Source of the DNA: an uncultured Bacteroidales bacterium
GTDB taxonomy: Bacteria > Bacteroidota > Bacteroidia > Bacteroidales > Muribaculaceae
NCBI GenBank assembly: GCA_902774055.1
Contig: CACYGX010000003.1
Coordinates: forward strand, 114,751 to 178,750
Length of the DNA stretch: 64,000 nt
Direction: 5' to 3'
In this document: positions 1 through 64,000 of the stretch, one piece after another
How the letters are laid out: the number at the start of each line of letters is the position of its first letter
How positions within the stretch are numbered: the first letter of the stretch is position 1
Translations under genes and position numbers: made by a program
Notes under the pieces: model-generated
Databases searched by the model: none
What the model was told of the DNA's origin: nothing
The model's input: only the letters and a program-made list of their open reading frames with translations

Positions 1-107
1 ATTTTGTTTTGTTGAGACGCAGCCTATTTTATCCAAAAATAGTGCCAGTCGAACACAAAACAAATCGATTTTGTTTTGTTGAGACGCAGCCTATTTTATT
101 CAAAAAG
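1..107. repeat. Direct repeat, two copies of a 39-nt unit, period 67
   Basis: A 39-nt unit starting ATTTTGTTTTGTTGAGACGC occurs at 1-39 and again at 68-106 with a single difference, 67 nt apart. The second copy runs over the stop codon of the minus-strand carboxypeptidase gene that ends at 96, so the last residues of that protein are encoded in repeat sequence. The GAGACGCAG core also forms the stem of the terminator at 12077. The repeat may continue to the left of the window, so the copy number is unknown. Confidence 0.8.
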
Positions 108-1526
108 ATTGCAAAGGAAGACGCCAATTTGCTCCCTGATGCTAGCCCTTGAACAGTTGAAATTGTTGACCAACACAGCAAAGGCATATCGGGGTTTGTC
201 GGCGGGATAGTAACCCACATAGCACTGCACATGGCGCATACTACCTGACTTGATCACTATCTGCTGACTCAACATGTTGTTTTCCATTGTTTTCCCAACG
301 CGGTCCGAAGCCGTCGGCATCAGGTCACACAAGCGAATGCCGTCAAACCGTCGGTCGGCCATCATCGTGAGCATGTCTCCAAAGAAATTGACCGATGCCT
401 TGTTGCCCCTGGCCAGTCCGCTACCATCGCGCATGAACAATGGATCGGTGTTAATACCTTGCAGTTCAAGCCAATGCTTGACAGCAGCCACACCCACAGC
501 ATCCAGGTCGGGCGGCATATTCTCTTGCCCCTTGAGCTCCCAATCGCGGGCACCGATGGCACGCAGCAAGGCGTGGGCAAACATATTGTCGCTGCGGTCG
601 AGCAACGAGGTGATGATTTCGGACAACTCGGGTGACTTGTGCAACACGAGCAGCGAAAGTTGGGCAGCATGATTATCAAGAGCCTCGGCGGGTTCAGACA
701 ATTGGATGCCATTGTTGCGGATGGCGCGTTCCAGGCTGTCGGCCAGCATGGGGGCCGGCGTGGGATTGGCGTAGGTGTTGCGGTAAGTCCTGGCAGTCGT
801 CTCGCCCGTGAAAACCAGGGCGGGCGTGCTGTAGTCAAGATAGGGAGTGATGGCGTTGCGGCCACGGCTGCCACGACAACGACTAATCACCTTCACGCCA
901 GGAACAGGAGGCTTGATGGATGAGCGAGACACCCTGCCACGGGAATCCATCGTGCAAGAGACGGTCATCAGGTTATCGTGAAAATTCAGGGCATGCACCG
1001 CGGCTCCGTAGTTGTAGGCCAGGTCGCCGACGTCCCAATCCTCGTCATAATAGGGGTAACCGTAATAGGAATCGTCACAGATGATATTGCCCTCGATCCT
1101 GGCGATGCCTTGGGCGCTCAGGGCACCGATAATCTCATCGACGATGTTAGCCTGGTTGGGCATGAACACCGAACCCAGGGTGGGATCGCCCATGCCCTTG
1201 ACGATGATGTCGCCGTAGAGGCAATTGTCACGAATTTCTCCATCGATATAGACCGGCGTCTCGAAGCGGAAATGAGGTCCCAGCAGCCCCAGGGCTGCCG
1301 ATGACACCACAGTCTTCATCGTCGAGGCCGTGATATTGGCCTGATCGGGGCGATAACTGGCAATGGACTTGGCGGAGTCCAGGTCGATGACATTAACGCC
1401 CACCGAAGCGTAGCGCAATGAGTTGTGAGACACAAACTTGTTGACCGCTTCCTGGGCCGTGTAAGCTGTGAGTTGCAGCGTGGCGGCCAGCGCCAGTGCC
1501 ATAGACAGGATGATTCTCTTCTTCAT
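96..1526 (-). CDS. dacB: D-alanyl-D-alanine carboxypeptidase / endopeptidase, PBP4 (peptidase S13) family
   Basis: A low-molecular-weight penicillin-binding protein that trims or cleaves D-Ala peptide links of peptidoglycan in the periplasm. All three active-site motifs of the S13 family are readable: S-x-x-K as STMK at residues 68-71, SDN at 312-314, and the KTG box as KSG at 426-428. A signal peptide begins MKKRIILSMALALAA. The start chosen is the ATG at 1526; an upstream in-frame ATG at 1589 would add 21 residues ahead of the signal peptide and overlap the neighbouring gene. The 476-residue length suits the family. It lies 14 bp behind the HExxH membrane protein gene, probably in one operon. 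The 3' end runs into a direct repeat. Confidence 0.92.
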   Translation of the reverse strand: MKKRIILSMALALAATLQLTAYTAQEAVNKFVSHNSLRYASVGVNVIDLDSAKSIASYRPDQANITASTMKTVVSSAALGLLGPHFRFETPVYIDGEIRDNCLYGDIIVKGMGDPTLGSVFMPNQANIVDEIIGALSAQGIARIEGNIICDDSYYGYPYYDEDWDVGDLAYNYGAAVHALNFHDNLMTVSCTMDSRGRVSRSSIKPPVPGVKVISRCRGSRGRNAITPYLDYSTPALVFTGETTARTYRNTYANPTPAPMLADSLERAIRNNGIQLSEPAEALDNHAAQLSLLVLHKSPELSEIITSLLDRSDNMFAHALLRAIGARDWELKGQENMPPDLDAVGVAAVKHWLELQGINTDPLFMRDGSGLARGNKASVNFFGDMLTMMADRRFDGIRLCDLMPTASDRVGKTMENNMLSQQIVIKSGSMRHVQCYVGYYPADKPRYAFAVLVNNFNCSRASIREQIGVFLCNLFE

Positions 1527-1540
1527 ATTGATGATTGTAA

Positions 1541-1879
1541 TTATTTGCGATGTCGGGCTGCAGGGCGCATGTAATGCCTCCAGGCACACAAGGGGCGCTC
1601 CTTGAGGTAGTTCAGGTTGCGCTGGTTGGCATAGGCCTCACGCTCAAACGAGATGTTGCGATAGGCATTGCCACGCATGGTCAACCTCACCAGCCACTCT
1701 ATAATATAAATAATGTAGAAAAACACATACAGCAACTCCCGCTGCTGTGCCGTGTGGATGCGCTCGTGATTGATGAGTTCGTTGCTCAAATATACCCCGT
1801 GGTGCACAAAAAGAATCCCAAGCAGGTTGATGGCCGAGAATCCGTGAAAGGGCAATATCGAGGTCCGCACAATTTTCAT
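1541..1879 (-). CDS. Small membrane protein with an HExxH motif (conserved hypothetical)
   Basis: A 112-residue protein with one strong hydrophobic segment (about residues 50-65, LLYVFFYIIYIIEWLV) and the sequence NHERIH just before it, which is a literal HExxH zinc-protease motif followed by a helix. Downstream of the membrane segment comes a region rich in R, N, E and Y containing FEREAYANQ. This arrangement resembles a stripped-down M56/BlaR-like peptidase core; I infer that it may be a membrane metalloprotease, but no activity is established and the usual third zinc ligand is only guessed at (E in FEREAY). It is the first gene of a probable operon with the PBP4 gene. A TAACTTTG promoter box ends only 5 nt upstream of the ATG, so the mRNA may be leaderless. 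Confidence 0.75.
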   Translation of the reverse strand: MKIVRTSILPFHGFSAINLLGILFVHHGVYLSNELINHERIHTAQQRELLYVFFYIIYIIEWLVRLTMRGNAYRNISFEREAYANQRNLNYLKERPLCAWRHYMRPAARHRK

Positions 1880-1884
1880 GGGGG

Positions 1885-1892
1885 CAAAGTTA
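1885..1892 (-). promoter_or_regulatory. Bacteroidetes -7 promoter box for the 1879 gene
   Basis: On the minus strand the sequence reads TAACTTTG, a perfect match to the TAnnTTTG element. Only five C residues separate it from the ATG, predicting a start of transcription at or next to the start codon. Confidence 0.65.
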
Positions 1893-2096
1893 CAACATTA
1901 TTTGCAAAGTTGACTCATTTCTCGTCACTACAACCCGGGCAAACAGGTGTCAAAACAACTTAAAAGGGCTACAACCCCCACAAAATCCCACTAAAAACCA
2001 CCCAAAATAATAATTTGTTGTCAAGAAAGCTTGCAAAATTGGCAAATTTAAACTTACTTTGCAGTTTGGAAGAAAAAATATAAATTTATTTGTATT

Positions 2097-2672
2097 ATGG
2101 ATAGCGCCCTAAAAGTTATCGGACTAGCATTGTTGTATGTCTTCGCAGTTTCCATCGTGGAGTTGGTGGGATTCTTCCACCCCTTCTTTTGGACCTACAG
2201 CGCCGTGTTTGCCGCTGTGATTGCTGCATGGCCCTACTTCAAGCTGTGTCAGCGTTTCCCCATGCCTGGCCTCGCCATCCTGTGTGCGGTGCTGTTGTTG
2301 TTTATAAACTTCATCTTCGGTCAAGGGCATGAGTACTACGCTCTGGGATGTGTAGGATTTGGCTGCATTGCCGAGGGACTGCGCAAGTTCCTGGGCAATT
2401 ACCGCGATCGCCGAGGCGTCATCGCCAGCTATGCCGCCATGTCGCTCATTCCGTTCTCCAAGAGCATTGTTCTATGGGTGGACTATGATTCGGCGATGCA
2501 ACTCATTGTCAACAACATGGGCGACATCTATGCCGCAGTGATGGGCCGCATGCTCTCGAAGTATATGGCGCTCTCGATGGTGGTATTGACCCTGATATTC
2601 GCCGTGGTCACCATGTGGATTCTCACCAAGCACTGGCATCCACGCGATGAGTACCACGTCATTATCGAATAA
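2097..2672 (+). CDS. Putative ECF transporter S component, MptD / Trep_Strep-like family
   Basis: A 191-residue integral membrane protein with about five hydrophobic helices: residues 6-30, 35-50, 58-75, 80-95 and a long C-terminal one near 155-178. It has short charged loops (YRDRRG) and no signal peptide. Size, helix pattern and the GLALLYV...F..FWTYSAVFAAVIAAWP-like N-terminus fit the MptD/Trep_Strep group of putative substrate-binding (S) subunits of energy-coupling-factor importers. No ATPase or T subunit lies nearby, so it would have to use a shared ECF module encoded elsewhere, or else be an unrelated small membrane protein. The substrate cannot be told. A terminator follows at 2704. 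Confidence 0.55.
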   Translation: MDSALKVIGLALLYVFAVSIVELVGFFHPFFWTYSAVFAAVIAAWPYFKLCQRFPMPGLAILCAVLLLFINFIFGQGHEYYALGCVGFGCIAEGLRKFLGNYRDRRGVIASYAAMSLIPFSKSIVLWVDYDSAMQLIVNNMGDIYAAVMGRMLSKYMALSMVVLTLIFAVVTMWILTKHWHPRDEYHVIIE

Positions 2673-2703
2673 TAAAGAGTAATAAGTGTTTTATTTTCAT
2701 GGG

Positions 2704-2741
2704 AATAGGCGATGCACAATTGAGTGTATCGTCTATTTTTT
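2704..2741 (+). terminator. Rho-independent terminator after the ECF S-component gene
   Basis: The arms AATAGGCGATGCAC (2704-2717) and GTGTATCGTCTATT (2724-2737) pair over 14 positions if G-T wobbles are allowed, with loop AATTGA, and run directly into a T tract. Confidence 0.75.
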
Positions 2742-2798
2742 CCAAAACCCCTCCTTCGGCGGCATAATTTGTTGATTAACAAGCATTGTCAGGTAAAA

Positions 2799-3102
2799 TA
2801 CGATAAAAGTCCATAAGCGGCTGAACAACAATGCTCTAATGCTAGTTTCACAAAAAGAAGCTTACTTTAAAGCCCGTAGGGCTGCAAGAGCATAGGCAGG
2901 AGTGCAGCGAAGCGGAACTCCTGTACACAATCGCCACACACAAATAATAGCTCCATTAGGGGCGACAGACTGTGTATCAGGCATTTACTGACGCTCCGAT
3001 GGGGCTATGACTTGCGATTTACTATTGCAGGGGTTTCACTCGGCTTCGCCTCGTTGCACCCCTGCCTAAGTTCTGACTGATCCTAACGGAGCTTTTATCG
3101 TA
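2799..3102. repeat. 304-bp structured element with terminal inverted repeats
   Basis: The ends are inverted copies of each other: TACGATAAAAGTCC at 2799-2812 and GGAGCTTTTATCGTA at 3088-3102. Inside, AGCTCCATTAGG (from 2949) and CCTAACGGAGCT (to 3093) form a second inverted pair, and GCAGGGGT...ACCCCTGC forms a third hairpin whose loop contains CTCGGCTTCGCCTCG. No open reading frame of note is present. A similar element of 306 bp lies at 32385-32690. It fits a MITE- or REP-like mobile non-coding repeat. This element accounts for most of the gene-free stretch 2673-3209. Confidence 0.7.
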
Positions 3103-3132
3103 CACTATTGATTGACTACTGATATCCGTCAT

Positions 3133-3154
3133 ATTAGCGAAATTCGCATTAAAG
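3133..3154. repeat. AATTCG-family palindromic repeat, short copy
   Basis: ATTAGCGAAATTCGCATTAA is present here and again, identically, at 52190-52211. An inverted version is at about 29352-29370. It lies downstream of the stop codon of the minus-strand gene that ends at 3210. Confidence 0.7.
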
Positions 3155-3209
3155 AGGCACAGGGGATTGTGTCTCGACGCAGCGTAATGAAAATTGTCAG
3201 GGAGTCGAG

Positions 3210-5207
3210 TTACTCGGCTGTGGGTTGCAGGGTGTCAGGGTTGGAGGTGTTGCGGTTCTCGTCCTCAATCTCCTTGTCGATGGACTCGAAGCGGCTGTGC
3301 TGGCTCTTGTACTCGGGGACAAACTCCTTCATGGCATATATCATGGAATGTATATCACCCTTCGAAGCAAACTTGACAATTTTGTCAATGTTGCCACACA
3401 CCTCGTTGTAGTTATAGGTCTTCACCTTGGCTGTCATGATCTTGCGGTTGACGGTGGCGGTGGTCTTCTCCTTGTCGTTGAGCAGCTCCTCGTAGAGTTT
3501 CTCGCCAGGACGTAGGCCAATCTCCACAATCTTGATGTCGATGTCGGGCTTGAGGCCAGCCAGCGAAATCATGCGGCGCGCCAAGTCATAAATCTTGACA
3601 GGCTCACCCATGTCGAAGATGTATATCTCGCCACCGCTGCCCATGCACCCAGCCTCGAGCACGAGCGAGCAAGCCTCGGGGATGGTCATGAAGTAACGGA
3701 TAATCTCTTTGTGAGTCACCGTGACTGGACCGCCAGCGGCAATCTGTCGCCTGAAGAGCGGAATTACCGAACCGTTACTGCCCAGCACGTTGCCGAAGCG
3801 CGTGGTGATGTACTGGGTCTTCTTGCCCATCTTCTTGGCACTATAGAACAAGGATTGACAATAAATCTCGGCCAGACGCTTGGTGCAACCCATCACATTG
3901 GTCGGGTTAACCGCCTTGTCGGTCGAGATCATCACAAACTTGTACACATTATATTTCAATGCCAAGTCGGCTACGTTGCGTGTACCCATCACATTGGCCA
4001 GGATGGCCTCGCTGGGATTGATTTCCATCATGGGAACGTGCTTGTAGGCCGCAGCATGGAACACATAGCATGGCCTGAACTGGCTGAAGGCCTCCTCCAC
4101 GCGTTCGCGGTTGCGGACATCGCCCATGAACAACTCGATGTTGGCCTTGGGATAGTCCTTCTTCATCTCCAGGGAGAGGTCGTGCATCGGCGTCTCGGCC
4201 TGATCGAACAGCACAATCTTGCTGGCGCCATAGCTGGCCACTTGGCGCACGATCTCGCTGCCGATAGAGCCACAGGCACCGGTAATGAGGACGCACGCGC
4301 CCTTGATGTGCTGCCTTACCAGCGGGTTATCGAGTTCGATGGGGTCACGGCCGAGCAAGTCCTCGATTTGCACCTCCTTGATCATGGTCGAAATACCCGA
4401 CTTATTGTCCTTGTTCTGCTCGAACTCAGCCACCTTGTTCATGGCCAGCAGACTGATATCGTTCTTGATGAAGTAGTCGGCAAAACCGCTACTCATCATG
4501 TTATAACTCTTGGAATCAAAGAGGAGGGCCTCGATGTTGTTCTCGCGGAAGATGTCGTTCATCTGCTTGGGGTCAAACTGATAGACCTTGAGGCCATTGA
4601 GTTCTGAAGTATCCTGACCGGAATTGATGCTGAGCAGGCCCACGGGCAGATATTTACCCCCGATTTCACCCTTCAAGGCGTTAGCCAGCAGCACCGAACT
4701 GAACGAAGTGCCCAGTACCAGCACGCGCTTACGCCCCTTGGTGTCGCTATTCATGCGCATGTAGAGATACTTGATGCACAAGCGCTCAATCATCATCATC
4801 GAGAAGGATAACGCACCGATAATGAGGATATTCCAGAACTTCATGAACGGCGTGCCCACGATGGCCAGTTTCACGATATTGATGATGATGAGCAGGACTG
4901 TCGAGACGGCAATCGCCATGAAGATACGGTACAGGTCCTCTATCACCGACAAGCGGATGACACAGGTATAACTCTTTGATATATAGGTTACAAGAAAATA
5001 TACTACCAACACCACAAAGGCATTGGTAAGAATCGTCGTCGGAGCGAAGACGAGGTGCATCGAGTACATGTCGGCCACAACCGTCGAGACAAAGCTCACC
5101 AGTACGATGAGCATGTCCAGCAACAGAATAATCCATCGCGGTGTGGTCTTCACCTTGAATGACCTGAAAATCCTCAAGCCAAACAGTTTATTTATTAGTC
5201 TCTCCAT
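3210..5207 (-). CDS. Membrane-bound sugar-nucleotide dehydratase / epimerase, CapD-FlaA1-WbpM type
   Basis: A 665-residue protein with four N-terminal membrane helices (about residues 20-125), a first Rossmann-like domain around 160-240 (VLVLGTSFSSVLLA), and a C-terminal short-chain dehydrogenase domain with the nucleotide-binding motif TGACGSIGSE near residue 310. In place of the usual YxxxK catalytic pair the sequence has MISTDKA...NVMGCTK, the Met-x-x-x-Lys form typical of the FlaA1/WbpM inverting 4,6-dehydratases acting on UDP-GlcNAc-like substrates. This makes it a first step in making deoxy-amino sugars for capsule, O-antigen or glycoprotein glycans. It stands alone here, with no glycosyltransferase or flippase next to it. 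The C-terminal tail past residue 600 is charged and poorly conserved-looking. Confidence 0.9.
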   Translation of the reverse strand: MERLINKLFGLRIFRSFKVKTTPRWIILLLDMLIVLVSFVSTVVADMYSMHLVFAPTTILTNAFVVLVVYFLVTYISKSYTCVIRLSVIEDLYRIFMAIAVSTVLLIIINIVKLAIVGTPFMKFWNILIIGALSFSMMMIERLCIKYLYMRMNSDTKGRKRVLVLGTSFSSVLLANALKGEIGGKYLPVGLLSINSGQDTSELNGLKVYQFDPKQMNDIFRENNIEALLFDSKSYNMMSSGFADYFIKNDISLLAMNKVAEFEQNKDNKSGISTMIKEVQIEDLLGRDPIELDNPLVRQHIKGACVLITGACGSIGSEIVRQVASYGASKIVLFDQAETPMHDLSLEMKKDYPKANIELFMGDVRNRERVEEAFSQFRPCYVFHAAAYKHVPMMEINPSEAILANVMGTRNVADLALKYNVYKFVMISTDKAVNPTNVMGCTKRLAEIYCQSLFYSAKKMGKKTQYITTRFGNVLGSNGSVIPLFRRQIAAGGPVTVTHKEIIRYFMTIPEACSLVLEAGCMGSGGEIYIFDMGEPVKIYDLARRMISLAGLKPDIDIKIVEIGLRPGEKLYEELLNDKEKTTATVNRKIMTAKVKTYNYNEVCGNIDKIVKFASKGDIHSMIYAMKEFVPEYKSQHSRFESIDKEIEDENRNTSNPDTLQPTAE

Positions 5208-5434
5208 GTTATGTTTTCACTACAAATACATAGCGGTGAGGACTATGGTTTACAATAAGTAACACACAATGTGGCCCCACTTTACAGCTATGTTTTAGCG
5301 CACAAATTTAATGCAATTATTTTAATAACCCATAATTAACATTAAAAAAGTGTTGACAAAAATCCAAATTCAGGTTTTTCTAGAGTTTGTATTAAAAAAT
5401 ATCAACAAAGTGGTGCTGAATGAGGGATTTTACG

Positions 5435-5442
5435 TAATTTTG
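5435..5442 (+). promoter_or_regulatory. -7 promoter box for the 5464 lipoprotein gene
   Basis: TAATTTTG matches TAnnTTTG and ends 22 nt before the chosen ATG at 5464. That also argues against the upstream in-frame ATG at 5350, which would lie ahead of the promoter. Confidence 0.5.
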
Positions 5443-5463
5443 CGGGTTAAATGGTATTTTCAC

Positions 5464-6642
5464 ATGGCAAAAGTGACAAGAATACTCTTCAAATTTAAGA
5501 CTGCAATGGTAGCGCTGGCTGCGCTCACTCTGGTATTGAATTCCTCGTGTTTTGGTGACGAACCGGCAAACTGCGAGGCCGATATCGAGTCCGCAACCCT
5601 GCATGTGACGGATCCCGAGGCGGTATTTTACCAGATGACCGACTCGTTCAAGTTAGTGATGTCGACCGACACCGCCATCGTGTTTGTCGTGCGCGGCAAT
5701 GCCGATGTGACGGCGCTGAGCCCCACGTTCATCCTCACTCCGGGCGCCACTATCATTCCAGCCAGTGGCAGCACCCATGATTTCTCGGCTGGCCCCGTCA
5801 GCTACACGGTGACCTCGCAGGACGGCAGGTGGCAGCGCCGCTACACCGTGAGCGTCGTGCCCACATCACACGAGGTGGCCGACACCACGTGCTATGACTT
5901 TGAATTCTTTGAACTGGAGACGGCCAACCAGCACTATTACACGTGGCACAACCTGTTGCCCGACGGCTCGCTGGGCAACGACTGGGCGACGGCCAACGAG
6001 GGCTACCGCCTGTCGATGGGCAGCGCTGGGCCCATGGACTACCCCACTACCCCGCTACTCGAGGCCTATGACGGCTCGGGCGTATGCCTGATGACGCGCG
6101 ACACGGGCCCCTTCGGCAGGATGGCCAACAAACGGCTCGCTGCCGGCAACATGTTCCTGGGAACGTTCGACGTCCGCATCGCGATGAGCGACCACCTGCA
6201 CGCCACGCGTTTCGGCCTGCCATTCACCAGCCGTCCAGACAGTTTCACTGGCTATTACACCTTTGAGCCTGGCGATTTTGTTCAGGACTTCTATGGCAAC
6301 CCCATTGCCGGCAGGGTCGATTCGGCCGACGTCTATGCCGTGTTCTACCGCAACCACGATGCCGATGGCAACGAGGTCGTCCTCTATGGCGACAACGTGC
6401 TGTCGAGCAGTCAAATCGTGGCCGTTGCCGACCTGGGCTATGTCGAGCCCACGACGCAGTGGAAGCCGTGGAATGTGAAGTTTGAATACCGTGAGGCCAT
6501 TGACGAGCGCCTGCTGGCCAACCGTGGCTACAGCCTGGCCATCGTGTTCTCGTCGAGTGCCGCCGGCGGCAGTTTTGTCGGTGCCATCGGCAGCCGCCTC
6601 TGTGTGGACAAGGTGCGGCTGATCTGCACTCATGAGGAATAA
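5464..6642 (+). CDS. PCMD-domain lipoprotein
   Basis: A 392-residue secreted lipoprotein. The start at 5464 gives a clean signal peptide (MAKVTRILFKFKTAMVALAALTL cut here to its sense: basic N-end, hydrophobic core) ending in the lipobox-like LNSSC. Residues about 25-130 look like an immunoglobulin-like domain (ADIESATLHV...YTVTSQDGRWQRRYTVSV). The rest matches the putative carbohydrate metabolism domain (PCMD), with the typical WHNLLPDGSLGNDWATAN, SRPDSFTGYYTF and VDSADVYAVFYR segments. PCMD proteins are Bacteroidetes surface proteins of uncertain glycan-binding or hydrolytic role. It is the first gene of a four-gene unit that ends at the terminator at 9632. Confidence 0.85.
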   Translation: MAKVTRILFKFKTAMVALAALTLVLNSSCFGDEPANCEADIESATLHVTDPEAVFYQMTDSFKLVMSTDTAIVFVVRGNADVTALSPTFILTPGATIIPASGSTHDFSAGPVSYTVTSQDGRWQRRYTVSVVPTSHEVADTTCYDFEFFELETANQHYYTWHNLLPDGSLGNDWATANEGYRLSMGSAGPMDYPTTPLLEAYDGSGVCLMTRDTGPFGRMANKRLAAGNMFLGTFDVRIAMSDHLHATRFGLPFTSRPDSFTGYYTFEPGDFVQDFYGNPIAGRVDSADVYAVFYRNHDADGNEVVLYGDNVLSSSQIVAVADLGYVEPTTQWKPWNVKFEYREAIDERLLANRGYSLAIVFSSSAAGGSFVGAIGSRLCVDKVRLICTHEE

Positions 6643-6674
6643 ACAATGAGTTTCTAAGACTTTAATGATGACCA

Positions 6675-7427
6675 ATGATTTCTAGAAAACATATCATATT
6701 GATGCTGATGACCATGGCCACGGCTATGAGCCTCCAAGCGACGATACTCGACAGTGTGGCTGTGGATGCACGCCTTGGATACATGGTTGGCGGCACGCTG
6801 CCCACCCGCATTGGCCATGAGATTCGTGGCATCAACAACTTTGACCTGAGCCTGAATTTTGCCGTCTCGGCCGAGGCCTCTTATCCACTGAACAACAAGT
6901 GGGCCATTCATTCGGGATTGCGCTACGAGACGGGCGGCATGGACGTGGACAGCCGTGTCAAGAACTACGACATCGAGGTCGTCAGGGGCGGCGAATCGCT
7001 CTCGGGCGTTTTTGTCGGAAACGTGCGCATCAAGAGCACCCAGCGCCGCATCACCCTGCCCGTCCAGGCAGCCTATAACCTCAGCAACAGCGTCACCCTG
7101 CGCGGCGGCCTGTTCATGGGATGGCTGACCCACCGCCGGTTCTGGGGATGGGCCTATGACGGCTACCTGCGCGAGGGCTCGCCTGTGGGTCCCAAAATCG
7201 AGATGGGCGTCGAGCCCGGCGAGCGTGGCGACTTTGAATTTGACACCAGCATGCGCATCTTCCAGTGGGGACTCGACGTGGGCGCCGACTGGCAATTCCA
7301 TCCCCGATGGGGCTTGTTTGCCGAGTTGACCTATGGCCTTAGTGGCCTGTTCAAGAGCGACTTTCACTCGGTGCAGACCCTGCGCCCGATGTACGGCACG
7401 TTAGGCATCCTGTACCGCATCCGATAA
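6675..7427 (+). CDS. Outer-membrane beta-barrel protein (OMP_b-brl_2-like)
   Basis: A 250-residue protein with a short signal peptide (to about residue 22, SLQATILDS) followed by alternating amphipathic strands such as NFAVSAEASYPL, WAIHSGLRYETGG, LPVQAAYNL and LGVDVGADWQFH-like segments, ending in an aromatic/basic strand (GTLGILYRIR). This is the pattern of the small 8- to 10-strand porin-like barrels common in Bacteroidales. It starts 32 bp after the PCMD lipoprotein and probably shares its mRNA, so it may be an outer-membrane anchor or companion of the surface proteins made by the neighbouring genes. No substrate can be read from the sequence. Confidence 0.8.
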   Translation: MISRKHIILMLMTMATAMSLQATILDSVAVDARLGYMVGGTLPTRIGHEIRGINNFDLSLNFAVSAEASYPLNNKWAIHSGLRYETGGMDVDSRVKNYDIEVVRGGESLSGVFVGNVRIKSTQRRITLPVQAAYNLSNSVTLRGGLFMGWLTHRRFWGWAYDGYLREGSPVGPKIEMGVEPGERGDFEFDTSMRIFQWGLDVGADWQFHPRWGLFAELTYGLSGLFKSDFHSVQTLRPMYGTLGILYRIR

Positions 7428-7501
7428 CCAAAGTTCACTATTTCCGGGCTACAATCAATTCATGCATAAAACTAACTAAGGATAAATATTAATTAAAAAC
7501 A

Positions 7502-8995
7502 ATGAAGAAAAAAGTTTTGAGTATTTGTATGGCAATGACGGCCGCGTTGGCCCTCAATGCCATGGATTACACGGGTACCATCCAAGTGACCCAGAACGGC
7601 CAGACCAGCACGGGAACGGCCACATTTACAGTCCTCGATCAGGAGAACGGCGACAACCTCCACACGATTGAGATGCACGTACCCTTGATGGGTAATGACT
7701 TGATATTACGTCTGTTCGATGTGTCTAGTTCAAGTTCTAGTAGAATCACTACTTATAGCGCCGAGCGCAACGTGACCACCGACATGGGCTCGATGAACAC
7801 CATCGTGTTTGCCCGCGTCATCGACGGCCTCATGACCGCCAACGTGGCCATCCCCAACCAGGGCATTACCATCTGGTTCAATACCGTGGGCGACCATTTC
7901 CAGCTGCCCAACAGCAACATGGAGGCCTGGACTGCCAGCAATGGCGAGCCCGACCGCTGGCACGGCTTCAAGACTGCAGGCGGCTCGTTTGCAGGCACAT
8001 CGGCAGCGCTGGTCAAGCTCGAGCAGAGCAACGACGTGCGCCAGGGGGCTACCGGTCACAGTGCTGTGATGACAGCAAATTCTATCATGAGTATTGTCGC
8101 CAACGGTACCATGACCAACGGCCGACTCATGGCGGGCTCGATGAGCGCTACAAGCACATTGAACCACGCCGAGATGGACAAGAGCAATGGCACCGATGAG
8201 TTCTATATGCCCCTGTATGCCAAGCCTGACAAATTCAACGTGTGGCTGAAATACACCCAGGGCACTGCCAACGCCAACAACAAGGCCAGCGTGAGCGTCA
8301 AGACCTTTGACGGCACCTATTATCAGGAGCCTACCGACCAGGAATACACCAACCTGTCGGGCAGCATTGTGGGTGGCCAAATCACCGCTGGCGACTGGAA
8401 GCAGTATTCATTCCCCTTCGACTACGACAGCTATGCCGCCAACGGTGCTGCCAGCGAGGCAATCTTCGTGACATTCTCGACCAACGGCAATCCCGGACAG
8501 GGCAGCAAGAACGATGCCCTCTATGTTGACGACATGGAACTCGTTTACCTGGGCAACATGACCGACCTGCGCTACCAGGGCACAACCATCAACGGCTGGA
8601 ACCCCGCCGTCACCACCTATGCCATGGAAATGGCAGGCGAACCCAACCTGGATGACTTCACGGCCGACATCGAGGGCGTGAGCGCCGTGCTCACCAAGTC
8701 GATGGAGCAGAACCAGGACGGCAGCTACCGCATCGCCATCAGCGTGGTGGCCGGTGACCTGCAGCAGGCCGCTTGCTACATCATCAATGTGACCAAGCCT
8801 GCCGCCCAGAAGATCCCCGGCGACGTAGATGACAACGGCAGTGTCGAGATCGCCGACGTCTCGGTTCTCATCGATGTCCTGCTCTCTGGCAACTATGAGG
8901 GCATCAACGTGCTGAATGCCGACGTTGACGGCAATGGTGAGATTGGCATCAGCGACGTGTCGGCTCTCATCGACATATTATTGCAAGGCAATTAA
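7502..8995 (+). CDS. Secreted calycin-like / PCMD / dockerin protein
   Basis: A 497-residue exported protein with three recognisable parts. After a signal peptide (cleavage near MDYTGT, residue 20) comes a calycin-like domain of about 110 residues (YTGTIQVTQNGQTSTGTATF onward). A PCMD-type domain spans about 135-360 and begins LPNSNMEAW. The C-terminal 60 residues hold two dockerin type I repeats with calcium-loop signatures: GDVDDNGSVEIADVSVLIDV and, about 35 residues later, ADVDGNGEIGISDVSALIDI. A dockerin normally binds a cohesin module; none is encoded in the window. It is preceded by 74 bp without a clear terminator and is likely cotranscribed with its neighbours. Its function is unknown; a surface glycan-related role is inference. 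Confidence 0.85.
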   Translation: MKKKVLSICMAMTAALALNAMDYTGTIQVTQNGQTSTGTATFTVLDQENGDNLHTIEMHVPLMGNDLILRLFDVSSSSSSRITTYSAERNVTTDMGSMNTIVFARVIDGLMTANVAIPNQGITIWFNTVGDHFQLPNSNMEAWTASNGEPDRWHGFKTAGGSFAGTSAALVKLEQSNDVRQGATGHSAVMTANSIMSIVANGTMTNGRLMAGSMSATSTLNHAEMDKSNGTDEFYMPLYAKPDKFNVWLKYTQGTANANNKASVSVKTFDGTYYQEPTDQEYTNLSGSIVGGQITAGDWKQYSFPFDYDSYAANGAASEAIFVTFSTNGNPGQGSKNDALYVDDMELVYLGNMTDLRYQGTTINGWNPAVTTYAMEMAGEPNLDDFTADIEGVSAVLTKSMEQNQDGSYRIAISVVAGDLQQAACYIINVTKPAAQKIPGDVDDNGSVEIADVSVLIDVLLSGNYEGINVLNADVDGNGEIGISDVSALIDILLQGN

Positions 8996-9033
8996 TTAAA
9001 ACATAATATCTAAAGTAAAAATTTAAAAAGAAA

Positions 9034-9591
9034 ATGAGAAAAGTATTTGCATTATTATCAGTCCTGTGCTGTGCTCTGGCTGTTAGCGCCACCAACTACA
9101 CCTGCCACATCAAGGTCGTTGTCAACGGCGAAGTGAGCGAGCAGGACGAGGTGCCCGTTGTCGTTACGGGCGAGAACGGCGTTTACAACTTGACGCTCAA
9201 CAACTTCATGCTTATAAGCGGTGAAGAAGGTGACCAAGTCACCCTGCCCGTGGGCAATATCGCAGTGAGCGGCGTTGAGGGCGTTGACGAGTATGGTTAC
9301 ACGACCATCAAGTTCAACTCGCCCATCGTCATCACCCCGGGTAACGACGGTGTTCACAGCGAGGACGAGTGGATTGGCCCCATGATCGGCGAGGTGCCCA
9401 TCGACCTGACAGCCCGTTTCACCAACACGGCCCTTGATGCCAACATCGACATCGAACTGGCCATGCTGCAACAGACCATCGGCGTTTCGCTCTTTGGCGT
9501 GGCTCCCACGATCAAGGGCGACGTGAACGAGGACGGCGAGGTAGGCATCAGCGACGTCAATGCCGTCATCAACATCATCCTGTCAGAATAA
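9034..9591 (+). CDS. Secreted calycin-like domain protein with a single dockerin repeat
   Basis: A 185-residue secreted protein that looks like a short version of its upstream neighbour: signal peptide (to about residue 19, LAVSATNYT), a calycin-like domain (YTCHIKVVVNGEVSEQDEV ... LPVGNIAVSGVEG), and at the C-terminus only one dockerin half, GDVNEDGEVGISDVNAVINI. Lipocalin-type calycin folds bind small hydrophobic ligands, but no ligand can be inferred. The missing second dockerin repeat is either the natural form in this group or a truncation; the stop is directly after NIILSE. A strong terminator follows at 9632, closing the four-gene unit. Confidence 0.8.
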   Translation: MRKVFALLSVLCCALAVSATNYTCHIKVVVNGEVSEQDEVPVVVTGENGVYNLTLNNFMLISGEEGDQVTLPVGNIAVSGVEGVDEYGYTTIKFNSPIVITPGNDGVHSEDEWIGPMIGEVPIDLTARFTNTALDANIDIELAMLQQTIGVSLFGVAPTIKGDVNEDGEVGISDVNAVINIILSE

Positions 9592-9631
9592 GCCTTTCAA
9601 GGGCGAATGCCTGAGTAAAATATGCATTATT

Positions 9632-9672
9632 AGCAACAAGAACTACCGAAAATGGTAGTTTTTGTTGCTTTT
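9632..9672 (+). terminator. Rho-independent terminator of the PCMD/calycin operon
   Basis: AGCAACAAGAACTACC (9632-9647) pairs with GGTAGTTTTTGTTGCT (9654-9669), with loop GAAAAT, followed by a short T-rich run. Confidence 0.8.
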
Positions 9673-9709
9673 GACATATTTATATTAGCATTATTTAGCA
9701 TATTATTAT

Positions 9710-9717
9710 TAACTTTG
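9710..9717 (+). promoter_or_regulatory. -7 promoter box for the 9834 gene
   Basis: TAACTTTG is an exact TAnnTTTG match lying just after the upstream terminator. It predicts a 5' leader of about 110 nt, with an AT-rich stretch (TTTATTAACCGTTTTTATTAA) just before the ATG. Confidence 0.6.
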
Positions 9718-9833
9718 CGTATTCAAAAAGGTGCTTTCTAAGCCAACGAATCTTTTTGATGGAATGTGCAAGTGAGAAATAGTTTTAACTACAATATTTA
9801 TTAACCGTTTTTATTAACTAATTTTTCAGATTT

Positions 9834-12023
9834 ATGAAGAAATTATCTGTACTTTTGGTTGCTGCCGCAGTTGCTATCAGCGCATCTGCAGGCGTTAACT
9901 TCAAGACATCTCATGCCTTGAAGGGCAACAAGATCATCAACAAGGAGATGGTCAAGTTCAATGTTAAGCAGGCCAAGACTCAGGCTCCTAGCTTGCGTGC
10001 AAAGGTCAACGCCCCCGAGGGTGAGTCGAAGAGCTACAACATCGCTGGCGAAGGCGTTATCATTGATGGCAATTCCCTGATCCCCGGCGCATTTAGTGGT
10101 CGTGCCGAGATCGTTTATGGTGCTGACAACAAGGTTTACATCAAGAACATCATTGCCGGTTTGAGCAACTACTACGGCGAGAGCTGGGTAGAGGGCACCA
10201 TCGAGGGCAACGAGATTCACGTTCCCATGGGCCAGTCAATCTACTGGAGCGATGATTATCAGGCCGACGTTGTTCTCTCTATGGGTACCACCCGTGTTGA
10301 GGGCACCACTCTCACTTTCCAGGCTGATGATCGCTTCAACGAGGCTATCTTTGTAATCGACGGCGAGACCATCACCCTGCAGGGCGGTTATGCTGATCCC
10401 GTTAGCGAGGAGTATCCCCAGTATGAGGGCTACGGCCTGGGTACCGTTTGGACCGACGATGCAAGCTTCGGCGGTTTCCTCGCGTGGAACGAGGTAATGA
10501 CCGAGCGTGAGCCCGTCGTTACTCCCGAGGTTATCACCGAGATCCCCGACGGTTGCGAGATTAAGACCTACTACCGCAACAGCGCCTACATTGCTAGCAG
10601 CTTCTTCGGCATCAGCAACGGCACCACCGATGGCAAGTTCATTGTTGCCTTCGCCGATAACGGTGATGTTTACATCCAGAACCCCGCATGGTGGAACGAC
10701 AGCAACAACTCATGGGTAAAGGGTACCATCGATGAGTCTGGTATCATCACCGTCCCCGCCGGCCAATACCTGAGCTGGTATGATGAGTATGAGTATGGTA
10801 TCGTTCTCGGTTGGGGTAAGACCTACGTTTACGAGGACGGTGTTGACGAGGAGACTGGCGAGCCCAACTACTACCTGGGCACTGAGATTGACGACCGCGC
10901 TACCGAGATTCAGTTCATGCTTGATGGCGACAACCTCTATCTGCTTGGCTCAGAGGGTGACGTGAACGCTGAGTTCCCCGAGGGCTTCAACGCAACTGGT
11001 ATGATGACCTATTGGAGCGATGACCAGAGCTTCTCCGCCCTCGAGTTCGCTAACCGCGACGAGGCTGGCAATGCACTGCCCATGGGTTACTTGGTTAACC
11101 TGGTTCCCGCTGTTCCCGCTAACCCCACCGTTGACGAGTGGTATGACTGCGGTGACGAGAGCGGCTTCAGCAAGCTCTACTTCACTCTGCCCACTACCGA
11201 CGTCAATGGCAACATGCTCGATCCCGAGTACCTGAGCTACAGCCTCTTCATTGACAACGGTAACGGCCCCGAGCTGTTCACCTTCCCCGCTGAGGACTAC
11301 ACCTTTGACCTCACCGAGGACATCACCGAGGTTAACTATGACCTCTTCAGCAGCGCTGTTGACTTCCGCGACTACTACGTTTACATGTATCGCACCAACG
11401 CCGAGGGTTATGAGCCCCTGTTCACCAACAACATCGGCGTTCAGGTTTACTACACCGTAAACGGTGAGAAGAACGCTAGCGAGATCGCATGGCTCTATCC
11501 CGTTGAGCCCCAGCCCCAGGAGGATGTTTACCAGCTCGTTATGATCGACATGAACGGTAACCCCGTTGTTTACGATCTGACCAAGGGTGACAATGGCGAG
11601 TACACCACCACCGTAGCTCTGAACTACGATGTATTCGGTGGCTACGATCCTCTGACCGAGGAGCGTCCCGTAGTTCCCTTCTACTACCTCGTTAATGGCG
11701 TACGCTATGGTGCTGAGGTTGACATGACCGCTGCTGTTCTTGGCACTGCCATGAGCAATCCTATTGTTGGTGAGGGCTGCTTCACCGTTCCCGTTGGTTA
11801 CAACTACAACATGGGTATCGCATTCAGCCTCGAGGGTGAAATGTACGCTTATGTTGCTCAGGCTGGCTTCACCAATGTTAACGAGCTCAACAGCAACAAG
11901 CCCGTTGCTAACGTTCGCTACTACAATGTTACCGGTCAGGAGATGGCTCAGCCCCAGGGCGTAACCATCGTAGTTACCACCTACACCGATGGTACCACCA
12001 GCACCGCTAAGGTTGTGAAGTAA
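9834..12023 (+). CDS. Large secreted protein with a Bacteroidales C-terminal tail, duplicated beta-rich domain
   Basis: A 729-residue exported protein: signal peptide to about residue 19 (VAISASAGV), then two related beta-rich domains, one at about residues 60-220 (VYIKNIIAGLSNYYGESWVE, HVPMGQSIYW) and one at about 250-420 (VYIQNPAWW, TVPAGQYLSWYDEYEYGIVL), then a region shared with the 31002 gene product (VPANPTVDEWYDCGDESGF). The C-terminus, VRYYNVTGQEMAQPQG...TTYTDGTTSTAKVVK, is a tail also found on the 21146 and 31002 products and resembles a secretion/sorting tail. Codon choice differs from the flanking genes, with many GTT, GCT, GGT and CGT codons, suggesting high expression (inference). 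No enzymatic motif is seen; the role is unknown. Confidence 0.8.
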   Translation: MKKLSVLLVAAAVAISASAGVNFKTSHALKGNKIINKEMVKFNVKQAKTQAPSLRAKVNAPEGESKSYNIAGEGVIIDGNSLIPGAFSGRAEIVYGADNKVYIKNIIAGLSNYYGESWVEGTIEGNEIHVPMGQSIYWSDDYQADVVLSMGTTRVEGTTLTFQADDRFNEAIFVIDGETITLQGGYADPVSEEYPQYEGYGLGTVWTDDASFGGFLAWNEVMTEREPVVTPEVITEIPDGCEIKTYYRNSAYIASSFFGISNGTTDGKFIVAFADNGDVYIQNPAWWNDSNNSWVKGTIDESGIITVPAGQYLSWYDEYEYGIVLGWGKTYVYEDGVDEETGEPNYYLGTEIDDRATEIQFMLDGDNLYLLGSEGDVNAEFPEGFNATGMMTYWSDDQSFSALEFANRDEAGNALPMGYLVNLVPAVPANPTVDEWYDCGDESGFSKLYFTLPTTDVNGNMLDPEYLSYSLFIDNGNGPELFTFPAEDYTFDLTEDITEVNYDLFSSAVDFRDYYVYMYRTNAEGYEPLFTNNIGVQVYYTVNGEKNASEIAWLYPVEPQPQEDVYQLVMIDMNGNPVVYDLTKGDNGEYTTTVALNYDVFGGYDPLTEERPVVPFYYLVNGVRYGAEVDMTAAVLGTAMSNPIVGEGCFTVPVGYNYNMGIAFSLEGEMYAYVAQAGFTNVNELNSNKPVANVRYYNVTGQEMAQPQGVTIVVTTYTDGTTSTAKVVK

Positions 12024-12076
12024 TCATCAACAAACATTTAGCTAACTAGTTCTCTAGCTAGCTAGACAAATCAAGT

Positions 12077-12107
12077 GGAGACGCAGAATTCTGCGTCTCC
12101 ATTTTTT
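12077..12107 (+). terminator. Rho-independent terminator after the 729-residue secreted protein gene
   Basis: A perfect 10-bp stem GGAGACGCAG / CTGCGTCTCC (12077-12086 with 12091-12100) with an AATT loop is followed by ATTTTTTC. Confidence 0.88.
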
Positions 12108-12133
12108 CATTATAAATCTGCAATCGTAAAGGT

Positions 12134-12200
12134 TGTAGGGCCTCGCCTTGGCGTGGCCGCTGGGAGAAAAAACGGAACAACACGTAGGGCCTCGCCTTAG
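12134..12200. repeat. Two copies of the GTAGGGCCTCGCCTT repeat
   Basis: GTAGGGCCTCGCCTTGGCG occurs from about 12135 and GTAGGGCCTCGCCTTAG from about 12184, 49 nt apart. A third, palindromic copy is at 42904-42933. The stretch 12024-12306 otherwise holds only the terminator and the promoter of the next gene. Confidence 0.7.
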
Positions 12201-12294
12201 AAAAGCGCCCCCAAGATGTGTACATGCCAACGCATCTAACATAACTATTACCTTCTAACGGGCAGAAATATTTGTTTTTTTGCCACAAAGGCAC

Positions 12295-12302
12295 TACTTT
12301 TG
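12295..12302 (+). promoter_or_regulatory. -7 promoter box for the msrC-rarA-yraN operon
   Basis: TACTTTTG matches TAnnTTTG, and a TTTG sits about 20 nt further upstream (12271-12274), the usual place of the -33 element. Only 4 nt separate the box from the ATG at 12307, so the message is probably leaderless. Confidence 0.65.
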
Positions 12303-12306
12303 TGCT

Positions 12307-12801
12307 ATGGACAAAAATGAAACTTATCAATTGCTCGTCAAGCAGGTCGAGAGCCTCATCGAGGGCGAGCACAACCCCACAGGGCAACTCGCCAATGTCG
12401 CAGCACTGCTCCACGAGACCATGCGATGGTGGTGGACGGGGTTTTACCTGGTTGACGGCGAAAACCTGCGCCTAGGCCCGTTCCAGGGTCCCGTGGCCTG
12501 TTATAACATCAAGCGCGGACGTGGCGTGTGCGGCACGGCATGGGCCGAGAACCGCACCATCGTCGTGCCCGACGTTGAGCAATTCCCTGGCCACATCGCG
12601 TGCAGCAGCCAGTCTCGCAGCGAGATTGTTGTGCCCCTGCGCGACAACGAGGGCAACGTCATCGGCGTGTTGGACATCGACAGCAAGGAGTTGGCCACCT
12701 TCGACGACGTGGACGCCCGCTGGCTCGAAGAGATAGCGCGTGTGATTACCCTCCACGCCTTCCCAGCAAGCAATCCAGTTAATCCAGCCCAGACAGTATG
12801 A
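12307..12801 (+). CDS. msrC: Free methionine-(R)-sulfoxide reductase (GAF-domain fRMsr)
   Basis: A 164-residue cytoplasmic GAF-domain enzyme that reduces free methionine-R-sulfoxide, repairing oxidised methionine. The three cysteines that carry out catalysis in this family are all present in their usual spacing: C65 (GPVACYNI), C75 (GRGVCGTAW) and C99 (FPGHIACSSQS), along with the family signature SRSEIVVPL and GVLDIDS. The start at 12307 is chosen because the promoter box ends at 12302 and homologues begin at this point; the ATG at 12280 lies upstream of the promoter. The stop overlaps the start of rarA (ATGA), so the two are translationally linked. Confidence 0.93.
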   Translation: MDKNETYQLLVKQVESLIEGEHNPTGQLANVAALLHETMRWWWTGFYLVDGENLRLGPFQGPVACYNIKRGRGVCGTAWAENRTIVVPDVEQFPGHIACSSQSRSEIVVPLRDNEGNVIGVLDIDSKELATFDDVDARWLEEIARVITLHAFPASNPVNPAQTV

Positions 12802-14102
12802 GTTACGAACCTCTTGCCGAACGATTGAGGCCCCGCTCGCTCGATGATTACATCGGCCAACGCCACCTCGTGGGCGAGGGAGCTGTCATTCGCCGCATGA
12901 TAGAGAGCGGCAACATCTCCTCGTTCATCCTGTGGGGCCCTCCAGGCGTGGGAAAGACCACCCTGGCACGCATCATCGCCGAGCAGACACAGGTGCCATT
13001 CTATACCCTGAGCGCCGTGACATCGGGTGTGAAGGACGTGCGCGAGGTGCTTGATCGCTGCAAGGCCGACGCCCGCAGCGTCTTCGCCAAGGGCCGTCCC
13101 ATCCTGTTCATCGACGAGATTCACCGTTTCAACAAGTCTCAGCAGGATTCCTTGCTCGGGGCGGTGGAGCGCGGTACGGTCACGCTTATCGGCGCCACGA
13201 CCGAGAATCCCTCGTTTGAGGTCATTCGCCCCCTGCTCTCGCGCGCCCAGGTCTATGTCCTTAACCCGCTGGACCGCGACGACCTGCTGCAACTGCTGGA
13301 CCACGCCCTGAAGACCGACAAGGCGTTTCAGGGACGCGAGGTGCGCGTCGAGCAGACCGAGGCCCTGCTGCGTTTCTCGGGCGGCGATGCCCGCAAGCTG
13401 CTCAACATCCTGGACCTGATCCTGCAATCATTGCAGGACGGCGAACCCTTTGTCATTACCGATGATATCGTTACCGACCGTCTGCAGCAAAATCCGCTAG
13501 CGTTTGACAAGAACGGCGAGATGCATTATGACATCATCTCGGCCTTTATCAAGAGTATCCGCGGCAGCGATCCCGATGCGGCCGTCTATTGGCTGGCACG
13601 CCTCATTGCCGGCGGCGAGGACCCGAAGTTCATCGCCCGCCGCCTGTGCATCCTTGCCGCCGAGGACATCGGCCTGGCCAACCCCAATGCCCTGCTGCTT
13701 GCCAACGCCACCTTTGACATCATCAACAAGATTGGCTGGCCCGAGGGACGCATCCCCCTCAGCGAGTGCGCCATCTATCTGGCCACCAGCGCCAAGAGCA
13801 ACAGCGCCTATCTCGCTATCGACGATGCACTGGCCCTCGTCAACGCCACGGGTAACGCCCCAGTGCCCCTGCACCTGCGCAACGCCCCAACGGGCCTGAT
13901 GAAGCAGCTGGGCTACGGCAAGGACTACATGTATGCCCACGACTATCCCGGCCACTTCGTCAACCAGCAATACATGCCCGAAGAGCTCAATCATCCCCAA
14001 ATCTGGCATCCTCAGGACAATCCCGCCGAAGCCCAGATGGCAGCCCGTCAACGCAGCCGCTGGGGTGACAATGCCGGCCATGGTCCCACTGAAAAAGATT
14101 AA
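12798..14102 (+). CDS. rarA: Replication-associated recombination protein A (MgsA/RarA AAA+ ATPase)
   Basis: A 434-residue AAA+ ATPase of the RarA/MgsA/WRNIP1 family, which acts at stalled replication forks. Walker A is GPPGVGKTT (residues 47-55), Walker B is LFIDEIHRF (103-111), and sensor 1 is around GATTENPSFE with the arginine finger region PLLSRAQ just after. The C-terminal part contains the family-specific tetramerisation domain and the closing HDYPGHFVNQQYMPEEL motif. The start codon overlaps the msrC stop by 4 nt. A 33-bp gap leads to yraN, so the three genes probably form one operon that ends in the inverted repeat at 14527. Confidence 0.95.
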   Translation: MSYEPLAERLRPRSLDDYIGQRHLVGEGAVIRRMIESGNISSFILWGPPGVGKTTLARIIAEQTQVPFYTLSAVTSGVKDVREVLDRCKADARSVFAKGRPILFIDEIHRFNKSQQDSLLGAVERGTVTLIGATTENPSFEVIRPLLSRAQVYVLNPLDRDDLLQLLDHALKTDKAFQGREVRVEQTEALLRFSGGDARKLLNILDLILQSLQDGEPFVITDDIVTDRLQQNPLAFDKNGEMHYDIISAFIKSIRGSDPDAAVYWLARLIAGGEDPKFIARRLCILAAEDIGLANPNALLLANATFDIINKIGWPEGRIPLSECAIYLATSAKSNSAYLAIDDALALVNATGNAPVPLHLRNAPTGLMKQLGYGKDYMYAHDYPGHFVNQQYMPEELNHPQIWHPQDNPAEAQMAARQRSRWGDNAGHGPTEKD

Positions 14103-14135
14103 ACAATCACTTTAAAAAGCGTAAATCATCTTTTT

Positions 14136-14522
14136 ATGAGCCAAAAAGATAAGCTAGGAAAAGAAGGAGAACAAGCCGCACGCGATTTCCTGATCAGCAA
14201 GGGATACACCATACGCGAGACCAACTGGCGCGTGGGGCATCTGGAAATCGACATTGTGGCCCAGGAACCCGCAGCACAACGCCTGCACATCATCGAGGTC
14301 AAGACCCGCACCAGCGTGGAGCACTACGACCCCATGGAGTCCATCAACCGCCGCAAGATCAACAACCTGGTCAATGCCGCCAATGGTTACATCAGCCTCC
14401 ACAGGCTTCCCATGAGCGTGCAGTACGACGTCATGGTTATCGTGGGCACAGCACCCGACTTCAACATCATCTTCATTCCCAACGCCTTCCAGCCACCCTT
14501 ACGCACCATCGGCCGCCGCTAA
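14136..14522 (+). CDS. yraN: UPF0102 / YraN family protein (putative endonuclease fold)
   Basis: A 128-residue protein with the UPF0102 signature: GKEGEQAARDFL at the N-terminus, NWRVGHLEIDIVAQE, and IIEVKTRTS, which together give the D...ExK arrangement of the restriction-endonuclease-like fold (D in EIDIV, E and K in EVKTR). The family is widespread and usually linked to DNA recombination or processing genes, in keeping with the rarA neighbour here, but its activity is not firmly established. It is the last gene of the msrC-rarA-yraN unit; the stop codon is 4 nt before a perfect 29-bp inverted repeat. Confidence 0.9.
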   Translation: MSQKDKLGKEGEQAARDFLISKGYTIRETNWRVGHLEIDIVAQEPAAQRLHIIEVKTRTSVEHYDPMESINRRKINNLVNAANGYISLHRLPMSVQYDVMVIVGTAPDFNIIFIPNAFQPPLRTIGRR

Positions 14523-14526
14523 CGGG

Positions 14527-14590
14527 ACAAAGGGACGGTTCTTTTGTCCCATTTTGAGGCGAAAATGGGACAAAAGAACCGTCCCTTTGT
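14527..14590. terminator. Perfect 29-bp inverted repeat of the GGGACGGTTCTTTT family, likely bidirectional terminator
   Basis: The arms 14527-14555 and 14562-14590 are perfect inverse complements around a 6-nt loop (GAGGCG). Each arm contains AGGGACGGTTCTTTTGTCCC or its complement. It lies between the convergent yraN and sensor-kinase genes, ending 6 nt from the latter's stop, so it could end transcription from both sides. Related copies lie at 57688-57773 and 57908-57940, which shows that it is also a dispersed repeat. Confidence 0.75.
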
Positions 14591-14596
14591 ACGAGT

Positions 14597-17485
14597 TTAT
14601 CGGGTGTTGCGGGCTTGGGTGGGCGTCATGCCGTAGTGCTGGCGGAACACGCGCGAGAAATAGGCGACATCCACAAATCCGCATTGTTCGGCAATATCGC
14701 CAACGAGCATGTCGGGGTGCTGACGCAACAGGGCCAAAGCCTTCTCCATGCGCAATTGGGTAATGCGGGCGACCACATTCTTGCCGGTGATAGTCTGCAC
14801 CTTGCGGCGCATGGCGCTCTCTCCCATCCTGAGGGCTACAGCCACCTTATCCATGTCAATGCGGCTGGCACCCTTGGCCACCTGTTCGCCGACCAGTTCA
14901 TCAAACCGATTGATAAAGGCTTGGTCATCATCGGTGACAGAGGCTCCCTGAACCGGCGACTGGGTGTCCAGTGATTTATTTAAAGTATCACTATAATGTT
15001 CGATAGACATCCTTCTGTTTTCCAATAATCTTGTCGCGAAAGCAACCATTTCCTCGCTGATAAAGGGCTTGACCATATAGACATCAGCGCCAGCCTTGAT
15101 GCCACGTATGCGGTCCTCCTTGCTGGTGCGGGCGCTGAGCATGATGATGGGAATGTGACGCAACTGTCGGGACTGACGCACACGGCGACACAATTCACAG
15201 CCGTCAAACGCAGGCATCTTCACGTCGGTAACAATCAGGTCTGGGATGAGGTCAAGGGCCCGCGCCAGGCCCTGCTCGCCGTCCGAGGCATAGTGCACCA
15301 CAAACATCTTCTCCAGCGTGTGGCCAACCAGCTGAGCAACGTCGCCATGGTCCTCGACGACCAGCACGACAGGGCGATCACCATTCTCATCGCATTCCAC
15401 CGTGGATGGAGTGACCTGCGTGACATGCCGTTTGGGTCTTATTTTCAGCACCGGGTCCACAATTTCGCCTAAACGCGACTTCAGATCCTTGTCATGCCTG
15501 AACGGTAGCGTCACAGTGAATACCGAGCCGACATCCTTCTCGCTCTCGACATCCACCCAGCCTCCCAGAGCCATGGCCATGTCGCGCACGACCGTCAAAC
15601 CGATACCCACGCCCTCGATGAGCTGATCGGCGACAGCACCACGGTAGAAGGGCTCAAACACATGTGGCAGGTCGGTCTGTGAAATGCCCATTCCGTTGTC
15701 TGCCACCCTGATGATGAGCGCATCCTTTTCCTGCCTGGTAGTGACTGTAATCTTGCTGAAATCACGGCTGTAGTTGATGGCATTCTCGACAAGGTTGCCG
15801 ACGATGGTGCTCAAGTAGCTGGGCACGGCATCCATCTCGATGTCCTTCTCTCGTGACGTGTAAGTGAGCTCGATATTGCGGTCCACACAACGCTCACGGT
15901 AACTCTCGATGATCATGCGGATGAAGGGCACCACATTACCCGTGCGCCAATCCAGGCCGCTGATGGCGCTGCGCACACTACCCACCTCCAGGATGCGGTC
16001 CACCAAATCTAACAGGTTATTTCCTTGACGGTCAATCACCTCGAGATCATCAACCGTCTCGGGACTGAGTTGGTAATTAGACGACTTAGCACGACGGTCA
16101 ATGCTGTCAATGGATCCCATGATAGCCGTCAAGGGGGTGCGCAGGCGGTGCACCACATTGGTGAAGAAGAGCGAGCGGGTCTCCTCGATTTGGCGCATCA
16201 CGCGCTGGGTGCGCGAACGCACACGCATGGCATAGACCAGCGAGACGATAATCGCTCCCGCCATGAGCGACACGAGCACACCGAACACAATCATCATGTT
16301 GCGCATGCGCTTCAGGCGCGCGATATCATTGTTGAGCACATCCACTTCGCCGCTTTTGAGGCTGCGCTCATAGTTGATGCGCAGGGTGCGCATCTCGTCG
16401 GTTTTCTCTGGGCCGTTGATGCTGTCGGTCAGTTCTTGGCTGTGGACATAGTATTTCAACGCCTCGTCGGGACGGCCCTCGAGCAGCGCCAGTTCATAGT
16501 GATGCTTATAGGCTTTGGCCTGGTGGTCCTTGCTGTTGATGCGCAGAGCCTCGGCCTCGGCCTGCATCACATAGTCCCTGGCCTCTGACTCCTCTCCCAG
16601 CAACACACACACGCTGGAGAGTGCCAGGCACGATTCCAGCCAGTGCCAATTGTCCAATCCCGCCAAGCCTTCATAGGCCTTCTTGTATTCCTCCTTGGCA
16701 TGAGAGAATCGGCGTTCGGCCTCGTAGAGCTTGCCAATGTGCAGGTGGCACAACGCTATGCCCTTATCGATGCCTCCCAACCTGTTGAACTCCATCGCCT
16801 TACGGTAATAGAACCATGCCGAATCCAAATCATTCTGGCAGCACTTGATATAACCCAAATTGGAGTAATTCATAGCCATGCCCACATTACTGCCCAGTTT
16901 CACTTCATCGGCAAGCGCCTGGCGAAGCAGGCTGTCGGCAGTGGCGTAGTTATGCATGTCAATCTCGATCTTGCCAATGCCGTTAAGCGCGACGGCGCGG
17001 CTATCGATGGCCTCGTCGCTCTCGTGGTCGCTATAGGCGTCACAGAGCCTCAACGCATCGTAGTAATACTTATAGCCCTTACTCAACTCTCCCAATCGGC
17101 GGTAATTGGCAGCGATATTACTCAACGCATCAATCATCACGATGGTGTCAGGCAATTCGCTTGCCACGTCAAGGCATCTGTTGTGCGTAGCAATAGCCTT
17201 GTCAAACTGGCAATTATCGCGCAGCATACCGCCCTGACGCTTCAACGCCAGCATCTCGCCCACGGCATCGTCATCATCGTGATAGCGTTGGGCCATCGCA
17301 GCCAACGAGTCCACATCGGTAATGGTCCGCATCAGGCTGTCAACCTGGGCATAGTGTGTATTTTCGCCATGGGCCGAAGCATTCTCTTGCCGCTTGCAAG
17401 AGCAGAGCAGCACACCGGCTGTCACCACCGTCATCAGGGCGAAGGCAACGGCACGCCGGCAATATAGAGTCAAGTCATTAATCAT
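14597..17485 (-). CDS. Hybrid two-component regulator: TPR sensor, histidine kinase, receiver and AraC DNA-binding domain in one chain
   Basis: A 962-residue one-chain signalling protein. An N-terminal export signal ends in LLCSCKRQ (possible lipobox). Tetratricopeptide-like repeats fill about residues 60-340. A membrane helix lies near 398-420. The dimerisation/phosphoacceptor box FFTNVVHRLRTPLTAI has its histidine near 441. ATPase boxes are NLVENAINYS and DNGMGIS. The receiver domain has acidic residues in VVEDHGD and the phosphoacceptor Asp in LIVTDVKMP (near 752). The C-terminal AraC helix-turn-helix (about 880-962) ends with GFVDVAYFSRVFRQHYG. It thus resembles Bacteroides hybrid two-component systems but has a TPR sensor instead of the usual Y_Y_Y propeller. 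Its target genes are not evident; no polysaccharide-utilisation genes lie adjacent. Confidence 0.92.
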   Translation of the reverse strand: MINDLTLYCRRAVAFALMTVVTAGVLLCSCKRQENASAHGENTHYAQVDSLMRTITDVDSLAAMAQRYHDDDDAVGEMLALKRQGGMLRDNCQFDKAIATHNRCLDVASELPDTIVMIDALSNIAANYRRLGELSKGYKYYYDALRLCDAYSDHESDEAIDSRAVALNGIGKIEIDMHNYATADSLLRQALADEVKLGSNVGMAMNYSNLGYIKCCQNDLDSAWFYYRKAMEFNRLGGIDKGIALCHLHIGKLYEAERRFSHAKEEYKKAYEGLAGLDNWHWLESCLALSSVCVLLGEESEARDYVMQAEAEALRINSKDHQAKAYKHHYELALLEGRPDEALKYYVHSQELTDSINGPEKTDEMRTLRINYERSLKSGEVDVLNNDIARLKRMRNMMIVFGVLVSLMAGAIIVSLVYAMRVRSRTQRVMRQIEETRSLFFTNVVHRLRTPLTAIMGSIDSIDRRAKSSNYQLSPETVDDLEVIDRQGNNLLDLVDRILEVGSVRSAISGLDWRTGNVVPFIRMIIESYRERCVDRNIELTYTSREKDIEMDAVPSYLSTIVGNLVENAINYSRDFSKITVTTRQEKDALIIRVADNGMGISQTDLPHVFEPFYRGAVADQLIEGVGIGLTVVRDMAMALGGWVDVESEKDVGSVFTVTLPFRHDKDLKSRLGEIVDPVLKIRPKRHVTQVTPSTVECDENGDRPVVLVVEDHGDVAQLVGHTLEKMFVVHYASDGEQGLARALDLIPDLIVTDVKMPAFDGCELCRRVRQSRQLRHIPIIMLSARTSKEDRIRGIKAGADVYMVKPFISEEMVAFATRLLENRRMSIEHYSDTLNKSLDTQSPVQGASVTDDDQAFINRFDELVGEQVAKGASRIDMDKVAVALRMGESAMRRKVQTITGKNVVARITQLRMEKALALLRQHPDMLVGDIAEQCGFVDVAYFSRVFRQHYGMTPTQARNTR

Positions 17486-17692
17486 ATAGGCATTTCTCCA
17501 TTTAAAATGAGGTCCTTTTTGATTATATCCCGCAAAATTAAGATTTTTTTTCGAAACACGGGGTTTTCACCTAATTTAAATTTTCAGCGGTCGCAGGTCA
17601 GTTACCGTTATCAATAGCAGCCGTCAAGCCCCTTTTTTCACTCTACACTCATTTTTTGACACCAAGTGGCAAGTGTTCTCAACTAAAATGTG

Positions 17693-17700
17693 TAACTTTG
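17693..17700 (+). promoter_or_regulatory. -7 promoter box for the DUF4199-glycosyltransferase operon
   Basis: TAACTTTG matches the consensus exactly. The first ATG of the operon is 9 nt downstream at 17710, giving an almost leaderless mRNA and deciding against the in-frame ATG at 17656. Confidence 0.65.
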
Positions 17701-17709
17701 CAGTTTGTA

Positions 17710-18258
17710 ATGATGGAACACGAAGCGAAAAAGAGCATCTACCAGCGAGCAGGCGAATGGGGCGTACCTTTTGGCCTGTACCTGTCGTGCATGGCAGCGG
17801 CATCGATCTATGCCGACATGTTCACTCCGCTGTCCATCGTCTTCCTAGCGCTGTTGCTGGCGACCCCAGTGGTGGTGTACAGTTTCCAGCGGCGCAAGTT
17901 CATCGAGGACGACGGATTCACAGAGTATGCCGGCCTGTGGATGCTGGGCATCATGCTTTTTCTGCTCGGCGCCGTGATCGCGAGCCTTGTCGTCTATCTG
18001 GTGCTGCAATACCTGCGACCGGACTATATCTATGACCAGGCCCGCCTTGTCATCGAGACCTACAGCAAGGTGCCCGAGATGCGCGATAACGAGATGCTGC
18101 GCGTGGTGCAGCGCATGGTGGACGAGAAACTGCTGCCCACACCCATCGAGATGGTACTCAACGTGTACTGGTTCATCACCTTTGGCGGGTCGCTATTGAG
18201 CGCCCTGACTGCCCTGGTTGCGCAACGCACCCTGCCCAAGTATCGAAAGAAAATGTAA
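17710..18258 (+). CDS. DUF4199 family membrane protein
   Basis: A 182-residue protein with four predicted membrane helices: residues about 17-33, 38-55 (PLSIVFLALLLATPVVVYSF), 77-104 (LWMLGIMLFLLGAVIASLVV) and 150-170. Between the last two is a periplasmic or cytoplasmic charged segment (YDQARLVIETYSKVPEMRDN). This is the layout of the Bacteroidetes DUF4199 family. Members typically sit directly upstream of a DPM1/GtrB-like glycosyltransferase, as here (35 bp gap), which suggests a part in lipid-linked sugar transfer; the actual role is not known. The start is either the ATG at 17710 or the adjacent one at 17713. Confidence 0.8.
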   Translation: MMEHEAKKSIYQRAGEWGVPFGLYLSCMAAASIYADMFTPLSIVFLALLLATPVVVYSFQRRKFIEDDGFTEYAGLWMLGIMLFLLGAVIASLVVYLVLQYLRPDYIYDQARLVIETYSKVPEMRDNEMLRVVQRMVDEKLLPTPIEMVLNVYWFITFGGSLLSALTALVAQRTLPKYRKKM

Positions 18259-18293
18259 AAAATATATTGAAATTGTAGAGAAAAAGATATCAA

Positions 18294-19340
18294 ATGGACA
18301 TTTCAGTAGTAATACCACTGTATAACGAGGCTGAGTCACTGCCCGAGCTCGCAGAATGGATTGAGCGTGTCATGGAGGAGAACAAATTCTCCTACGAGGT
18401 GCTGTTTATCAACGATGGCAGCACCGACGACTCGTGGAATGTCATCAAGGAACTCAACAGCCGCAATCCCCGATTGAAAGGGGTATCCTTTCGCCGCAAC
18501 TACGGCAAGTCCCCGGCACTGAACACGGGATTTGAGCGGGCTCAAGGCGACGTGGTCATCACCATGGATGCCGACCTGCAGGACAGTCCTGACGAGATCC
18601 CTGAACTCTACCGCATGATCACCCGTGACGGATATGACCTGGTGAGCGGATGGAAAAAGAAACGCTACGACCCGTTGAGCAAGACTATACCCACCAAGCT
18701 CTTTAACGCCACGGCGCGGCGCGTGAGCGGCATCCACAACCTGCACGACTTCAACTGCGGCCTCAAGGCCTACCGCAAGGAGGTCGTCAAGCACATCGAG
18801 GTCTATGGCGACATGCACCGCTACGTGCCCTATCTGGCCAAGAATGCCGGATTCACTCGCATTGGCGAGAAAGAGGTGCACCACCGCGCCCGCAAGTATG
18901 GCACGACTAAGTTCGGTCTCGACCGTTTTGTCAACGGCTATCTGGACCTGCTGACGCTATGGTTCCAGGCCAAGTTCGGCGTCAAGCCGATGCACTTCTT
19001 CGGCCTGCTGGGCAGCCTGATGTTCCTGCTGGGTTTCATCGCCGTTATCGTTGTCGGGGCTCTCAAGCTCTACTACATGCACAGCGGCCACAGCTACAGG
19101 CTTGTCACCGAATCGCCCTACTTCTATCTCTCGCTCACGTCGATGATCCTGGGCACCCAGCTGTTTCTGACGGGATTCCTGGGCGAACTCATCATTCGCC
19201 ACAGCAACGACCGCAACCATTATGAGATTGGCGACGAGACCACGGGTGGCGACAAGGCCCTGGAGGCACGTCATCGCGTGAACGACTTGCCCGATGCCAT
19301 CACAATAGACAAGCAACAGTCGACCTTAGACGCACAATGA
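18294..19340 (+). CDS. Family 2 glycosyltransferase, dolichyl/undecaprenyl-phosphate sugar transferase type
   Basis: A 348-residue membrane glycosyltransferase of the GtrB/DPM1/ArnC group, which moves a sugar from a nucleotide donor to a polyprenyl phosphate. The GT-A core is clear: VVIPLYNEAESLPEL at residues 5-19, INDGSTDDSW, and the metal-binding DAD at 92-94 in MDADLQDSP. The acceptor-side RRNYGKSPALNTGF and the YKYRKxxx-like HHRARKYGTTKFGL are also present. Two membrane helices follow at about 238-262 and 275-300, and the C-terminus (about 40 residues) is hydrophilic. It overlaps the next gene by 4 nt (ATGA). The sugar and the final acceptor cannot be told. Confidence 0.9.
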   Translation: MDISVVIPLYNEAESLPELAEWIERVMEENKFSYEVLFINDGSTDDSWNVIKELNSRNPRLKGVSFRRNYGKSPALNTGFERAQGDVVITMDADLQDSPDEIPELYRMITRDGYDLVSGWKKKRYDPLSKTIPTKLFNATARRVSGIHNLHDFNCGLKAYRKEVVKHIEVYGDMHRYVPYLAKNAGFTRIGEKEVHHRARKYGTTKFGLDRFVNGYLDLLTLWFQAKFGVKPMHFFGLLGSLMFLLGFIAVIVVGALKLYYMHSGHSYRLVTESPYFYLSLTSMILGTQLFLTGFLGELIIRHSNDRNHYEIGDETTGGDKALEARHRVNDLPDAITIDKQQSTLDAQ

Positions 19341-19834
19341 ACCGCCTGCCGCACTTAATCCTGGCATTGACACTCGCCCTGACACTGATCGGGACGGCGT
19401 GTAACGACGACAGCTGCTTTGAGAACGGTAGCAGCCTGCCGTTGGCCCAATGCTACATGGACGACGAGCAAGTGACGATTTCAGGACTCACCATCATGGG
19501 CATCGGCGCGCCTGGCGACAGCCTTCTTGTCGATTCCAGCGCGATCAAGGAGGTCTATCTGCCCCTGCGCGCCAGCGTGAATTCCACCAGTTTTGTCCTG
19601 AAACGATGGGGCATTCTCGACATCGAGAAAGTCGAGTTTCTTGACACCCTTACCATTGATTATGAGGCTATTGAGTTTTTCCACTCGGCCGAATGCGGGG
19701 CCATGTACAACTTCAACATCAAGCGAGTGACCTGCACCGACAACGCCATCGACTCGGTCACCCTTCTCACAACGCTAATCACCAATGCAATAGCGCCATC
19801 ACTGCGCATCCATTTCACTAACTTAAGCCAATGA
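19337..19834 (+). CDS. DUF6452 family lipoprotein
   Basis: A 165-residue lipoprotein with a signal ending in LIGTACNDDSC (Cys about residue 22). The rest is a compact beta-rich domain with the segments LPLRASVNSTSFVLKR and FFHSAECGAMYNFNIKRV, the latter typical of the Bacteroidales family DUF6452. A second cysteine pair (C27 and the Cys in AECGAMY) could form a disulfide. The gene overlaps the glycosyltransferase upstream and DUF6048 downstream by 4 nt each, so the products are probably made together, possibly as an envelope complex. Function unknown. Confidence 0.8.
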   Translation: MNRLPHLILALTLALTLIGTACNDDSCFENGSSLPLAQCYMDDEQVTISGLTIMGIGAPGDSLLVDSSAIKEVYLPLRASVNSTSFVLKRWGILDIEKVEFLDTLTIDYEAIEFFHSAECGAMYNFNIKRVTCTDNAIDSVTLLTTLITNAIAPSLRIHFTNLSQ

Positions 19835-20724
19835 TGAAGCATCACGTCACACACCTGCTACATGTCATCAAGAGGGCAATCCCGCTGGTGGCATTCTGCA
19901 TGCTTGTCACGCTCACGGCTACGGCCCAGGAGCCCGACAAGCGCCACGTGACGCCCGTCAAGCCCGAGACCAATCAGGTGAAGCCGCCACCCAAGGGCAC
20001 CGACGAGAAAATCATCCAGCAATACATCAGTGGCGACAGTGCCGCTGCCATTGCCGAGGCCCGCAAGGACTCGCTGCGCCGTGTCTATCACCACTACCCC
20101 AAAATCACTGATATATCTTTTGGCCTGAACATCGCCGAGCCCCTGTTTATGATCTTCGGCCAGCGGTACGCCAGTGCCGATGTGAGCGCCACGCTCAACA
20201 TGTGGAACCGCCTGCAGCCCACCGTCGAATTGGGTCTGGGATGGGCAAAATCCACGCCAGACGACATGAACTTCACCTACAAGGGCAAGCCTTCACCCTA
20301 TTTCAAGGTGGGTGCGAACTACAACTTCATGTTCAAGAACAGCCCTGACTATCAATTCATTATCGGTTTGAGGTTGGGCTTTAGCACGTTCTCCTACGAC
20401 GTGACCAACATCCATTACCGCAACAGTTACTGGAAAGAGTCGATCAACGGTGACATCACCGGCCAGCACTCCCATGCCCTGTGGGGCGAAGCGGGAGCCG
20501 GGCTCAAGGTGAAGTTGTGGGGACCCATTTCCATGGGATGGATGATACGTTACCACGGCATATTCAGCTACGGCAAGAGTGAGCATTCAACACCTTGGTT
20601 CATACCTGGTTACGGACCACGCAAGGGCTCTCTTGGCCTCTCCTTAGGCATCTACTACACCCTGCCCTGGCGCTCAAAGCCTCAAGACAAGGCCCCCAAC
20701 GACAGCATGACCGAAACGCCTTAA
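19831..20724 (+). CDS. DUF6048 family outer-membrane beta-barrel protein
   Basis: A 297-residue exported protein. A signal peptide (about residues 10-33, ending TATAQEP) is followed by a proline- and charge-rich linker (VKPETNQVKPPPKG) and then a beta-barrel of alternating strands (YFKVGANYNFMF, YQFIIGLRLGFSTFSY, LWGEAGAGLKVKL, MGWMIRYHGIF, GLSLGIYYTLPW). It matches the DUF6048 family that sits beside DUF6452 in Bacteroidales. The start codon overlaps the DUF6452 stop; ATG at 19831 and the next ATG at 19834 are both possible. With its neighbours it probably forms an envelope unit of unknown job. Confidence 0.8.
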   Translation: MMKHHVTHLLHVIKRAIPLVAFCMLVTLTATAQEPDKRHVTPVKPETNQVKPPPKGTDEKIIQQYISGDSAAAIAEARKDSLRRVYHHYPKITDISFGLNIAEPLFMIFGQRYASADVSATLNMWNRLQPTVELGLGWAKSTPDDMNFTYKGKPSPYFKVGANYNFMFKNSPDYQFIIGLRLGFSTFSYDVTNIHYRNSYWKESINGDITGQHSHALWGEAGAGLKVKLWGPISMGWMIRYHGIFSYGKSEHSTPWFIPGYGPRKGSLGLSLGIYYTLPWRSKPQDKAPNDSMTETP

Positions 20725-20740
20725 CCATCTACCTTCCAGC

Positions 20741-20875
20741 ATGATAAAGAGAACAACAAGAATCATTCGTCCTGGTGGCCGCATCCCAAAACTCACGCCA
20801 CCGGCACAGCCAGGCTGGTACAAACGGTTCAAGCAACTCGCATCGCTTGCCGACAAGCATTTCAAGATCAAATGA
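20741..20875 (+). CDS. Possible 44-residue basic peptide
   Basis: A short open frame begins 16 bp after the DUF6048 stop. It encodes 44 residues rich in Lys and Arg (MIKRTTRIIRPGG..., ending LADKHFKIK), with a PP/Trp-Tyr middle (TPPAQPGWYKRF). There is no obvious ribosome-binding site, which is common in Bacteroidetes. The close spacing and the strong base composition of the peptide suggest a real small gene at the end of the operon, but a chance frame cannot be excluded. Confidence 0.35.
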   Translation: MIKRTTRIIRPGGRIPKLTPPAQPGWYKRFKQLASLADKHFKIK

Positions 20876-21145
20876 AGCACTTTGCGGCCTTTTGTCATTT
20901 AAGCGCAAAAATTTCTTCGTTTTTTAAAAAAAATTTTGCCAGTTCAAAAAAAGTTCGTAATATTGTACTCTGAAAAGCGGGAGAAACGGCCTAAATTGCG
21001 TCCAATCTTCTCATTTTCAGTTATTTGTTTGTATAACTCCAACTCTTCCACTCCAAGAATTGTTGGGGAAGAAGTACAATTAAACGAGAACAAAACAACA
21101 AAAAATATTAATTAACATTATTACTAACAATTTAACTCATTTATT
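20876..21145 (+). promoter_or_regulatory. AT-rich leader region upstream of the 21146 gene
   Basis: This 270-bp stretch has no gene. A near-match promoter box TAATATTG (about 20958-20965) would give a leader of roughly 175 nt. The last 70 nt are very A-rich (AACAAAACAACAAAAAATAT near 21091), as is often seen ahead of well expressed genes in this group. Confidence 0.35.
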
Positions 21146-22126
21146 ATGAAGATTAAAAATTTACTTCTTTTTGCAGCTGCTGCTTCGCTGAGCATTTCTG
21201 CTTTCGCTGACGAGAAGGCTACTGGCGAGTTGGCATTTCAGGCAGACGGCACTCCCGCTATGGTAGGTCAAACCACCAACGACCACCTGTTTGTTCGTGG
21301 TGACTATGATGACTCGGGTGCTATGCTGACTCTCGACAACAGTGTTTCCTTCAAGAATGGTTCTCCCCAAGTTGTAGCCCTTTGGTTAGACGATGATGAG
21401 ATTTATCTGAATGACAAGGTTCAGGCTCTGACTCCCGTTGCTTGTGACGAGGACGGCAATCTGTACAATGAGATTACTTATAACTCAGCTCAGCTTGACA
21501 TCTATCTGCCCATGAGCATGCAGTTAGTAACCCATAAGTTCCCCGGTGAGAACAGGAAAGTAAAAGCTGCTCAGGGCGACCGCATGCCTTGGGATGCATC
21601 TATTGACTGGTCAGACAAAGGCACCAAGGAAATTGACGGTATGACTTACCACGTTTACACCCTTGTTATTAGCAACACCCAGAACGACTATTGCCACTTC
21701 TCTGGCAAGGATGGTGAGATGTACGCTGAGAGCGGCGCCCTGAAGAAGGACGACGCTGCTCTGCTGTTCATTGCTGTTCAGAACGACAATCAGGATCAGG
21801 CCGAGGGCCGTCTCGCTCAGGATATGATTCTCGCAAACCAAGAGTTTGGTTTCCGTGAGGCCCTGATCGCAGGTTGGACTCCCAACGACTACCGCTTCAT
21901 CTATGGTGAGGGTGGTAACAACGAGAGCCAGCGCTTCCAGTACTACAACCGCGTTGCTCTGTATGGCAGCACCAGCGTTGTTGAGAACCTGGCCGAGAAG
22001 ACCATCAGCAGTGTGAAGTACTACAACGTTGCCGGTATGGAGAGCAACGTTCCCTTCGACGGTGTTAACATCGAGGTTACCACCTACAACGATGGTACTA
22101 CCCACACCTGCAAGGTGATCAAGTAA
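21146..22126 (+). CDS. Secreted protein with Bacteroidales C-terminal tail
   Basis: A 326-residue exported protein with a classic signal peptide ending SISAFADEK (about residue 23). The middle is a beta-rich acidic region (LWLDDDEIYLNDKVQALTP, LDIYLPMSMQLV) followed by a part with FSGKDGEMYAESGALKKDDA. The C-terminus ISSVKYYNVAGMESN...TTYNDGTTHTCKVIK is the same type of tail as in the 9834 and 31002 products, though the body of the protein is unrelated to them. Codon use is shifted towards GTT/GCT/GGT as in the 9834 gene, pointing to strong expression. No catalytic motif is recognised. Confidence 0.75.
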   Translation: MKIKNLLLFAAAASLSISAFADEKATGELAFQADGTPAMVGQTTNDHLFVRGDYDDSGAMLTLDNSVSFKNGSPQVVALWLDDDEIYLNDKVQALTPVACDEDGNLYNEITYNSAQLDIYLPMSMQLVTHKFPGENRKVKAAQGDRMPWDASIDWSDKGTKEIDGMTYHVYTLVISNTQNDYCHFSGKDGEMYAESGALKKDDAALLFIAVQNDNQDQAEGRLAQDMILANQEFGFREALIAGWTPNDYRFIYGEGGNNESQRFQYYNRVALYGSTSVVENLAEKTISSVKYYNVAGMESNVPFDGVNIEVTTYNDGTTHTCKVIK

Positions 22127-22152
22127 GAAATACACTTATTTGAAATATAAAT

Positions 22153-22187
22153 AAAAAACCGCGGGCTTTGAGCCTGCGGTTTTTTTT
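22153..22187. terminator. Bidirectional terminator between the secreted-protein and terminase genes
   Basis: CCGCGGGC (22159-22166) pairs with GCCTGCGG (22172-22179) around TTTGA, with one mismatch. An A6 run lies on the left and a T8 run on the right, so the hairpin works for both convergent genes. Confidence 0.85.
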
Positions 22188-22198
22188 ACGCCCCTACT

Positions 22199-24082
22199 CT
22201 ACTTGAAGATTCGCTCGACCTGCCAGTTGTCGCGGGCAATCGTTTTGTCGGGCGACGGGGCGCCACGGTTGACACGCGTGTCATGCATGACCAGCAGGCC
22301 GATGGCTCGTGTCATCAAGATGTCGTCGTGCTTGCCTGGCCGTGCGGCATAACGGCCATTGTGCTCCTCATAGTCACGCATCTCGTTCACCGCATCGATA
22401 TCACGTTCGACATACTCATGGCACCGCATCACACGAATCAGTTCAGCAATCGCCATGCGCTTGGTCTTGACATTGGTGTGGAAGCCCAACTTGCGCGGCG
22501 CGCGTTCATACAGCCGGCCATAGACCCGGCTCAGGTCGCGCAGTATATATTCACTCTCGCCTGCCCGCGCCGCCTCGTTGGTGAGCGTGTTGCTCTCGAT
22601 CACAAGCAACGCCCGGTTGTAGTAACAGGCCAACTGCATCGCTTTCCACCCCAGCATGTCGTGGTCAATGTGCCCGCGCCACTGTGCCACGATAGCAGGC
22701 TGGCGGCCAGGCGAGCCCATGCGCCACACGGCAATCACCGAGTAGTCGCTCCCGTTGGACCGGCCGCCCACATCCACAACGACCATATATCGAGTCTGGA
22801 CGGGCGTGTCGCGTTCAGGCATCTCCCACACCTTGAGCAACCCGTTCGAGACGTTCACTAGACGGATGTTGCGCTTGGCTTCCACCCCCTCCAAGCCGTC
22901 AGCCTGGATGTCACCGATGAATATCGGCTCGAGTACACATCCCGCTTCGAGAGCATCCAGGTCCTTGCGGTCAAACGGATTACCGCCCGTCATGGCAAAC
23001 GCCTCACTCGACGTGGTCGGGTATTCGGCCATCATCATCTCGTGGCCACGATACTCTCGCCGCTTGTGATGATACCAGTTAACCTGTTCCAGCGTGCACC
23101 CGTCATTCCATAACTGCCGCTCATAGTCATCCATTTGTTGCCATAGCGCCGAGGCATCATCAACCGGCAATGAGTAGATGCTGATTTCGGTCCATGGCAC
23201 AAACAGCGGCTCCTTGTCGCTACATCCGGCAAGGGCCCGCAGCCACTCGTCGTGGAAATAGTCACCAACGCCGTTGGCGGTAGATTCGAGGACGATGACG
23301 GTCTCGGGCTTGAGGGCGATGCTGCCACACACGCTGCGCACCACCTCGTCGGGACTATGCATCGCACTGGCCTGCCAAAAGGCCACCTCACTCAAGTGGG
23401 CCATCGCGATGTCGTAGCCGCGAACAGCATCCTCGCTGCGCGCACTGCCCGTCAACACCAGGCAATCCCGTGCGGTGATTTGCTGCACGTTGGGCTGCCC
23501 TTCGAGTTTGGTGAACCGCGGCAAGTCGTCTTCATCGTCGAGCAATTCGCGGGGATAATGCCTTAGCAACAGGTTGTACATGCGCTTGAGGCTCTTGCTC
23601 GTGGCATGCATGTGGCCGCAGATGAGGCTATTCCACCCCTTGTGGCGCACGAGTTGCATCCATGCCAGATACATCTGTACCAAGGTGGAGCCACCCCACT
23701 GGCGCGCTTTGAGCAGAATCACCCTGACAGGGGCACCTGAAGCCCGTTGCTCCTCCATCACGGCCAGCAGGCGTCGCTGGGGCCTATTGAGCACAAATGG
23801 CACATTGCGTCCGCTTATCTTGTCCCTGATGGTCACGCAACGGACGCACCAGTACTCAAAATCCTCGACAATACGCACCTTGTCGCGTTCCACGGGTTCC
23901 AGTGTGGCATAATCGGGGCAACTAGCGATCACAGCGGTCGGCACCAGGCACTCACCCGCCTCAACCCTGTCGCCCCAGCATCCCACTCCCTTCATGGGGT
24001 CATACTCGTCCTGCTCCAGACAAGCATGACGCCGCTTGTTCTCCTCGAGAACTTCTTCAATCAATAATTCATTGTCTTTCAT
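22199..24082 (-). CDS. Phage terminase large subunit (orphan)
   Basis: A 627-residue terminase large subunit, the motor and nuclease that packages DNA into phage heads. The ATPase domain has a Walker A variant KARQWGGST (residues 125-133), Walker B with Glu232 (IAMAHLSEVAF) and the coupling motif ESTANG (266-271). The RNase-H-fold nuclease domain keeps its acidic residues: Asp437 (VVVDVGG), Glu496 (IESNTL) and the Asp pair 586-587 (GKHDDILM). No frameshift or premature stop is visible and base composition matches the host genes. It follows a 665-residue putative structural protein by 15 bp. Portal, capsid, protease, small terminase and integrase genes are all absent from the flanks, so this is a domesticated or decayed prophage remnant. 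Confidence 0.88.
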   Translation of the reverse strand: MKDNELLIEEVLEENKRRHACLEQDEYDPMKGVGCWGDRVEAGECLVPTAVIASCPDYATLEPVERDKVRIVEDFEYWCVRCVTIRDKISGRNVPFVLNRPQRRLLAVMEEQRASGAPVRVILLKARQWGGSTLVQMYLAWMQLVRHKGWNSLICGHMHATSKSLKRMYNLLLRHYPRELLDDEDDLPRFTKLEGQPNVQQITARDCLVLTGSARSEDAVRGYDIAMAHLSEVAFWQASAMHSPDEVVRSVCGSIALKPETVIVLESTANGVGDYFHDEWLRALAGCSDKEPLFVPWTEISIYSLPVDDASALWQQMDDYERQLWNDGCTLEQVNWYHHKRREYRGHEMMMAEYPTTSSEAFAMTGGNPFDRKDLDALEAGCVLEPIFIGDIQADGLEGVEAKRNIRLVNVSNGLLKVWEMPERDTPVQTRYMVVVDVGGRSNGSDYSVIAVWRMGSPGRQPAIVAQWRGHIDHDMLGWKAMQLACYYNRALLVIESNTLTNEAARAGESEYILRDLSRVYGRLYERAPRKLGFHTNVKTKRMAIAELIRVMRCHEYVERDIDAVNEMRDYEEHNGRYAARPGKHDDILMTRAIGLLVMHDTRVNRGAPSPDKTIARDNWQVERIFK

Positions 24083-24097
24083 GGCATTATAAAGTTT

Positions 24098-26095
24098 CTA
24101 TCGGTGAGAACCGCTATATAGTAGCACGGGCAGGAACAGGGTGCCCGTCATAGCCTGGCCACTCGATTCAAGGCGCAGGGTGCGCGCTGGGACGAGCATC
24201 GGCGCTGTGGCCAACGGATGGTCAACGGCACCTGCCACCTCCATGACGCTCACATCTTGATTACACGACATGATACCTCGCTGACCCACCACCTTGAGCG
24301 TCAAGGCCACATCATCGCCGCTCACATGCCACACCACCCGCTTGACACAGTTCGCCATCAAGGCATGAAGGGCAACGGGATGGGTACGCCAGATTACAGA
24401 TTGCATGATGGGCACTTCCTGCTCCAAATCCCGTACCGTGCCATCACTGCTAACGGCAAGGGCATGAAGCGGGTCGCTCCACAATTGTACGGCCTCCACG
24501 CTGCGACGACTCATCGCACCGCTCGGCATCATCACCAGCGGCTCGCCAGTGCGAGGCAACAGCCACAGTTCGCCATGGGCATTGCACCACGCCAGCGCGG
24601 TGTAGTCGGCATTGCGCTGTACCACCGTCAACGCGGCTCCTCTCAGTCGGCACAGGTGACGGTGACGCGAGACGAAATAGATGTCATTTCCCGCCTCGAC
24701 CGATCTCACGTCAGCAGCGATGACAGTACGGTCAACCAGGCGCGCTTCGCCCAAAGTCCCCGTAGCACTCTGCGGAATGGCATAGATGCCATCGTCGGTG
24801 AACACATACACTGGATAGCGGCCAAAGCCGCCCGAGTACAATGGCCGCGTGACCACGGCTATCGCCAGGGGCTTGGCACCCAACACACTGCGGCGATGCA
24901 GCTCGACCAGGGCATTGCCTGGCGCACTCACCACGACATCTCCCTGGCCAGTACAGCAATACAGACGTCCGCCCGCTGTCGTGGAGCACACGATATCGCT
25001 CAACGTTGTCATGGTGCCGACAGCGGCACATTGTGCGCGAGTGAGAGTCAACGGCTCCAGCGGGGCGACAAAGTCGTTGCCAGTCAGATGGTTGGATGCC
25101 GGAGCGCTGGCGACAAGTTGCCATGGCGAGGCGGCCAACTGCGATTCTATGGCAGCGGCACTGCGTCGGCTCAGACCCATTTCCAGCACATATTCCCTGG
25201 GAGAAATCGTGCGTGTCAGGCAGCGATAGTCGAGCGAACGTGTCGTCGTGAGCAGGGTCGCCTCCTGGGTGACCAACACATCAATGCTCTCGACCAGCGG
25301 CAGCCACTCGTCGGCAATACCGCTCAGCACATCGATTTCCAGCGCATAATGGATCATTTGTAACGTACTGGACTGAATGCCTATAAAGCCGTTGCTATTG
25401 GTGATTACCGATGCCGCGATGCGGTCGGCATTAGCCAGGGTTACATCACCCACGCGTTGCGGACTACTCATCCACAGGTAGTTACCATCCTTGAGCCGCA
25501 CGGCCCAGCGCACCAGCATCGGCGCGGTGTGACGTCCATCGGCACGGGCATCGGCATTCAACGCATTCCAGGCCGCGTTCAGCAGGCGGGCCAGGGCCGT
25601 CGTGTCGGCACTAGCGAGCGGGGCACGCCACTGGGTATAGGTTTCCACAAAGGCATACGGCTCGATATCGGTCCTCATCGTGGCACTGTTTGCCGTGAAT
25701 TGCAGTTGCGGAACGGCATCCTCGGGGTTCAGCACCATCCATCCCGTCCCGCTAGAAGCGAGATAGACCAGGCCTCCCTCGGTAACCACGACAATCAGTC
25801 CGCCGATAGCATGGGCACTGACTACCGCACTGACAGCAGTAAAAACAGTGATGCCATCAATTTTCACCCTGTTACCGATTACGGTCACATAGCGCCCATC
25901 GGCAACCAGCAGCAAGCGTTCGCCCGAGCGGATATTACCTATCGCTGCCGGGGCTCCAGTCACCTGCAGCGCATTCTCACATTCTCTGACGTTCAAGGCA
26001 TCTTCGGCTTGGCCGCACTGGGCAGCTTCGCCGTTGGTCAGGGGAACCATCCCCCTGGGGACGACTCGCGTCTCTTTCATCTTGTGTTTGTTCAT
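24098..26095 (-). CDS. Putative phage structural protein, beta-propeller-like (gp10 / head-tail stabiliser type guess)
   Basis: A 665-residue protein without signal peptide or membrane helix, built almost wholly of short beta segments that recur with a period of about 40-50 residues (LLLVADGRYVTVIGN, IVVVTEGGLVYLASS, RLYCCTGQGDVVVSA, PVYVFTDDGIYAIPQ, DIYFVSRHRHLCRL). This suggests a propeller or similar blade repeat, as in P22 gp10-like head-tail stabilisation proteins and related Bacteroides prophage proteins; the assignment is inference. It lies directly upstream of the terminase gene in the same direction and shares with it a TATAAT(A/G)CCATG start context. Start is taken at 26095; ATG at 26080 is also possible. 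An upstream in-frame ATG at 26194 would add 33 unlikely cysteine-rich residues. Confidence 0.5.
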   Translation of the reverse strand: MNKHKMKETRVVPRGMVPLTNGEAAQCGQAEDALNVRECENALQVTGAPAAIGNIRSGERLLLVADGRYVTVIGNRVKIDGITVFTAVSAVVSAHAIGGLIVVVTEGGLVYLASSGTGWMVLNPEDAVPQLQFTANSATMRTDIEPYAFVETYTQWRAPLASADTTALARLLNAAWNALNADARADGRHTAPMLVRWAVRLKDGNYLWMSSPQRVGDVTLANADRIAASVITNSNGFIGIQSSTLQMIHYALEIDVLSGIADEWLPLVESIDVLVTQEATLLTTTRSLDYRCLTRTISPREYVLEMGLSRRSAAAIESQLAASPWQLVASAPASNHLTGNDFVAPLEPLTLTRAQCAAVGTMTTLSDIVCSTTAGGRLYCCTGQGDVVVSAPGNALVELHRRSVLGAKPLAIAVVTRPLYSGGFGRYPVYVFTDDGIYAIPQSATGTLGEARLVDRTVIAADVRSVEAGNDIYFVSRHRHLCRLRGAALTVVQRNADYTALAWCNAHGELWLLPRTGEPLVMMPSGAMSRRSVEAVQLWSDPLHALAVSSDGTVRDLEQEVPIMQSVIWRTHPVALHALMANCVKRVVWHVSGDDVALTLKVVGQRGIMSCNQDVSVMEVAGAVDHPLATAPMLVPARTLRLESSGQAMTGTLFLPVLLYSGSHR

Positions 26096-26213
26096 GGTAT
26101 TATATATTATAATGTGTAAAAAATAGAAATCGCCGCAAAAGTAATGACGCCCCACCCCAGCCCGCAAGCACAAAAAGCAAGAGAACCGATACATCAGTTG
26201 CCCCTGATAACTC

Positions 26214-26396
26214 TTTTAAAATACGAATTTTGCTACTTCTCTCGAATTAATAAATAAGCAAAATTCGTATAATTCGCATTTAAAAACAGCGAAATTCGCA
26301 TTAGCCCCGCAGGGTTGTTTTTAAAATACGAATTTCGCTAATTCTCTCGAACTAATGAATAAGTAAAATTCGTATAATTCGCATTTAAAAACAAAG
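26214..26396. repeat. Two tandem copies of the AATTCG palindromic repeat plus a CCCCGCAGGG box
   Basis: Two units of about 75 nt (26214-26286 and 26318-26395) both contain an arm like AAAATACGAATTTNGCTA, a spacer and the inverse arm AAAATTCGTATAATTCGCAT. Between them lies ATTCGCATTAGCCCCGCAGG (26294-26313). A third unit is at 29349-29414. This fills most of the 390-bp gap between 26096 and 26485; the rest holds the promoter region of the phage-like pair. Confidence 0.75.
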
Positions 26397-26397
26397 C

Positions 26398-26433
26398 AAG
26401 AAAGACAACCCCTGTTACAGGATTGTCCTTCTT
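26398..26433. terminator. Hairpin downstream of the 26486 dockerin gene
   Basis: AAGAAAGACAACCCCTGT and ACAGGATTGTCCTTCTT pair with two mismatches. On the minus strand the hairpin is followed by GCTTTGTTTTTAAA, so it probably ends the dockerin gene's transcript. Confidence 0.55.
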
Positions 26434-26485
26434 AATTTTAAACTCGAATATGAATGACGGGGCTTGTGCCCCTTTGGTCAATCTT

Positions 26486-27760
26486 TTAGTCTGTCCATTC
26501 GCCTGTCAGCAGGTAGTCGATCAGTGCCGACACATCAGCAATAGTGATTTCAGTGTCAAGGTTGGTATCGGCATTGGCCGTGTTGATCAGGCTAGCATCG
26601 CCAGTCAACAGATAGTCGATCAAAGCCGAAACGTCGGCAATAGTCACATCCTTATCATCGTTCACGTCACCACGGAGAACGGTGACATCGCCAGGAATAA
26701 CAAAGGTCGTGCCGTCGGTGTAATACAGGCGGTTGTTGAGCCAACCATACCACAGGCTGTTATTGTCGCCAGGAACCGTCAGGCCCCAGGTAATCGCGGT
26801 AGTGGTCACGTTGCCCGTGTTGCCCAGGGTGGCATTGCCGCCGCTATAGGTCATGTTGTACCACACGCCATCGCCAGCAGGATTCTCGGCATCCTTAATG
26901 TCACGCAGGGGCTGACCAGGATAATTCATTGTGCCGTCGCTATTCAGGACCATGTAGTTCTCACCCCAGCCGTAGCCATAGAGGTTCATCACATACACAT
27001 TGTCACCATCCTGATACATATACACATCCACGCTACGCGAGGTGTTGTCATACTCGTTGACAAACTCATGCTTGCCGTTAGGCTTCATCAGCTTGACATC
27101 GCGCAACAGCGGAGACACCTGGCGGGCAGTGTCGGTCGTCACGGTAGTCTCGCCCTTGCTCTTGATCGTTGTTGTCGTGATGGTCTCGATGTAGTAACCA
27201 AAGCCCTCATTGAACACGATAGAGCCATCGTTATTGATATTGCCAATCACGTTGGCAAGCGGGCCCTGGTTGAGCACCCATGCCTCGTTAACATAGTAGT
27301 AATTAACCGTCGTCTCGACTGTGATGACATTGCCGGCAGTAGTCGTCGTCTCGGTGCTGGTCACACTGGTAAACGGCTCATTGTTGGCGACCAAAGTCAC
27401 CTTTCCTGCGCTCAAATTGGCCTCGAGGGTCTCTTCAATCTCATACAGGATACCGTCCTGCAGGGTCACCACACCCGAACCGTTGGTAACCGCGGTCAGC
27501 CAACCGCCAACATTCGTCGGGTCACAGGGCACAGCCTGGAAGGCGCCATTAGCACCCTCAACACACTCATACTGGTGCAGGAACACGATTCTGTTACCGG
27601 TCATCTGACTACCGGACACGCCCAGCGTAGCAGGCTTCACAGACTTGGATGCGCGGTCCATTGCCGGCATGTACATCGGCAAGCCAGGATTAACGCGCGG
27701 CACGCCTGCCATGGCGGCAAGGCTTGCACATACACACATCAGCGCAATAAATCTCTTCAT
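26486..27760 (-). CDS. Secreted protein with two C-terminal dockerin repeats
   Basis: A 424-residue exported protein; the start at 27760 gives a compact signal peptide (MKRFIALMCVCASLAAMAG), while the in-frame ATG at 27835 would place 25 extra residues before it. The body (about 25-350) is beta-rich and Thr/Asn-rich with a central run of TTTTIKSKGETTVTT-like sequence and no recognised catalytic motif. The last 70 residues carry two dockerin repeats, RGDVNDDKDVTIADVSALID and ANADTNLDTEITIADVSALI, each with a calcium-loop pattern of alternating Asp/Asn. It has no calycin or PCMD domain. Like the other dockerin proteins in the window its partner (a cohesin) is not encoded here. Confidence 0.8.
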   Translation of the reverse strand: MKRFIALMCVCASLAAMAGVPRVNPGLPMYMPAMDRASKSVKPATLGVSGSQMTGNRIVFLHQYECVEGANGAFQAVPCDPTNVGGWLTAVTNGSGVVTLQDGILYEIEETLEANLSAGKVTLVANNEPFTSVTSTETTTTAGNVITVETTVNYYYVNEAWVLNQGPLANVIGNINNDGSIVFNEGFGYYIETITTTTIKSKGETTVTTDTARQVSPLLRDVKLMKPNGKHEFVNEYDNTSRSVDVYMYQDGDNVYVMNLYGYGWGENYMVLNSDGTMNYPGQPLRDIKDAENPAGDGVWYNMTYSGGNATLGNTGNVTTTAITWGLTVPGDNNSLWYGWLNNRLYYTDGTTFVIPGDVTVLRGDVNDDKDVTIADVSALIDYLLTGDASLINTANADTNLDTEITIADVSALIDYLLTGEWTD

Positions 27761-27973
27761 ATAAGTCTTTCTTCTATTTGATTGTAAATTTCTTTCTATA
27801 TTAATATATGTACGGACCGAATGGGGCTGCCACACGTTCCAATCTGCAAATTTACAAAAAAATAGCCCAAGCCAAACAATAATTAAAGTTAATTTGTTCT
27901 ATTTGCCTTATTTAATACTATTTTCAGCAATAGAACCTCGCGACTGGACCCATATTATGGCCTATGTCGGACA

Positions 27974-28537
27974 TTAGGGAAAGGCCAGCAGCATGCCGTT
28001 AGCCACCTCGACCGCCTTGTCGCGGCCCAGGCTCTCGGCGACCAGGGTCAAAGCAAACGGTGCTGCAGCGGCGGGACCATTACCCGTCACTACATTGCCA
28101 TCAACGGCCACAGGCGCCTTTTGCCAGCGCACGCCCTCGATACCGTCTTCCATGCCGGGATAGCACACGGCCTGGCGATCCTGAAGCATGCCCATCGGCG
28201 CGAGCACCACCGCAGGCGAGGCGCAGATAGCGGCCACCTTGCCGCCTTTCTCCTCGTGGGCCATGAGCAAGTCACACAACGCCTCGTGATCGGCCAGGTT
28301 GGGGGCGCCAGGTATGCCACCAGGCAACACCAGCCACTCGGCCTCGCTGTAGTCGTTGTCCTCGAACACGCTGTCGGCAACTACCGTCACGCCATGGGCA
28401 CCGACCACTTCACGTCCAGGATTAATCGACACCGTCACAACGGGCATTCCCGCACGACGCATCACATCCACACTCGTCAAGGCCTCGACTTCCTCAAAGC
28501 CATCAGCCAGAAAAATAAAACTTTTTTTCATCGTCAT
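27974..28537 (-). CDS. DJ-1/PfpI family protein (YajL/ThiJ-like)
   Basis: A 187-residue cytoplasmic protein of the DJ-1 superfamily. The conserved Glu of the active site lies in GFEEVEAL near residue 18. The nucleophile elbow is AAICASPAVVL (Cys near residue 106), and LVLPGGIPGAPNL matches the family PGG segment. Members include protein deglycases, glyoxalase III and chaperones; which applies cannot be told from the sequence. A tandem MTMKK start exists: ATG at 28537 or at 28531. It is monocistronic, with opposite-strand or distant neighbours. Confidence 0.88.
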   Translation of the reverse strand: MTMKKSFIFLADGFEEVEALTSVDVMRRAGMPVVTVSINPGREVVGAHGVTVVADSVFEDNDYSEAEWLVLPGGIPGAPNLADHEALCDLLMAHEEKGGKVAAICASPAVVLAPMGMLQDRQAVCYPGMEDGIEGVRWQKAPVAVDGNVVTGNGPAAAAPFALTLVAESLGRDKAVEVANGMLLAFP

Positions 28538-28704
28538 TTTGTTTTTATCGGGCCACGCACGGGCATGGTCACCGGTTATCTGTTTCGCGGCACTAAATTA
28601 GCCTATTTTCGGCTAAAATCGGCCTAAAATCCCCGTTTTTTCGAAAAAAATGACTTTTTTTGAAAAAAAAGTGCGATTTTTTTTGGTAGTTCCAAAAATA
28701 GCAG

Positions 28705-28712
28705 TACCTTTG
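28705..28712 (+). promoter_or_regulatory. Promoter of tRNA-Val
   Basis: TACCTTTG (-7 box) with TTGG at 28683-28686 as the -33 element, 18 nt apart. The 14-nt core GCAGTACCTTTGCA is identical to that in the SRP RNA promoter on the other strand at about 29194-29207. Confidence 0.75.
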
Positions 28713-28731
28713 CAACGCTTTTGACAGCAAC

Positions 28732-28809
28732 GGGCAGTTAGCGCAGTTGGTTCAGAGCATCTGCCTTACAAGCAGAGGGTCGGGGGTTCGAATCCCTCAC
28801 TGCCCACCA
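28732..28809 (+). tRNA. tRNA-Val (anticodon TAC)
   Basis: The sequence folds as a full cloverleaf. The acceptor stem is GGGCAGT / ACTGCCC. The D arm is GCGC...GAGC. The anticodon stem is TCTGC / GCAGA with loop CTTACAA (anticodon TAC, reading GUA and related valine codons). The T arm is GGGGG TTCGAAT CCCTC, allowing a wobble. Discriminator A and an encoded CCA follow at 28806-28809. The promoter box ends 19 nt upstream. Confidence 0.96.
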
Positions 28810-29085
28810 ACGACGGTTTCACATGATACATGTGGAGCCGTTTTTCTTTTCCCCCACCCCGCATTGCGACACGCTGTGAAATCATTAATGTAGATTGTTG
28901 TGTCCAAGCAGATCGAAGGCCTGCACAAGGCCAGCGGCCTTGAATTGCACAAACCCCAGGGTGCACAGGCCGGAGGTCTGTGAAGCCTAGGGAGCGTCAG
29001 GACAGTAAAAACGGGCCCTGAAAGGGGCCACTAACCGCGACACCCCACACTCGATCCATCACCGATACACGTCACGTATGGGCAC
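28810..29085. other. Gene-free GC-rich stretch between tRNA-Val and SRP RNA
   Basis: No credible reading frame. It contains short palindromic pieces such as CAAGGCCAGCGGCCTTG (about 28928-28944) and TGCACAGGCCGGAGGTCTGTG, which resemble other GC-rich intergenic debris in the window (for example around 42940). A minus-strand frame overlapping the tRNA is the usual false ORF generated by tRNA sequence. Confidence 0.5.
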
Positions 29086-29089
29086 AAAA

Positions 29090-29192
29090 AAAGGGCAAGT
29101 GAGCTACAGCGCGCCGCTACAACCTCGTTACCCTTGCTTCGGTCAAGACCTGGGGGATTAGGAGGGAGCTGGCCGTGTAGGACTTACCCGGC
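29090..29192 (-). ncRNA. ffs: Signal recognition particle RNA, small bacterial type
   Basis: On the minus strand a segment of about 100 nt starts CAGCCGGGTAAGTCC and ends CACTTGCCC followed by seven T residues (its terminator). It contains the domain IV hallmark CCAGGTCTTGACCGAAGCAA followed by GGGTAACGAGG and TGTAGC, which fits the SRP RNA layout (GGTC...GACC...AGCA with the 3' strand TGTAGCTxxC). Its promoter TACCTTTG ends 3-4 nt before the predicted 5' end. The RNA pairs with Ffh protein to target membrane proteins. Exact ends are estimated to within a few nucleotides. Confidence 0.8.
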
Positions 29193-29195
29193 TGC

Positions 29196-29203
29196 AAAGG
29201 TAC
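29196..29203 (-). promoter_or_regulatory. Promoter of SRP RNA
   Basis: The minus strand reads TACCTTTG, with TTGG 18 nt upstream (around 29222-29225) as the -33 element. Spacing and core sequence equal those of the tRNA-Val promoter. Confidence 0.75.
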
Positions 29204-29330
29204 TGCTTTTTCCCGAACCACCAACACTTTTCCACCAAATTTTTATCGACAAAGTCCAGTGACAAACGGGACATCAACCACAATCATTGCATAATCAACC
29301 GATTAAACAACAGTTTGTAACATGCAAGAC

Positions 29331-29442
29331 ATTAGTCCCGCAGGATTGTTTTAATGCGAATTTCGCTAATTATCACGAATAAATAAGTAAAATTCGTATA
29401 ATTCGCATTTAAAAAAACGTAATTCGCATTAGCCCCGCAGGG
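29331..29442. repeat. AATTCG palindromic repeat and CCCCGCAGGG box
   Basis: A third unit of the 26.2-kb repeat lies at 29349-29414 (arms GCGAATTTCGCTAATT and AAATTCGTATAATTCGCATT), followed by ATTCGCATTAGCCCCGCAGG at 29422-29441. The box lies 31 nt beyond the stop of the minus-strand symporter gene. Between 29204 and 29330 only the SRP promoter is seen. Confidence 0.75.
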
Positions 29443-29473
29443 ATATTCTATGAAATTAGCATTTAGAAGCGGA

Positions 29474-30838
29474 TTATTTGTCGTCACTGGGCGCGTGGTG
29501 GTCGAGGCGGTTCTCGTAGAGGTAATGCCGCGTCTCGCGGGCAACGACGCCACTGAGCATCAGCAGGGCAACCAGGTTGGGAATCGCCATGAGGGCGTTC
29601 ATGCAGTCGGCAGCGTTCCACACCACATCCAGGCTGATGATGCTCCCGACAAAGACCATGGCAACAAACACGACGCGATAGGCCTGCATCCAGCGCTTGC
29701 CCTTGAGGTATTCCACGGCGCGCTCGCCATAATAGCACCACCCCAAGATGGTCGTGAAGGCAAACGTCAACAGGCCAAAGGTCAACAGCGGCGTGCCCAC
29801 ATAGGGAATCTTAGAGAAAGCTGCCTTGGTAAGGGCGGCTCCGTCGGTGCAGCTGATATCAGGATAAGCGATGATGGAGCTGACGACAACCAACCCGGTA
29901 AAGGCACAGATGACCACCGTGTCCCAGAAAGTACCCGTGGAGGAAACCAGCGCCTGACGCACGGGGTTGCGCGTCTGGGCAGCGGCTGCCACGATGGGCG
30001 CGGAACCTAGACCAGACTCGTTGCTGAACAGACCTCGGGCAATACCCATGCGCGCCGCCACAATGACTGTCGTGCCCACAAAACCACCGCCAGCGGCCTG
30101 GGGCGTGAATGCCGATTCACAGATGAGTTTGATGGCGGGCCACACATACTCGCCATTGACAATCAAGATATAGATGCACCCCAGCACATAGAAGAACGCC
30201 ATGAAGGGCACCAGAGCGCCACACACGCGGGCAATGCTCTTGATGCCGCCCAACAGGACAAGTGCCGTCAAGAAGCAGACGGCGCCACCCGTGAGCCATG
30301 CCGGGATGCCATAGGACTCATGGGCAATCGTAGAGATGGCATTAGCCTGCACCGTGTTGCCGATGCCAAACGAGGCCAGCGCCGTGAACAGCGCAAACAG
30401 CACGGCCAGCCATTTCCAACCCAATCCACGCTCCAGCGCATACATGGGACCGCCCAGCATGCGCCCGTCATCGGCCTTGACGCGGTACTTGATGGCGAGC
30501 AGGCCCTCGCTGTACTTGGTGGCAATGCCGAACACGCCCGACAGCCAGCACCACAGCACAGCACCCGGGCCACCCAGCGCGACCGCAGTCGCCACACCGA
30601 CGATGTTACCCGTGCCGATGGTCGCCGCCAGTGCCGTTGCCAGCGCACCAAATTGCGACACGTCGCCCGTCGAGCCCTTGTCACGACTTACCGACAAGCG
30701 TATGGCGGTCAACAGCTTGCGCTGAGGAACACCAAGCCTGAAGGTCAGAAAAACGTGCGTTCCCAGCAACAATATAATCATGGGCCAGCCCCAAAGGTAG
30801 CCGCTCAAGGTCTCAAAAAAAGCGTTTAAGTTTTCCAT
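29474..30838 (-). CDS. Sodium:alanine symporter family amino-acid transporter
   Basis: A 454-residue inner-membrane protein of the AgcS family, which imports alanine or glycine with sodium. Ten to eleven hydrophobic helices can be traced, with the family hallmarks ALATALAATIGTGNIVGVATA (shortened: ATIGTGNIVG) near residue 75, GGPGAVLWCW, the GGPMYALERG loop near 130 and NESGLGSAPIVAAAA near 275. Length is normal and there is no signal peptide, the N-terminus being MENLNAFFETL. It stands alone; the downstream side carries a dispersed repeat rather than a clear terminator. Confidence 0.92.
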   Translation of the reverse strand: MENLNAFFETLSGYLWGWPMIILLLGTHVFLTFRLGVPQRKLLTAIRLSVSRDKGSTGDVSQFGALATALAATIGTGNIVGVATAVALGGPGAVLWCWLSGVFGIATKYSEGLLAIKYRVKADDGRMLGGPMYALERGLGWKWLAVLFALFTALASFGIGNTVQANAISTIAHESYGIPAWLTGGAVCFLTALVLLGGIKSIARVCGALVPFMAFFYVLGCIYILIVNGEYVWPAIKLICESAFTPQAAGGGFVGTTVIVAARMGIARGLFSNESGLGSAPIVAAAAQTRNPVRQALVSSTGTFWDTVVICAFTGLVVVSSIIAYPDISCTDGAALTKAAFSKIPYVGTPLLTFGLLTFAFTTILGWCYYGERAVEYLKGKRWMQAYRVVFVAMVFVGSIISLDVVWNAADCMNALMAIPNLVALLMLSGVVARETRHYLYENRLDHHAPSDDK

Positions 30839-30940
30839 TTATGCGTTACAGTATTAAGGTTGAAAGTGCAAATATAATGAAAAGTTTTTGTAAAGGCTCA
30901 AAAAAGTTTAGCATTGTGTAGTGTTTTCCGGTTTTTTGTG

Positions 30941-30948
30941 TAAATTTG
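30941..30948 (+). promoter_or_regulatory. -7 promoter box for the 31002 gene
   Basis: TAAATTTG matches TAnnTTTG and gives a leader of about 50 nt before ATG 31002. The in-frame ATG at 30921 is upstream of this box and is therefore rejected. Confidence 0.55.
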
Positions 30949-31001
30949 TGGTTCAAGACTACATGTGTACTTTCACTTTATTAACCATAAAATACTGTTA
31001 T

Positions 31002-32234
31002 ATGAAGAAATTATCATTACTTTTCCTGAGTGTTGCCATTGCCCTGGGTGCATCAGCAACAGTTAAATTGCAAGGCAACGCTTTTCGCCCCTTGACCAGT
31101 GCTTCACAGGCAGCCACCGTCAAGGCTCCTGAGGGCGTTGAGATCATCACCGAGCAGCCTGAAGGCGAGGTTGTGAACTACACCCGAGGCGGTGAGTTCA
31201 TGTATGTCAGCATCTACGGCTTGACGGCCGGCGAGCAGCAAGGCCGCGTTAAAGTGGTTTATGCCGAAGACGGCAAGACGGTTTATATCCAGGATCCCTT
31301 GTGCTATGCCGAGGGCACGGGCGTATGGGTTTATGGCCAGCTCAGTGACGACGGCTCGACCATCAGTGTGCCGCTGGGACAATATGTAGCCTATAACGAG
31401 GAGTACAACTACGGCCTGGTTCTGTCATGGGGAACGACCATGGCCATCGACCTGGGTGACGACCTCTACTGGCTTGACTTTTACACCGATGAGAGCGTTA
31501 CCGAGGCCATCTATGCCGTCGATTCAACCGCTGGCACCATCACGCTGCTGGGTGCCGAAGGCGATGCCAGTGCTCCTGAGCCCAGCCGATATGAGGCCAC
31601 GGGCCTGGCTGGCATTTGGGACGACGATGGCAGCATCGCTACCCTGGAATGGGGCTCTACCTGGACCCCGATGGGCGAAATCAAGCCTGCCGTTCCTGCC
31701 AACCCCGAAGCCACCGAGTTCTTTGACTGTGGTGATGATAGCGGCTTTACCCGCTTTGACTTCAACATCAACCTGGTCGACGTCGAAGGCAACCCGCTGG
31801 AGGCTGACTGCTTGACCTACAGCATCTTCACCGACGAGAACAAGTTGTTCACCTTCGACTACGACACCTATGGTGCGCGTAACGGCTTTGAAACCGACAT
31901 GACCGAGATCCCCTATGGCTACAGCGGTTATGACTTCTACCTGCGCCGCGTTTACTTCTACCGCACCAATACGGGCGACAATCCCATGTTCACATGGCGC
32001 ATCGGCATCCAGTTGAACTACACCATCGACGGCGTGACCAACAAGTCAGACATCGTTTATCTTGAGGTTTATCCCCACGACACCGCAGTCAACGAGTTTG
32101 GTGCCGACAAGAGCGTTTCGAGCGTGCGTTACTACAACGTGGCCGGTCAAGAGGTGGCTCAGCCCAGCGGACTCACCATCCAAGTGACCACCTACAGCGA
32201 CGGCACCACCAGCACCGCTAAGGTCATCAAGTAA
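31002..32234 (+). CDS. Secreted C-terminal-tail protein, paralogue of the 9834 gene product
   Basis: A 410-residue exported protein with signal peptide (MKKLSLLFLSVAIALGASA). It aligns by eye over its whole length with the second half of the 729-residue protein at 9834: VYIQDPLCYAEGTGVWVYG with VYIQNPAWW...WVKG, SVPLGQYVAYNEEYNYGLVL with TVPAGQYLSWYDEYEYGIVL, and VPANPEATEFFDCGDDSGF with VPANPTVDEWYDCGDESGF. The same C-terminal tail follows (SSVRYYNVAGQEVAQPSG). It has one copy of the domain that is doubled in the larger protein, and it uses more GGC/GAC/CTG codons than that gene. Function unknown. A strong terminator follows. Confidence 0.82.
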   Translation: MKKLSLLFLSVAIALGASATVKLQGNAFRPLTSASQAATVKAPEGVEIITEQPEGEVVNYTRGGEFMYVSIYGLTAGEQQGRVKVVYAEDGKTVYIQDPLCYAEGTGVWVYGQLSDDGSTISVPLGQYVAYNEEYNYGLVLSWGTTMAIDLGDDLYWLDFYTDESVTEAIYAVDSTAGTITLLGAEGDASAPEPSRYEATGLAGIWDDDGSIATLEWGSTWTPMGEIKPAVPANPEATEFFDCGDDSGFTRFDFNINLVDVEGNPLEADCLTYSIFTDENKLFTFDYDTYGARNGFETDMTEIPYGYSGYDFYLRRVYFYRTNTGDNPMFTWRIGIQLNYTIDGVTNKSDIVYLEVYPHDTAVNEFGADKSVSSVRYYNVAGQEVAQPSGLTIQVTTYSDGTTSTAKVIK

Positions 32235-32283
32235 CAACCCACCCGACCCCGCTACAAAACTAGCGCCGGAGGGACAAAAGCCA

Positions 32284-32330
32284 GGTGGAGCTTGAGGCAA
32301 AAAAACCCAAGCTCCACCAACTATTTTTTC
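32284..32330 (+). terminator. Rho-independent terminator after the 31002 gene
   Basis: A perfect 11-bp stem GGTGGAGCTTG (32284-32294) / CAAGCTCCACC (32308-32318) is followed by AACTATTTTTTC. Confidence 0.85.
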
Positions 32331-32384
32331 ACAGGGTCGATTTAATGCCAATTTTTCTAATTGTAACGAAGTAATAAATTCGTA

Positions 32385-32690
32385 GGCGGATTTATAGAAT
32401 CTAATTTCTTGCCAGTCAATTTTCACCCGAAGGGTGGCCTATGGATAACCCCCGATAAATCAGGCAACTGAGCAAAGCGAAGGAGGCTGATTCATCGGGG
32501 GTGTATTGAAGCGTGAGCAGTCGCTGAAGGCGACCCCTTTATCTTGGACTGGCACAATTGGAGTCGCTTCCAGCGACGGAGATAGTATTGCCCTGCCGTG
32601 GGTGATGCAAACCACTTCACTAACGCTCAGCGGTTTGCATTACCCACGGTTATTCAAATGACAGTCGCTACTTTTTCAGATAAATTCGCC
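32385..32690. repeat. 306-bp structured element with terminal inverted repeats
   Basis: The ends are GGCGGATTTAT (32385-32395) and ATAAATTCGCC (32680-32690), inverse copies with one mismatch. Inside are three strong hairpins: CCCCCGAT..ATCGGGGG with an inner ATCAG/CTGAT pair (32446-32500), GTCGCTGAAGGCGAC opposite GTCGCTTCCAGCGAC (about 32520-32580), and CCGTGGGT.ATGCAAACCA paired with GGTTTGCAT.ACCCACGG (about 32597-32648). Size and plan match the element at 2799-3102. AATTCG-type repeat fragments flank it on both sides (32340-32384 and 32691-32727). Confidence 0.7.
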
Positions 32691-32732
32691 AATAGGCATA
32701 ACTAAAATTCGTATAATTTGCATTTAAAAAAT

Positions 32733-32773
32733 AAAAAAAGGATCCCGCCTGCCCATCTCGGGTGTGGCGGGAT
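32733..32773 (-). terminator. Terminator of the glp operon
   Basis: On the minus strand ATCCCGCC pairs with GGCGGGAT (32766-32773 with 32742-32749) and is followed by CCTTTTTTTATTTTTT. It lies 107 bp after the porin gene stop at 32880 and is the only good terminator downstream of the operon. Confidence 0.75.
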
Positions 32774-32879
32774 TCTTCACTGATAGGAAAATTGATTCTA
32801 TTGAAAAATTCTATGAAATAATGGTAATCAGATGTCTTTCAAATGATTCTTCAATTGTTGTTTCGGTCTTCTGCCCTCT

Positions 32880-34223
32880 TTAGAAGGTGAACTGCACGCG
32901 GGCCTGACCCACATGGATGTTCTTGTCGTTGGGCAAGAAGGGCTTATCCAGCTTGTGGAAGGTGTAGTCGAGCATGCACAGGACATAGCGGTTGAACGCA
33001 TAGTTCAGACCCAGGGTCACACTGTGGATGTCACCACCGCCAACGCTGGTAGCGCCGGTACCGGGCCAATCCTCCATGTAGCCATTGGCATAGTAATGAC
33101 CACGGCCAGCATTGTAGTACTCACCCTTGGTGAGGTCGTTCAGGGCAGTGTAGTTGTAGCGGGCTACGAGCTCGAGCGACTTGCCGTCAAGACCACCGAG
33201 CAGGCCTTCCTGCCTGTTGTACTTGTAGCCATTGCCCAGGAGCTGTACGCCAGCCTCTACATAAGCACCATAGAACTTATTGTTCTTCAGCTTGTTGGCG
33301 GTCTCCCACCAGTCGATGTCACCCCAACCGTCAATGTTGTTCTGGGCATCGATGTAGAGCGAGTAGCTGTCGCGCTTCTTGCTAACGGTCTTGTAGAAGA
33401 ACTCACCACGGGCAAAGAACTTGTCGTTGTGGTAGAGGGCCTCAGCACCCAAGTTGAACACGTTGTTAGCCCAATCGAGGTCGGCGTTCATGAACTGCTC
33501 ATCCTCGTCAACAAAGGTTTCAAGGCTCTGGCCCAGGTGGAGGGTCTTCTTGAGCACGTTGTTATAAACCGTGCCACCACCCAGATGGGCAAAACGGGCG
33601 CTCACACCCACATGCAGGGTCTGATTGTCGTCATAAACGGGACGGAACAAGTAGCGGCCAGATACGACTACACCATTGAAGCCTGCCTCAATCTTGTTGT
33701 AGGCGTTCTCGGTGAACACACCCTGATAGGCCATGAAACGGTCACTGTTGTACTTGTAGCTGATACCCAGCTCACGGCCTTCACCCAGAGCGTAGGAAGA
33801 ACCGGGACGGCTGATGAAGTGGTAGCTACCCAGCGAGGTGTTGCGGGCCATAGAACCGGCGGGGTCATTGTAGTAACCCACCTTCACGGCATGGGTATTG
33901 TCGTTGTTGTCATAGTGGCTGTACTGCAAGAAGATGTTCTTCTGTGAGAACTTGCCGCCACCAAAACCGAAGTCGGCATAGAAATACCAGTCCTTGTAGG
34001 TCATCGAGGTGCGGATGCGGGCATCGGTAATCGAAGCGCCGCTCTGCAGCGGGGTGAAATCACTGTGATAATAAGCAGCATCGGCCATCATACGGGCACC
34101 CACGGTGAACTTCACTTCCTTCTCAGCGTTCTCGAGCTCCAGGGTGGGATCGGTGTCGAAGTCCTGGGCTGCAGCGGTCAGAGCGAAGACTGCCAAAAAT
34201 GGCATCAAGATATATTTTTTCAT
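32880..34223 (-). CDS. Phosphate-selective porin-like outer-membrane protein (porin O/P family)
   Basis: A 447-residue outer-membrane barrel with signal peptide (ending LTAAAQDF, residue 20). It has the N-terminal GARMMADAAYYHSD and DARIRTSMTYKDWYFYADFG segments of the OprO/OprP-like family, with many alternating strands and a terminal Phe (GQARVQFTF). OprP-type pores favour phosphate or polyphosphate. Placement as the last gene of the glycerophosphodiester/G3P operon, 51 bp after the GDPD gene, suggests that here it lets glycerophosphodiesters or G3P cross the outer membrane (inference). Confidence 0.87.
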   Translation of the reverse strand: MKKYILMPFLAVFALTAAAQDFDTDPTLELENAEKEVKFTVGARMMADAAYYHSDFTPLQSGASITDARIRTSMTYKDWYFYADFGFGGGKFSQKNIFLQYSHYDNNDNTHAVKVGYYNDPAGSMARNTSLGSYHFISRPGSSYALGEGRELGISYKYNSDRFMAYQGVFTENAYNKIEAGFNGVVVSGRYLFRPVYDDNQTLHVGVSARFAHLGGGTVYNNVLKKTLHLGQSLETFVDEDEQFMNADLDWANNVFNLGAEALYHNDKFFARGEFFYKTVSKKRDSYSLYIDAQNNIDGWGDIDWWETANKLKNNKFYGAYVEAGVQLLGNGYKYNRQEGLLGGLDGKSLELVARYNYTALNDLTKGEYYNAGRGHYYANGYMEDWPGTGATSVGGGDIHSVTLGLNYAFNRYVLCMLDYTFHKLDKPFLPNDKNIHVGQARVQFTF

Positions 34224-34274
34224 ATTATATAATGTCGTATTAATGTTGTTAATGTTTATTACACCGGTTGCTCA

Positions 34275-35897
34275 TTAGTAACCCAGACGCTCGAGGGTGG
34301 CAACTGCATCGGGAACGGTGACGTTGGCCTGAGAGTTGTCATACTTCTGTCCAGCGTGGAAGGGGTTGGGAAGCTGGGCGTTACCACGGAAACCGTTCTC
34401 AATCATGTAGCGCAGCGACATCTCGGTGCGGTTGGTGAAGAAACCGTCCATGTAAACGGGCACGCTGCTGGGATAACCGCTGGTGCAGTAAGGCGTAGCG
34501 GGGATCTCAAGACGGAGCAAGTCGTCGAACTCGGTTGCCCAACCATAGTTGTAGTAACCCATGTACTTGGTCATCTGAGCCCAGCTGTCGAAGCTGTAAG
34601 GATGGTTGATCATCTGTGCGCGGCGAATCATGTAAGCCTGCCAGGGAGCGTTCATCTCGGGATAGTTGTTGGGAGCGCCACTGATGGCCGGACCGATGAT
34701 GTGTGCGCCATTGTCCTGTGCCCACTTGATGAAGGCAGCGTAACCGGTGGGGGTGTCATAGGCGATATCGGTAGCATAGGCGGGCTCACTGATCCACAAC
34801 AGGTAGCACATGGGGATGCGACCCTTGAAGACGTCGTTGGCACGACGCAGTGCGTCAAACGAGAAGGTCTGCAGGATGACACGGCCGCGGGTATTGCCCA
34901 CGTTCACCTTGCCGTTCTTGTAGAAGGGCTGATCACCGGGATCGTTGGTGATGATGTTCCAGCCCTGCTCGGCCAGCACGTCATACACGCGCTGCTCCAT
35001 GTTGCCGGGGTTCAGCCAGCTCTCCTTGAACTCGACATAGATGCCGGGACGGTTGCCGGTGTCCTCGGGGTCGGCCTCGTAAGCGTTAGCGAAGTCGTAC
35101 TCGATGAAGTCCATATACTTGGCATTGTACTGACCCTTGGCCTTGATGGCATCATAGATCTGCTGCAGGGTCATGCCACGGTACTCGTCCTTTACCTTAT
35201 AGGTGAGCACGCGACGGCCCTCGGCGTCACGCACCAGGCGCTTACCCTGGGCATAGGCAATCTGGTCCTGGATAGCGCTGATATACAAACCATTGCTATA
35301 CACGATCTTGCCATTCTCAAAGCGGCCGTTCTCGGTAGCGCTGAAGGTGGGACGGGCCTGCTCCAGCGAGCTCTCATTGAACCAGCTACCGGCATCGAGC
35401 ATGAGCAGCTCGGCATAGTAGTAGCTCAAGGTGTAGAAGGGACGGAAGGCGGCGATGTCACGGCCATACTGTGCCAGAGCGTCCTCGCGCGAGAAGCCCA
35501 GGCTCATGTAGAAGTCAACACGGCTGGCAGGAACTGTCTCGCTGAACACGTTCTCGATGTTGGTCGTGCGCTTCAGGTTCTCATCGTGATTGGCAAGCAC
35601 GATACCGTCCTTGGTGCACTGTACGTCACTCTCCAGATAGTCGGCACCCATCTCACGGGCCCAGCGCCACGATGCCTCGGTCTCCTCGGGGGCCCAGAAG
35701 GTGGAGCCGCGGTGTGCGATAACCGCATACAAGGGCACATAGTCACGAACTTTGGCCAGTTCGGAGTTCAGCACTTGAACCTCGACGCGCTTGGCATCAA
35801 GCTTCTCATTGGTGAACTGCTGTTCTTCCTCACATGAGGTGAAGGTTGCGAGCACAACGGCGCTCAACAAACCTACTCTAACGAGATTTTTAAGCAT
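34275..35897 (-). CDS. glpQ: Glycerophosphodiester phosphodiesterase lipoprotein
   Basis: A 540-residue lipoprotein (signal ending LATFTSCEEEQ) with the GDPD TIM barrel that releases glycerol-3-phosphate from deacylated phospholipids. Catalytic residues are visible: HRG in VIAHRGSTFWAPEET, Glu and Asp in YLESDVQCTKDG, and His in LANHDENLKRTT. The usual PENT after HRG is PEET here. Between residues about 115 and 270 an insert rich in Tyr and Asn makes the protein longer than E. coli GlpQ (358 residues). It lies between the G3P transporter gene and the porin gene, which fits surface or periplasmic supply of G3P to GlpT. Confidence 0.9.
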   Translation of the reverse strand: MLKNLVRVGLLSAVVLATFTSCEEEQQFTNEKLDAKRVEVQVLNSELAKVRDYVPLYAVIAHRGSTFWAPEETEASWRWAREMGADYLESDVQCTKDGIVLANHDENLKRTTNIENVFSETVPASRVDFYMSLGFSREDALAQYGRDIAAFRPFYTLSYYYAELLMLDAGSWFNESSLEQARPTFSATENGRFENGKIVYSNGLYISAIQDQIAYAQGKRLVRDAEGRRVLTYKVKDEYRGMTLQQIYDAIKAKGQYNAKYMDFIEYDFANAYEADPEDTGNRPGIYVEFKESWLNPGNMEQRVYDVLAEQGWNIITNDPGDQPFYKNGKVNVGNTRGRVILQTFSFDALRRANDVFKGRIPMCYLLWISEPAYATDIAYDTPTGYAAFIKWAQDNGAHIIGPAISGAPNNYPEMNAPWQAYMIRRAQMINHPYSFDSWAQMTKYMGYYNYGWATEFDDLLRLEIPATPYCTSGYPSSVPVYMDGFFTNRTEMSLRYMIENGFRGNAQLPNPFHAGQKYDNSQANVTVPDAVATLERLGY

Positions 35898-35945
35898 AAG
35901 TTAATCTAATTTAAAATGAATAATTATTGTTCTAGTCTATTTTGA

Positions 35946-37367
35946 TTATTTCTCAATTTTTTCGCCCTTACGGTCGGCAACCAGGTACTGCTCCTCCTTA
36001 TAGGTCAACGCCATGAAGAAGATGGCGCCCACACAGCCCACAATGAGCAGGATGAACGGCATATCCCAGCCGCCGGTGCTCTCGGCAACATAACCGAGCA
36101 CGGTGTTGGCCAGGATGGCGGTACCCAGCACATAGCCCATGAAACCTGTCAGACCAGCGGCGGTGCCGGCGGCATTCTTCGGGGCAAGGTCAAGGGCCTG
36201 CACACCGATGAGCATCACGGGGCCATAAATCAGGAAGCCGATGGCAATCAGACAGCCAAGGACGATACTCAGGTTGGTCATGTTCTGCCAGTAGATGACG
36301 ATGGCCACGATGATGAGGGCCATGAAAATCATGGTGGGCAGCGCGCGACGGCCGTTGAAGACCTTATCACTCAACCAGCCGCAGAAGATTGTGCCGGGAA
36401 TAGCGGCAATCTCATAGGCAAAGTAAGCCCAACCGGCATTCTTGATGTCAACGCCCTGCTCGCTCAGGATGGTAGGGGCCCAGTCCAGACAGCCATAGCG
36501 CACCATGTAGATAAAGGAGTTGGCCAGCGCGATGTACCACAAGAACTTGTTGGAAAGCACAGTGCGGAAGATTTCCTTCACGCTCAGCGACTGCTCACTC
36601 TTCTTCTCGTCATAGTTCTTGGAGGCACTACCGCTCCACTTCTCAATCGAGGGAAGTCCACACGACTGGGGGGTGTCACGGATAAGGACGTAGGCGATAA
36701 TCGCAATCAAGATAGCCACAGCAGCGGGGAAGGCATAGGTACCGATGAGGAAGTACATCTTCTCGTCGTTACCATAGAACCAAGAGCCGAACCACATCGC
36801 GCCATAGGCCGCCATGGGGCCGACAAGAGCGCCACCCACGTTGTGGGCACAGTTCCACACGCTCATCCAGGTGCCACGCTCCTTGATAGAGAACCAGCGC
36901 GTCATCACGCGTCCGCACGGAGGCCAGCCCATACCCTGGAACCAACCCACGAGGAAGTTGAAGGCACCCATCAAGAAGACGGCAAGTCCCCTGCGCTCGG
37001 GATGTCCGATGGGGTCAAGCAGCGTGATGGGAACCATCATGAACAACATGGCGATAGCCGACAGCACCAAGCCCAACGGCAGGAAACGACGGGCATTGCT
37101 GCGGTCGCTCACGCTTGCCATGACGAACTTGGAGAAGCCATAGGCCACGGCATTCATCGCCAGGGCGGTTCCCAGCATGCCCTTGGTGAAGCCGAAGGGT
37201 TCGAGCATAGGAATTGCCATGGAGAAATTCTTTCTCACCAAGTAGAAGCCGGCATAACCGATAAAGATGCCGATAAAGACTTGCCAACGCAGCCTCTTGT
37301 ACTTGGCATCGGCCTCGGGGCCGGTCTGCTCCGGCTTATAGGCCGGGGGAGCTAAAAAACTTGCCAT
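35946..37367 (-). CDS. glpT: Glycerol-3-phosphate transporter (MFS, organophosphate:phosphate antiporter)
   Basis: A 473-residue twelve-helix major facilitator of the OPA family, exchanging external G3P for phosphate. The N-terminal half reads YKRLRWQVFIGIFIGYAGFY then LVRKNFSMAIPML, the typical GlpT start in which the first Arg pair binds phosphate. SVSDRSNARRFLPLGL is the conserved loop between helices 2 and 3, and WFQGMGWPPCGRVMTRWFS matches GlpT's PCxRxxxxWF motif. A short hydrophilic N-terminal tail and a longer central loop (about 225-260) are present. It lies between glpC and the phosphodiesterase gene. Confidence 0.94.
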   Translation of the reverse strand: MASFLAPPAYKPEQTGPEADAKYKRLRWQVFIGIFIGYAGFYLVRKNFSMAIPMLEPFGFTKGMLGTALAMNAVAYGFSKFVMASVSDRSNARRFLPLGLVLSAIAMLFMMVPITLLDPIGHPERRGLAVFLMGAFNFLVGWFQGMGWPPCGRVMTRWFSIKERGTWMSVWNCAHNVGGALVGPMAAYGAMWFGSWFYGNDEKMYFLIGTYAFPAAVAILIAIIAYVLIRDTPQSCGLPSIEKWSGSASKNYDEKKSEQSLSVKEIFRTVLSNKFLWYIALANSFIYMVRYGCLDWAPTILSEQGVDIKNAGWAYFAYEIAAIPGTIFCGWLSDKVFNGRRALPTMIFMALIIVAIVIYWQNMTNLSIVLGCLIAIGFLIYGPVMLIGVQALDLAPKNAAGTAAGLTGFMGYVLGTAILANTVLGYVAESTGGWDMPFILLIVGCVGAIFFMALTYKEEQYLVADRKGEKIEK

Positions 37368-37424
37368 AATTTCTTTTGAAGTTTTAAGTGTTTAAGATGT
37401 TAGTTTATGTGATATGTGATTGTG

Positions 37425-38684
37425 TTATAGTCCGTTTGCCTGGCGGGTGGCTTCCACATCGAGGGCATCGGCAAGGATGCTGATGGGATTTTCGACAGGC
37501 AGCCCCGTTGACATCTCGATCTGCCACTTGCAGGTCTCGCAGTCGGTAGCCACAGCCTCGACCTGGGCGTCGGCAATGTGCTTGAACAGCACCGAACCGA
37601 TGGCCTGGGAGCGCTCGTAGTTCTCCTTCTTGAAGCCATAGGTGCCCGAGATGCCGCAGCACTCCTGCTCCAGCTCCTGGAGGTCCAGTCCCGGTATCAT
37701 GCGCAGCAACTCGATGCTGTACAGTTGCCAGCCCATGCGCTGCATGTGGCAGGCGGTGTGATAAGCGATGCGGCGCTGATAGTCCTTCTTGAAGACCAGT
37801 TTCACTTTTTCCTCATCTATCAGGCGATAGATAAATCGCGTGGCGAGCATGATGTTGTCGCGCACGTCGCGGGTGTCGATACCCAGTATCGCGGGATACT
37901 CGTCACGCAGGTTGAAGGTGCAACTCGAACTGGTGGTGAGCACAGTGCGGTGATCGGTGTTGACGGTCTGGCGGATGCTGGCTGCATTGACACGTCCCTG
38001 ACGCTTAGCCTGCTTGTACAAGCCGTTGGCAATCAGGGCGACGCCGCAGCACTGCTCCTTGTCGAGCAGGTGCACGCCATATCCCATGGCATTCATCAAC
38101 TTGACAAGGTCTTGACCCAATTTGGGAAAATTGTAGTTCACATAGCAGCCATGGAAGTAGCTGACGTGCTTGGGATAAGCATCCTGTCTGCTCTGGGCAT
38201 GGCGCTTGAACCAGGTCTCGAACTTGGTGCGGCTGTAGGCGGGGAACGTGCGGTGCTTATCGATGGCCATCACGCTATGCATCACCAGTTTGGTGGGCGC
38301 GAGGCCCAGGGTGGCATTGGCCAGGGGGGCTACCTTGTTAGCCACCATACCTAGCAGGTCGGTGTTGGCGAGCATGGTGTCGCGCAGGCTGGCACGCTTA
38401 CCCTCACCTGCCTTCATGCGGGCGCTCTGGATGATATCGGCGATGTGCACACCGCTAGGACAAGCCACCTCGCAGCGCTTGCAGTTCAAGCACAACTTGA
38501 GCATCTTGTCATAATAAGCAGGGTCCTTCAAGCGATAACGCTCTCCATCGGGACCGGCCTGTTTGGGACCGGGATAATCGGTCGTCACAGCGGCAACCGG
38601 GCACACCGTGGTGCAAATCGAGCACTTGGTGCATTGCTCAAAGTTGTTCTCGCTGATGTTGCAGATTTGCATCTTGTCAGCCAT
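37425..38684 (-). CDS. glpC: Anaerobic glycerol-3-phosphate dehydrogenase, iron-sulfur subunit C
   Basis: A 419-residue protein that anchors the anaerobic G3P dehydrogenase and passes electrons to menaquinone. Two 4Fe-4S clusters are marked by CTKCSICTTVCP (near residue 18) and CLNCKRCEVACP (near 69). Two cysteine-rich CCG domains follow: HGCYVNYNFPKLG with EQCCGVALIA, and HTACHMQRMGWQ with QECCGISGTYG. There is no membrane helix, as in other GlpC proteins. It sits 101 bp after glpB, the widest gap inside the operon. Confidence 0.94.
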   Translation of the reverse strand: MADKMQICNISENNFEQCTKCSICTTVCPVAAVTTDYPGPKQAGPDGERYRLKDPAYYDKMLKLCLNCKRCEVACPSGVHIADIIQSARMKAGEGKRASLRDTMLANTDLLGMVANKVAPLANATLGLAPTKLVMHSVMAIDKHRTFPAYSRTKFETWFKRHAQSRQDAYPKHVSYFHGCYVNYNFPKLGQDLVKLMNAMGYGVHLLDKEQCCGVALIANGLYKQAKRQGRVNAASIRQTVNTDHRTVLTTSSSCTFNLRDEYPAILGIDTRDVRDNIMLATRFIYRLIDEEKVKLVFKKDYQRRIAYHTACHMQRMGWQLYSIELLRMIPGLDLQELEQECCGISGTYGFKKENYERSQAIGSVLFKHIADAQVEAVATDCETCKWQIEMSTGLPVENPISILADALDVEATRQANGL

Positions 38685-38785
38685 AATATCCCCTTAAAAA
38701 ATCATCAATCAAATCGTTATCTATCTATATCTATATCTTATTGCGAAGCCTTATAAGAGACTTCAACAGTCTTGGCGTCAAGCGG

Positions 38786-40027
38786 TTATTTGGTGGCTAG
38801 GATGGATTGGGCAGCGGCAAGTGCCGTCAGCAGCGACACGCCAGTGCCGTCACCCATCTTGATGGCATCATGACCACTCAGCACCGAGCCGATGGCGCGC
38901 AGGTTCTGTATGGGTTTGCCCTGTTTGAGGCAATGCAGCCCGGCGTCGGTCTTGACGCCGTAGCGCGAATAGGCCTGCGGCTCCAGCACGCCGAAGCGGG
39001 TCCACTGCTCGCGGTCGGCATCGGCATCGACATCAAGGTCCAGGATGGGTTCATACACACGTCCATAATCGGCTACCAGACCCTTGCTGACGAATGAGCC
39101 CGTGGCGAGCACGAAGTTATCGGCCCGCAAGGGCATGTCGCCCAACTTGGCGGTGGTGACGCTGGTCAAGCGGTCGCCCTCGAGGGTGCCACTCACGACG
39201 GTATCGCCCATGAGGTAGTTTCCGCCCAGCATCCTGAAGTAGTGACGCAGCAAGGCCTGCATCCTGTTGCCCGACACAGCGGGCGGCAGGGTTGCGACAA
39301 GACGCAGGGGCTTCTTGACCATCGACTTCAGTGTTTGGATGACGTCCTCGTCGGCCAGCACACTGGGGAACAGCACCATATCGGCATCTGCCGCAAGGCG
39401 GTTGATTTCGTCGGCCACACGCTGCAACGAGGCGTTGCTCACGAGGCGCTTGGCCAGGCTGTTGGCACGCATCTCGCTGGGGCTGCGGCGCAGCGCCGTG
39501 ATTTCGTCGGTGGTGAACTCCAACTTGTCCACCTCAAAGCCTAGACCCTTCAAGCCCTCGGCCAGCATGCCGTTAGGCTGGTCAAAGAAACCACGGATGC
39601 ACATCAGCGCCAGGCGCTTGCAGGGCAGTTCGCCCAGGGAATCGATACTGAAGTGGCTACTTAAGGTCAACCAGGCGGGCTTGGCGACGCCAATGGGCGT
39701 AATGCGCCAGTGGTTAGCGTCAGCTTTGCCTTCCATCACGATACCGGCATCGGTCAGCAACGAGTGGGCCTCACTCGCCAGTTCACTGATGCGGTCGGCA
39801 CCCAGTTTGCTATAAGGATGCTCAGCGGGCAATGCGGCGATGGCCTCGAGCGGCGAAGTGACCGCCTTGCCGTCCACACATCCCAACAGCTCCATCGAGC
39901 CGCCATTAAAGAGCAGTGTACTCTGGCCACTGGCCACGATAGCGACACGCTGGCCACGCTTGGCGAGAGCGATGCCGCAGGTGAGGGCACTCAGGCCTCC
40001 TCCCATGATTACAGTGTCCATTCTCAT
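38786..40027 (-). CDS. glpB: Anaerobic glycerol-3-phosphate dehydrogenase subunit B
   Basis: A 413-residue flavoprotein subunit with the N-terminal dinucleotide fold VIMGGGLSALTCGIALAKRG at residues 7-26, and near the C-terminus RAIGSVLSGHDAIKMGDGTG, matching the FAD-binding end of GlpB. Together with GlpA and GlpC it forms the anaerobic G3P dehydrogenase that oxidises G3P to dihydroxyacetone phosphate at the inner membrane. The start codon overlaps the glpA stop by 4 nt, indicating translational coupling. Length agrees with E. coli GlpB (419). Confidence 0.93.
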   Translation of the reverse strand: MRMDTVIMGGGLSALTCGIALAKRGQRVAIVASGQSTLLFNGGSMELLGCVDGKAVTSPLEAIAALPAEHPYSKLGADRISELASEAHSLLTDAGIVMEGKADANHWRITPIGVAKPAWLTLSSHFSIDSLGELPCKRLALMCIRGFFDQPNGMLAEGLKGLGFEVDKLEFTTDEITALRRSPSEMRANSLAKRLVSNASLQRVADEINRLAADADMVLFPSVLADEDVIQTLKSMVKKPLRLVATLPPAVSGNRMQALLRHYFRMLGGNYLMGDTVVSGTLEGDRLTSVTTAKLGDMPLRADNFVLATGSFVSKGLVADYGRVYEPILDLDVDADADREQWTRFGVLEPQAYSRYGVKTDAGLHCLKQGKPIQNLRAIGSVLSGHDAIKMGDGTGVSLLTALAAAQSILATK

Positions 40028-41667
40028 TGCACTTCCTCCTTTCCTGTCATGTCAACGGCCTTATCCAGTCCGCACAAACCCTCGTAGATGGCCGCGGTCA
40101 ACTGGGCCTCACGCAGGGTGTCACCCCATGCCACGGGCCTCATGCCCTTCCAGCGCTCGTCGAGGAAGTCGGCAAGGTCTTCCTGGGCACGCTTCACGTC
40201 ATGATTCATCTCGCCCATGAGCGATGCAGCGCGGCAGGAACACAGTTTACCTTGGCAAGTACCCATTCCCACACGCGTGCGGCGGCGCAGGTTCACCAGG
40301 TTGTGGACATGCAGCTGATGCACGGCATATTTGATTTCGCCCACGGTGACGCCTTCGCATTCACACACCAGGGCGTTGTCGATATCGTTATCGGTCTCGA
40401 TGCGTGCCGCGAGCGACCCGTGACGGCCGATAGCGGCGCGCTGACCGAAGCTGTAACGCTTGGTCGTGTCATGCTGACTGGGAGCGCCCTCCTCCGAGCC
40501 CGGCAGGGGCTGGCTGGCAGTGACACACGGCGCGGTATTGCCCAACTTGGCACACACGGCGTCGGTGACGATCTCACCCATCAGGCGGTAGGTCATCATC
40601 TTGCCGCCCGTGATGGTGATGAAACCCTCCACGCCGTCGCGCTTGGCATGATCCAAGCAGACGATACCGCGGCTGATGCTGCGGCCACTCGGATCGTCGT
40701 CACTAGCAACCAGCGGGCGCACTCCGGCATAGGCTCGGATAACCCTTGTGGTAGCAAGCGACGGAGCGAGCTTGATGCCCTCGTTCAGGAGCACATCGAC
40801 CTCCTCACGCGTCACGCGCATGTCATCGACGGTCTCGATGGGGATGCGGTCGCTCGTGGTGCCGATGACACACACGGTGTCGTCGGGCACGAGGATGTCG
40901 GCGTTGGCAGGCTTGCGGCAGCGGTTCACGACCATCTTGTTCACGCGGTGGCCAAAGATGAGCAGCGCGCCACGGGCGGGGAACATCGAAATGTTCACGC
41001 CAGCCATCTGGGCAATGCGCTGGCCCCAAATGCCCGCTGCGTTGACCACAACGCGGCCCCGCACCTCGACATGCTCGCCATTGCGCTTATTGAGCAGTTT
41101 CACGCCCTCGACTCGGCCCTGATTGACAATCATGCCCTCCACCTCGTGGTAATTCAGCGTCTCAGCGCCATGCAGGCGTGCGTCGAGCAGGTTAGCCACC
41201 GTCAAGCGGAAGGGGTCGATCGATGCATCGGGCACGCGCACGGCGCCGATGAGCTCGGGATTGACCGAAGGCTCAATGGCAATAGCCTCGGCCGGGTCGA
41301 TGATGTCGGCGCGGATGCCGGCACGCTGGCAGGCGTCCACAAAGGTGCGCTGATAGGTCAGGTCGTCCTCAGGCAACGTGATGAACAGGCCGTCGGTCTC
41401 CTCCACACAGTGGCGGGCGATGCGACGCAGGATCATGTTCTCGCTGATGCACTCGCTGGCGCTCTCGCCATCGGTCACAGCATAACGCGCACCACTGTGC
41501 ATCAGGCCATGGTTGCGGCCCGTTGCGCCAGTGCTATAGTCGTTGCGCTCCACCAGCAGCACCTTGAGGCCGCGCAGGGCGCAATCGCGCGCGGTGCCAG
41601 CGCCTGTCACGCCACCACCGATGACAATTACATCATATTCGATATTATAAACTTCGTTTGTTACCAT
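40024..41667 (-). CDS. glpA: Anaerobic glycerol-3-phosphate dehydrogenase, catalytic subunit A
   Basis: A 547-residue FAD enzyme that oxidises glycerol-3-phosphate to DHAP. The FAD-binding motif VIGGGVTGAGTARDCALRG occupies residues 16-34, followed by ERNDYSTGATGRNHGLMHSG, a hallmark of GlpA/GlpD. The C-terminal part has a BFD-like [2Fe-2S] domain with CECEGVTVGE and TCQGKLCSC, as in GlpA but not GlpD. It is the first gene of the operon. Its promoter (box at 41789-41796) and a possible GlpR-type operator lie about 120 nt upstream. Confidence 0.95.
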   Translation of the reverse strand: MVTNEVYNIEYDVIVIGGGVTGAGTARDCALRGLKVLLVERNDYSTGATGRNHGLMHSGARYAVTDGESASECISENMILRRIARHCVEETDGLFITLPEDDLTYQRTFVDACQRAGIRADIIDPAEAIAIEPSVNPELIGAVRVPDASIDPFRLTVANLLDARLHGAETLNYHEVEGMIVNQGRVEGVKLLNKRNGEHVEVRGRVVVNAAGIWGQRIAQMAGVNISMFPARGALLIFGHRVNKMVVNRCRKPANADILVPDDTVCVIGTTSDRIPIETVDDMRVTREEVDVLLNEGIKLAPSLATTRVIRAYAGVRPLVASDDDPSGRSISRGIVCLDHAKRDGVEGFITITGGKMMTYRLMGEIVTDAVCAKLGNTAPCVTASQPLPGSEEGAPSQHDTTKRYSFGQRAAIGRHGSLAARIETDNDIDNALVCECEGVTVGEIKYAVHQLHVHNLVNLRRRTRVGMGTCQGKLCSCRAASLMGEMNHDVKRAQEDLADFLDERWKGMRPVAWGDTLREAQLTAAIYEGLCGLDKAVDMTGKEEVQ

Positions 41668-41780
41668 AAATAAAGTATTATTAAGGTAGCAAAACTAATC
41701 ATTTTCGGCCACATATCCTCCTGTTGGCGCCACATTTCGCGCGCAGGCCACCAGAATTGACAATCAAAGCCGTCTGTTAG

Positions 41781-41788
41781 TTTCGTTG
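41781..41788. promoter_or_regulatory. Putative GlpR-type operator at the glpA start of transcription
   Basis: TTTCGTTG lies immediately downstream (minus-strand sense) of the glpA -7 box, covering the predicted transcription start. It shares TTTCGTT with the sites at 41925, 41946 and 42096. A DeoR-type repressor bound here would block transcription directly. Confidence 0.45.
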
Positions 41789-41820
41789 CAAAGTTACAAC
41801 GGATATTTGAATTGGCAAAA
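41789..41820 (-). promoter_or_regulatory. Promoter of the glp operon
   Basis: The minus strand reads TTTTG (41820-41816), 19 nt, then TAACTTTG (41796-41789). These are good -33 and -7 elements with normal spacing, predicting a leader of about 115 nt before the glpA ATG at 41667. Confidence 0.65.
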
Positions 41821-41924
41821 TGATTTCGAAATAATTTTGAAAAAACTATAAAAATTCACCGATAAATCTCTAAAAAATAATAGAATAGATATTGGCAAGA
41901 TTCAAATAATGCAGAATATGCAAA

Positions 41925-41954
41925 TTTCGTTTTACTTTAAATCAGTTTCGTTTT
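41925..41954. promoter_or_regulatory. Putative operator pair, direct repeat of TTTCGTTTT
   Basis: TTTCGTTTT occurs at 41925-41933 and 41946-41954, exactly 21 bp apart (two helical turns, same face), between the divergent glpA and glpR-like promoters. DeoR-family regulators usually bind such repeated short sites. The rest of the 440-bp region 41668-42107 is AT-rich and has no gene. Confidence 0.5.
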
Positions 41955-42038
41955 GATACAATTCAAAGGTGTATTTGGATATTATTTGCATCAAAATGGT
42001 TTCATTTTAAAAAATTTAGAAAGTTTTTCTCGTTTTTC

Positions 42039-42070
42039 TTTGGTAGTTTTAGGCTTTTGATTTACTTTTG
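42039..42070 (+). promoter_or_regulatory. Promoter of the glpR-like gene
   Basis: TTTG (42039-42042) and TACTTTTG (42063-42070), 20 nt apart, fit the -33/-7 pair. The leader is about 35 nt and contains another TTTCGTT (42096-42102) directly before the ATG, which would allow self-repression. Confidence 0.6.
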
Positions 42071-42107
42071 CGGCAACAAAAGGAAACAAACCTATTTTCG
42101 TTTCGCT

Positions 42108-42872
42108 ATGACAAAGGAACAACGCCATGAAATGATTATGGAGACGCTCATCAAGCACGGATCGGTGCTGGTATCCGATCTGGTCACGATGCTTGACGTG
42201 AGCGCCGTCACGGTGCGCAAGGACCTCACCGAGCTCGAGAAGGGCGACAAACTGTACCGCAGCCACGGCAAGGCGGTGCTCATCAACCCATACATCAACA
42301 ACCGGTCGGTAAACGTCAAGGAAAAACTCGCCACCGACGAGAAACACGCCATCGGTCGCGAGGCAGCACGCCTCATCACCCGCGACGACAGCATCGCCAT
42401 CGCCTCGGGCACCACGGTTCACGCCCTGGCCCGCAACATCCAGCCCATCCACAAGTTGACGGTGGTAACGGCATCGTTGGCGGTGAGCAACATCCTGTCT
42501 CAGCACGAGAACATCGACATTATCCAGTTGGGAGGCGTGTTGCGCCACAGCAGCCTGTCGGTAGTCGGTGAGTATGCCTCAGACATCCTCGACAAGTGCT
42601 CTTTTAGCAAGCTGTTTCTGGGCGTTGACGGCATTGACATGGATTTTGGCATCACAACGACCGACATGCGAGAGGCCACCCTGAATCAGAAGATGATGGC
42701 GGCCGCCCAAAAGACCATTGTCCTGGCCGACAGCAGCAAGTTCGGGCGACGCGGCTTTGCCAAGATTGCCGACATCGACGCCGTGGACATCATCATCACC
42801 GACGCCGGTATCTCCCCCAAAATGGTCAGCAAAATCGAGGACCTGGGCATAGAACTCATCATCGCCCAGTAA
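42108..42872 (+). CDS. glpR: DeoR/GlpR family transcriptional regulator
   Basis: A 254-residue repressor-type protein. The N-terminal winged helix contains the DeoR signature VSDLVTMLDVSAVTVRKDLT (residues about 22-41) followed by LEKGDKLYRSHGKAV. The C-terminal sugar-phosphate-sensing domain shows IAIASGTTVHALARNI, TVVTASLAVSNIL, FLGVDGIDMDFGIT and VLADSSKFGRRGFAKI, all typical. It is divergent from the glp operon, which makes G3P or a related phosphate ester the likely effector (inference from context). The start at 42108 follows from the promoter position; an in-frame ATG at 42057 lies upstream of the -7 box. Confidence 0.9.
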   Translation: MTKEQRHEMIMETLIKHGSVLVSDLVTMLDVSAVTVRKDLTELEKGDKLYRSHGKAVLINPYINNRSVNVKEKLATDEKHAIGREAARLITRDDSIAIASGTTVHALARNIQPIHKLTVVTASLAVSNILSQHENIDIIQLGGVLRHSSLSVVGEYASDILDKCSFSKLFLGVDGIDMDFGITTTDMREATLNQKMMAAAQKTIVLADSSKFGRRGFAKIADIDAVDIIITDAGISPKMVSKIEDLGIELIIAQ

Positions 42873-42903
42873 TCATCCCGCCTCCCTATCCAAAAAAGGC
42901 AAC

Positions 42904-42933
42904 TGTAGGGCCTCGCCTTGGCTTGGCCCTACA
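42904..42933. repeat. Palindromic copy of the GTAGGGCCTCGCCTT repeat
   Basis: TGTAGGGCC (42904-42912) and GGCCCTACA (42925-42933) form a perfect 9-bp stem with TCGCCTTGGCTT between. The left part equals the copies at 12134 and 12184. It follows the glpR-like gene by 32 nt and could act as a transcript end, though no T run follows. Confidence 0.65.
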
Positions 42934-43031
42934 TTCACAGGTAGGCCTGCAGCTCTGCGGGCAAGCCAATATCGACAATGAGTCTAGCAATAATTAGCAG
43001 ACTCTAATCATTAATTTTTGACCGATGAAGT

Positions 43032-44048
43032 TTATTTGGGAGTTTGGACTTTGTCGGCAAAGGAGGCGTTACTCCATACGATGAGTGCGCCCGTAACGGT
43101 GTCGGCCGTGATGGTCATCACACCAAGGTCGTTGCGGGACTGCATCATGGCTTTCACTTTCTGGTCGCCCATGACCATGCAGGCCGTGGCCCACGCGTCG
43201 GCGGTCATGCAGTCAGGCGCGATGATGGTAACGCTCAACAGGTTCCCTACCCTGCTGTCGCCCGTACGCGGGTCGATAATATGCGATATCCTTTTTCCGC
43301 CCTCCTCACGCCACTTGCGGTAGTTGCCGCTGGTGGCAACGGCACCACTGTCCAGGGCCAACGTCAACGCGCTGTCATGTGTGACTTCGCCCTCCTCGCC
43401 GGTGGGCATATCTACGGATACCTGCCATGGTGCACCTCGCCTGTTGATGCCGCTGGCGACGACCTCGCCGCCCACCTCGACAAGCCAGTTGCGGGCACCG
43501 TTGCGCGTGAGCATACGCCCGATTTCGTCACAGGCAAGCCCCTTGGCGATGGACGAGAAATCCAGCATCAATCGCGGATCCTGCTTGACGAGATTATCTT
43601 CTCCATCGACCTTCACCTTGTCCATGCCCACAAACGCGAGGATGCTGTCCAACTGGGCACGGCTGGGCATCTTGCCACTCTTGTAGCCAAAGCCCCATGC
43701 ATTGACCAGCGGCATCACCGTGGGATCAAAGGCGCCGCCGCTCATGCGGTTGACCTCGGTCGAAGCCGCCATCAAGCGCTTGACGTAGGCATCGACCCGC
43801 GACGAGGTGTTCTCGTTGAGGAACGTGATGAGTGACGCCTTGTTGTAAGGCGAAACGCTCATATCGAGGTTGTTAAAAATCAGCTGGATGCTGTCGCCCA
43901 GGTCATGGCTGGCCTCGTAGGTGATGTGATACTCGGTTGTCCACACGACACCCTCGTTGGTAAAAAAATGCTTGCGGTCGCGGGCGATAAACATCATCAC
44001 CACCGCGACCGCCAGTGCTATCAATATTGCAGCATAATTCTTTGTCAT
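43032..44048 (-). CDS. apbE: FAD:protein FMN transferase (ApbE family)
   Basis: A 338-residue periplasm-facing enzyme that attaches FMN from FAD to threonines of flavoproteins such as Nqr/Rnf subunits. It starts with a single membrane anchor (YAAILIALAVAVVMMFIA, residues 5-22). Family motifs: FSSIAKGLACDEIGRML near residue 168, LVEVGGEVVASG near 190, ISHIIDPRTGDSRVGN near 253, and DCMTADAWATACMVMG near 278 (metal-binding Asp and Thr). The C-terminus is short. No target flavoprotein gene is near. It is followed 25 bp upstream by the minus-strand barrel gene, possibly in the same transcript. Confidence 0.92.
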   Translation of the reverse strand: MTKNYAAILIALAVAVVMMFIARDRKHFFTNEGVVWTTEYHITYEASHDLGDSIQLIFNNLDMSVSPYNKASLITFLNENTSSRVDAYVKRLMAASTEVNRMSGGAFDPTVMPLVNAWGFGYKSGKMPSRAQLDSILAFVGMDKVKVDGEDNLVKQDPRLMLDFSSIAKGLACDEIGRMLTRNGARNWLVEVGGEVVASGINRRGAPWQVSVDMPTGEEGEVTHDSALTLALDSGAVATSGNYRKWREEGGKRISHIIDPRTGDSRVGNLLSVTIIAPDCMTADAWATACMVMGDQKVKAMMQSRNDLGVMTITADTVTGALIVWSNASFADKVQTPK

Positions 44049-44073
44049 CCTCTCATGACCTTAACCGCCCAGC

Positions 44074-44697
44074 CTACTTCAGGAACCAGGTGACGTTGAA
44101 GTACCAAGTGCGGTTCTTGGCGACGTTGTCGTCCAGAATCTTGGTATGGAAGGACTGACCAACGCTGAAGTTGTAGCCGCCCTTGATTTGAACACGCTCC
44201 ATCAGTTCGATACCGAAGCCCAAGTCCAGATAGACATTAACGGGCGGATAACTGTTGATCGACTTGTGATTGCCGTAGGTCAAGAAGGAGAACTGCGGAC
44301 CCACATAAATCATGGGCATGATGGTATTCTCCAGGCCTTCAAGGCGGCGCCACTTGAGTTTCAGGTGCAATGGCACGTCCAGGTAGTGCATAGCCACGGT
44401 TTCGTCGCCATAGCCCAGCGACTCCCAGGCCTCGCGGTCGCCATAGTTTATCTTGCCCTGCTTGAGGCTATAAAGCAGTGATCCATCAACGCCAAAACCA
44501 ATGCCACTGAAGTTCATTTCGCCTGTCACACCCACTTGCGGACCCCACATGGTCTTGCTGGGCAGGATATCACTCTGCTTGAAGTGAATGTTGTTAATGT
44601 TGGCACCAGCCGTGATGCCCCATCGTGAACTGCTCTGTGACATGGCAGCAACGGTGGTGAGCATGAGGGCTGCAATCAGTAAGGATATTCTCTTCAT
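44074..44697 (-). CDS. PorT-like outer-membrane beta-barrel protein
   Basis: A 207-residue small barrel. The signal peptide ends near residue 20 (TTVAAMSQSS). Strands include WGITAGANINNIHF, WGPQVGVTGEMNF, FGVDGSLLYSL, YLDVPLHLKLKW, IYVGPQFSFLTYG and VYLDLGFGIEL, and the terminal strand WYFNVTWFLK. This is the outer-membrane-protein beta-barrel domain seen in PorT-like proteins of Bacteroidetes. Its neighbour at 44776 is a paralogue with the same strand order (GIRGGITLNELKF, YIDIPVYARYRL, VFTGPDFSILF). Function is not known. Confidence 0.82.
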   Translation of the reverse strand: MKRISLLIAALMLTTVAAMSQSSSRWGITAGANINNIHFKQSDILPSKTMWGPQVGVTGEMNFSGIGFGVDGSLLYSLKQGKINYGDREAWESLGYGDETVAMHYLDVPLHLKLKWRRLEGLENTIMPMIYVGPQFSFLTYGNHKSINSYPPVNVYLDLGFGIELMERVQIKGGYNFSVGQSFHTKILDDNVAKNRTWYFNVTWFLK

Positions 44698-44775
44698 TAT
44701 TTCTGTTTAACTCAATTTTACGATTAATGGCGCAAAAGTACAAATAATTTCTGACATGGCGCCTGTTTGGTTGGC

Positions 44776-45381
44776 CTAAAAGAGTATCGCGGCACACACG
44801 GTCCAGTAGCGGTCCTTGCCCTCTACCCTGTCACCATTGAAGTCACTGTCCACATATTCCAAGGCCTTGGAGATGCCAATGCCGTAGGTCGCCGTCAGTC
44901 TCACGCGGTTAAAGAGGTCGGCTCCTGCTCCCACATCCCACGACAGGTAGGTCTTGCGGTTCTTGTAGTTACTGGGGGCATTCTCGCTGAACAGTATCGA
45001 GAAATCAGGCCCGGTGAACACCATGGGCACAAACACTTTTTTGATAGCGGGCAGCGCCAGGCGATAACGGGCATACACCGGTATATCGATGTAGTCGCGC
45101 TTGAACACGCGTTCGTGGTCTGTCAAGCGGTTATCGCGGTGGGTGTACATCACCGAAGCCTCAAGGCCTAATCCCACAACGGGAATGTTAAGGTCGAGCA
45201 ACAAGCCGCCGCAGTAACCCACACGGTTGTCGCTATGGATGACATTGCGGTCAAACTTGAGTTCATTCAGCGTGATACCGCCACGGATACCAAAGCGCAC
45301 CTGAGACCGTGCCGGCATCACACAGGCCAAGGCCATCACCAGCAGCAACACTAAAGTGGATAGTTTCTTGTTCATAAACAT
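44776..45381 (-). CDS. PorT-like outer-membrane beta-barrel protein, paralogue of 44074
   Basis: A 201-residue exported barrel; the signal peptide ends around residue 26 (CVMPARSQVRF). The motif series matches its downstream neighbour: GIRGGITLNELKFDRNVI, YCGGLLLDLNIPV, GLEASVMYTHRD, YIDIPVYARYRLALP, VFTGPDFSILFS and LSWDVGAGADLFNRVRL. It probably arose by tandem duplication. The end (YWTVCAAILF) is hydrophobic and aromatic, as expected for an outer-membrane C-terminal strand. The 78-bp gap between the two genes and their own AT-rich upstream sequences suggest separate promoters. Confidence 0.8.
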   Translation of the reverse strand: MFMNKKLSTLVLLLVMALACVMPARSQVRFGIRGGITLNELKFDRNVIHSDNRVGYCGGLLLDLNIPVVGLGLEASVMYTHRDNRLTDHERVFKRDYIDIPVYARYRLALPAIKKVFVPMVFTGPDFSILFSENAPSNYKNRKTYLSWDVGAGADLFNRVRLTATYGIGISKALEYVDSDFNGDRVEGKDRYWTVCAAILF

Positions 45382-45460
45382 CGGTTTTTGGTTATTTCTG
45401 CCCCAAAACTACACATAATTCTTCAATTCCATGACAGAATTAAGGAATTTTAGGCATCGT

Positions 45461-46936
45461 TTAGAATTGCGAGTAGAGGAAGGGCTGCACGGTGGCGCTG
45501 GCAAATTGGAGCACCAATTGGATGAGGAGCACAAAAATCAGCAGTTTGACCACCCACGGGGCAGCAATGAACTTGTCACGCATTTTGTCCCAGATGCGCG
45601 TGGGCACAAAGTGGAGGCCATAGATGAGAGCCAGCATCACACACCACGTCACACGACGCTCCAGGAACACAGGCAGATAAGCCCACTCAAAGTCGGTGAA
45701 GATGCCGCTGATGACCTGCCCTGCCGCCTGGAACGTGCTGGCACGGAAGAAGACCCACAGGAAAGCCACAAAACTGAACGTCAGCAGCCACGAGATAAAT
45801 CGCGACACTGGCGTGCTCTCAATGCGGTCAAGCCAAGTCTTGCTCAACTTGTGGGCACACAGGGCAATGCCATGGCCTGCGCCCCACACCACAAATGTCC
45901 AGGCCGCTCCATGCCACAGGCCGCCCAGCAACATGGTCACCATCAGGTTGATGTAACGGCGCACTGTGCCCTTGCGGTTGCCTCCCAGGGGGATATACAC
46001 ATAGTCGCGCAGCCACGTCGATAGTGTGATGTGCCACCGGCGCCAGAACTCGGTTACATTCAGCGAGCGGTAGGGATAGTTGAAGTTGATGCCCAAATTA
46101 AAGCCCATGATGCTGCCCAAACCGATGGCCATGTCGCTGTAGCCCGAGAAGTCACAGTAGATTTGCATCGTGTAGCCCAGGACCGCCATCAGCAACTCAA
46201 AGCCCGTATAGCCCGTGGGATTGCCAAAGACGATATCGTTATACTGGGCGATATAGTCGGCAAACACCGCCTTTTTCAAGATACCCAGCATGACGAGCCA
46301 CAGGCCGCCGTAAATCATCTCGCGCGTGGCAGGTTTGTTCTCCTGCAACTGCGGCATGAAGTCGCAGGCGCGCACAATGGGACCCGCCACCAGACAGGGG
46401 AAGTAGGACAGGAAGAACAGGTAATCAATATAGTCGTCGGTGGGCTGGATTTTACCTTTATAGACATCTACCACATAGCTGATGGTCCTGAAGGTGTAGA
46501 ACGAGATGCCCACAGGCAATATCAGGTCCAAAGGCTGGAAATTGCCACCGATAAGCGCCTCGAGGTTCGACATCACGAAGTTGCTGTACTTGAAGAACAG
46601 CAACACGCTCAACGACAGCACCAGCGAGACGGTGAGCGCAATGCGCCGCTCGGTGCGGTTCTTGCTCGAATCGATGAACTGCGCCACCCACCAGTCGATA
46701 AACGACGTGGCGACCAGCAACAGGAAGAACCAGCCGCTCGACTTGTAGAAAAAGAACAGGCTGAAGGCGATGACAAAGACCATCATCTTGGTCCGACGCG
46801 ACTTGAGCAGCGCGTACAGGGGCAGGAAGATGAGGAACAACGCCCAGAACAAGCCGCTGGTAAACAACATCGGCTCGTCGCGGTTAAAGGCCAGTAGCGA
46901 CCATAATTGGTTGATATCTATCGCATTCAGTATCAT
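45461..46936 (-). CDS. MBOAT family membrane O-acyltransferase (AlgI/DltB-like)
   Basis: A 491-residue polytopic membrane enzyme that moves an acyl group (commonly acetyl) across the membrane onto an extracellular polysaccharide. It shows the MBOAT hallmarks: FWRRWHITLSTWLRDYVYIPLG near residue 310, NLMVTMLLGGLWHGAAWTF with the likely catalytic His, and WGAGHGIALCAHKL just after. The start at 46936 (MILNAIDIN) leaves 4 bp after the SGNH gene stop; the in-frame ATG at 46987 would overlap that gene by 47 nt. It is probably translated together with the SGNH protein, which is the usual partner that completes the transfer in the periplasm. Confidence 0.92.
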   Translation of the reverse strand: MILNAIDINQLWSLLAFNRDEPMLFTSGLFWALFLIFLPLYALLKSRRTKMMVFVIAFSLFFFYKSSGWFFLLLVATSFIDWWVAQFIDSSKNRTERRIALTVSLVLSLSVLLFFKYSNFVMSNLEALIGGNFQPLDLILPVGISFYTFRTISYVVDVYKGKIQPTDDYIDYLFFLSYFPCLVAGPIVRACDFMPQLQENKPATREMIYGGLWLVMLGILKKAVFADYIAQYNDIVFGNPTGYTGFELLMAVLGYTMQIYCDFSGYSDMAIGLGSIMGFNLGINFNYPYRSLNVTEFWRRWHITLSTWLRDYVYIPLGGNRKGTVRRYINLMVTMLLGGLWHGAAWTFVVWGAGHGIALCAHKLSKTWLDRIESTPVSRFISWLLTFSFVAFLWVFFRASTFQAAGQVISGIFTDFEWAYLPVFLERRVTWCVMLALIYGLHFVPTRIWDKMRDKFIAAPWVVKLLIFVLLIQLVLQFASATVQPFLYSQF

Positions 46937-46940
46937 GATA

Positions 46941-47744
46941 TTAGACAGGTGGTTGATAAACGACAATGCGGCTAGCGCGGCTAACACCCTCGCCAGGATA
47001 ATCGAGACGTATGGGATAGGCTCCCTGGCTGTTCAACCACTTGACGACACGGTCCATCCACAGGTGGGCCGAGGCGCGCGTGGGATGGGCACCGTCGCGG
47101 CTACGTGTAAACTTGTCCTTGGCACTATAGTAGAAACAGCCCTCATCGACCTCCTGCGCCAGCAGGTCGTTGATACCTGTATCCTCGACCCAGTTGGGCG
47201 GACCAATCCACAGGTAAGGGATGTCGCCGATTTCCTTCAGTATCTTTTTCAAGTGGGGACGCCGTGCATTCTTGATGTCGGGGACATACAGCTCGTTGGC
47301 TCCCAAGCACACCATGATGTAGTTGGGGTGATACTCGTTGATAAGTTTGGTCAAGCGGGCGGTCTCGCCCCAGCACAACGTGGAGCTGCTGTACCAGATC
47401 ACCTCGACCAGCTTGTGGCCGTTCTTGTCGCAGTAGGCGGCAAGACGTTCGCCCAGGCCCTCGAGCATCGAGTCACCGATGAAGAGGATGCTCTTGGCCG
47501 TGGTGTCCATGGGAGCGCGCCACCCCTCAGGATGACGGCCGTTAGGCAAGCGGCCGCTAGCGTCCAGGCTGTCACTGCCACTCGCCGTGGAATCGTTGTC
47601 GGCAAACAGCCCCGACATCGTGCGGCCAAATGAGGACGTCTTGATGTCAACGGCATTAAAGCCGTCCGACCAAAAGGACAAGGCGGCAAACAAGGCGAAT
47701 GCAACAAGCAGCAGGGTCCACAGGCCCCAGTATGGTTTATTCAT
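46941..47744 (-). CDS. SGNH/GDSL-type hydrolase, partner of the MBOAT protein
   Basis: A 267-residue protein with an N-terminal membrane anchor (PYWGLWTLLLVAFALFAAL) and a periplasmic SGNH domain. Motifs: Ser in ILFIGDSMLEGLG (block I), VCLGANELY (block III, Asn), and DGAHPTRASAHLW (block V, Asp and His). In AlgI/AlgX- and Pat-type systems such a protein takes the acyl group from the MBOAT channel and places it on the polysaccharide or peptidoglycan. It is the first gene of a two-gene operon. The sequence ahead of it (47776-47909) is bounded by inverted repeats and may hold its promoter. Confidence 0.85.
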   Translation of the reverse strand: MNKPYWGLWTLLLVAFALFAALSFWSDGFNAVDIKTSSFGRTMSGLFADNDSTASGSDSLDASGRLPNGRHPEGWRAPMDTTAKSILFIGDSMLEGLGERLAAYCDKNGHKLVEVIWYSSSTLCWGETARLTKLINEYHPNYIMVCLGANELYVPDIKNARRPHLKKILKEIGDIPYLWIGPPNWVEDTGINDLLAQEVDEGCFYYSAKDKFTRSRDGAHPTRASAHLWMDRVVKWLNSQGAYPIRLDYPGEGVSRASRIVVYQPPV

Positions 47745-47775
47745 GCGGTGTTTTGAAGTATTCTATCTATCATTA

Positions 47776-47909
47776 AGTGGAGGGTGTTGCAAGACTCATG
47801 TCTTTTATTGCGCTAAACGCGAGAGAAATCAAACAAATAAAATTACAATAAAAATCTATTATTTTTTTGATTTCTAGGCCGTTAGGCCGATCATGCAACA
47901 CCTCCCACT
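47776..47909. repeat. 134-bp segment bounded by imperfect inverted repeats
   Basis: AGTGGAGGGTGTTGCA at 47776-47791 and TGCAACACCTCCCACT at 47894-47909 are inverse copies with two mismatches. A second, perfect pair lies inside: AGAAATCAAA (47824-47833) and TTTGATTTCT (47866-47875). It separates the dipeptide epimerase stop (47920) from the SGNH start (47744). It could be a MITE, a long hairpin, or an invertible promoter segment. Confidence 0.6.
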
Positions 47910-47919
47910 GGTCAACAAA

Positions 47920-49086
47920 TTATTTCAGGAGTTCAATTCCCAGGCCGGGACGGTCGTGCAGGGTAATCTTGCCGTTCTCCACCGTCATGCCCGTGAAGCG
48001 GTCGTTGGCGATGAGCAGGTTACCGTCCAGGTCGGCATAGTCCACAACGGGCGACAGGTTGGCCGCGGCTGTCACGGCACAGGAGGTCTCGGTCATGCAA
48101 CCGATCATCACCTTCATGTCGAGGGCACGGGCCAGGGTCACCATCTTGTGGGCCTCGTGCAGGCCGGTGCTCTTCATCAACTTGATGTTGATGCCGTCAT
48201 ACACGCCCTTGAACTTCACGATGTCGGGCAGGCGCTGGAAGGCCTCGTCGGCGATGATGGGCAGCGGCGAGCGCTCGCGCAGCCAGGCGGTCTGGTCGAT
48301 CCAAGTCTTGTCGAAGGGCTGCTCGACAAACAGGCAGTTGCGCTCTTTGAGCCAGTGGCACATCTCCAGCGCATACTCCTTGTCGTTCCAACCCTGGTTG
48401 CAGTCCACACAGATGGGCACATCGGGCATCATCTCACGGATGATGTCGATAGTCTCCTGGTCGCGGTCCAGACCCATCTTGACCTTGATGAGTTTATAGG
48501 GGCGGGCCTCCTCAACCTTCTGGCGCACCACCTCGGGGGTGTCGATGCCGATAGTGAAGCTGGTAACAGGTGTTTTCTCGGGATTATAACCCCAAATCTT
48601 GTACCAGGGCTGACCCATAATCTTGCCGAGCAGGTCATGCAGGGCGATATCGATACTGGCCTTAGCGGCGCGGTTGTTCTCGTCAACCTTATCGACATAG
48701 TCCAGGATATCCTCGATGCGGAAGGGGTCGTTGAACTGATCCAGGTCGAGTTTGTTCAGGAATTTGGTCACGCTCTCGACACTCTCGCCCAGGTAGGGAG
48801 GCATCGAAGCCTCGCCATAGCCCTTGATGCCCTCATATTCCAGAGTCACCTGCACGTCGGGCGTTGTGGTGCGGCTGTTACGCGCCAGGTTGAAGGCATG
48901 GCGCAACTTCAGTTCATAGGGGAAGAACGACAGTTTCAGTTTGCCGGTTTTGGGCACTTGGTTCACACGGGGCACTGAGTGGCGGCGGTGCTTACGGGTC
49001 ACGCGCTCCACTGCATCTATCGATACGGGCGAGGTTGCGGCAATAGCCGTCAATCCCATTCCTGCAATAAATTTTCTTCTATCCAT
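47920..49086 (-). CDS. Dipeptide epimerase (L-Ala-D/L-Glu epimerase, enolase superfamily)
   Basis: A 388-residue enzyme of the muconate-lactonising subgroup that converts L-Ala-D-Glu from peptidoglycan to L-Ala-L-Glu so that it can be digested. The active-site lysine is in KLIKVKMGLD (near residue 200), the metal ligands are in VPICVDCNQG (Asp), LFVEQPFD (Glu) and PIIADEAFQ (Asp), and the second lysine is in INIKLMKSTG. The N-terminus MDRRKFIAGMG looks like a Tat/export signal, so the protein may be periplasmic, unlike E. coli YcjG. It lies behind an NlpC/P60 endopeptidase gene, forming a muropeptide salvage set. Confidence 0.92.
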   Translation of the reverse strand: MDRRKFIAGMGLTAIAATSPVSIDAVERVTRKHRRHSVPRVNQVPKTGKLKLSFFPYELKLRHAFNLARNSRTTTPDVQVTLEYEGIKGYGEASMPPYLGESVESVTKFLNKLDLDQFNDPFRIEDILDYVDKVDENNRAAKASIDIALHDLLGKIMGQPWYKIWGYNPEKTPVTSFTIGIDTPEVVRQKVEEARPYKLIKVKMGLDRDQETIDIIREMMPDVPICVDCNQGWNDKEYALEMCHWLKERNCLFVEQPFDKTWIDQTAWLRERSPLPIIADEAFQRLPDIVKFKGVYDGINIKLMKSTGLHEAHKMVTLARALDMKVMIGCMTETSCAVTAAANLSPVVDYADLDGNLLIANDRFTGMTVENGKITLHDRPGLGIELLK

Positions 49087-49147
49087 AATTCAGTCCTTAA
49101 TTGTTAGTCCTTAGTTTTTAGTCACTATTTCTTTATTATTCCTTAGT

Positions 49148-50302
49148 TTAGAAGTACCAGGGGTGGTTTTTCAGAGCAACGATGCCCTTGGTGCCCACCA
49201 TGCCCTTGATGCGGCTGGCGCTCAGGGGGGAGTACAGGTAAGGATAATCGCTGGCAGTGGGTATCAGGCTGTTGATTTTGACCTGTCCCGAGCAGTGGAT
49301 GTACTTGCCGTCGCGCAGGTAGATACCCACGTGGGTCACGCGACCAGTCTTCTCGTTGCCGAAGAACAGCAGGTCACCGGTTTCATACTGGCGCCAATCG
49401 GTGCCCTTCTTCATGATTTTGCCCGTGAGGGCTTGCTGAGAAGCATCGCGTTGCAGAATGATGCCATTACTCAGGTAACTCACCTTGGTCAGACCCGAGC
49501 AATCGGTCACCTTGGTCGTTGTGCCGCCCCACAGGTAACTGGAGCCCATCATGCGACGGGCCGTTTTCTCGATTTGGGCGGCGCTGAAACCCTGCTGGCT
49601 CCATTGCGACAACTCGGCGACATCGGTTGCATCGACCCAGCCCACACGGCCGTCGGGCGTGGCGAGTTTGATCCATCCGCCCTGTGACGTCTTGTATTCC
49701 AAGATGTTGCCCATCACCAGGTCGCTCACGGTCTCGTCGCCATGGGCCTCGGTCACCAGGCGTGAGTCATAGGCGGTGACGATGTAGCGTTTTGCCTTGC
49801 GCCACGCCTTCATCTGGGTCTCATTCTTGAAGGCCAGCGAACTCTCGGGTACGTAGGCGATGTAGTCATCGGCCATCTGCACGCGGTACCATTCGCCGTC
49901 CTTCTGGAGCACCTTGACAGGTGAACCCATGATGCCCTGGGTGGCGATTTCGGCACTGTGCTTGGGTTCGGTGCGCAATGTGGCGATACTGAGTTTCACC
50001 TGGGCCCACTTGCGGGCGGCGGGAATGCCGTCCTCGAGAACGGTGATCTTATCCGTATATTTACTGTAGCCGTTCTTGAGCATAGCAGCAAGAATGGCCT
50101 GCTTTTGTGCCTTGGTACCCACGGTACCATTCAATACCCACTTGCCGGCCTGCTGCGTCGCGGTGACGTCCCAGATGGCCGTGCGCTTGTCGGGAGCAAG
50201 GCGCTGCTTGAGGTCGGCAAGCGCCTCGACGGGCGTTATCGCCATGCTGGCAAGGCTTGTAAACGCCAGCATTAATACGATAATTAACGATTTGATTTTC
50301 AT
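49148..50302 (-). CDS. NlpC/P60 family endopeptidase with SH3-like domains
   Basis: A 384-residue exported peptidase (signal peptide to about residue 21, TSLASMAI) that probably cuts the D-Glu-diaminopimelate bond of muropeptides. Two SH3-type domains precede the catalytic part: around 105-165 (VKLSIATLRTEPKHSAEIAT) and 185-235 (MGNILEYKTSQGGWIKLATP). The NlpC/P60 domain has Cys in VTDCSGLTK (near residue 270), His in RVTHVGIYL (near 330), and the third residue in YIHCSGQV. The start lies 4 bp after the transglutaminase-like gene, so translation is probably coupled. Downstream, 61 bp away, is the dipeptide epimerase acting on its product. Confidence 0.92.
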   Translation of the reverse strand: MKIKSLIIVLMLAFTSLASMAITPVEALADLKQRLAPDKRTAIWDVTATQQAGKWVLNGTVGTKAQKQAILAAMLKNGYSKYTDKITVLEDGIPAARKWAQVKLSIATLRTEPKHSAEIATQGIMGSPVKVLQKDGEWYRVQMADDYIAYVPESSLAFKNETQMKAWRKAKRYIVTAYDSRLVTEAHGDETVSDLVMGNILEYKTSQGGWIKLATPDGRVGWVDATDVAELSQWSQQGFSAAQIEKTARRMMGSSYLWGGTTTKVTDCSGLTKVSYLSNGIILQRDASQQALTGKIMKKGTDWRQYETGDLLFFGNEKTGRVTHVGIYLRDGKYIHCSGQVKINSLIPTASDYPYLYSPLSASRIKGMVGTKGIVALKNHPWYF

Positions 50303-50306
50303 TTCT

Positions 50307-51728
50307 TTACTTTATAGGTGTTATTGAATTGACTTCTAGATGGCTGTCCCACTTGTCATAGAACAGGTTACCCTTGCGCCACTCGACCTCGCCGGGCTGG
50401 AAATCGACGGTCTCGCTGCGAATGAAGGTCTTGGGAGGACTCAACACGTCGCCCACGCCCTCGTTGGTCGCCATGCGGTACAGGTCGATGCCCGTGGCAT
50501 AATAGTCGTTCATCGTGGTGCCCACAGCACTGCGGCCGAACGACGGGTCGGTGGGAATCCAGCCGATGCCCTCAAAGTAGGTCTCGCACCAGTCGTGCCA
50601 ATTGATTTCGTCGGGATGCAACATCCATCCACTTTCCCAGCGCGCGGGGATGCCAATTGCGCGGGCCAGCGTGATGTAGAGCAGTCCCACCTGGCCGCAG
50701 TCGCCATGATGGTTTTCGATGACATACTGTGGGATGTTGGCCAGGGTGCTGTATTCACGGGCACCTGCCCAGGGCAAGTTGTAGCCTATCCACTCATAGA
50801 TTTTGGCCGCCTGCAGCACGGGGTTGGTCTCGTCGCCCACGATTTTGCGGGCCAGGGCGCGCATCTCGTCGGTAATGATGACGTGGCGCGGTTCATCGCC
50901 CGTGTAGCGCTGGTATTCCGCGCTGGCAGTGTTATAGGGTTCCAGCATGGCAATCAGGTCCTGCTGGCTGTAGTGGCGCTCGCCCACGTCGTAGGAGAAC
51001 GTGTACTCGAAGTGCGTCGGCTTGCCCTTCTCGGCCACGGCCTCCATATAGACGGTGTGGTGCTTGCTACCCTGGCTATAGGTCACGGGGCGGTTGCTGC
51101 TCTCGAGGCGGATGTTACGTTGACGCAAATTCTCGTAGGGGAATGGCATCCACACGCGCAGGGTCTCACCTGCCGGCACAACGTCGGCATTGACATCGAG
51201 CGTAAACGTGATGTTCATGTGGCGCCAGTCACGCACGTTGTTCTTGTCGGCTGGCGTGTGCATCGCCTCCAGGTAATACTTGCGACGTGTGAGATAGGTC
51301 TCGTGGCTGTCGGCAGCATTCTGTGCGGCAAATTCCTTGCCCAGCAGCCACAGGTTGCCCACACTCTTGCGGAACCACATCTCCTTGCCATCGATGTTCA
51401 TCACCTCGAGGGCGCGGGTATCTTTCCAGTGCTGGATCTGGGCGTCGGTGGCCTCAGGCATCTTCTCGCGAATCATTTTCACACCCTCCTCGGGGGTAAT
51501 GCGGAAGTCGGTGCGGATGCGCTGCATGATAGTGCGTAGCGAGTCGATGCGCACGGCGTCGGCCTGACGCACCTTCTTGGGAAGGGATTTCATCACCTTC
51601 TCGGCACGCGCAAACTCGCCCTGAGCGATATACTGGTCCACCTGGTCCTGCCAGTCAGGGTTAGCAGCAAAGCCCGTCAACGCCAATGCGCTAACAGCCA
51701 ATGCCAAAAATTGCTTTTTACCTTTCAT
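50307..51728 (-). CDS. Transglutaminase-like (cysteine protease fold) exported protein
   Basis: A 473-residue exported protein (signal ends LALTGFAANP). Residues about 30-150 are helical. The central part (about 160-250) is beta-rich (WRHMNITFTLDVNADVVPAG). The transglutaminase-like core has Cys in HHGDCGQVGLL, His in EINWHDWCETY and Asp in GWIPTDPSFG. In Bacteroides such genes stand with NlpC/P60 and dipeptide epimerase genes, as here, so a role in peptidoglycan peptide handling is inferred. It heads the cluster on the minus strand; its stop is 4 bp before the NlpC/P60 start. Confidence 0.88.
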   Translation of the reverse strand: MKGKKQFLALAVSALALTGFAANPDWQDQVDQYIAQGEFARAEKVMKSLPKKVRQADAVRIDSLRTIMQRIRTDFRITPEEGVKMIREKMPEATDAQIQHWKDTRALEVMNIDGKEMWFRKSVGNLWLLGKEFAAQNAADSHETYLTRRKYYLEAMHTPADKNNVRDWRHMNITFTLDVNADVVPAGETLRVWMPFPYENLRQRNIRLESSNRPVTYSQGSKHHTVYMEAVAEKGKPTHFEYTFSYDVGERHYSQQDLIAMLEPYNTASAEYQRYTGDEPRHVIITDEMRALARKIVGDETNPVLQAAKIYEWIGYNLPWAGAREYSTLANIPQYVIENHHGDCGQVGLLYITLARAIGIPARWESGWMLHPDEINWHDWCETYFEGIGWIPTDPSFGRSAVGTTMNDYYATGIDLYRMATNEGVGDVLSPPKTFIRSETVDFQPGEVEWRKGNLFYDKWDSHLEVNSITPIK

Positions 51729-52014
51729 TTCTCCTATTAATCTGAATTAAGGAGCAAATTTACGGCAATTATTTGGATATCGGCTCAACCGACCGTGAAA
51801 TGTTATTAACAATGTTGTTCTTTTGATTTTATGCATGTGAGCCATTATTCATGCCCCAATGGGACAGGCCTGTGAACATAAGGAATTCTGGGGGAAGACG
51901 ACGTTTTTTTGTCTAAAGCAATCATCTCGGCATGATATTTGCAGTATAGTTGTAAAAAAAGGTAAAAAATTGTCGGTTTTGACAAGGATTATTAACATTC
52001 AACTCTTTACTGCT
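51729..52014. other. Gene-free stretch with a possible promoter for the small transcript at 52.0 kb
   Basis: Nothing longer than a chance frame is present. A near-match -7 box GATATTTG (51934-51941), with a TTTG about 22 nt upstream at 51908-51911, could start a transcript running towards the terminator at 52109. The minus-strand side should hold the promoter of the transglutaminase-like gene, but I see no convincing box. Confidence 0.35.
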
Positions 52015-52074
52015 ATGTGTGCTATTATTGCTTTCGTAACTCTGATTGCCTCGGCGATCATTAGCCTGAAATAG
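52015..52074 (+). CDS. Possible 19-residue hydrophobic peptide
   Basis: The frame MCAIIAFVTLIASAIISLK encodes a single membrane-spanning helix ending in lysine. It sits between a plausible promoter (51934) and a good terminator (52109), giving a transcript of roughly 200 nt. In-frame sequence extends upstream to 51859 but with a quite different composition. Short hydrophobic peptides of this sort include type I toxins and small membrane-protein regulators. Evidence is limited to context and composition. Confidence 0.3.
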   Translation: MCAIIAFVTLIASAIISLK

Positions 52075-52108
52075 GGCCGCTGAACACTACCCCAACTCAA
52101 CACTATAG

Positions 52109-52148
52109 AGGTGTGGACACGACAAAAGGTGCCACACCTTTATTTTTT
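52109..52148 (+). terminator. Rho-independent terminator of the small transcript
   Basis: AGGTGTGG (52109-52116) pairs with CCACACCT (52132-52139), followed by TTATTTTTTAG. Confidence 0.7.
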
Positions 52149-52189
52149 AGCAAACATGATGGCCTAGGAACGGTAAATCAATTCCTTAC

Positions 52190-52241
52190 ATTAGCGAAAT
52201 TCGCATTAAAGAAAAGCCCAATTCGCATGGCCCCCGCAGGG
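52190..52241. repeat. AATTCG-family repeat and CCCCGCAGGG box after rlmD
   Basis: ATTAGCGAAATTCGCATTAA (52190-52209, identical to the copy at 3133) and ATTCGCATGGCCCCCGCAGG (52221-52240) lie 7-60 nt beyond the rlmD stop. Confidence 0.72.
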
Positions 52242-52248
52242 TTCTGAT

Positions 52249-53658
52249 TTATTTTTTCTCCAGCAGGGTGACGTTCTCGACGTGGTGGGTGTGGGGGAAC
52301 ATGTCCACGGGCTGGATTTCCACAACGCGGTATTTCTCGTCGAGCAGGGCGATGTCGCGCGCCTGGGTGGCGGGATTGCAGCTCACATAGACCAGTCGTT
52401 GAGGCTCAGCGTTGAGAATGACCTTGACGACGTCCTCGTGCATGCCGGCACGGGGCGGGTCGATGATCATCACCTCGGGGCGGCCGTGCTCGGCAATGAA
52501 GTCGTCAGTGAGCACGTCCTTCATGTCGCCGGCATAGAACAGGGTGTTGTCGATGCCGTTGACGCGGGAATTGAGTTTGGCGTCCTCGATGGCCTCGGGG
52601 ACATACTCGATGCCGATGACCTGACGGGCCTGGCGGGCGACAAAGTTGGCGATGGTGCCCGTGCCAGTATAGAGGTCATAGACGAGTTCATCGCCCGTGA
52701 GGGCGGCCATGCGGCGCGCCACCTTATAGAGTTCATAGGCCTGGCGGGAATTGGTCTGGTAGAACGACTTGGGGCCAACGCGGAACTTCAGGCCCTCCAT
52801 CTCTTCCTCGATATAATCGCGTCCGCTATAGGTGACAAACTCCTGGTCGGCCAGCGAGTCGTTGACCTTGAGGTTAACGACATAGAGCAGCGACGTGATT
52901 TGCGGAAAACGGTCGCGCACGGCGCTCATCACGTCCTCGATGGCAGCCTGGTCGTCCTGACCGAACACGATGACCTCCATCACCTCGCCCGTGCTGGCAG
53001 TGCGCGTCATGGTCATGCGGATAAACCCCTGCTGCCCACGGATGTCATAGAAGGAGTAACCCTTCTCGACACACAGGTTGCGAATGAACAGGCGCATCTC
53101 GTTACTGATGTCGTCCTGTAGCCAGCACCGCTTGATGTCGAGCACCTTGTCGAAGGCGCCGGGGATGTGGAAACCCGCCGCATTGCGGTCGGGGAACTCT
53201 TCCCCTCTCTCCAGTTGCTCGCGGGTGAGCCAGCACTTGTTCGAAAAGGTAAATTCCAACTTGTTGCGATAGTGGGTCGTCACCGCCGAGCCCAGGATGG
53301 GATTGATGGCAGGAATGGGCACCTTGGCAATGCGCTCCATCGCGTCCACCACCTGTTGCTGCTTGCACTGCAACTGATACTCGTAGGGCAGATGCTGCCA
53401 CTTGCAGCCACCGCAGATGCCGAAATGCTCACACATAGGCTCAACGCGCAGCTCACTCGGCTTGACCAGCCTGTCGATATGCCCCTCGGCATAACTGTGC
53501 TTCTTGCGGTCGATTTTCAGGTCAATCACATCACCAGGAGCACCATAGGGGACAAACACCACCAGGTCGTTCCAGCGGCCCAGGCTCTTGCCCTCGGCCG
53601 CCACGCCCGTTATCTCAAAATTCTCAATTACCGGAATATCTTTCTTCTTCTTTCTCAT
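52249..53658 (-). CDS. rlmD: 23S rRNA (uracil-5)-methyltransferase, RlmD/TrmA family
   Basis: A 469-residue SAM-dependent RNA methyltransferase that makes m5U in 23S rRNA (position 1939 in E. coli). It has an N-terminal TRAM domain (about 10-65) and a [4Fe-4S] site CEHFGICGGCKWQH near residue 70. The SAM-binding motif VYDLYTGTGTIANF is near 320, and MIIDPPRAGMH and VYVSCNPATQARD carry the catalytic Cys. The start at 53658 is chosen from the promoter box at 53667-53674; the in-frame ATG at 53733 lies upstream of it. The RlmD versus RlmC distinction rests on the iron-sulfur and TRAM features. Confidence 0.92.
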   Translation of the reverse strand: MRKKKKDIPVIENFEITGVAAEGKSLGRWNDLVVFVPYGAPGDVIDLKIDRKKHSYAEGHIDRLVKPSELRVEPMCEHFGICGGCKWQHLPYEYQLQCKQQQVVDAMERIAKVPIPAINPILGSAVTTHYRNKLEFTFSNKCWLTREQLERGEEFPDRNAAGFHIPGAFDKVLDIKRCWLQDDISNEMRLFIRNLCVEKGYSFYDIRGQQGFIRMTMTRTASTGEVMEVIVFGQDDQAAIEDVMSAVRDRFPQITSLLYVVNLKVNDSLADQEFVTYSGRDYIEEEMEGLKFRVGPKSFYQTNSRQAYELYKVARRMAALTGDELVYDLYTGTGTIANFVARQARQVIGIEYVPEAIEDAKLNSRVNGIDNTLFYAGDMKDVLTDDFIAEHGRPEVMIIDPPRAGMHEDVVKVILNAEPQRLVYVSCNPATQARDIALLDEKYRVVEIQPVDMFPHTHHVENVTLLEKK

Positions 53659-53666
53659 CGTGCCTG

Positions 53667-53674
53667 CAAAAGTA
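53667..53674 (-). promoter_or_regulatory. -7 promoter box of rlmD
   Basis: The minus strand reads TACTTTTG, matching TAnnTTTG. It ends 8 nt before the rlmD ATG, giving an almost leaderless message and fixing the start codon. Confidence 0.65.
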
Positions 53675-53738
53675 CAAACTTTCTTGTAGAGACGCAACAT
53701 CTTGCCACTCTTTCCACCCTCCATCCACCCCATCCACT

Positions 53739-53835
53739 CCGTCCAGCCCGTCCAGTCCGTCCAGTCCGTCCAGCCCGTCCAGTCCGTCCAGTCCAGCCGC
53801 GCCAGCGGCGGTCCACTCCGTCCAGCCCGTCCAGT
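53739..53835. repeat. Tandem 9-bp repeat CCGTCCAGY
   Basis: Six uninterrupted units of CCGTCCAGC/T (53739-53792) are followed by a degenerate GC-rich part and two more units (53818-53835), ending right at the stop codon of the TPR protein gene. The 9-bp unit keeps reading frame. It looks like a slippage-prone minisatellite between two genes. Confidence 0.85.
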
Positions 53836-54759
53836 TTATTCCCCCAGCGACTCTTTGATAAATTCTCTTGACAACCCCAGGGCGACAGCCTTGTCGATAT
53901 CCCGCTCCATGTCGTCGCGCTGGAAGCGCAGTTTTTTCAACTTGGCTCGCAACAGGTACAGGTAGGGGTCATCAGGGGCCATCTCGAGGGCTGTGCGGAT
54001 GTCCTCCTCAGCATCGTTGAGGCGCTTCATCGTCAAGTAGCAGTCGGCGCGGTGCCCCAGCAACTGGGCACTAGGCTTCACCTTGATGACCTGGGTAAAA
54101 AGTTCGGCAGCGCGAGCATGGTTACCGTTGCGCTTATTGAGCAACGCCATACCCTCGTGGTACAGGCCCGAATTAGGGTTGATGCGCTTGATTTCGTTAA
54201 ACAGGTCTTCGGCCCGCTTGGTATCGCCCTGCTCCATCGCCAACACGCCCAGCGAGTAGCGCGCCTCGGTGTCATACATGTCCAGTTCGCACACCCGCTC
54301 ATAGTCGTCTATCGCACGGGCAACACTGTCCATCTCGACGTACAGAGCCGCACGGTTGAGCAACAGCGTCACCGCATGGGGCGTCATGTCGAGGGCGAGG
54401 GTGTAATTCTTCACCGCATCGGCAAGTTTGCCCTGATAACGCTGCAGGGTAGCGATATTGCTCAGCACCATCGAGTTACCAGGGTTATTGGGGTCGGCCT
54501 TGAAGGCCTTGAGCAGCCACTGCTCGGCCATGGGCCAGTCGTGGCTATAGATATAATTCTGCGCCGAGTCGATGCATTGGAAATAAGGCGTCTCGGTATC
54601 AATATCCACCAGCAGAGGCGTCTCAGTTTTGGGTTTGGGTTTCAGCCCGCGCTCAACCTTCATATTCTCCTCCCCGATGGAATTAATCACCTGAGCACCA
54701 CCCTGCAGCCCCACCGCAGCAATTGCACAAACAGTTAACAACGAAAATATCTTCCTCAT
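53836..54759 (-). CDS. Exported tetratricopeptide-repeat protein
   Basis: A 307-residue protein with a signal peptide (to about residue 22, VGLQGGAQV) and about six TPR units from residue 58 on. They are recognisable by the recurring A/G and Y positions: AEQWLLKAFKADPNNPG, AVKNYTLALDMTPHAV, AIDDYERVCELDMYD, AEDLFNEIKRINPNSG, AAELFTQVIKVKPSAQ and AEEDIRTALEMAPDD. Such proteins act as scaffolds in the periplasm; no partner can be named. The 3' end abuts a 9-bp tandem repeat, and its stop codon is the first triplet after it. The gene lies between rlmD and the MscS channel gene, all on the minus strand. Confidence 0.85.
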   Translation of the reverse strand: MRKIFSLLTVCAIAAVGLQGGAQVINSIGEENMKVERGLKPKPKTETPLLVDIDTETPYFQCIDSAQNYIYSHDWPMAEQWLLKAFKADPNNPGNSMVLSNIATLQRYQGKLADAVKNYTLALDMTPHAVTLLLNRAALYVEMDSVARAIDDYERVCELDMYDTEARYSLGVLAMEQGDTKRAEDLFNEIKRINPNSGLYHEGMALLNKRNGNHARAAELFTQVIKVKPSAQLLGHRADCYLTMKRLNDAEEDIRTALEMAPDDPYLYLLRAKLKKLRFQRDDMERDIDKAVALGLSREFIKESLGE

Positions 54760-54810
54760 TTCAACTACGAATTACACGAATTTCACGAATTGGCATCCTC
54801 ATTGACTCTT

Positions 54811-54831
54811 ATTCGCATTAGCCCCGCAGGG
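54811..54831. repeat. CCCCGCAGGG box next to the mscS stop codon
   Basis: ATTCGCATTAGCCCCGCAGG is followed two bases later by the stop codon of the MscS-type gene (54834). AATTCG-like fragments (ACGAATTACACGAATTTCACG) precede it from about 54768. Confidence 0.72.
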
Positions 54832-54833
54832 TG

Positions 54834-55994
54834 CTATTTGTTGACGTGGACATCGACTTGCGGGAAGGGGAAGCGGATGCCATGCTGCGGGAACTGCTTG
54901 TAAATCTGCTCATTCACGTCATAGAGAACGCCCCAGTAGTTGGCGATTTCGGTCCATGCCCTCACGATGAGCGTCACCTGACTCTCGTCAAGGCTCTCGA
55001 CGTTGACGCTGGGCGAATAATTGGGCTTGGGAACCAGCGAGGCGAGTTTGGCTTCGTGTTCCTCGCGCAGTTCCTCGGCACGGCGGCGATGCCAATGGAA
55101 CAAGCGCTTCCACCACGGATCTCGCTTCTCCTCCTGGTGTTCGTTTTCGTGGCTATCGGCCTGTTCCTCATCTTCGTGGACATCGGCATCGGTGAGGACG
55201 ACGCGCGGGTCGGCGGCAAGGATATCAAGGGCAATCTTGCGGGCCATGTCCACGTCGTCGCCATAGCTGATGCCCACACGCCACTCCACACGGTGGTAAT
55301 GCTCGGCGCTGAAGTTCTTCAACGAACTGGTGGCGAGGCCGCCGTTGGGGATGACAATGCGGTCATTGTTATAGGTGTTAATGATGGTGTTAAAAATCTG
55401 GATCTCACGCACTGTGCCCTTCAACTCACCGAACTCGATATAGTCGCCCACCTTGTAGGGTTTGAGCAACAGGATAAGCACGCCGCCAGCAAAGTTCTGC
55501 AACGTGCCGCTCAACGCCATACCGATGGCGACACCGGCACTGGCAAAGATGGCAATAAACGAACTCGTCTCGATGCCCAGCACACCAATGACAGTGATGA
55601 TGAGCAGGAACAACAAGGTAATCTTGATAAACGACAGCAGGAACGACGTCAACGAGCGGTCAAAGCCCTTGGCCACCATGATGGCGCGCACCACGCTGTA
55701 TATCTTGTTGATGATGAATTTGCCGATGTAGAAAATCAGGATGGCGGCAAGAATCCTCAACCCCAACGAAACCAGCTGGCTAGACAACGAGGTCACGAGG
55801 CTGCCCAGATCCAGATACTTGAATTTATCCACAATCTTGTCGGGGGTCATCGCTGCAATCGAGTCGGGATGCAACTGGGTGGCTAGGGAGTCAACATGGG
55901 CTGTGACAACATTGGTAGCCTCCTTGATTTTGTTGGCTGCCACAGTGTCGGGAGCAGCCACCGGAATCTGCATTAATATCTTGTTCAATAACAT
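54834..55994 (-). CDS. Small-conductance mechanosensitive ion channel, MscS family
   Basis: A 386-residue inner-membrane channel that opens under membrane tension and protects against hypo-osmotic shock. Membrane helices lie around residues 75-100, 120-145 and 150-175. The pore-lining helix has the Gly/Ala-rich pattern ASAGVAIGMALSGTLQNFAGG, followed by the typical beta domain VGDYIEFGELKGTVREIQIF and NDRIVIPNGGLATSSLKNF. A charged loop rich in Glu, His and Asp (about 270-310) is inserted in the cytoplasmic part and is longer than in E. coli MscS. The start is taken at 55994 (MLLNKILMQ); the ATG at 56018 is also in frame. Confidence 0.92.
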   Translation of the reverse strand: MLLNKILMQIPVAAPDTVAANKIKEATNVVTAHVDSLATQLHPDSIAAMTPDKIVDKFKYLDLGSLVTSLSSQLVSLGLRILAAILIFYIGKFIINKIYSVVRAIMVAKGFDRSLTSFLLSFIKITLLFLLIITVIGVLGIETSSFIAIFASAGVAIGMALSGTLQNFAGGVLILLLKPYKVGDYIEFGELKGTVREIQIFNTIINTYNNDRIVIPNGGLATSSLKNFSAEHYHRVEWRVGISYGDDVDMARKIALDILAADPRVVLTDADVHEDEEQADSHENEHQEEKRDPWWKRLFHWHRRRAEELREEHEAKLASLVPKPNYSPSVNVESLDESQVTLIVRAWTEIANYWGVLYDVNEQIYKQFPQHGIRFPFPQVDVHVNK

Positions 55995-56158
55995 AATCTC
56001 TATCGTTTTAGACCGCAAAATTAATACTCTATGCTCAAAAAAAACTTAAATTCCCGCTAAATATCGTGAACAAACACGAAAAAGCACTCGAGTGATGACA
56101 TCGGTGCAAAAGGTATGCTTTTTTTGCACTGACAATACGCCACATTGATTTTTTACAG

Positions 56159-56166
56159 TAATTTTG
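56159..56166 (+). promoter_or_regulatory. -7 promoter box for the acid phosphatase gene
   Basis: TAATTTTG matches TAnnTTTG and ends 33 nt before the ATG at 56199. Confidence 0.55.
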
Positions 56167-56198
56167 CAACATCTTAATATTTATAGTTTGACAGTTTT

Positions 56199-57047
56199 AT
56201 GAAAAAGTTTTTTGTAATTGCTCTGGTTGCTGCGGCTTCCATGACGCTGAGCGCACAGGATGCTGTGCAACCCTATTTCACTGTAGATCAACTTCCCGAC
56301 CTCATCAAGTGCCTGCCGGCACCTCCAGCATTTGACAGCCCCGAATTTGCTAACGACATGATGCGCTTCTCCTGGGGCAAACTTCAGCGCCTCAATCCCG
56401 AGCGTGCCGACATCGCCAAGCGTGATGCCGTATGGTCCTACGAGGCTCTTTTGGCCGAGTTTGACGTTCCCTTCGGCTTGCACATGAGCCCTGAGGACAC
56501 TCCCGAAATCTGGAAACTGATGGTCACCAGCATGACCACGACCGATGCCATGCGCGTGGCCCCCAAGGCCTATTATCACCGTCAGCGCCCCTTCGAGCGC
56601 TTCCAGGACAAAATGCTCACCGACGAAGAAGCCGAGCTGACCGGTGAAGGCTCCTATCCCTCGGGACACACCATGCGCGGCTGGACTGCTGCCCTGCTGC
56701 TTGCCGAGGTTAACCCCGCCAATGCCGATACCATCTTTGCACGTGGCTGGATGTATGGCGAGAGCCGCGTGATTGTGGGTGCACACTGGCAGAGTGACGT
56801 CGATGCCAGCCGCGTGGCCGCCAGCATCGGCTATGCCGCATTGCACGGTAGCGCCGAGTTCCGCAAGCAGATGGCCAAGGCCCAAGCCGAATATCGTGAG
56901 TTAACAGGCCAACAGTCAAGCGTTGACAACGTGATGGCTCCCGCCGTTCCCACGACCGACCAAGCCTATCGCATCGACGGCGTCGTGGCGACCGATGACA
57001 CCCGTGGCATCATCATCCAGAACGGCAAGAAAGTCCTCCGCAACTAA
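56199..57047 (+). CDS. Class A non-specific acid phosphatase (PAP2 superfamily)
   Basis: A 282-residue exported phosphatase (signal to residue 19, MTLSAQDAV) of the PhoC/PhoN type, which removes phosphate from organic esters in the periplasm. The three parts of the PAP2 active site are present: KAYYHRQRPF (the KxxxxxxRP motif, near residue 125), GSYPSGHTMRGW (PSGH, near 155), and SRVIVGAHWQSDVDASR (SRxxxxxHxxxD, near 190). The C-terminal 50 residues after the catalytic core are low-complexity-like and end in IIIQNGKKVLRN. It is monocistronic, with its own promoter and a shared terminator with luxS. Confidence 0.93.
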   Translation: MKKFFVIALVAAASMTLSAQDAVQPYFTVDQLPDLIKCLPAPPAFDSPEFANDMMRFSWGKLQRLNPERADIAKRDAVWSYEALLAEFDVPFGLHMSPEDTPEIWKLMVTSMTTTDAMRVAPKAYYHRQRPFERFQDKMLTDEEAELTGEGSYPSGHTMRGWTAALLLAEVNPANADTIFARGWMYGESRVIVGAHWQSDVDASRVAASIGYAALHGSAEFRKQMAKAQAEYRELTGQQSSVDNVMAPAVPTTDQAYRIDGVVATDDTRGIIIQNGKKVLRN

Positions 57048-57073
57048 CCGACTTTCTCCCCCACTTTTTTACT

Positions 57074-57119
57074 AAAACGACAACGCCAGTCAACAAAAAT
57101 TGACCGGCGTTGTCGTTTT
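57074..57119. terminator. Bidirectional terminator between the acid phosphatase and luxS genes
   Basis: AAAACGACAACGCC (57074-57087) pairs with GGCGTTGTCGTTTT (57106-57119), and inner AGTCAA/TTGACC extends the stem. T tracts occur on each side, serving both convergent genes. Confidence 0.85.
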
Positions 57120-57136
57120 AGGGAGGATCGCGGGAG

Positions 57137-57631
57137 TTAGGCGTCGGCAAACACCCTGCCGTCGTCGAGGATAATCTGCAACTTGGCGTACTCGCTGTGG
57201 AAGTCGTGTTGCAGACGGTCGAGATAGCGGGCGCTCTCCCACTTGCACATGGGCAGGTCGTGAAGCAGATAGTTGCCGCAGGCCTCGGGGCGCGTGGCCG
57301 GTACCTCGGTTTGCTCGAGGACCCACTGGAGACATTCGATGGTGAGCTGGCGCATATCCTCGACGGTATATTCGCCCGTCATGATGATATACATGCCTGT
57401 CAAGCAGCCCATTGGACCCACATAAACCACATCATCCTTGGCCCTGCTGTTACGGAACCATGTAGCCATGAGGTGTTCCAGGCTGTGCATGGCGGCAGGA
57501 GCGACAGCGGGCTCCTTGTTGGGTTCGGTGATGCGCAGGTCAAACGTGGTGAATCCTTTATCCTCGCGCGATACATAGATGCCCGGTTTCAATCGGGTGT
57601 GATCGATAGTAAAACTTTGTATGACTTCCAT
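57137..57631 (-). CDS. luxS: S-ribosylhomocysteine lyase (autoinducer-2 synthase)
   Basis: A 164-residue iron/zinc enzyme that splits S-ribosylhomocysteine into homocysteine and DPD, the precursor of AI-2. Metal ligands: His49 and His53 in MHSLEHLMAT (the HxxEH motif, with Glu52 the general base) and Cys118 in RPEACGNYLL. Catalytic Cys76 lies in VGPMGCLTGMY. The start at 57631 (MEVIQSFTIDH) is chosen from family length; an in-frame ATG at 57808 lies beyond the promoter and within repeat DNA. It is alone, without a pfs gene nearby. Confidence 0.96.
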   Translation of the reverse strand: MEVIQSFTIDHTRLKPGIYVSREDKGFTTFDLRITEPNKEPAVAPAAMHSLEHLMATWFRNSRAKDDVVYVGPMGCLTGMYIIMTGEYTVEDMRQLTIECLQWVLEQTEVPATRPEACGNYLLHDLPMCKWESARYLDRLQHDFHSEYAKLQIILDDGRVFADA

Positions 57632-57659
57632 TATGACAATAATTATACATTTGTGCCGA

Positions 57660-57667
57660 CAAAGGTA
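57660..57667 (-). promoter_or_regulatory. -7 promoter box of luxS
   Basis: The minus strand reads TACCTTTG, exactly the consensus, giving a leader of about 25 nt before the luxS ATG at 57631. Confidence 0.65.
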
Positions 57668-57687
57668 ATCATTATTTTTTAAGTGTA

Positions 57688-57940
57688 AAATAGGGACGGT
57701 TCGCGAAAATAGGGACGGTTCTTTTGATGTAATTTTTCGCGAAAATAGGGACGGTTCTTTTGATGTAATTTTGGGCCAGCTGCTACGATCGTTAGCCCAT
57801 GGCTTCATGATCTCTGTTCCAGGCTGATAAAGAATTCTAATAATCAGATTAATTAATCATTCGACAGAGAGAATGGCCCGATCCTTTCCGATGATTTGAT
57901 GATGATTAAAAAATTACATCAAAAGAACCGTCCCTTTTTT
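57688..57940. repeat. GGGACGGTTCTTTT repeat cluster with inverted copy
   Basis: A truncated copy (57688-57701) is followed by two tandem copies with a 36-bp period (CGCGAAAATAGGGACGGTTC at 57702 and 57738, each ending TTTTGATGTAATTTT). About 135 bp further on is an inverse copy (57908-57940, AAATTACATCAAAAGAACCG). The outer arms could pair. The AAAAGAACCGTCCC core is shared with the inverted repeat at 14527. The 135-bp interior has no reading frame. This fills most of the 400-bp gap between luxS and ileS. Confidence 0.8.
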
Positions 57941-57991
57941 ACCCAATTGGGGGAAATTATTAACATTGTTTTCTAATCCAAATTATTTATG

Positions 57992-57999
57992 TACCTTTG
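57992..57999 (+). promoter_or_regulatory. -7 promoter box of ileS
   Basis: TACCTTTG is a perfect match, ending 33 nt before the ileS ATG. No T-box or other leader structure is visible in the short leader. Confidence 0.6.
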
Positions 58000-58032
58000 C
58001 AGCCAAATTTAGAGAAGCTACATTAATTAAAA

Positions 58033-61000
58033 ATGAAAAAGTTTAACGAGTATAACGGATTTAACCTGTCGGATATCAACAAGGAAGTCCTGCAGCAGTG
58101 GGATGATGAGAATGTGTTTAGCCGCAGCATCAGCGAGCGTGAGGGAGCACCTGCCTATGTATTCTATGAGGGTCCCCCCAGCGCAAACGGCATGCCGGGC
58201 ATCCACCACGTGATGGCACGTTCTATTAAGGACATCTTCTGCCGCTACAAGACGATGCAGGGCTATCAGGTGCATCGCAAGGCCGGTTGGGACACCCATG
58301 GCCTGCCTGTCGAGCTAGGCGTGGAAAAAGCCCTCGGCATCACCAAGGAAGATATCGGCAAGAAAATCTCGGTCGATGATTATAACGCCACCTGCCGCAA
58401 GGAGGTGATGAAATACACCCGCGAGTGGGAAGACCTGACCCATCGCATGGGCTACTGGGTGGACATGAACGACCCCTACATCACGTACAAGAACAGCTAT
58501 ATCGAGAGCCTGTGGTGGCTGCTCAAGCAATTGTACAACAAAGGTCTGCTCTACAAGGGCTACACCATCCAGCCCTACTCTCCCGCCGCTGGCACTGGCC
58601 TCAGCTCCCACGAGTTGAACCTGCCGGGCTGCTACCGCGATGTCAAGGACCAGACAGTCACTGCCCAGTTCACCGTGCTCAGCGGTGACGAGCACCCCGT
58701 GGTCAAGAAGATACACGAGGCTGCCGATGCTGGCTTCGACGATGCCTATGTGCTGGCATGGACGACCACACCGTGGACCCTGCCCAGCAACACCGCCCTG
58801 TGCGTGGGCAACAAGATCGACTATGTCGCTGTCGAGAGTTTCAATCCCTATAACGGCAAGCCCGCCATCTACCTGCTGGCCGAGGCCCGCTTGGACGCCT
58901 ATTTCAAGGCCGATGGCAAAGACCAGCCGCTGGAGTACAATGCCGGCGACAAGGTCGTGCCCTGGAAGGTGATTGCCTCATTCAAGGGTCAAGACCTGCT
59001 CGAGATGCGCTATGCACAGCTCTTCCCCTGGGTGAAGCCTGTTGACAAGGTTGACGGCAAGGTCGTGGGCAACGACAACGGCTTCCGCGTCATCCCTGGC
59101 GACTATGTGACCACCGAGGACGGTACTGGTATCGTACACATCGCGCCCACCTTTGGTGCCGACGATGCCCGCGTGGCTAAGGCTGCCGGCATCCCCGCCC
59201 TGTACATGATCAACAAGAAGCTGGAGACCCGCCCCATGGTGGACCTCACCGGCAAGTATTACTTGATTGAGGATCTAGACGAGGAGTTCGTCAAGAATTT
59301 CGTCAATGTGGACCTGTATAAGGAATATGCTGGACGCTGGGTCAAGAACGCCTATGACCCGCAATACACCGTGGGTGGCAAGTTTGACGAGATTGCTGCC
59401 AACAAGGCCGAGGACCTCAACATCTACATCTGCATCCGCATGAAGCAGGAGGGCACCGCCTTCAAGATGGAGAAGCACACCCACAACTATCCCCACTGCT
59501 GGCGCACCGACAAGCCCGTGCTCTACTACCCGCTGGACAGCTGGTTCATCCGCGACACTGCCTGCCGCGACCGCATGATTGAACTCAACCACACCATCAA
59601 CTGGAAACCCGAGCACACGGGAACCGGCCGCTTTGGCAAGTGGTTGGAGAACCTGAACGACTGGAACCTGAGCCGCAGCCGCTACTGGGGCACCCCGCTG
59701 CCCATCTGGCGCGACGAGGACGGTGAGGAGAAATGCATCGGCAGCATCGAGGAACTGTATAACGAGATCGAGAAAGCCGTTGCCGCTGGCGTGATGAAGT
59801 CCAACCCCTACAAGGACAAGGGCTTTGTTCCTGGCGACTACAGCGAGGAGAATTACAATAAGATCGACATCCACCGCCCCTATGTTGACGATATCGTCCT
59901 GGTGAGCGAGACGGGCAAGCCCATGAAGCGCGAATTGGACCTCATCGACGTGTGGTTCGACAGCGGCGCCATGCCTTACGCCCAGTTGCACTACCCCTTC
60001 GAGAACAAGGAGGCTGTGGACAACAGGACCTTCTTCCCCGCCGACTTCATCGCCGAGGGCGTGGACCAGACGCGCGGTTGGTTCTTCACCCTGCATGCCA
60101 TCGCCACTATGGTGTTTGACAGCGTGGCCTACAAGAACGTGATCAGCAACGGCCTCGTGCTCGACAAGAACGGCAACAAGATGAGTAAGCGCCTGGGCAA
60201 CGCCGTTGACCCCTTCGGTGCCATTGAGAAATACGGCAGCGACCCACTGCGTTGGTACATGATCAGCAACTCGTCTCCCTGGGACAACCTCAAGTTTGAC
60301 GAGGCTGGTGTGACCGAGGTCGCACGCAAGTTCTTCGGCACCCTGTATAACACCTACTCATTCTTCGCCCTGTATGCCAACGTGGACGGCTTCGACCCTG
60401 AGGCACCTCAAGTGCCCATCGCCGAGCGTCCCGAGATTGACCGCTGGATCATCTCGTTGTTAAACTCGCTCATCGCCAGCGTGCAGGCCGACCTTGAGGA
60501 CTACGAGCCCACAAAGGCCGCCCGTGCCATCAGCACCTTTGTCAACGATCACCTGAGTAACTGGTATGTGCGTCTGAACCGCAAGCGCTTCTGGGGCGGC
60601 GAAATGTCCCAGGACAAGTTGGCGGCCTATCAGACCCTGTATCAGTGCCTCGCCACCGTTTCGCTGCTCATGGCGCCCGTGGCACCCTTCTATAGCGACC
60701 GCCTGTACCGCGATCTGACCCATAGCGAGGACTCAGTGCATCTGGCCCACTTCCCCAAGTGCGACGAGACAGTTATCGACAAGCAGCTCGAGCAGCGCAT
60801 GCAGGCCGCACAGGACGTCACCTCGATGGTGCTGTCGTTGCGCCGCAAGCAGAACCTCAAGGTGCGCCAGCCGCTGCAGGCCATCATGATTCCCGTGCTT
60901 GACGAGCGTCAGCGCGCCAATGTCGAGGCCGTTGCCGACCTCATCCAGAACGAGGTCAACGTCAAGGAAATCAAGTTGGTAGGCAATGATGCCGGCATCT

Positions 61001-61527
61001 TGGTTAAGCGCGTGAAACCCGACTTCAAGAAACTGGGCCCGAAGTATGGCAAGGTGATGAAAGCACTTGCTGCACGCATCACGGGCATGTCACAGGCCGA
61101 AATCGCCCAGTTTGAGAAGGATGGCAAGTTCAACATCGATCTGGATGGACAGCAGGCCGAGGTCGAGCTGGGCGACGTCGAGATCATCAGCGAGGATATC
61201 CCTGGATGGCTCGTTGCCAACGAGGGTAACCTCACCGTGGCACTCGACATCACTGTGACCGACGAACTGCGCCTCGAGGGCATCGCCCGCGAACTGGTGA
61301 ACCGCATCCAGAATGTGCGCAAGAGCAAGGACTTTGACATCACCGACATAATCACCGTCACCATCGCTCCCGACGAGCGCACCGACGAGGCTGTTAAGGC
61401 CTACGGCGACTACATCGCCCACCAGGTGCTCGCCAACAGCATCAACGTAGCTCCCGTCAATCCCGACACCGCTGTCGAGCTCGACATGGACGGCTGGATG
61501 TTGCCGGTCAACGTAGAGAAAGTATAA
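58033..61527 (+). CDS. ileS: Isoleucyl-tRNA synthetase
   Basis: A 1164-residue class I aminoacyl-tRNA synthetase that charges tRNA-Ile. The HIGH-type motif is in PPSANGMPGIHHVMARS near residue 55, and KMSKR appears as NKMSKRLGN near residue 718. The long editing domain (CP1) between about 190 and 400 contains LAWTTTPWTLPSNTALCV and GTGIVHIAPTFGADD, and the anticodon-binding helices follow. The protein is of the longer eukaryote-like IleS type, over 1000 residues with a large C-terminal domain. It is the first gene of a set leading to lspA; a stable hairpin (61535) follows. Confidence 0.97.
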   Translation: MKKFNEYNGFNLSDINKEVLQQWDDENVFSRSISEREGAPAYVFYEGPPSANGMPGIHHVMARSIKDIFCRYKTMQGYQVHRKAGWDTHGLPVELGVEKALGITKEDIGKKISVDDYNATCRKEVMKYTREWEDLTHRMGYWVDMNDPYITYKNSYIESLWWLLKQLYNKGLLYKGYTIQPYSPAAGTGLSSHELNLPGCYRDVKDQTVTAQFTVLSGDEHPVVKKIHEAADAGFDDAYVLAWTTTPWTLPSNTALCVGNKIDYVAVESFNPYNGKPAIYLLAEARLDAYFKADGKDQPLEYNAGDKVVPWKVIASFKGQDLLEMRYAQLFPWVKPVDKVDGKVVGNDNGFRVIPGDYVTTEDGTGIVHIAPTFGADDARVAKAAGIPALYMINKKLETRPMVDLTGKYYLIEDLDEEFVKNFVNVDLYKEYAGRWVKNAYDPQYTVGGKFDEIAANKAEDLNIYICIRMKQEGTAFKMEKHTHNYPHCWRTDKPVLYYPLDSWFIRDTACRDRMIELNHTINWKPEHTGTGRFGKWLENLNDWNLSRSRYWGTPLPIWRDEDGEEKCIGSIEELYNEIEKAVAAGVMKSNPYKDKGFVPGDYSEENYNKIDIHRPYVDDIVLVSETGKPMKRELDLIDVWFDSGAMPYAQLHYPFENKEAVDNRTFFPADFIAEGVDQTRGWFFTLHAIATMVFDSVAYKNVISNGLVLDKNGNKMSKRLGNAVDPFGAIEKYGSDPLRWYMISNSSPWDNLKFDEAGVTEVARKFFGTLYNTYSFFALYANVDGFDPEAPQVPIAERPEIDRWIISLLNSLIASVQADLEDYEPTKAARAISTFVNDHLSNWYVRLNRKRFWGGEMSQDKLAAYQTLYQCLATVSLLMAPVAPFYSDRLYRDLTHSEDSVHLAHFPKCDETVIDKQLEQRMQAAQDVTSMVLSLRRKQNLKVRQPLQAIMIPVLDERQRANVEAVADLIQNEVNVKEIKLVGNDAGILVKRVKPDFKKLGPKYGKVMKALAARITGMSQAEIAQFEKDGKFNIDLDGQQAEVELGDVEIISEDIPGWLVANEGNLTVALDITVTDELRLEGIARELVNRIQNVRKSKDFDITDIITVTIAPDERTDEAVKAYGDYIAHQVLANSINVAPVNPDTAVELDMDGWMLPVNVEKV

Positions 61528-61534
61528 TCAACCA

Positions 61535-61572
61535 TTTGGAGTTCAGAGGGTGATTTCTCCCTGAACTCCAAA
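61535..61572 (+). promoter_or_regulatory. Strong hairpin between ileS and the dksA-like gene, no T tract
   Basis: TTTGGAGTTCAGAGGG (61535-61550) pairs with CCCTGAACTCCAAA (61559-61572) except for one bulged A. No run of T follows, so it is more likely an mRNA processing or stabilising element than a terminator. Confidence 0.55.
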
Positions 61573-61592
61573 CCTTAATTTATAGAATAAAA

Positions 61593-61979
61593 ATGGCTAC
61601 CAAGCAAGAAAAGACCAGATACAGCGACGAGGAATTGCAAGAGTTCAAGGAACTCATTCTGGCCAAGATTGAGCAAGCACAAGAGAACTACAAGCGATTG
61701 ACTGACACCATCATGATCGATGAGTCCAATCCCACCTTCAAGATGATGGAGGAAGGCGCATCGACATTGCAGAAGGAGGTCTCCAGCCAGCAGGCCCAGC
61801 GCCAGTTGGACTTCATCCGCAAGTTGCAGGCCGCTCTCGTGCGCATCGAGAACAAGACCTACGGCGTGTGCCGCATCACGGGCAAGCTCATCCCCAAGGA
61901 GCGCCTGCAGGCTGTGCCCCACGCCACCCTGTCAATCGAGGGTAAGGAAATCGAAGCTCAGAACAAGAAGAAATCTTGA
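61593..61979 (+). CDS. TraR/DksA family zinc-finger-like transcription regulator
   Basis: A 128-residue protein with the DksA-type plan: a coiled coil of two long helices (about residues 10-85, with KELILAKIEQAQENYKRL and QAQRQLDFIRKLQAAL) and a C-terminal globular part TYGVCRITGKLIPKERLQAV. In DksA the zinc finger has four cysteines; here only one Cys (GVCRITGKL) remains and the second pair is absent (VPHAT), so zinc is probably not bound. DksA relatives reach into the RNA polymerase channel and tune transcription. In Bacteroidales this gene usually lies between ileS and lspA, as here. Confidence 0.88.
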   Translation: MATKQEKTRYSDEELQEFKELILAKIEQAQENYKRLTDTIMIDESNPTFKMMEEGASTLQKEVSSQQAQRQLDFIRKLQAALVRIENKTYGVCRITGKLIPKERLQAVPHATLSIEGKEIEAQNKKKS

Positions 61980-61996
61980 GACGTTAGACCTTTCCC

Positions 61997-62665
61997 ATGA
62001 AAATCTCTAACGGCCAACTGGCAGCGCTCATTATTGCGCTGGTTATTGTTATCGACCAAGCTGTCAAGATCTGGGTCAAGACACACTTCTACTATGGCGA
62101 GGAAGTGGAGATTACCTCATGGTTCAAGCTGCTGTTCATCGAGAACAACGGCATGGCATTCGGCATGGAACTCGGCAGCAAGTTATTGCTCACCCTGTTC
62201 CGCATCATTGCATCGGCAGCCTTTATCTACTACCTGTGGCGACTGCGCAACAACGCCACTGTACCGCGCGGCTATGTCGTGTGCATCGCACTGATTACCG
62301 CTGGAGCACTGGGCAACGTCATCGACTGCATTGCCTATGGCATGATTTTCAACAATCCAATGCCGCCCCAGGTGGCGCAACTTTTCCCGCCCGACGGCGG
62401 CTACGCCACCATCTTCAACGGCAGGGTTGTGGATATGCTCTACTTCCCGTTGTGTGAGTGGAACTGGCCCACGTGGATTCCGCGCATTGGCGGGGACCAC
62501 TTCGTGTTCTTCCAGCCCATCTTCAACATCGCCGACGCCGCATTGAGCGTGAGCGTTATTGTGCTCATCCTGTTCTACGCCCGCTATCTGGCAACCGTCA
62601 AGGAGGACACCCTCGGTGCCGATAATGACGACGAGGATATCACCGACAATGACGTCAATCCCTAA
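61997..62665 (+). CDS. lspA: Lipoprotein signal peptidase (signal peptidase II)
   Basis: A 222-residue inner-membrane aspartyl protease that removes signal peptides from prolipoproteins. Four hydrophobic helices are visible. The catalytic aspartates are Asp146 (GRVVDMLYF) and Asp180 (FNIADAALS), with the conserved GNVIDC (108-111) and the early VIDQAVKIWV and IENNGMAFGM motifs. An insertion of about 20 residues (YGMIFNNPMPPQVAQLFPPD) before the first catalytic Asp and a hydrophilic Asp/Glu-rich C-terminal tail are usual for Bacteroidetes LspA. It starts 17 bp after the dksA-like gene and 3 bp before DUF4296. Confidence 0.95.
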   Translation: MKISNGQLAALIIALVIVIDQAVKIWVKTHFYYGEEVEITSWFKLLFIENNGMAFGMELGSKLLLTLFRIIASAAFIYYLWRLRNNATVPRGYVVCIALITAGALGNVIDCIAYGMIFNNPMPPQVAQLFPPDGGYATIFNGRVVDMLYFPLCEWNWPTWIPRIGGDHFVFFQPIFNIADAALSVSVIVLILFYARYLATVKEDTLGADNDDEDITDNDVNP

Positions 62666-62668
62666 CCC

Positions 62669-63553
62669 ATGCGCCAAGGCCTGCTTCACATAGTGCTCTT
62701 GATGACTATCATCCCGCTGATGCTCTCTTGCGGCAGGATGCCTCGAGGCGTGATGAGCGTCAACCAGATGGCCGACCTCATCGTGGACCTGCAACTGGCC
62801 GATGCCTACATCGAGAACCATGCCTACGACTATGATTCCGACTCGAGCAAGATGGTCATCAAGCAGTCCATCTTCAAGAAGCACGGCATCACCCAGCAGG
62901 ACTATGACTCGTCGCTCGTGTGGTATGCCCACAACATGGAGGATTATGTCAAGGCCTATGACAAGGCCATCGTCAAACTCAAGAACCGCTACGACAAGTT
63001 CAGCAAGACGCCAGACGGCTCTATACCCAACGACATGATCACCGAGGGAGCCATCCAGGGAGCCCCCACTCACGACGCGGCACCCAAGCGACCCATTGGA
63101 GCCCAGAAGATAGGCAGAAAGCGTCCTGTCCCCAGTGGCGAGGACGCCATCGACCTGTGGACGGGCAAGCGCAACTACACCCTCGCCCAGGGCGCACGAC
63201 GCGGCTTCATCACCTTTGATTTCACGCCCGACGCCAACGGCCAGCGCGGTGACCGTTACCAGCTCTCCTACCTGCTGAACCGCTTTAGCAACGAGTTCAA
63301 GGTTAGCCTGAACGTGGACTACACCGACGGCGGAACCTCCCAAATCACCCGTGGCACCAACAGCGACGGCTGGGTAACCATCGACCTGCAGAGCGATTCT
63401 ACACGTCAGGTGAGACGCATCTACGGATATGTGAGCTACGACATCAAGCACGGGCACACGGCCTTTGTGGACAGCCTCTCGCTCTTCCGCACCCACATGA
63501 ACAAGAACAACTACGGCCTCATCAACGCCCAGCGGCACTTTGAGCGCAAGTAG
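62669..63553 (+). CDS. DUF4296 domain lipoprotein
   Basis: A 294-residue lipoprotein (signal ending PLMLSCGRMPRG, so it is itself a substrate of the LspA made by the preceding gene). The DUF4296 domain is about residues 30-115, with MADLIVDLQLADAYIE, KQSIFKKHGITQQDYDSSL and the Tyr-rich helix VWYAHNMEDYVKAYDK. A beta-rich C-terminal half (GFITFDFTPDANGQRGDRY) follows. The gene is 3 bp after lspA, so coupled translation is likely. Function unknown; the pairing with lspA is typical of Bacteroidales. Confidence 0.87.
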   Translation: MRQGLLHIVLLMTIIPLMLSCGRMPRGVMSVNQMADLIVDLQLADAYIENHAYDYDSDSSKMVIKQSIFKKHGITQQDYDSSLVWYAHNMEDYVKAYDKAIVKLKNRYDKFSKTPDGSIPNDMITEGAIQGAPTHDAAPKRPIGAQKIGRKRPVPSGEDAIDLWTGKRNYTLAQGARRGFITFDFTPDANGQRGDRYQLSYLLNRFSNEFKVSLNVDYTDGGTSQITRGTNSDGWVTIDLQSDSTRQVRRIYGYVSYDIKHGHTAFVDSLSLFRTHMNKNNYGLINAQRHFERK

Positions 63554-63593
63554 CCCGGAGTATCATCATTTAACCCTTAATCAATCGACTGAA

Positions 63594-64000
63594 TTGTACC
63601 TGCAACTCTTCTTGACATTCTGCAAGATCGGTGCATTCACCTTTGGCGGTGGATGGGCCATGATCAGCATCATCCAGCGCGAGATTGTCGATAAGCACCA
63701 CTGGCTTGAGTTGGAGGATTTCCTCGACCTGCTGGCGGTGGCACAGTCCATGCCGGGCATTCTGGCCGTCAACATCAGCGTCGTCGTCGGTGACCGACTC
63801 AAGGGGTTAAAAGGCAGCATCTGTGCCGCCATCGGCACCATCCTGCCATCGTTCCTGATGATTCTGGCCATCGCGATATTTCTCACACCCGAGACCATCA
63901 AGAACAACGCCATCATCAGCCGCATCTTCAAGGGCATCCGCCCCGCCGTGGTGGCCCTGATCATCGCTCCGGTGCTCACAACGGCCAAGGCCGCCGGCAT
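63594..64000 (+). CDS. Chromate transporter (ChrA family), 3' end beyond the window
   Basis: The right edge cuts a gene whose product begins with the ChrA N-terminal hallmark FCKIGAFTFGGGWAMISI, followed by HHWLELEDFLDLLAVAQSMP and GILAVNISVVVGDRLKGLKG, then hydrophobic helices (GTILPSFLMILAIAIFL). No ATG precedes this part in frame: the frame opens at 63501, and the possible starts are TTG at 63594 (used here) or TTG at 63540, which would overlap the DUF4296 gene by 14 nt. Bacteroidales often encode such carriers as two half-length genes side by side. Despite the name, many members have no tested chromate activity. Confidence 0.85.
   Translation, partial: MYLQLFLTFCKIGAFTFGGGWAMISIIQREIVDKHHWLELEDFLDLLAVAQSMPGILAVNISVVVGDRLKGLKGSICAAIGTILPSFLMILAIAIFLTPETIKNNAIISRIFKGIRPAVVALIIAPVLTTAKAAG

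Follow-up and report, generated by a model that had tools for sequence, protein, structure and literature searches.

A terminase and tail nozzle gene pair as a probable locus of a podovirus-derived gene transfer agent scattered over Muribaculaceae chromosomes

Genetically established gene transfer agents (GTAs) comprised three groups in 2022, namely alphaproteobacterial types I and II and that of Brachyspira (PMC9662315), and a GTA candidate has recently been described in Faecalibacterium (PMC12946183). The genes of RcGTA occupy five loci in R. capsulatus (PMC9662315), and particles of the Faecalibacterium agent, FpGTA, contain host DNA (PMC12946183). Where the FpGTA paper turns to Bacteroidota, it reports lateral transduction, not a GTA (PMC12946183). 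Our literature search found no GTA in Bacteroidota. Here, we analyzed a window of 64,000 nucleotides from an uncultured Muribaculaceae bacterium (G000:C3:114751-178750), in which the initial annotation had recorded an orphan pair of phage genes. We think it quite likely that this pair is one locus of a GTA that derives from a temperate podovirus and is scattered over Muribaculaceae chromosomes.

The gene for the terminase large subunit (TerL) occupies positions 22199..24082 on the (-) strand and, as the annotation had it, is an uninterrupted frame of 627 aa. Its product matches PHROG terminase large subunits (phrog_2, E 1.2e-18), and every motif residue that had been named for it (KARQWGGST, E232, D437, E496 and D586/D587) is present, leaving the ATPase and nuclease residues intact. 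Residues K125, R127, G130, T133, E232, D437, E496, D586 and D587 are invariant in 135/135 aligned TerL rows, an overlapping set of 80 named loci and 55 genomes with 106 distinct sequences. Stops occur in 3/135 of these rows and fall at residues 2-58, within the upstream-extended part of the rows. The TATAAT(A/G)CC-ATG start context, which had been read correctly in the window, carries no weight because it is absent from the 9 relatives checked.

The nozzle gene (24098..26095, (-) strand) lies 15 nt upstream of the TerL gene on the same strand, and its frame is open for 665 aa, or for 698 aa when read from an upstream ATG. An AlphaFold2 model of the 665-aa protein has a mean pLDDT of 91.9, and the 20 best matches of this model in the PDB are all chains from phage tail or portal-tail complexes, including those of HRP29, SU10, T7 gp12 and P22 gp10 (lowest E 3.4e-13; TM-scores of 0.30-0.48 when normalized by query length). 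Because of these matches, the previous description of a propeller-like structural protein, for which a comparison with P22 gp10-type folds had been suggested, can be sharpened: judged by its predicted fold, the protein is a tail nozzle of short-tailed-phage type (T7 gp12, P22 gp10 or SU10). A tblastn search with the nozzle against 50,697 phage records gave no match at 1e-5; its phage homologue, BS-TP4 gp26, was recognized through matches to distant versions of the nozzle and to prophages. Neither TerL nor the nozzle matched Pfam up to E 1, none of the seven proteins searched matched NCBIfam up to E 0.001, and peptide patterns for close TerL relatives matched 0 contigs in IMG/VR. We fetched 17 loci from the close clade, and in all 15 that could be drawn the two genes are adjacent and have the same downstream neighbors. 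The other two, L032 and L036, were not drawn with TerL; L036 covers the gene incompletely, and the TerL of L032, which ORF picking had overlooked, was recovered later.

The annotation had found no other phage gene beside the pair, and this holds for the neighbors that were scanned. It does not hold for the genome, and the pair does not stand alone. A look for capsid and portal genes elsewhere in the genome located both on the same contig, in a 3.8-kb cassette 4-8 kb to the left of the window (G000:C3:106886-110638; L094:11887-15639). This cassette encodes a P22-type portal (PF16510 P22_portal, 1.7e-16), a scaffold candidate, an SU10-type capsid protein (PF17236 SU10_MCP, 2.1e-47) and an endolysin (PF08291, 9.3e-19). 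The scaffold assignment is tentative: it draws on position, on distant homologues in the genus and on a weak match (E 0.006) to phrog_22323, the PHROG of BS-TP4 gp10. In 8/12 close-clade loci, the capsid gene is immediately followed by that for the endolysin. The genome carries phage-derived parts at no fewer than two loci.

A tail adaptor is a further part of the system, and its predicted structure has the fold of phage tail adaptors. Two profile searches matched it in 27/61 and 14/37 genomes of the genus. Searches with three profiles did not find it in the genome under study, nor was it found at E <= 1e-3 in the window's own clade (0/17 close genomes) or in G012, G016 and G029. In this clade, the adaptor may have been lost, replaced or become too diverged.

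The closest phage relatives that we found are the Bacteroides temperate phages BS-TP4, BF1-TP2 and BKO1-TP3, whose TerLs are 38-40% identical to that of the pair. BKO1-TP3 counts as a relative by TerL only; BS-TP4 also has homologues of the portal, capsid, scaffold, adaptor and nozzle. All three phages differ from the Muribaculaceae system in having genomes of 64-68 kb, and BS-TP4 and BF1-TP2 differ further in their integrase or tyrosine recombinase, their giant proteins, their portals of 622 and 657 aa, and a TerL clade separate from the family TerLs. The tail parts of SU10, T7, P22 and phiCrAss001 share predicted folds with the nozzle and adaptor, but identity is 8-18% among the phage matches listed, and those parts belong to virions. 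Two of the searched genomes have compact prophage-like loci (G042:C41 and G079:C81). Dispersed genes of the same kind also occur in two genomes of other families, G081 and G087; we rejected these as the same system given their full-length portals (653 and 612 aa) and TerLs that group with phages.

Within the genus, TerL is retained in 57/61 genomes and the portal, capsid and nozzle in 59/61 each, while 40 genomes of other families yielded TerL, portal and capsid in 3 each and the nozzle in 2. Across Muribaculaceae, matches at E <= 0.001 were obtained for TerL in 274/297, portal in 277/297 and capsid in 270/297 genomes; these matches are counted irrespective of their context and may include fragments or genes of prophages. 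Setting aside 30 weak capsid matches (E 3e-13 to 7e-20), 25 of which fall in genus g70, leaves 240/297 genomes with a clear capsid relative. The portal is 425-491 aa long in all 53 family sequences examined. Retention is uneven in places: three genomes of 99% completeness (G105, G151 and G202) contain capsid and portal but not TerL, and G137 has TerL without portal and capsid. The capsid gene was matched as two pieces in G007 and G015, and some matches bear stops, for example TerL in G040 and G054 and the nozzle in G021, G058 and G059. Contamination of metagenome-assembled genomes was rejected as an explanation given matches in most of the 297 genomes and in a single-contig genome, and a chance ORF was likewise considered and rejected.

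That single-contig genome (G266, 3.34 Mb) shows how far the parts are dispersed. TerL lies at 936899, the portal at 1358446, the adaptor at 1539711 and the capsid at 1893624, giving four sites across 957 kb. The neighbors scanned belong to ordinary host families and include a phosphoribosyltransferase, a POTRA protein, OmpH and TsaE; this non-exhaustive scan recognized no integration gene beside the parts. Among the 80 named TerL loci, which are the best 80 of 298, no portal match was found in flanks that ranged from 46 bp to 10 kb on either side. By this count, the pair is not confined to complete prophages of close relatives.

Estimates of dN/dS for 6 genes across 10 pairs of species, with not every gene represented in every pair, range from 0.017 to 0.354, well below 1; several dS values exceed 2 and are unreliable, and the pairs G236/G152 and G120/G161 gave no value for any gene. 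By this measure, purifying selection acts on TerL, portal and nozzle alike. For comparison with the host, rpoB was recovered in 27/30 genomes and 24 were used, with G044, G117 and G197 dropped for a split or short rpoB and G152 (866 aa) and G144 (1207 aa) retained. Tree distances correlate between TerL and portal (0.75), TerL and capsid (0.73) and portal and capsid (0.84), and with rpoB for TerL (0.67), portal (0.53) and capsid (0.47); none of 2000 shuffles reached any of these six values. Agreement is partial, with 8-13 of 21 splits common to the compared trees. Descent is thus largely host-like, and discordance at single loci (the portal of G012/G029 and the TerL of G225/G201) shows some horizontal replacement. 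In a TerL tree built with 29 of the 55 rows from family genomes, a single clade (marked 100 with an asterisk) unites BS-TP4, BF1-TP2, the two compact prophages and G081/G087 and contains no family TerL. At its base, this tree does not recover a single origin of the family TerLs.

We judged GTA membership by the six features that Kogay et al. 2022 give (PMC9662315), three of which are settled by our data; the system has all three. Its proteins are caudoviricete-derived, as seen in TerL, the P22-type portal, the SU10-type capsid protein, the endolysin and the predicted folds of nozzle and adaptor. It is fully endogenized, often at several loci: there are at least two in the genome under study and four sites in G266, with neighbors from host families. 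Its inheritance in the 24 genomes compared with rpoB is mostly vertical and congruent with the host, the agreement being partial and interrupted by some single-locus replacement. The remaining features concern particle contents (mostly random host DNA), a GTA genome that is not packaged whole, and delivery to other cells; on the second of these, the observation is that the parts in G266 span 957 kb. The system does not look like a prophage or remnant: among the flanks and neighbors scanned, no contiguous element with replication or integrase genes was seen, and dN/dS of 0.017-0.354 speaks against decay of the frames.

The initial annotation had left a choice between a very recent remnant and retention for a host purpose. 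A very recent remnant does not fit the adjacency kept in close-clade loci, the low dN/dS or the retention of TerL through genus and family. Of the host purposes proposed, GTA-like packaging is favored, and the alternatives less so, because the remaining head and tail machinery is found elsewhere in the same genomes. On balance, we lean towards a family-wide, working short-tailed GTA in Muribaculaceae, which would have been acquired around the time the family arose, be retained in most of the species and be the first described in Bacteroidota. We infer that a temperate podovirus related to BS-TP4 and BF1-TP2 was taken over once, probably early in the family, and would have lost its replication and integration genes while its portal ended up short and its genes became scattered over the chromosome. 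The SU10-type capsid protein and scaffold would then assemble on the P22-type portal, and TerL, as the DNA-packaging motor, would load the heads with pieces of host DNA. Closed by adaptor and nozzle, the filled heads would become short-tailed particles, the M15 endolysin would lyse the producer cell and so release them, and the packaged DNA would be taken up by recipient cells, either of the same species or of a related one. The profiles used here were for other proteins, and no small terminase, needle, ejection protein or receptor-binding protein is among the parts identified.

One could instead suppose that BS-TP4-like phages integrated repeatedly and independently and that TerL and nozzle are the last survivors of decaying prophages at this locus. 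Related temperate phages do exist and infect Bacteroides, compact prophage-like loci occur in G042:C41 and G079:C81, and the TerL tree has no evident single origin. Against this stand intact frames with dN/dS of 0.017-0.354, TerL and portal matches in > 90% of family genomes, gene trees that agree with rpoB, the pair and its downstream neighbors retained in all 15 drawable close-clade loci, and short portals throughout the 53 family sequences; moreover, the compact prophages fall in a different TerL clade. We regard such scattered prophage remains as very unlikely. Even less credible is a split yet complete provirus, or a helper-dependent satellite, whose pieces are joined on induction. Although podovirus head, motor and tail-tube parts are recognizable in several genomes, as much as 957 kb separates the parts in the single-contig genome, the scanned neighbors are ordinary host families with no integration gene recognized beside them, and descent follows the host.

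Domestication for a host job other than transfer, such as trapping the DNA of an invading phage or satellite, storing host DNA, or serving as a lysis or killing device, would fit conservation and selection equally well. A delivery part (fiber or needle) is not among the parts identified, and, with no adaptor found in the close clade of the window, its particles could be altered or lack a tail. However, the motor and nuclease residues of TerL are invariant, TerL, portal and nozzle are under purifying selection, a nozzle is expected only on a particle that ejects DNA, and in most close-clade loci the next gene after that for the capsid encodes the endolysin. We therefore hold a non-transfer job to be improbable, and we prefer the reading as a GTA, in which packaging of host DNA, release and delivery would follow one another.

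Muribaculaceae are abundant in the mouse gut and rumen. If the GTA reading is true, a podovirus-derived agent kept through a Bacteroidales family would add one more domestication to those known, extend them to a new phylum and give bacteria of the mammalian gut and rumen a standing route for exchanging genes. It also offers a testable source for the host DNA found among virus-like particles of the gut and for genes exchanged between members of the family. Scattered parts of this kind may escape prophage finders; VirSorter2 and VIBRANT reported no prophage in Muribaculum intestinale (PMC10197239).

Compared by description only, RcGTA and the other rhodogtaviriformids (alphaproteobacterial type I) resemble the Muribaculaceae system in being caudoviricete-derived, in occupying several chromosomal loci and in mostly vertical inheritance (PMC9662315). 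RcGTA has a 49-nm tail (PMC9662315), whereas the Muribaculaceae system has podovirus-type parts (P22-type portal, SU10-type capsid and nozzle), keeps even its head, motor and tail genes apart from one another, and belongs to a host in Bacteroidota. BaGTA of Bartonella and BhGTA/VSH-1 of Brachyspira are likewise domesticated phages that form independent GTA groups, and the genome of BhGTA is likely dispersed too (PMC9662315); they belong to other phyla, and function is experimental there and inferred here. FpGTA comes, like the present system, from a gut bacterium and has TerL, portal, scaffold and capsid, but it is a single 10.5-kb operon in Bacillota (PMC12946183).

The window contains a terminase large subunit gene (TerL; 22199-24082, minus strand, 627 aa) and, 15 nt away, a gene for a protein that is nozzle-type by its predicted fold (24098-26095, minus strand, 665 aa); as the initial annotation noted, both reading frames are intact. 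TerL matches PHROGs (best 1.2e-18), and its nearest annotated phage kin are the proteins of the Bacteroides temperate phages BS-TP4, BKO1-TP3, and BF1-TP2, with 38-40% identity across 85-93% of the protein. The ATPase and nuclease residues are invariant across all 135 TerL rows compared (106 distinct sequences), and the source genome yields a single match to the window TerL. In three Bacteroides phage records (PQ571277.1, PQ571269.1, and PQ571263.1) the TerL gene is annotated 'tail spike protein' and the record notes cite Terminase structure matches; the label is probably an error. Among PHROGs, the nozzle protein has one match, to a family of unknown function (1.1e-13), and a tblastn search against phage records returned no match to it. 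In a structure predicted from 27 sequences (pLDDT 91.9), the 20 best PDB matches are all chains from the tail or portal-tail complexes of phages, including HRP29, SU10, T7 gp12, and P22 gp10, with moderate TM-scores of 0.30-0.48 by query length, a modeled likeness that agrees with the propeller-like structural role first suggested. Among six neighbors of the pair in the window, the significant Pfam families are DUF6048, DUF6452, DJ-1/PfpI, and dockerin, the last being a type I domain (PF00404, 5.5e-9) at the end of the upstream gene (26486-27763, minus strand).

Using the BS-TP4 portal and capsid proteins as queries, we found further phage-type genes on the same contig of the source genome (G000:C3), outside the window, whose first base is C3:114751. 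A match at 106922-108262 marks a short portal of 474 aa (P22_portal, 1.7e-16), and beside it a match at 108906-110243 marks a capsid protein of 467 aa (SU10_MCP, 2.1e-47). The same cassette encodes a scaffold candidate of 134 aa, which occupies the position of the phage scaffold and weakly matches (0.006) the PHROG of BS-TP4 gp10, and an M15 endolysin of 148 aa (Peptidase_M15_3, 9.3e-19). All four genes share a strand and lie inside 3.8 kb. The portal is 425-491 aa long in 53 of 53 family sequences examined; its phage counterparts have 622 and 657 aa, and those of G087 and G081, which belong to other families, 612 and 653 aa, respectively. The capsid protein begins with a hydrophobic segment, which in the source genome's copy (L094:13841-15244) has a lipobox-like ILASC; the capsid proteins of two phage relatives (L071:16666-18108 and L146:16851-18287) have hydrophobic N-terminal segments too. 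Such a start could possibly reflect membrane-bound prohead assembly.

These genes are widespread in the family. Among 61 genomes of the genus, including the source genome, TerL is matched in 57 and portal, capsid, and nozzle in 59 each, the nozzle count including one weak fragment match (G038). Across 297 family genomes in 30 genera, sequence matches, with genomic context checked for part of them, were found for TerL in 274, capsid in 270, and portal in 277, each in 29 genera; when only the 204 genomes with completeness of 90% or more and contamination of 5% or less are considered, the counts are 193, 192, and 194. Capsid matches are clear in 240 family genomes and weak in 30 (E 3e-13 to 7e-20; 25 in genus g70, four in g44, and one in g47). 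In 40 genomes of other families, TerL, portal, and capsid were each found in three and nozzle in two. Two of these genomes, G081 (L049, L128, L129, L130) and G087 (L050, L124, L125), have separate sites for TerL, for portal, for capsid together with adaptor, and for nozzle; their portals are full-length, their TerLs phage-like, and in G087 the portal adjoins the nozzle gene. These sets perhaps represent an independent instance, or an earlier stage, of the same process. Five close-clade genomes of the genus encode another intact TerL, which shares about 40% identity with the first (G035, G033, and G024 at L051, L052, and L053; G037:C5; G059:C76). In the TerL tree, the three copies included fall inside the genus on a long branch, and the fetched loci share neighbors, with an AAA_25/primase-helicase-like protein and DUF6371 at L051. 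The second TerL appears to be a diverged duplicate, its role perhaps tied to a mobile element.

The components are dispersed over the chromosome. In the available flanks of the best 80 of 298 TerL loci, there was no portal match and one weak capsid match (L181); a nozzle match, weak in some, was found at 61. For 12 family genomes with TerL and capsid on one contig among the matches listed, the shortest distance is about 7 kb, seen in two species belonging to a single genus, and the longest 957 kb. On the single contig of G266 (3,340,670 bases), TerL lies at 936899, portal at 1358446, adaptor at 1539711, and capsid at 1893624, with neighbors that include a phosphoribosyltransferase, a POTRA protein, OmpH, an H+-pyrophosphatase, TsaE, and an AraC-type regulator. 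G185 is an exception, with 0.7 kb between portal and TerL. Within the close clade, order is conserved: the nozzle-TerL pair and its downstream neighbors are retained at 15 of 15 drawable loci, and the portal-scaffold-capsid order is kept at 11 of 12, the endolysin following directly at eight. Among distant members of the genus the order is inverted or the genes are separated; three of these have similar genes adjoining the endolysin-portal pair (L112:11022-11909, L105:11317-12213, and L256:9858-10754), the last with an AraC-type HTH domain, making this gene a candidate regulator, or a coincidence. Other genera often have capsid, adaptor, and portal side by side, their ends touching or overlapping (109-1377, 1377-1895, and 1895-3301 at L264). 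The adaptor model (pLDDT 92.9) resembles phiCrAss001 tail-barrel chains (3e-4) and, below significance, SU10 (0.1) and T7 gp11 (1.5). No adaptor was found in the 17 genomes of the source genome's own clade.

Pairwise dN/dS (Nei-Gojobori, 10 species pairs, some with dS above 2 or saturated) is 0.07-0.24 for TerL and 0.11-0.17 for nozzle, below 1 as expected if the pair is under selection, and 0.05-0.12 for portal, 0.02-0.20 for capsid, 0.17-0.35 for scaffold, and 0.07-0.15 for endolysin. For 24 genomes, the TerL, portal, capsid, and rpoB trees have distance correlations of 0.47-0.84, with none of 2000 shuffles as high in any of the six comparisons. Tree pairs share 8-13 of 21 splits (shuffled means 0.22-0.33); agreement is partial because in each comparison over one third of the splits are not shared. 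Single loci also depart from their species pairs: portal pS is 0.415 for G012/G029 versus about 0.05 at other loci, and TerL pS is 0.18 for G225/G201 versus more than 0.70 (L324, L108, L330, L332), pointing to replacement of single loci between species. In the TerL tree, BS-TP4, BF1-TP2, both compact prophages, and G081/G087 group in a single supported clade that contains none of the family TerLs, and two more distant phages fall outside it. The base of this tree appears unsettled, and a single origin of the family TerLs would not follow from it.

Podovirus assembly in general provides the basis for a proposed mechanism. A prohead of capsid protein and scaffold would assemble on the portal, TerL would fill it with DNA by headful cutting, adaptor and nozzle would close the filled head, and the endolysin would lyse the producer cell. 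No integration gene was recognized beside the scattered parts; given this and the scattering itself, filled heads should mostly contain other parts of the chromosome. We infer that the wide retention of these genes reflects a benefit of gene exchange or repair among kin.

We found no report of a gene transfer agent (GTA) in Bacteroidota in the titles and opening abstract text of the literature searched, which included a minority of subscription journals and no bioRxiv preprints. One study describes GTA activity among Bacillota of the gut and, for Bacteroides, lateral transduction (PMC12946183). Of the six GTA features listed by Kogay et al. 2022 (PMC9662315), three are settled here, and all three are present: caudoviricete-derived proteins, endogenization, often at several loci, and mostly vertical inheritance. 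For a fourth, a GTA genome too large to be packaged whole, the observation is the 957-kb spread of the parts in G266; the other two, particles holding mostly random host DNA and its delivery to other cells, would be matters for experiment. The system therefore looks like a GTA, should work like one, and is a candidate member in the strict sense.
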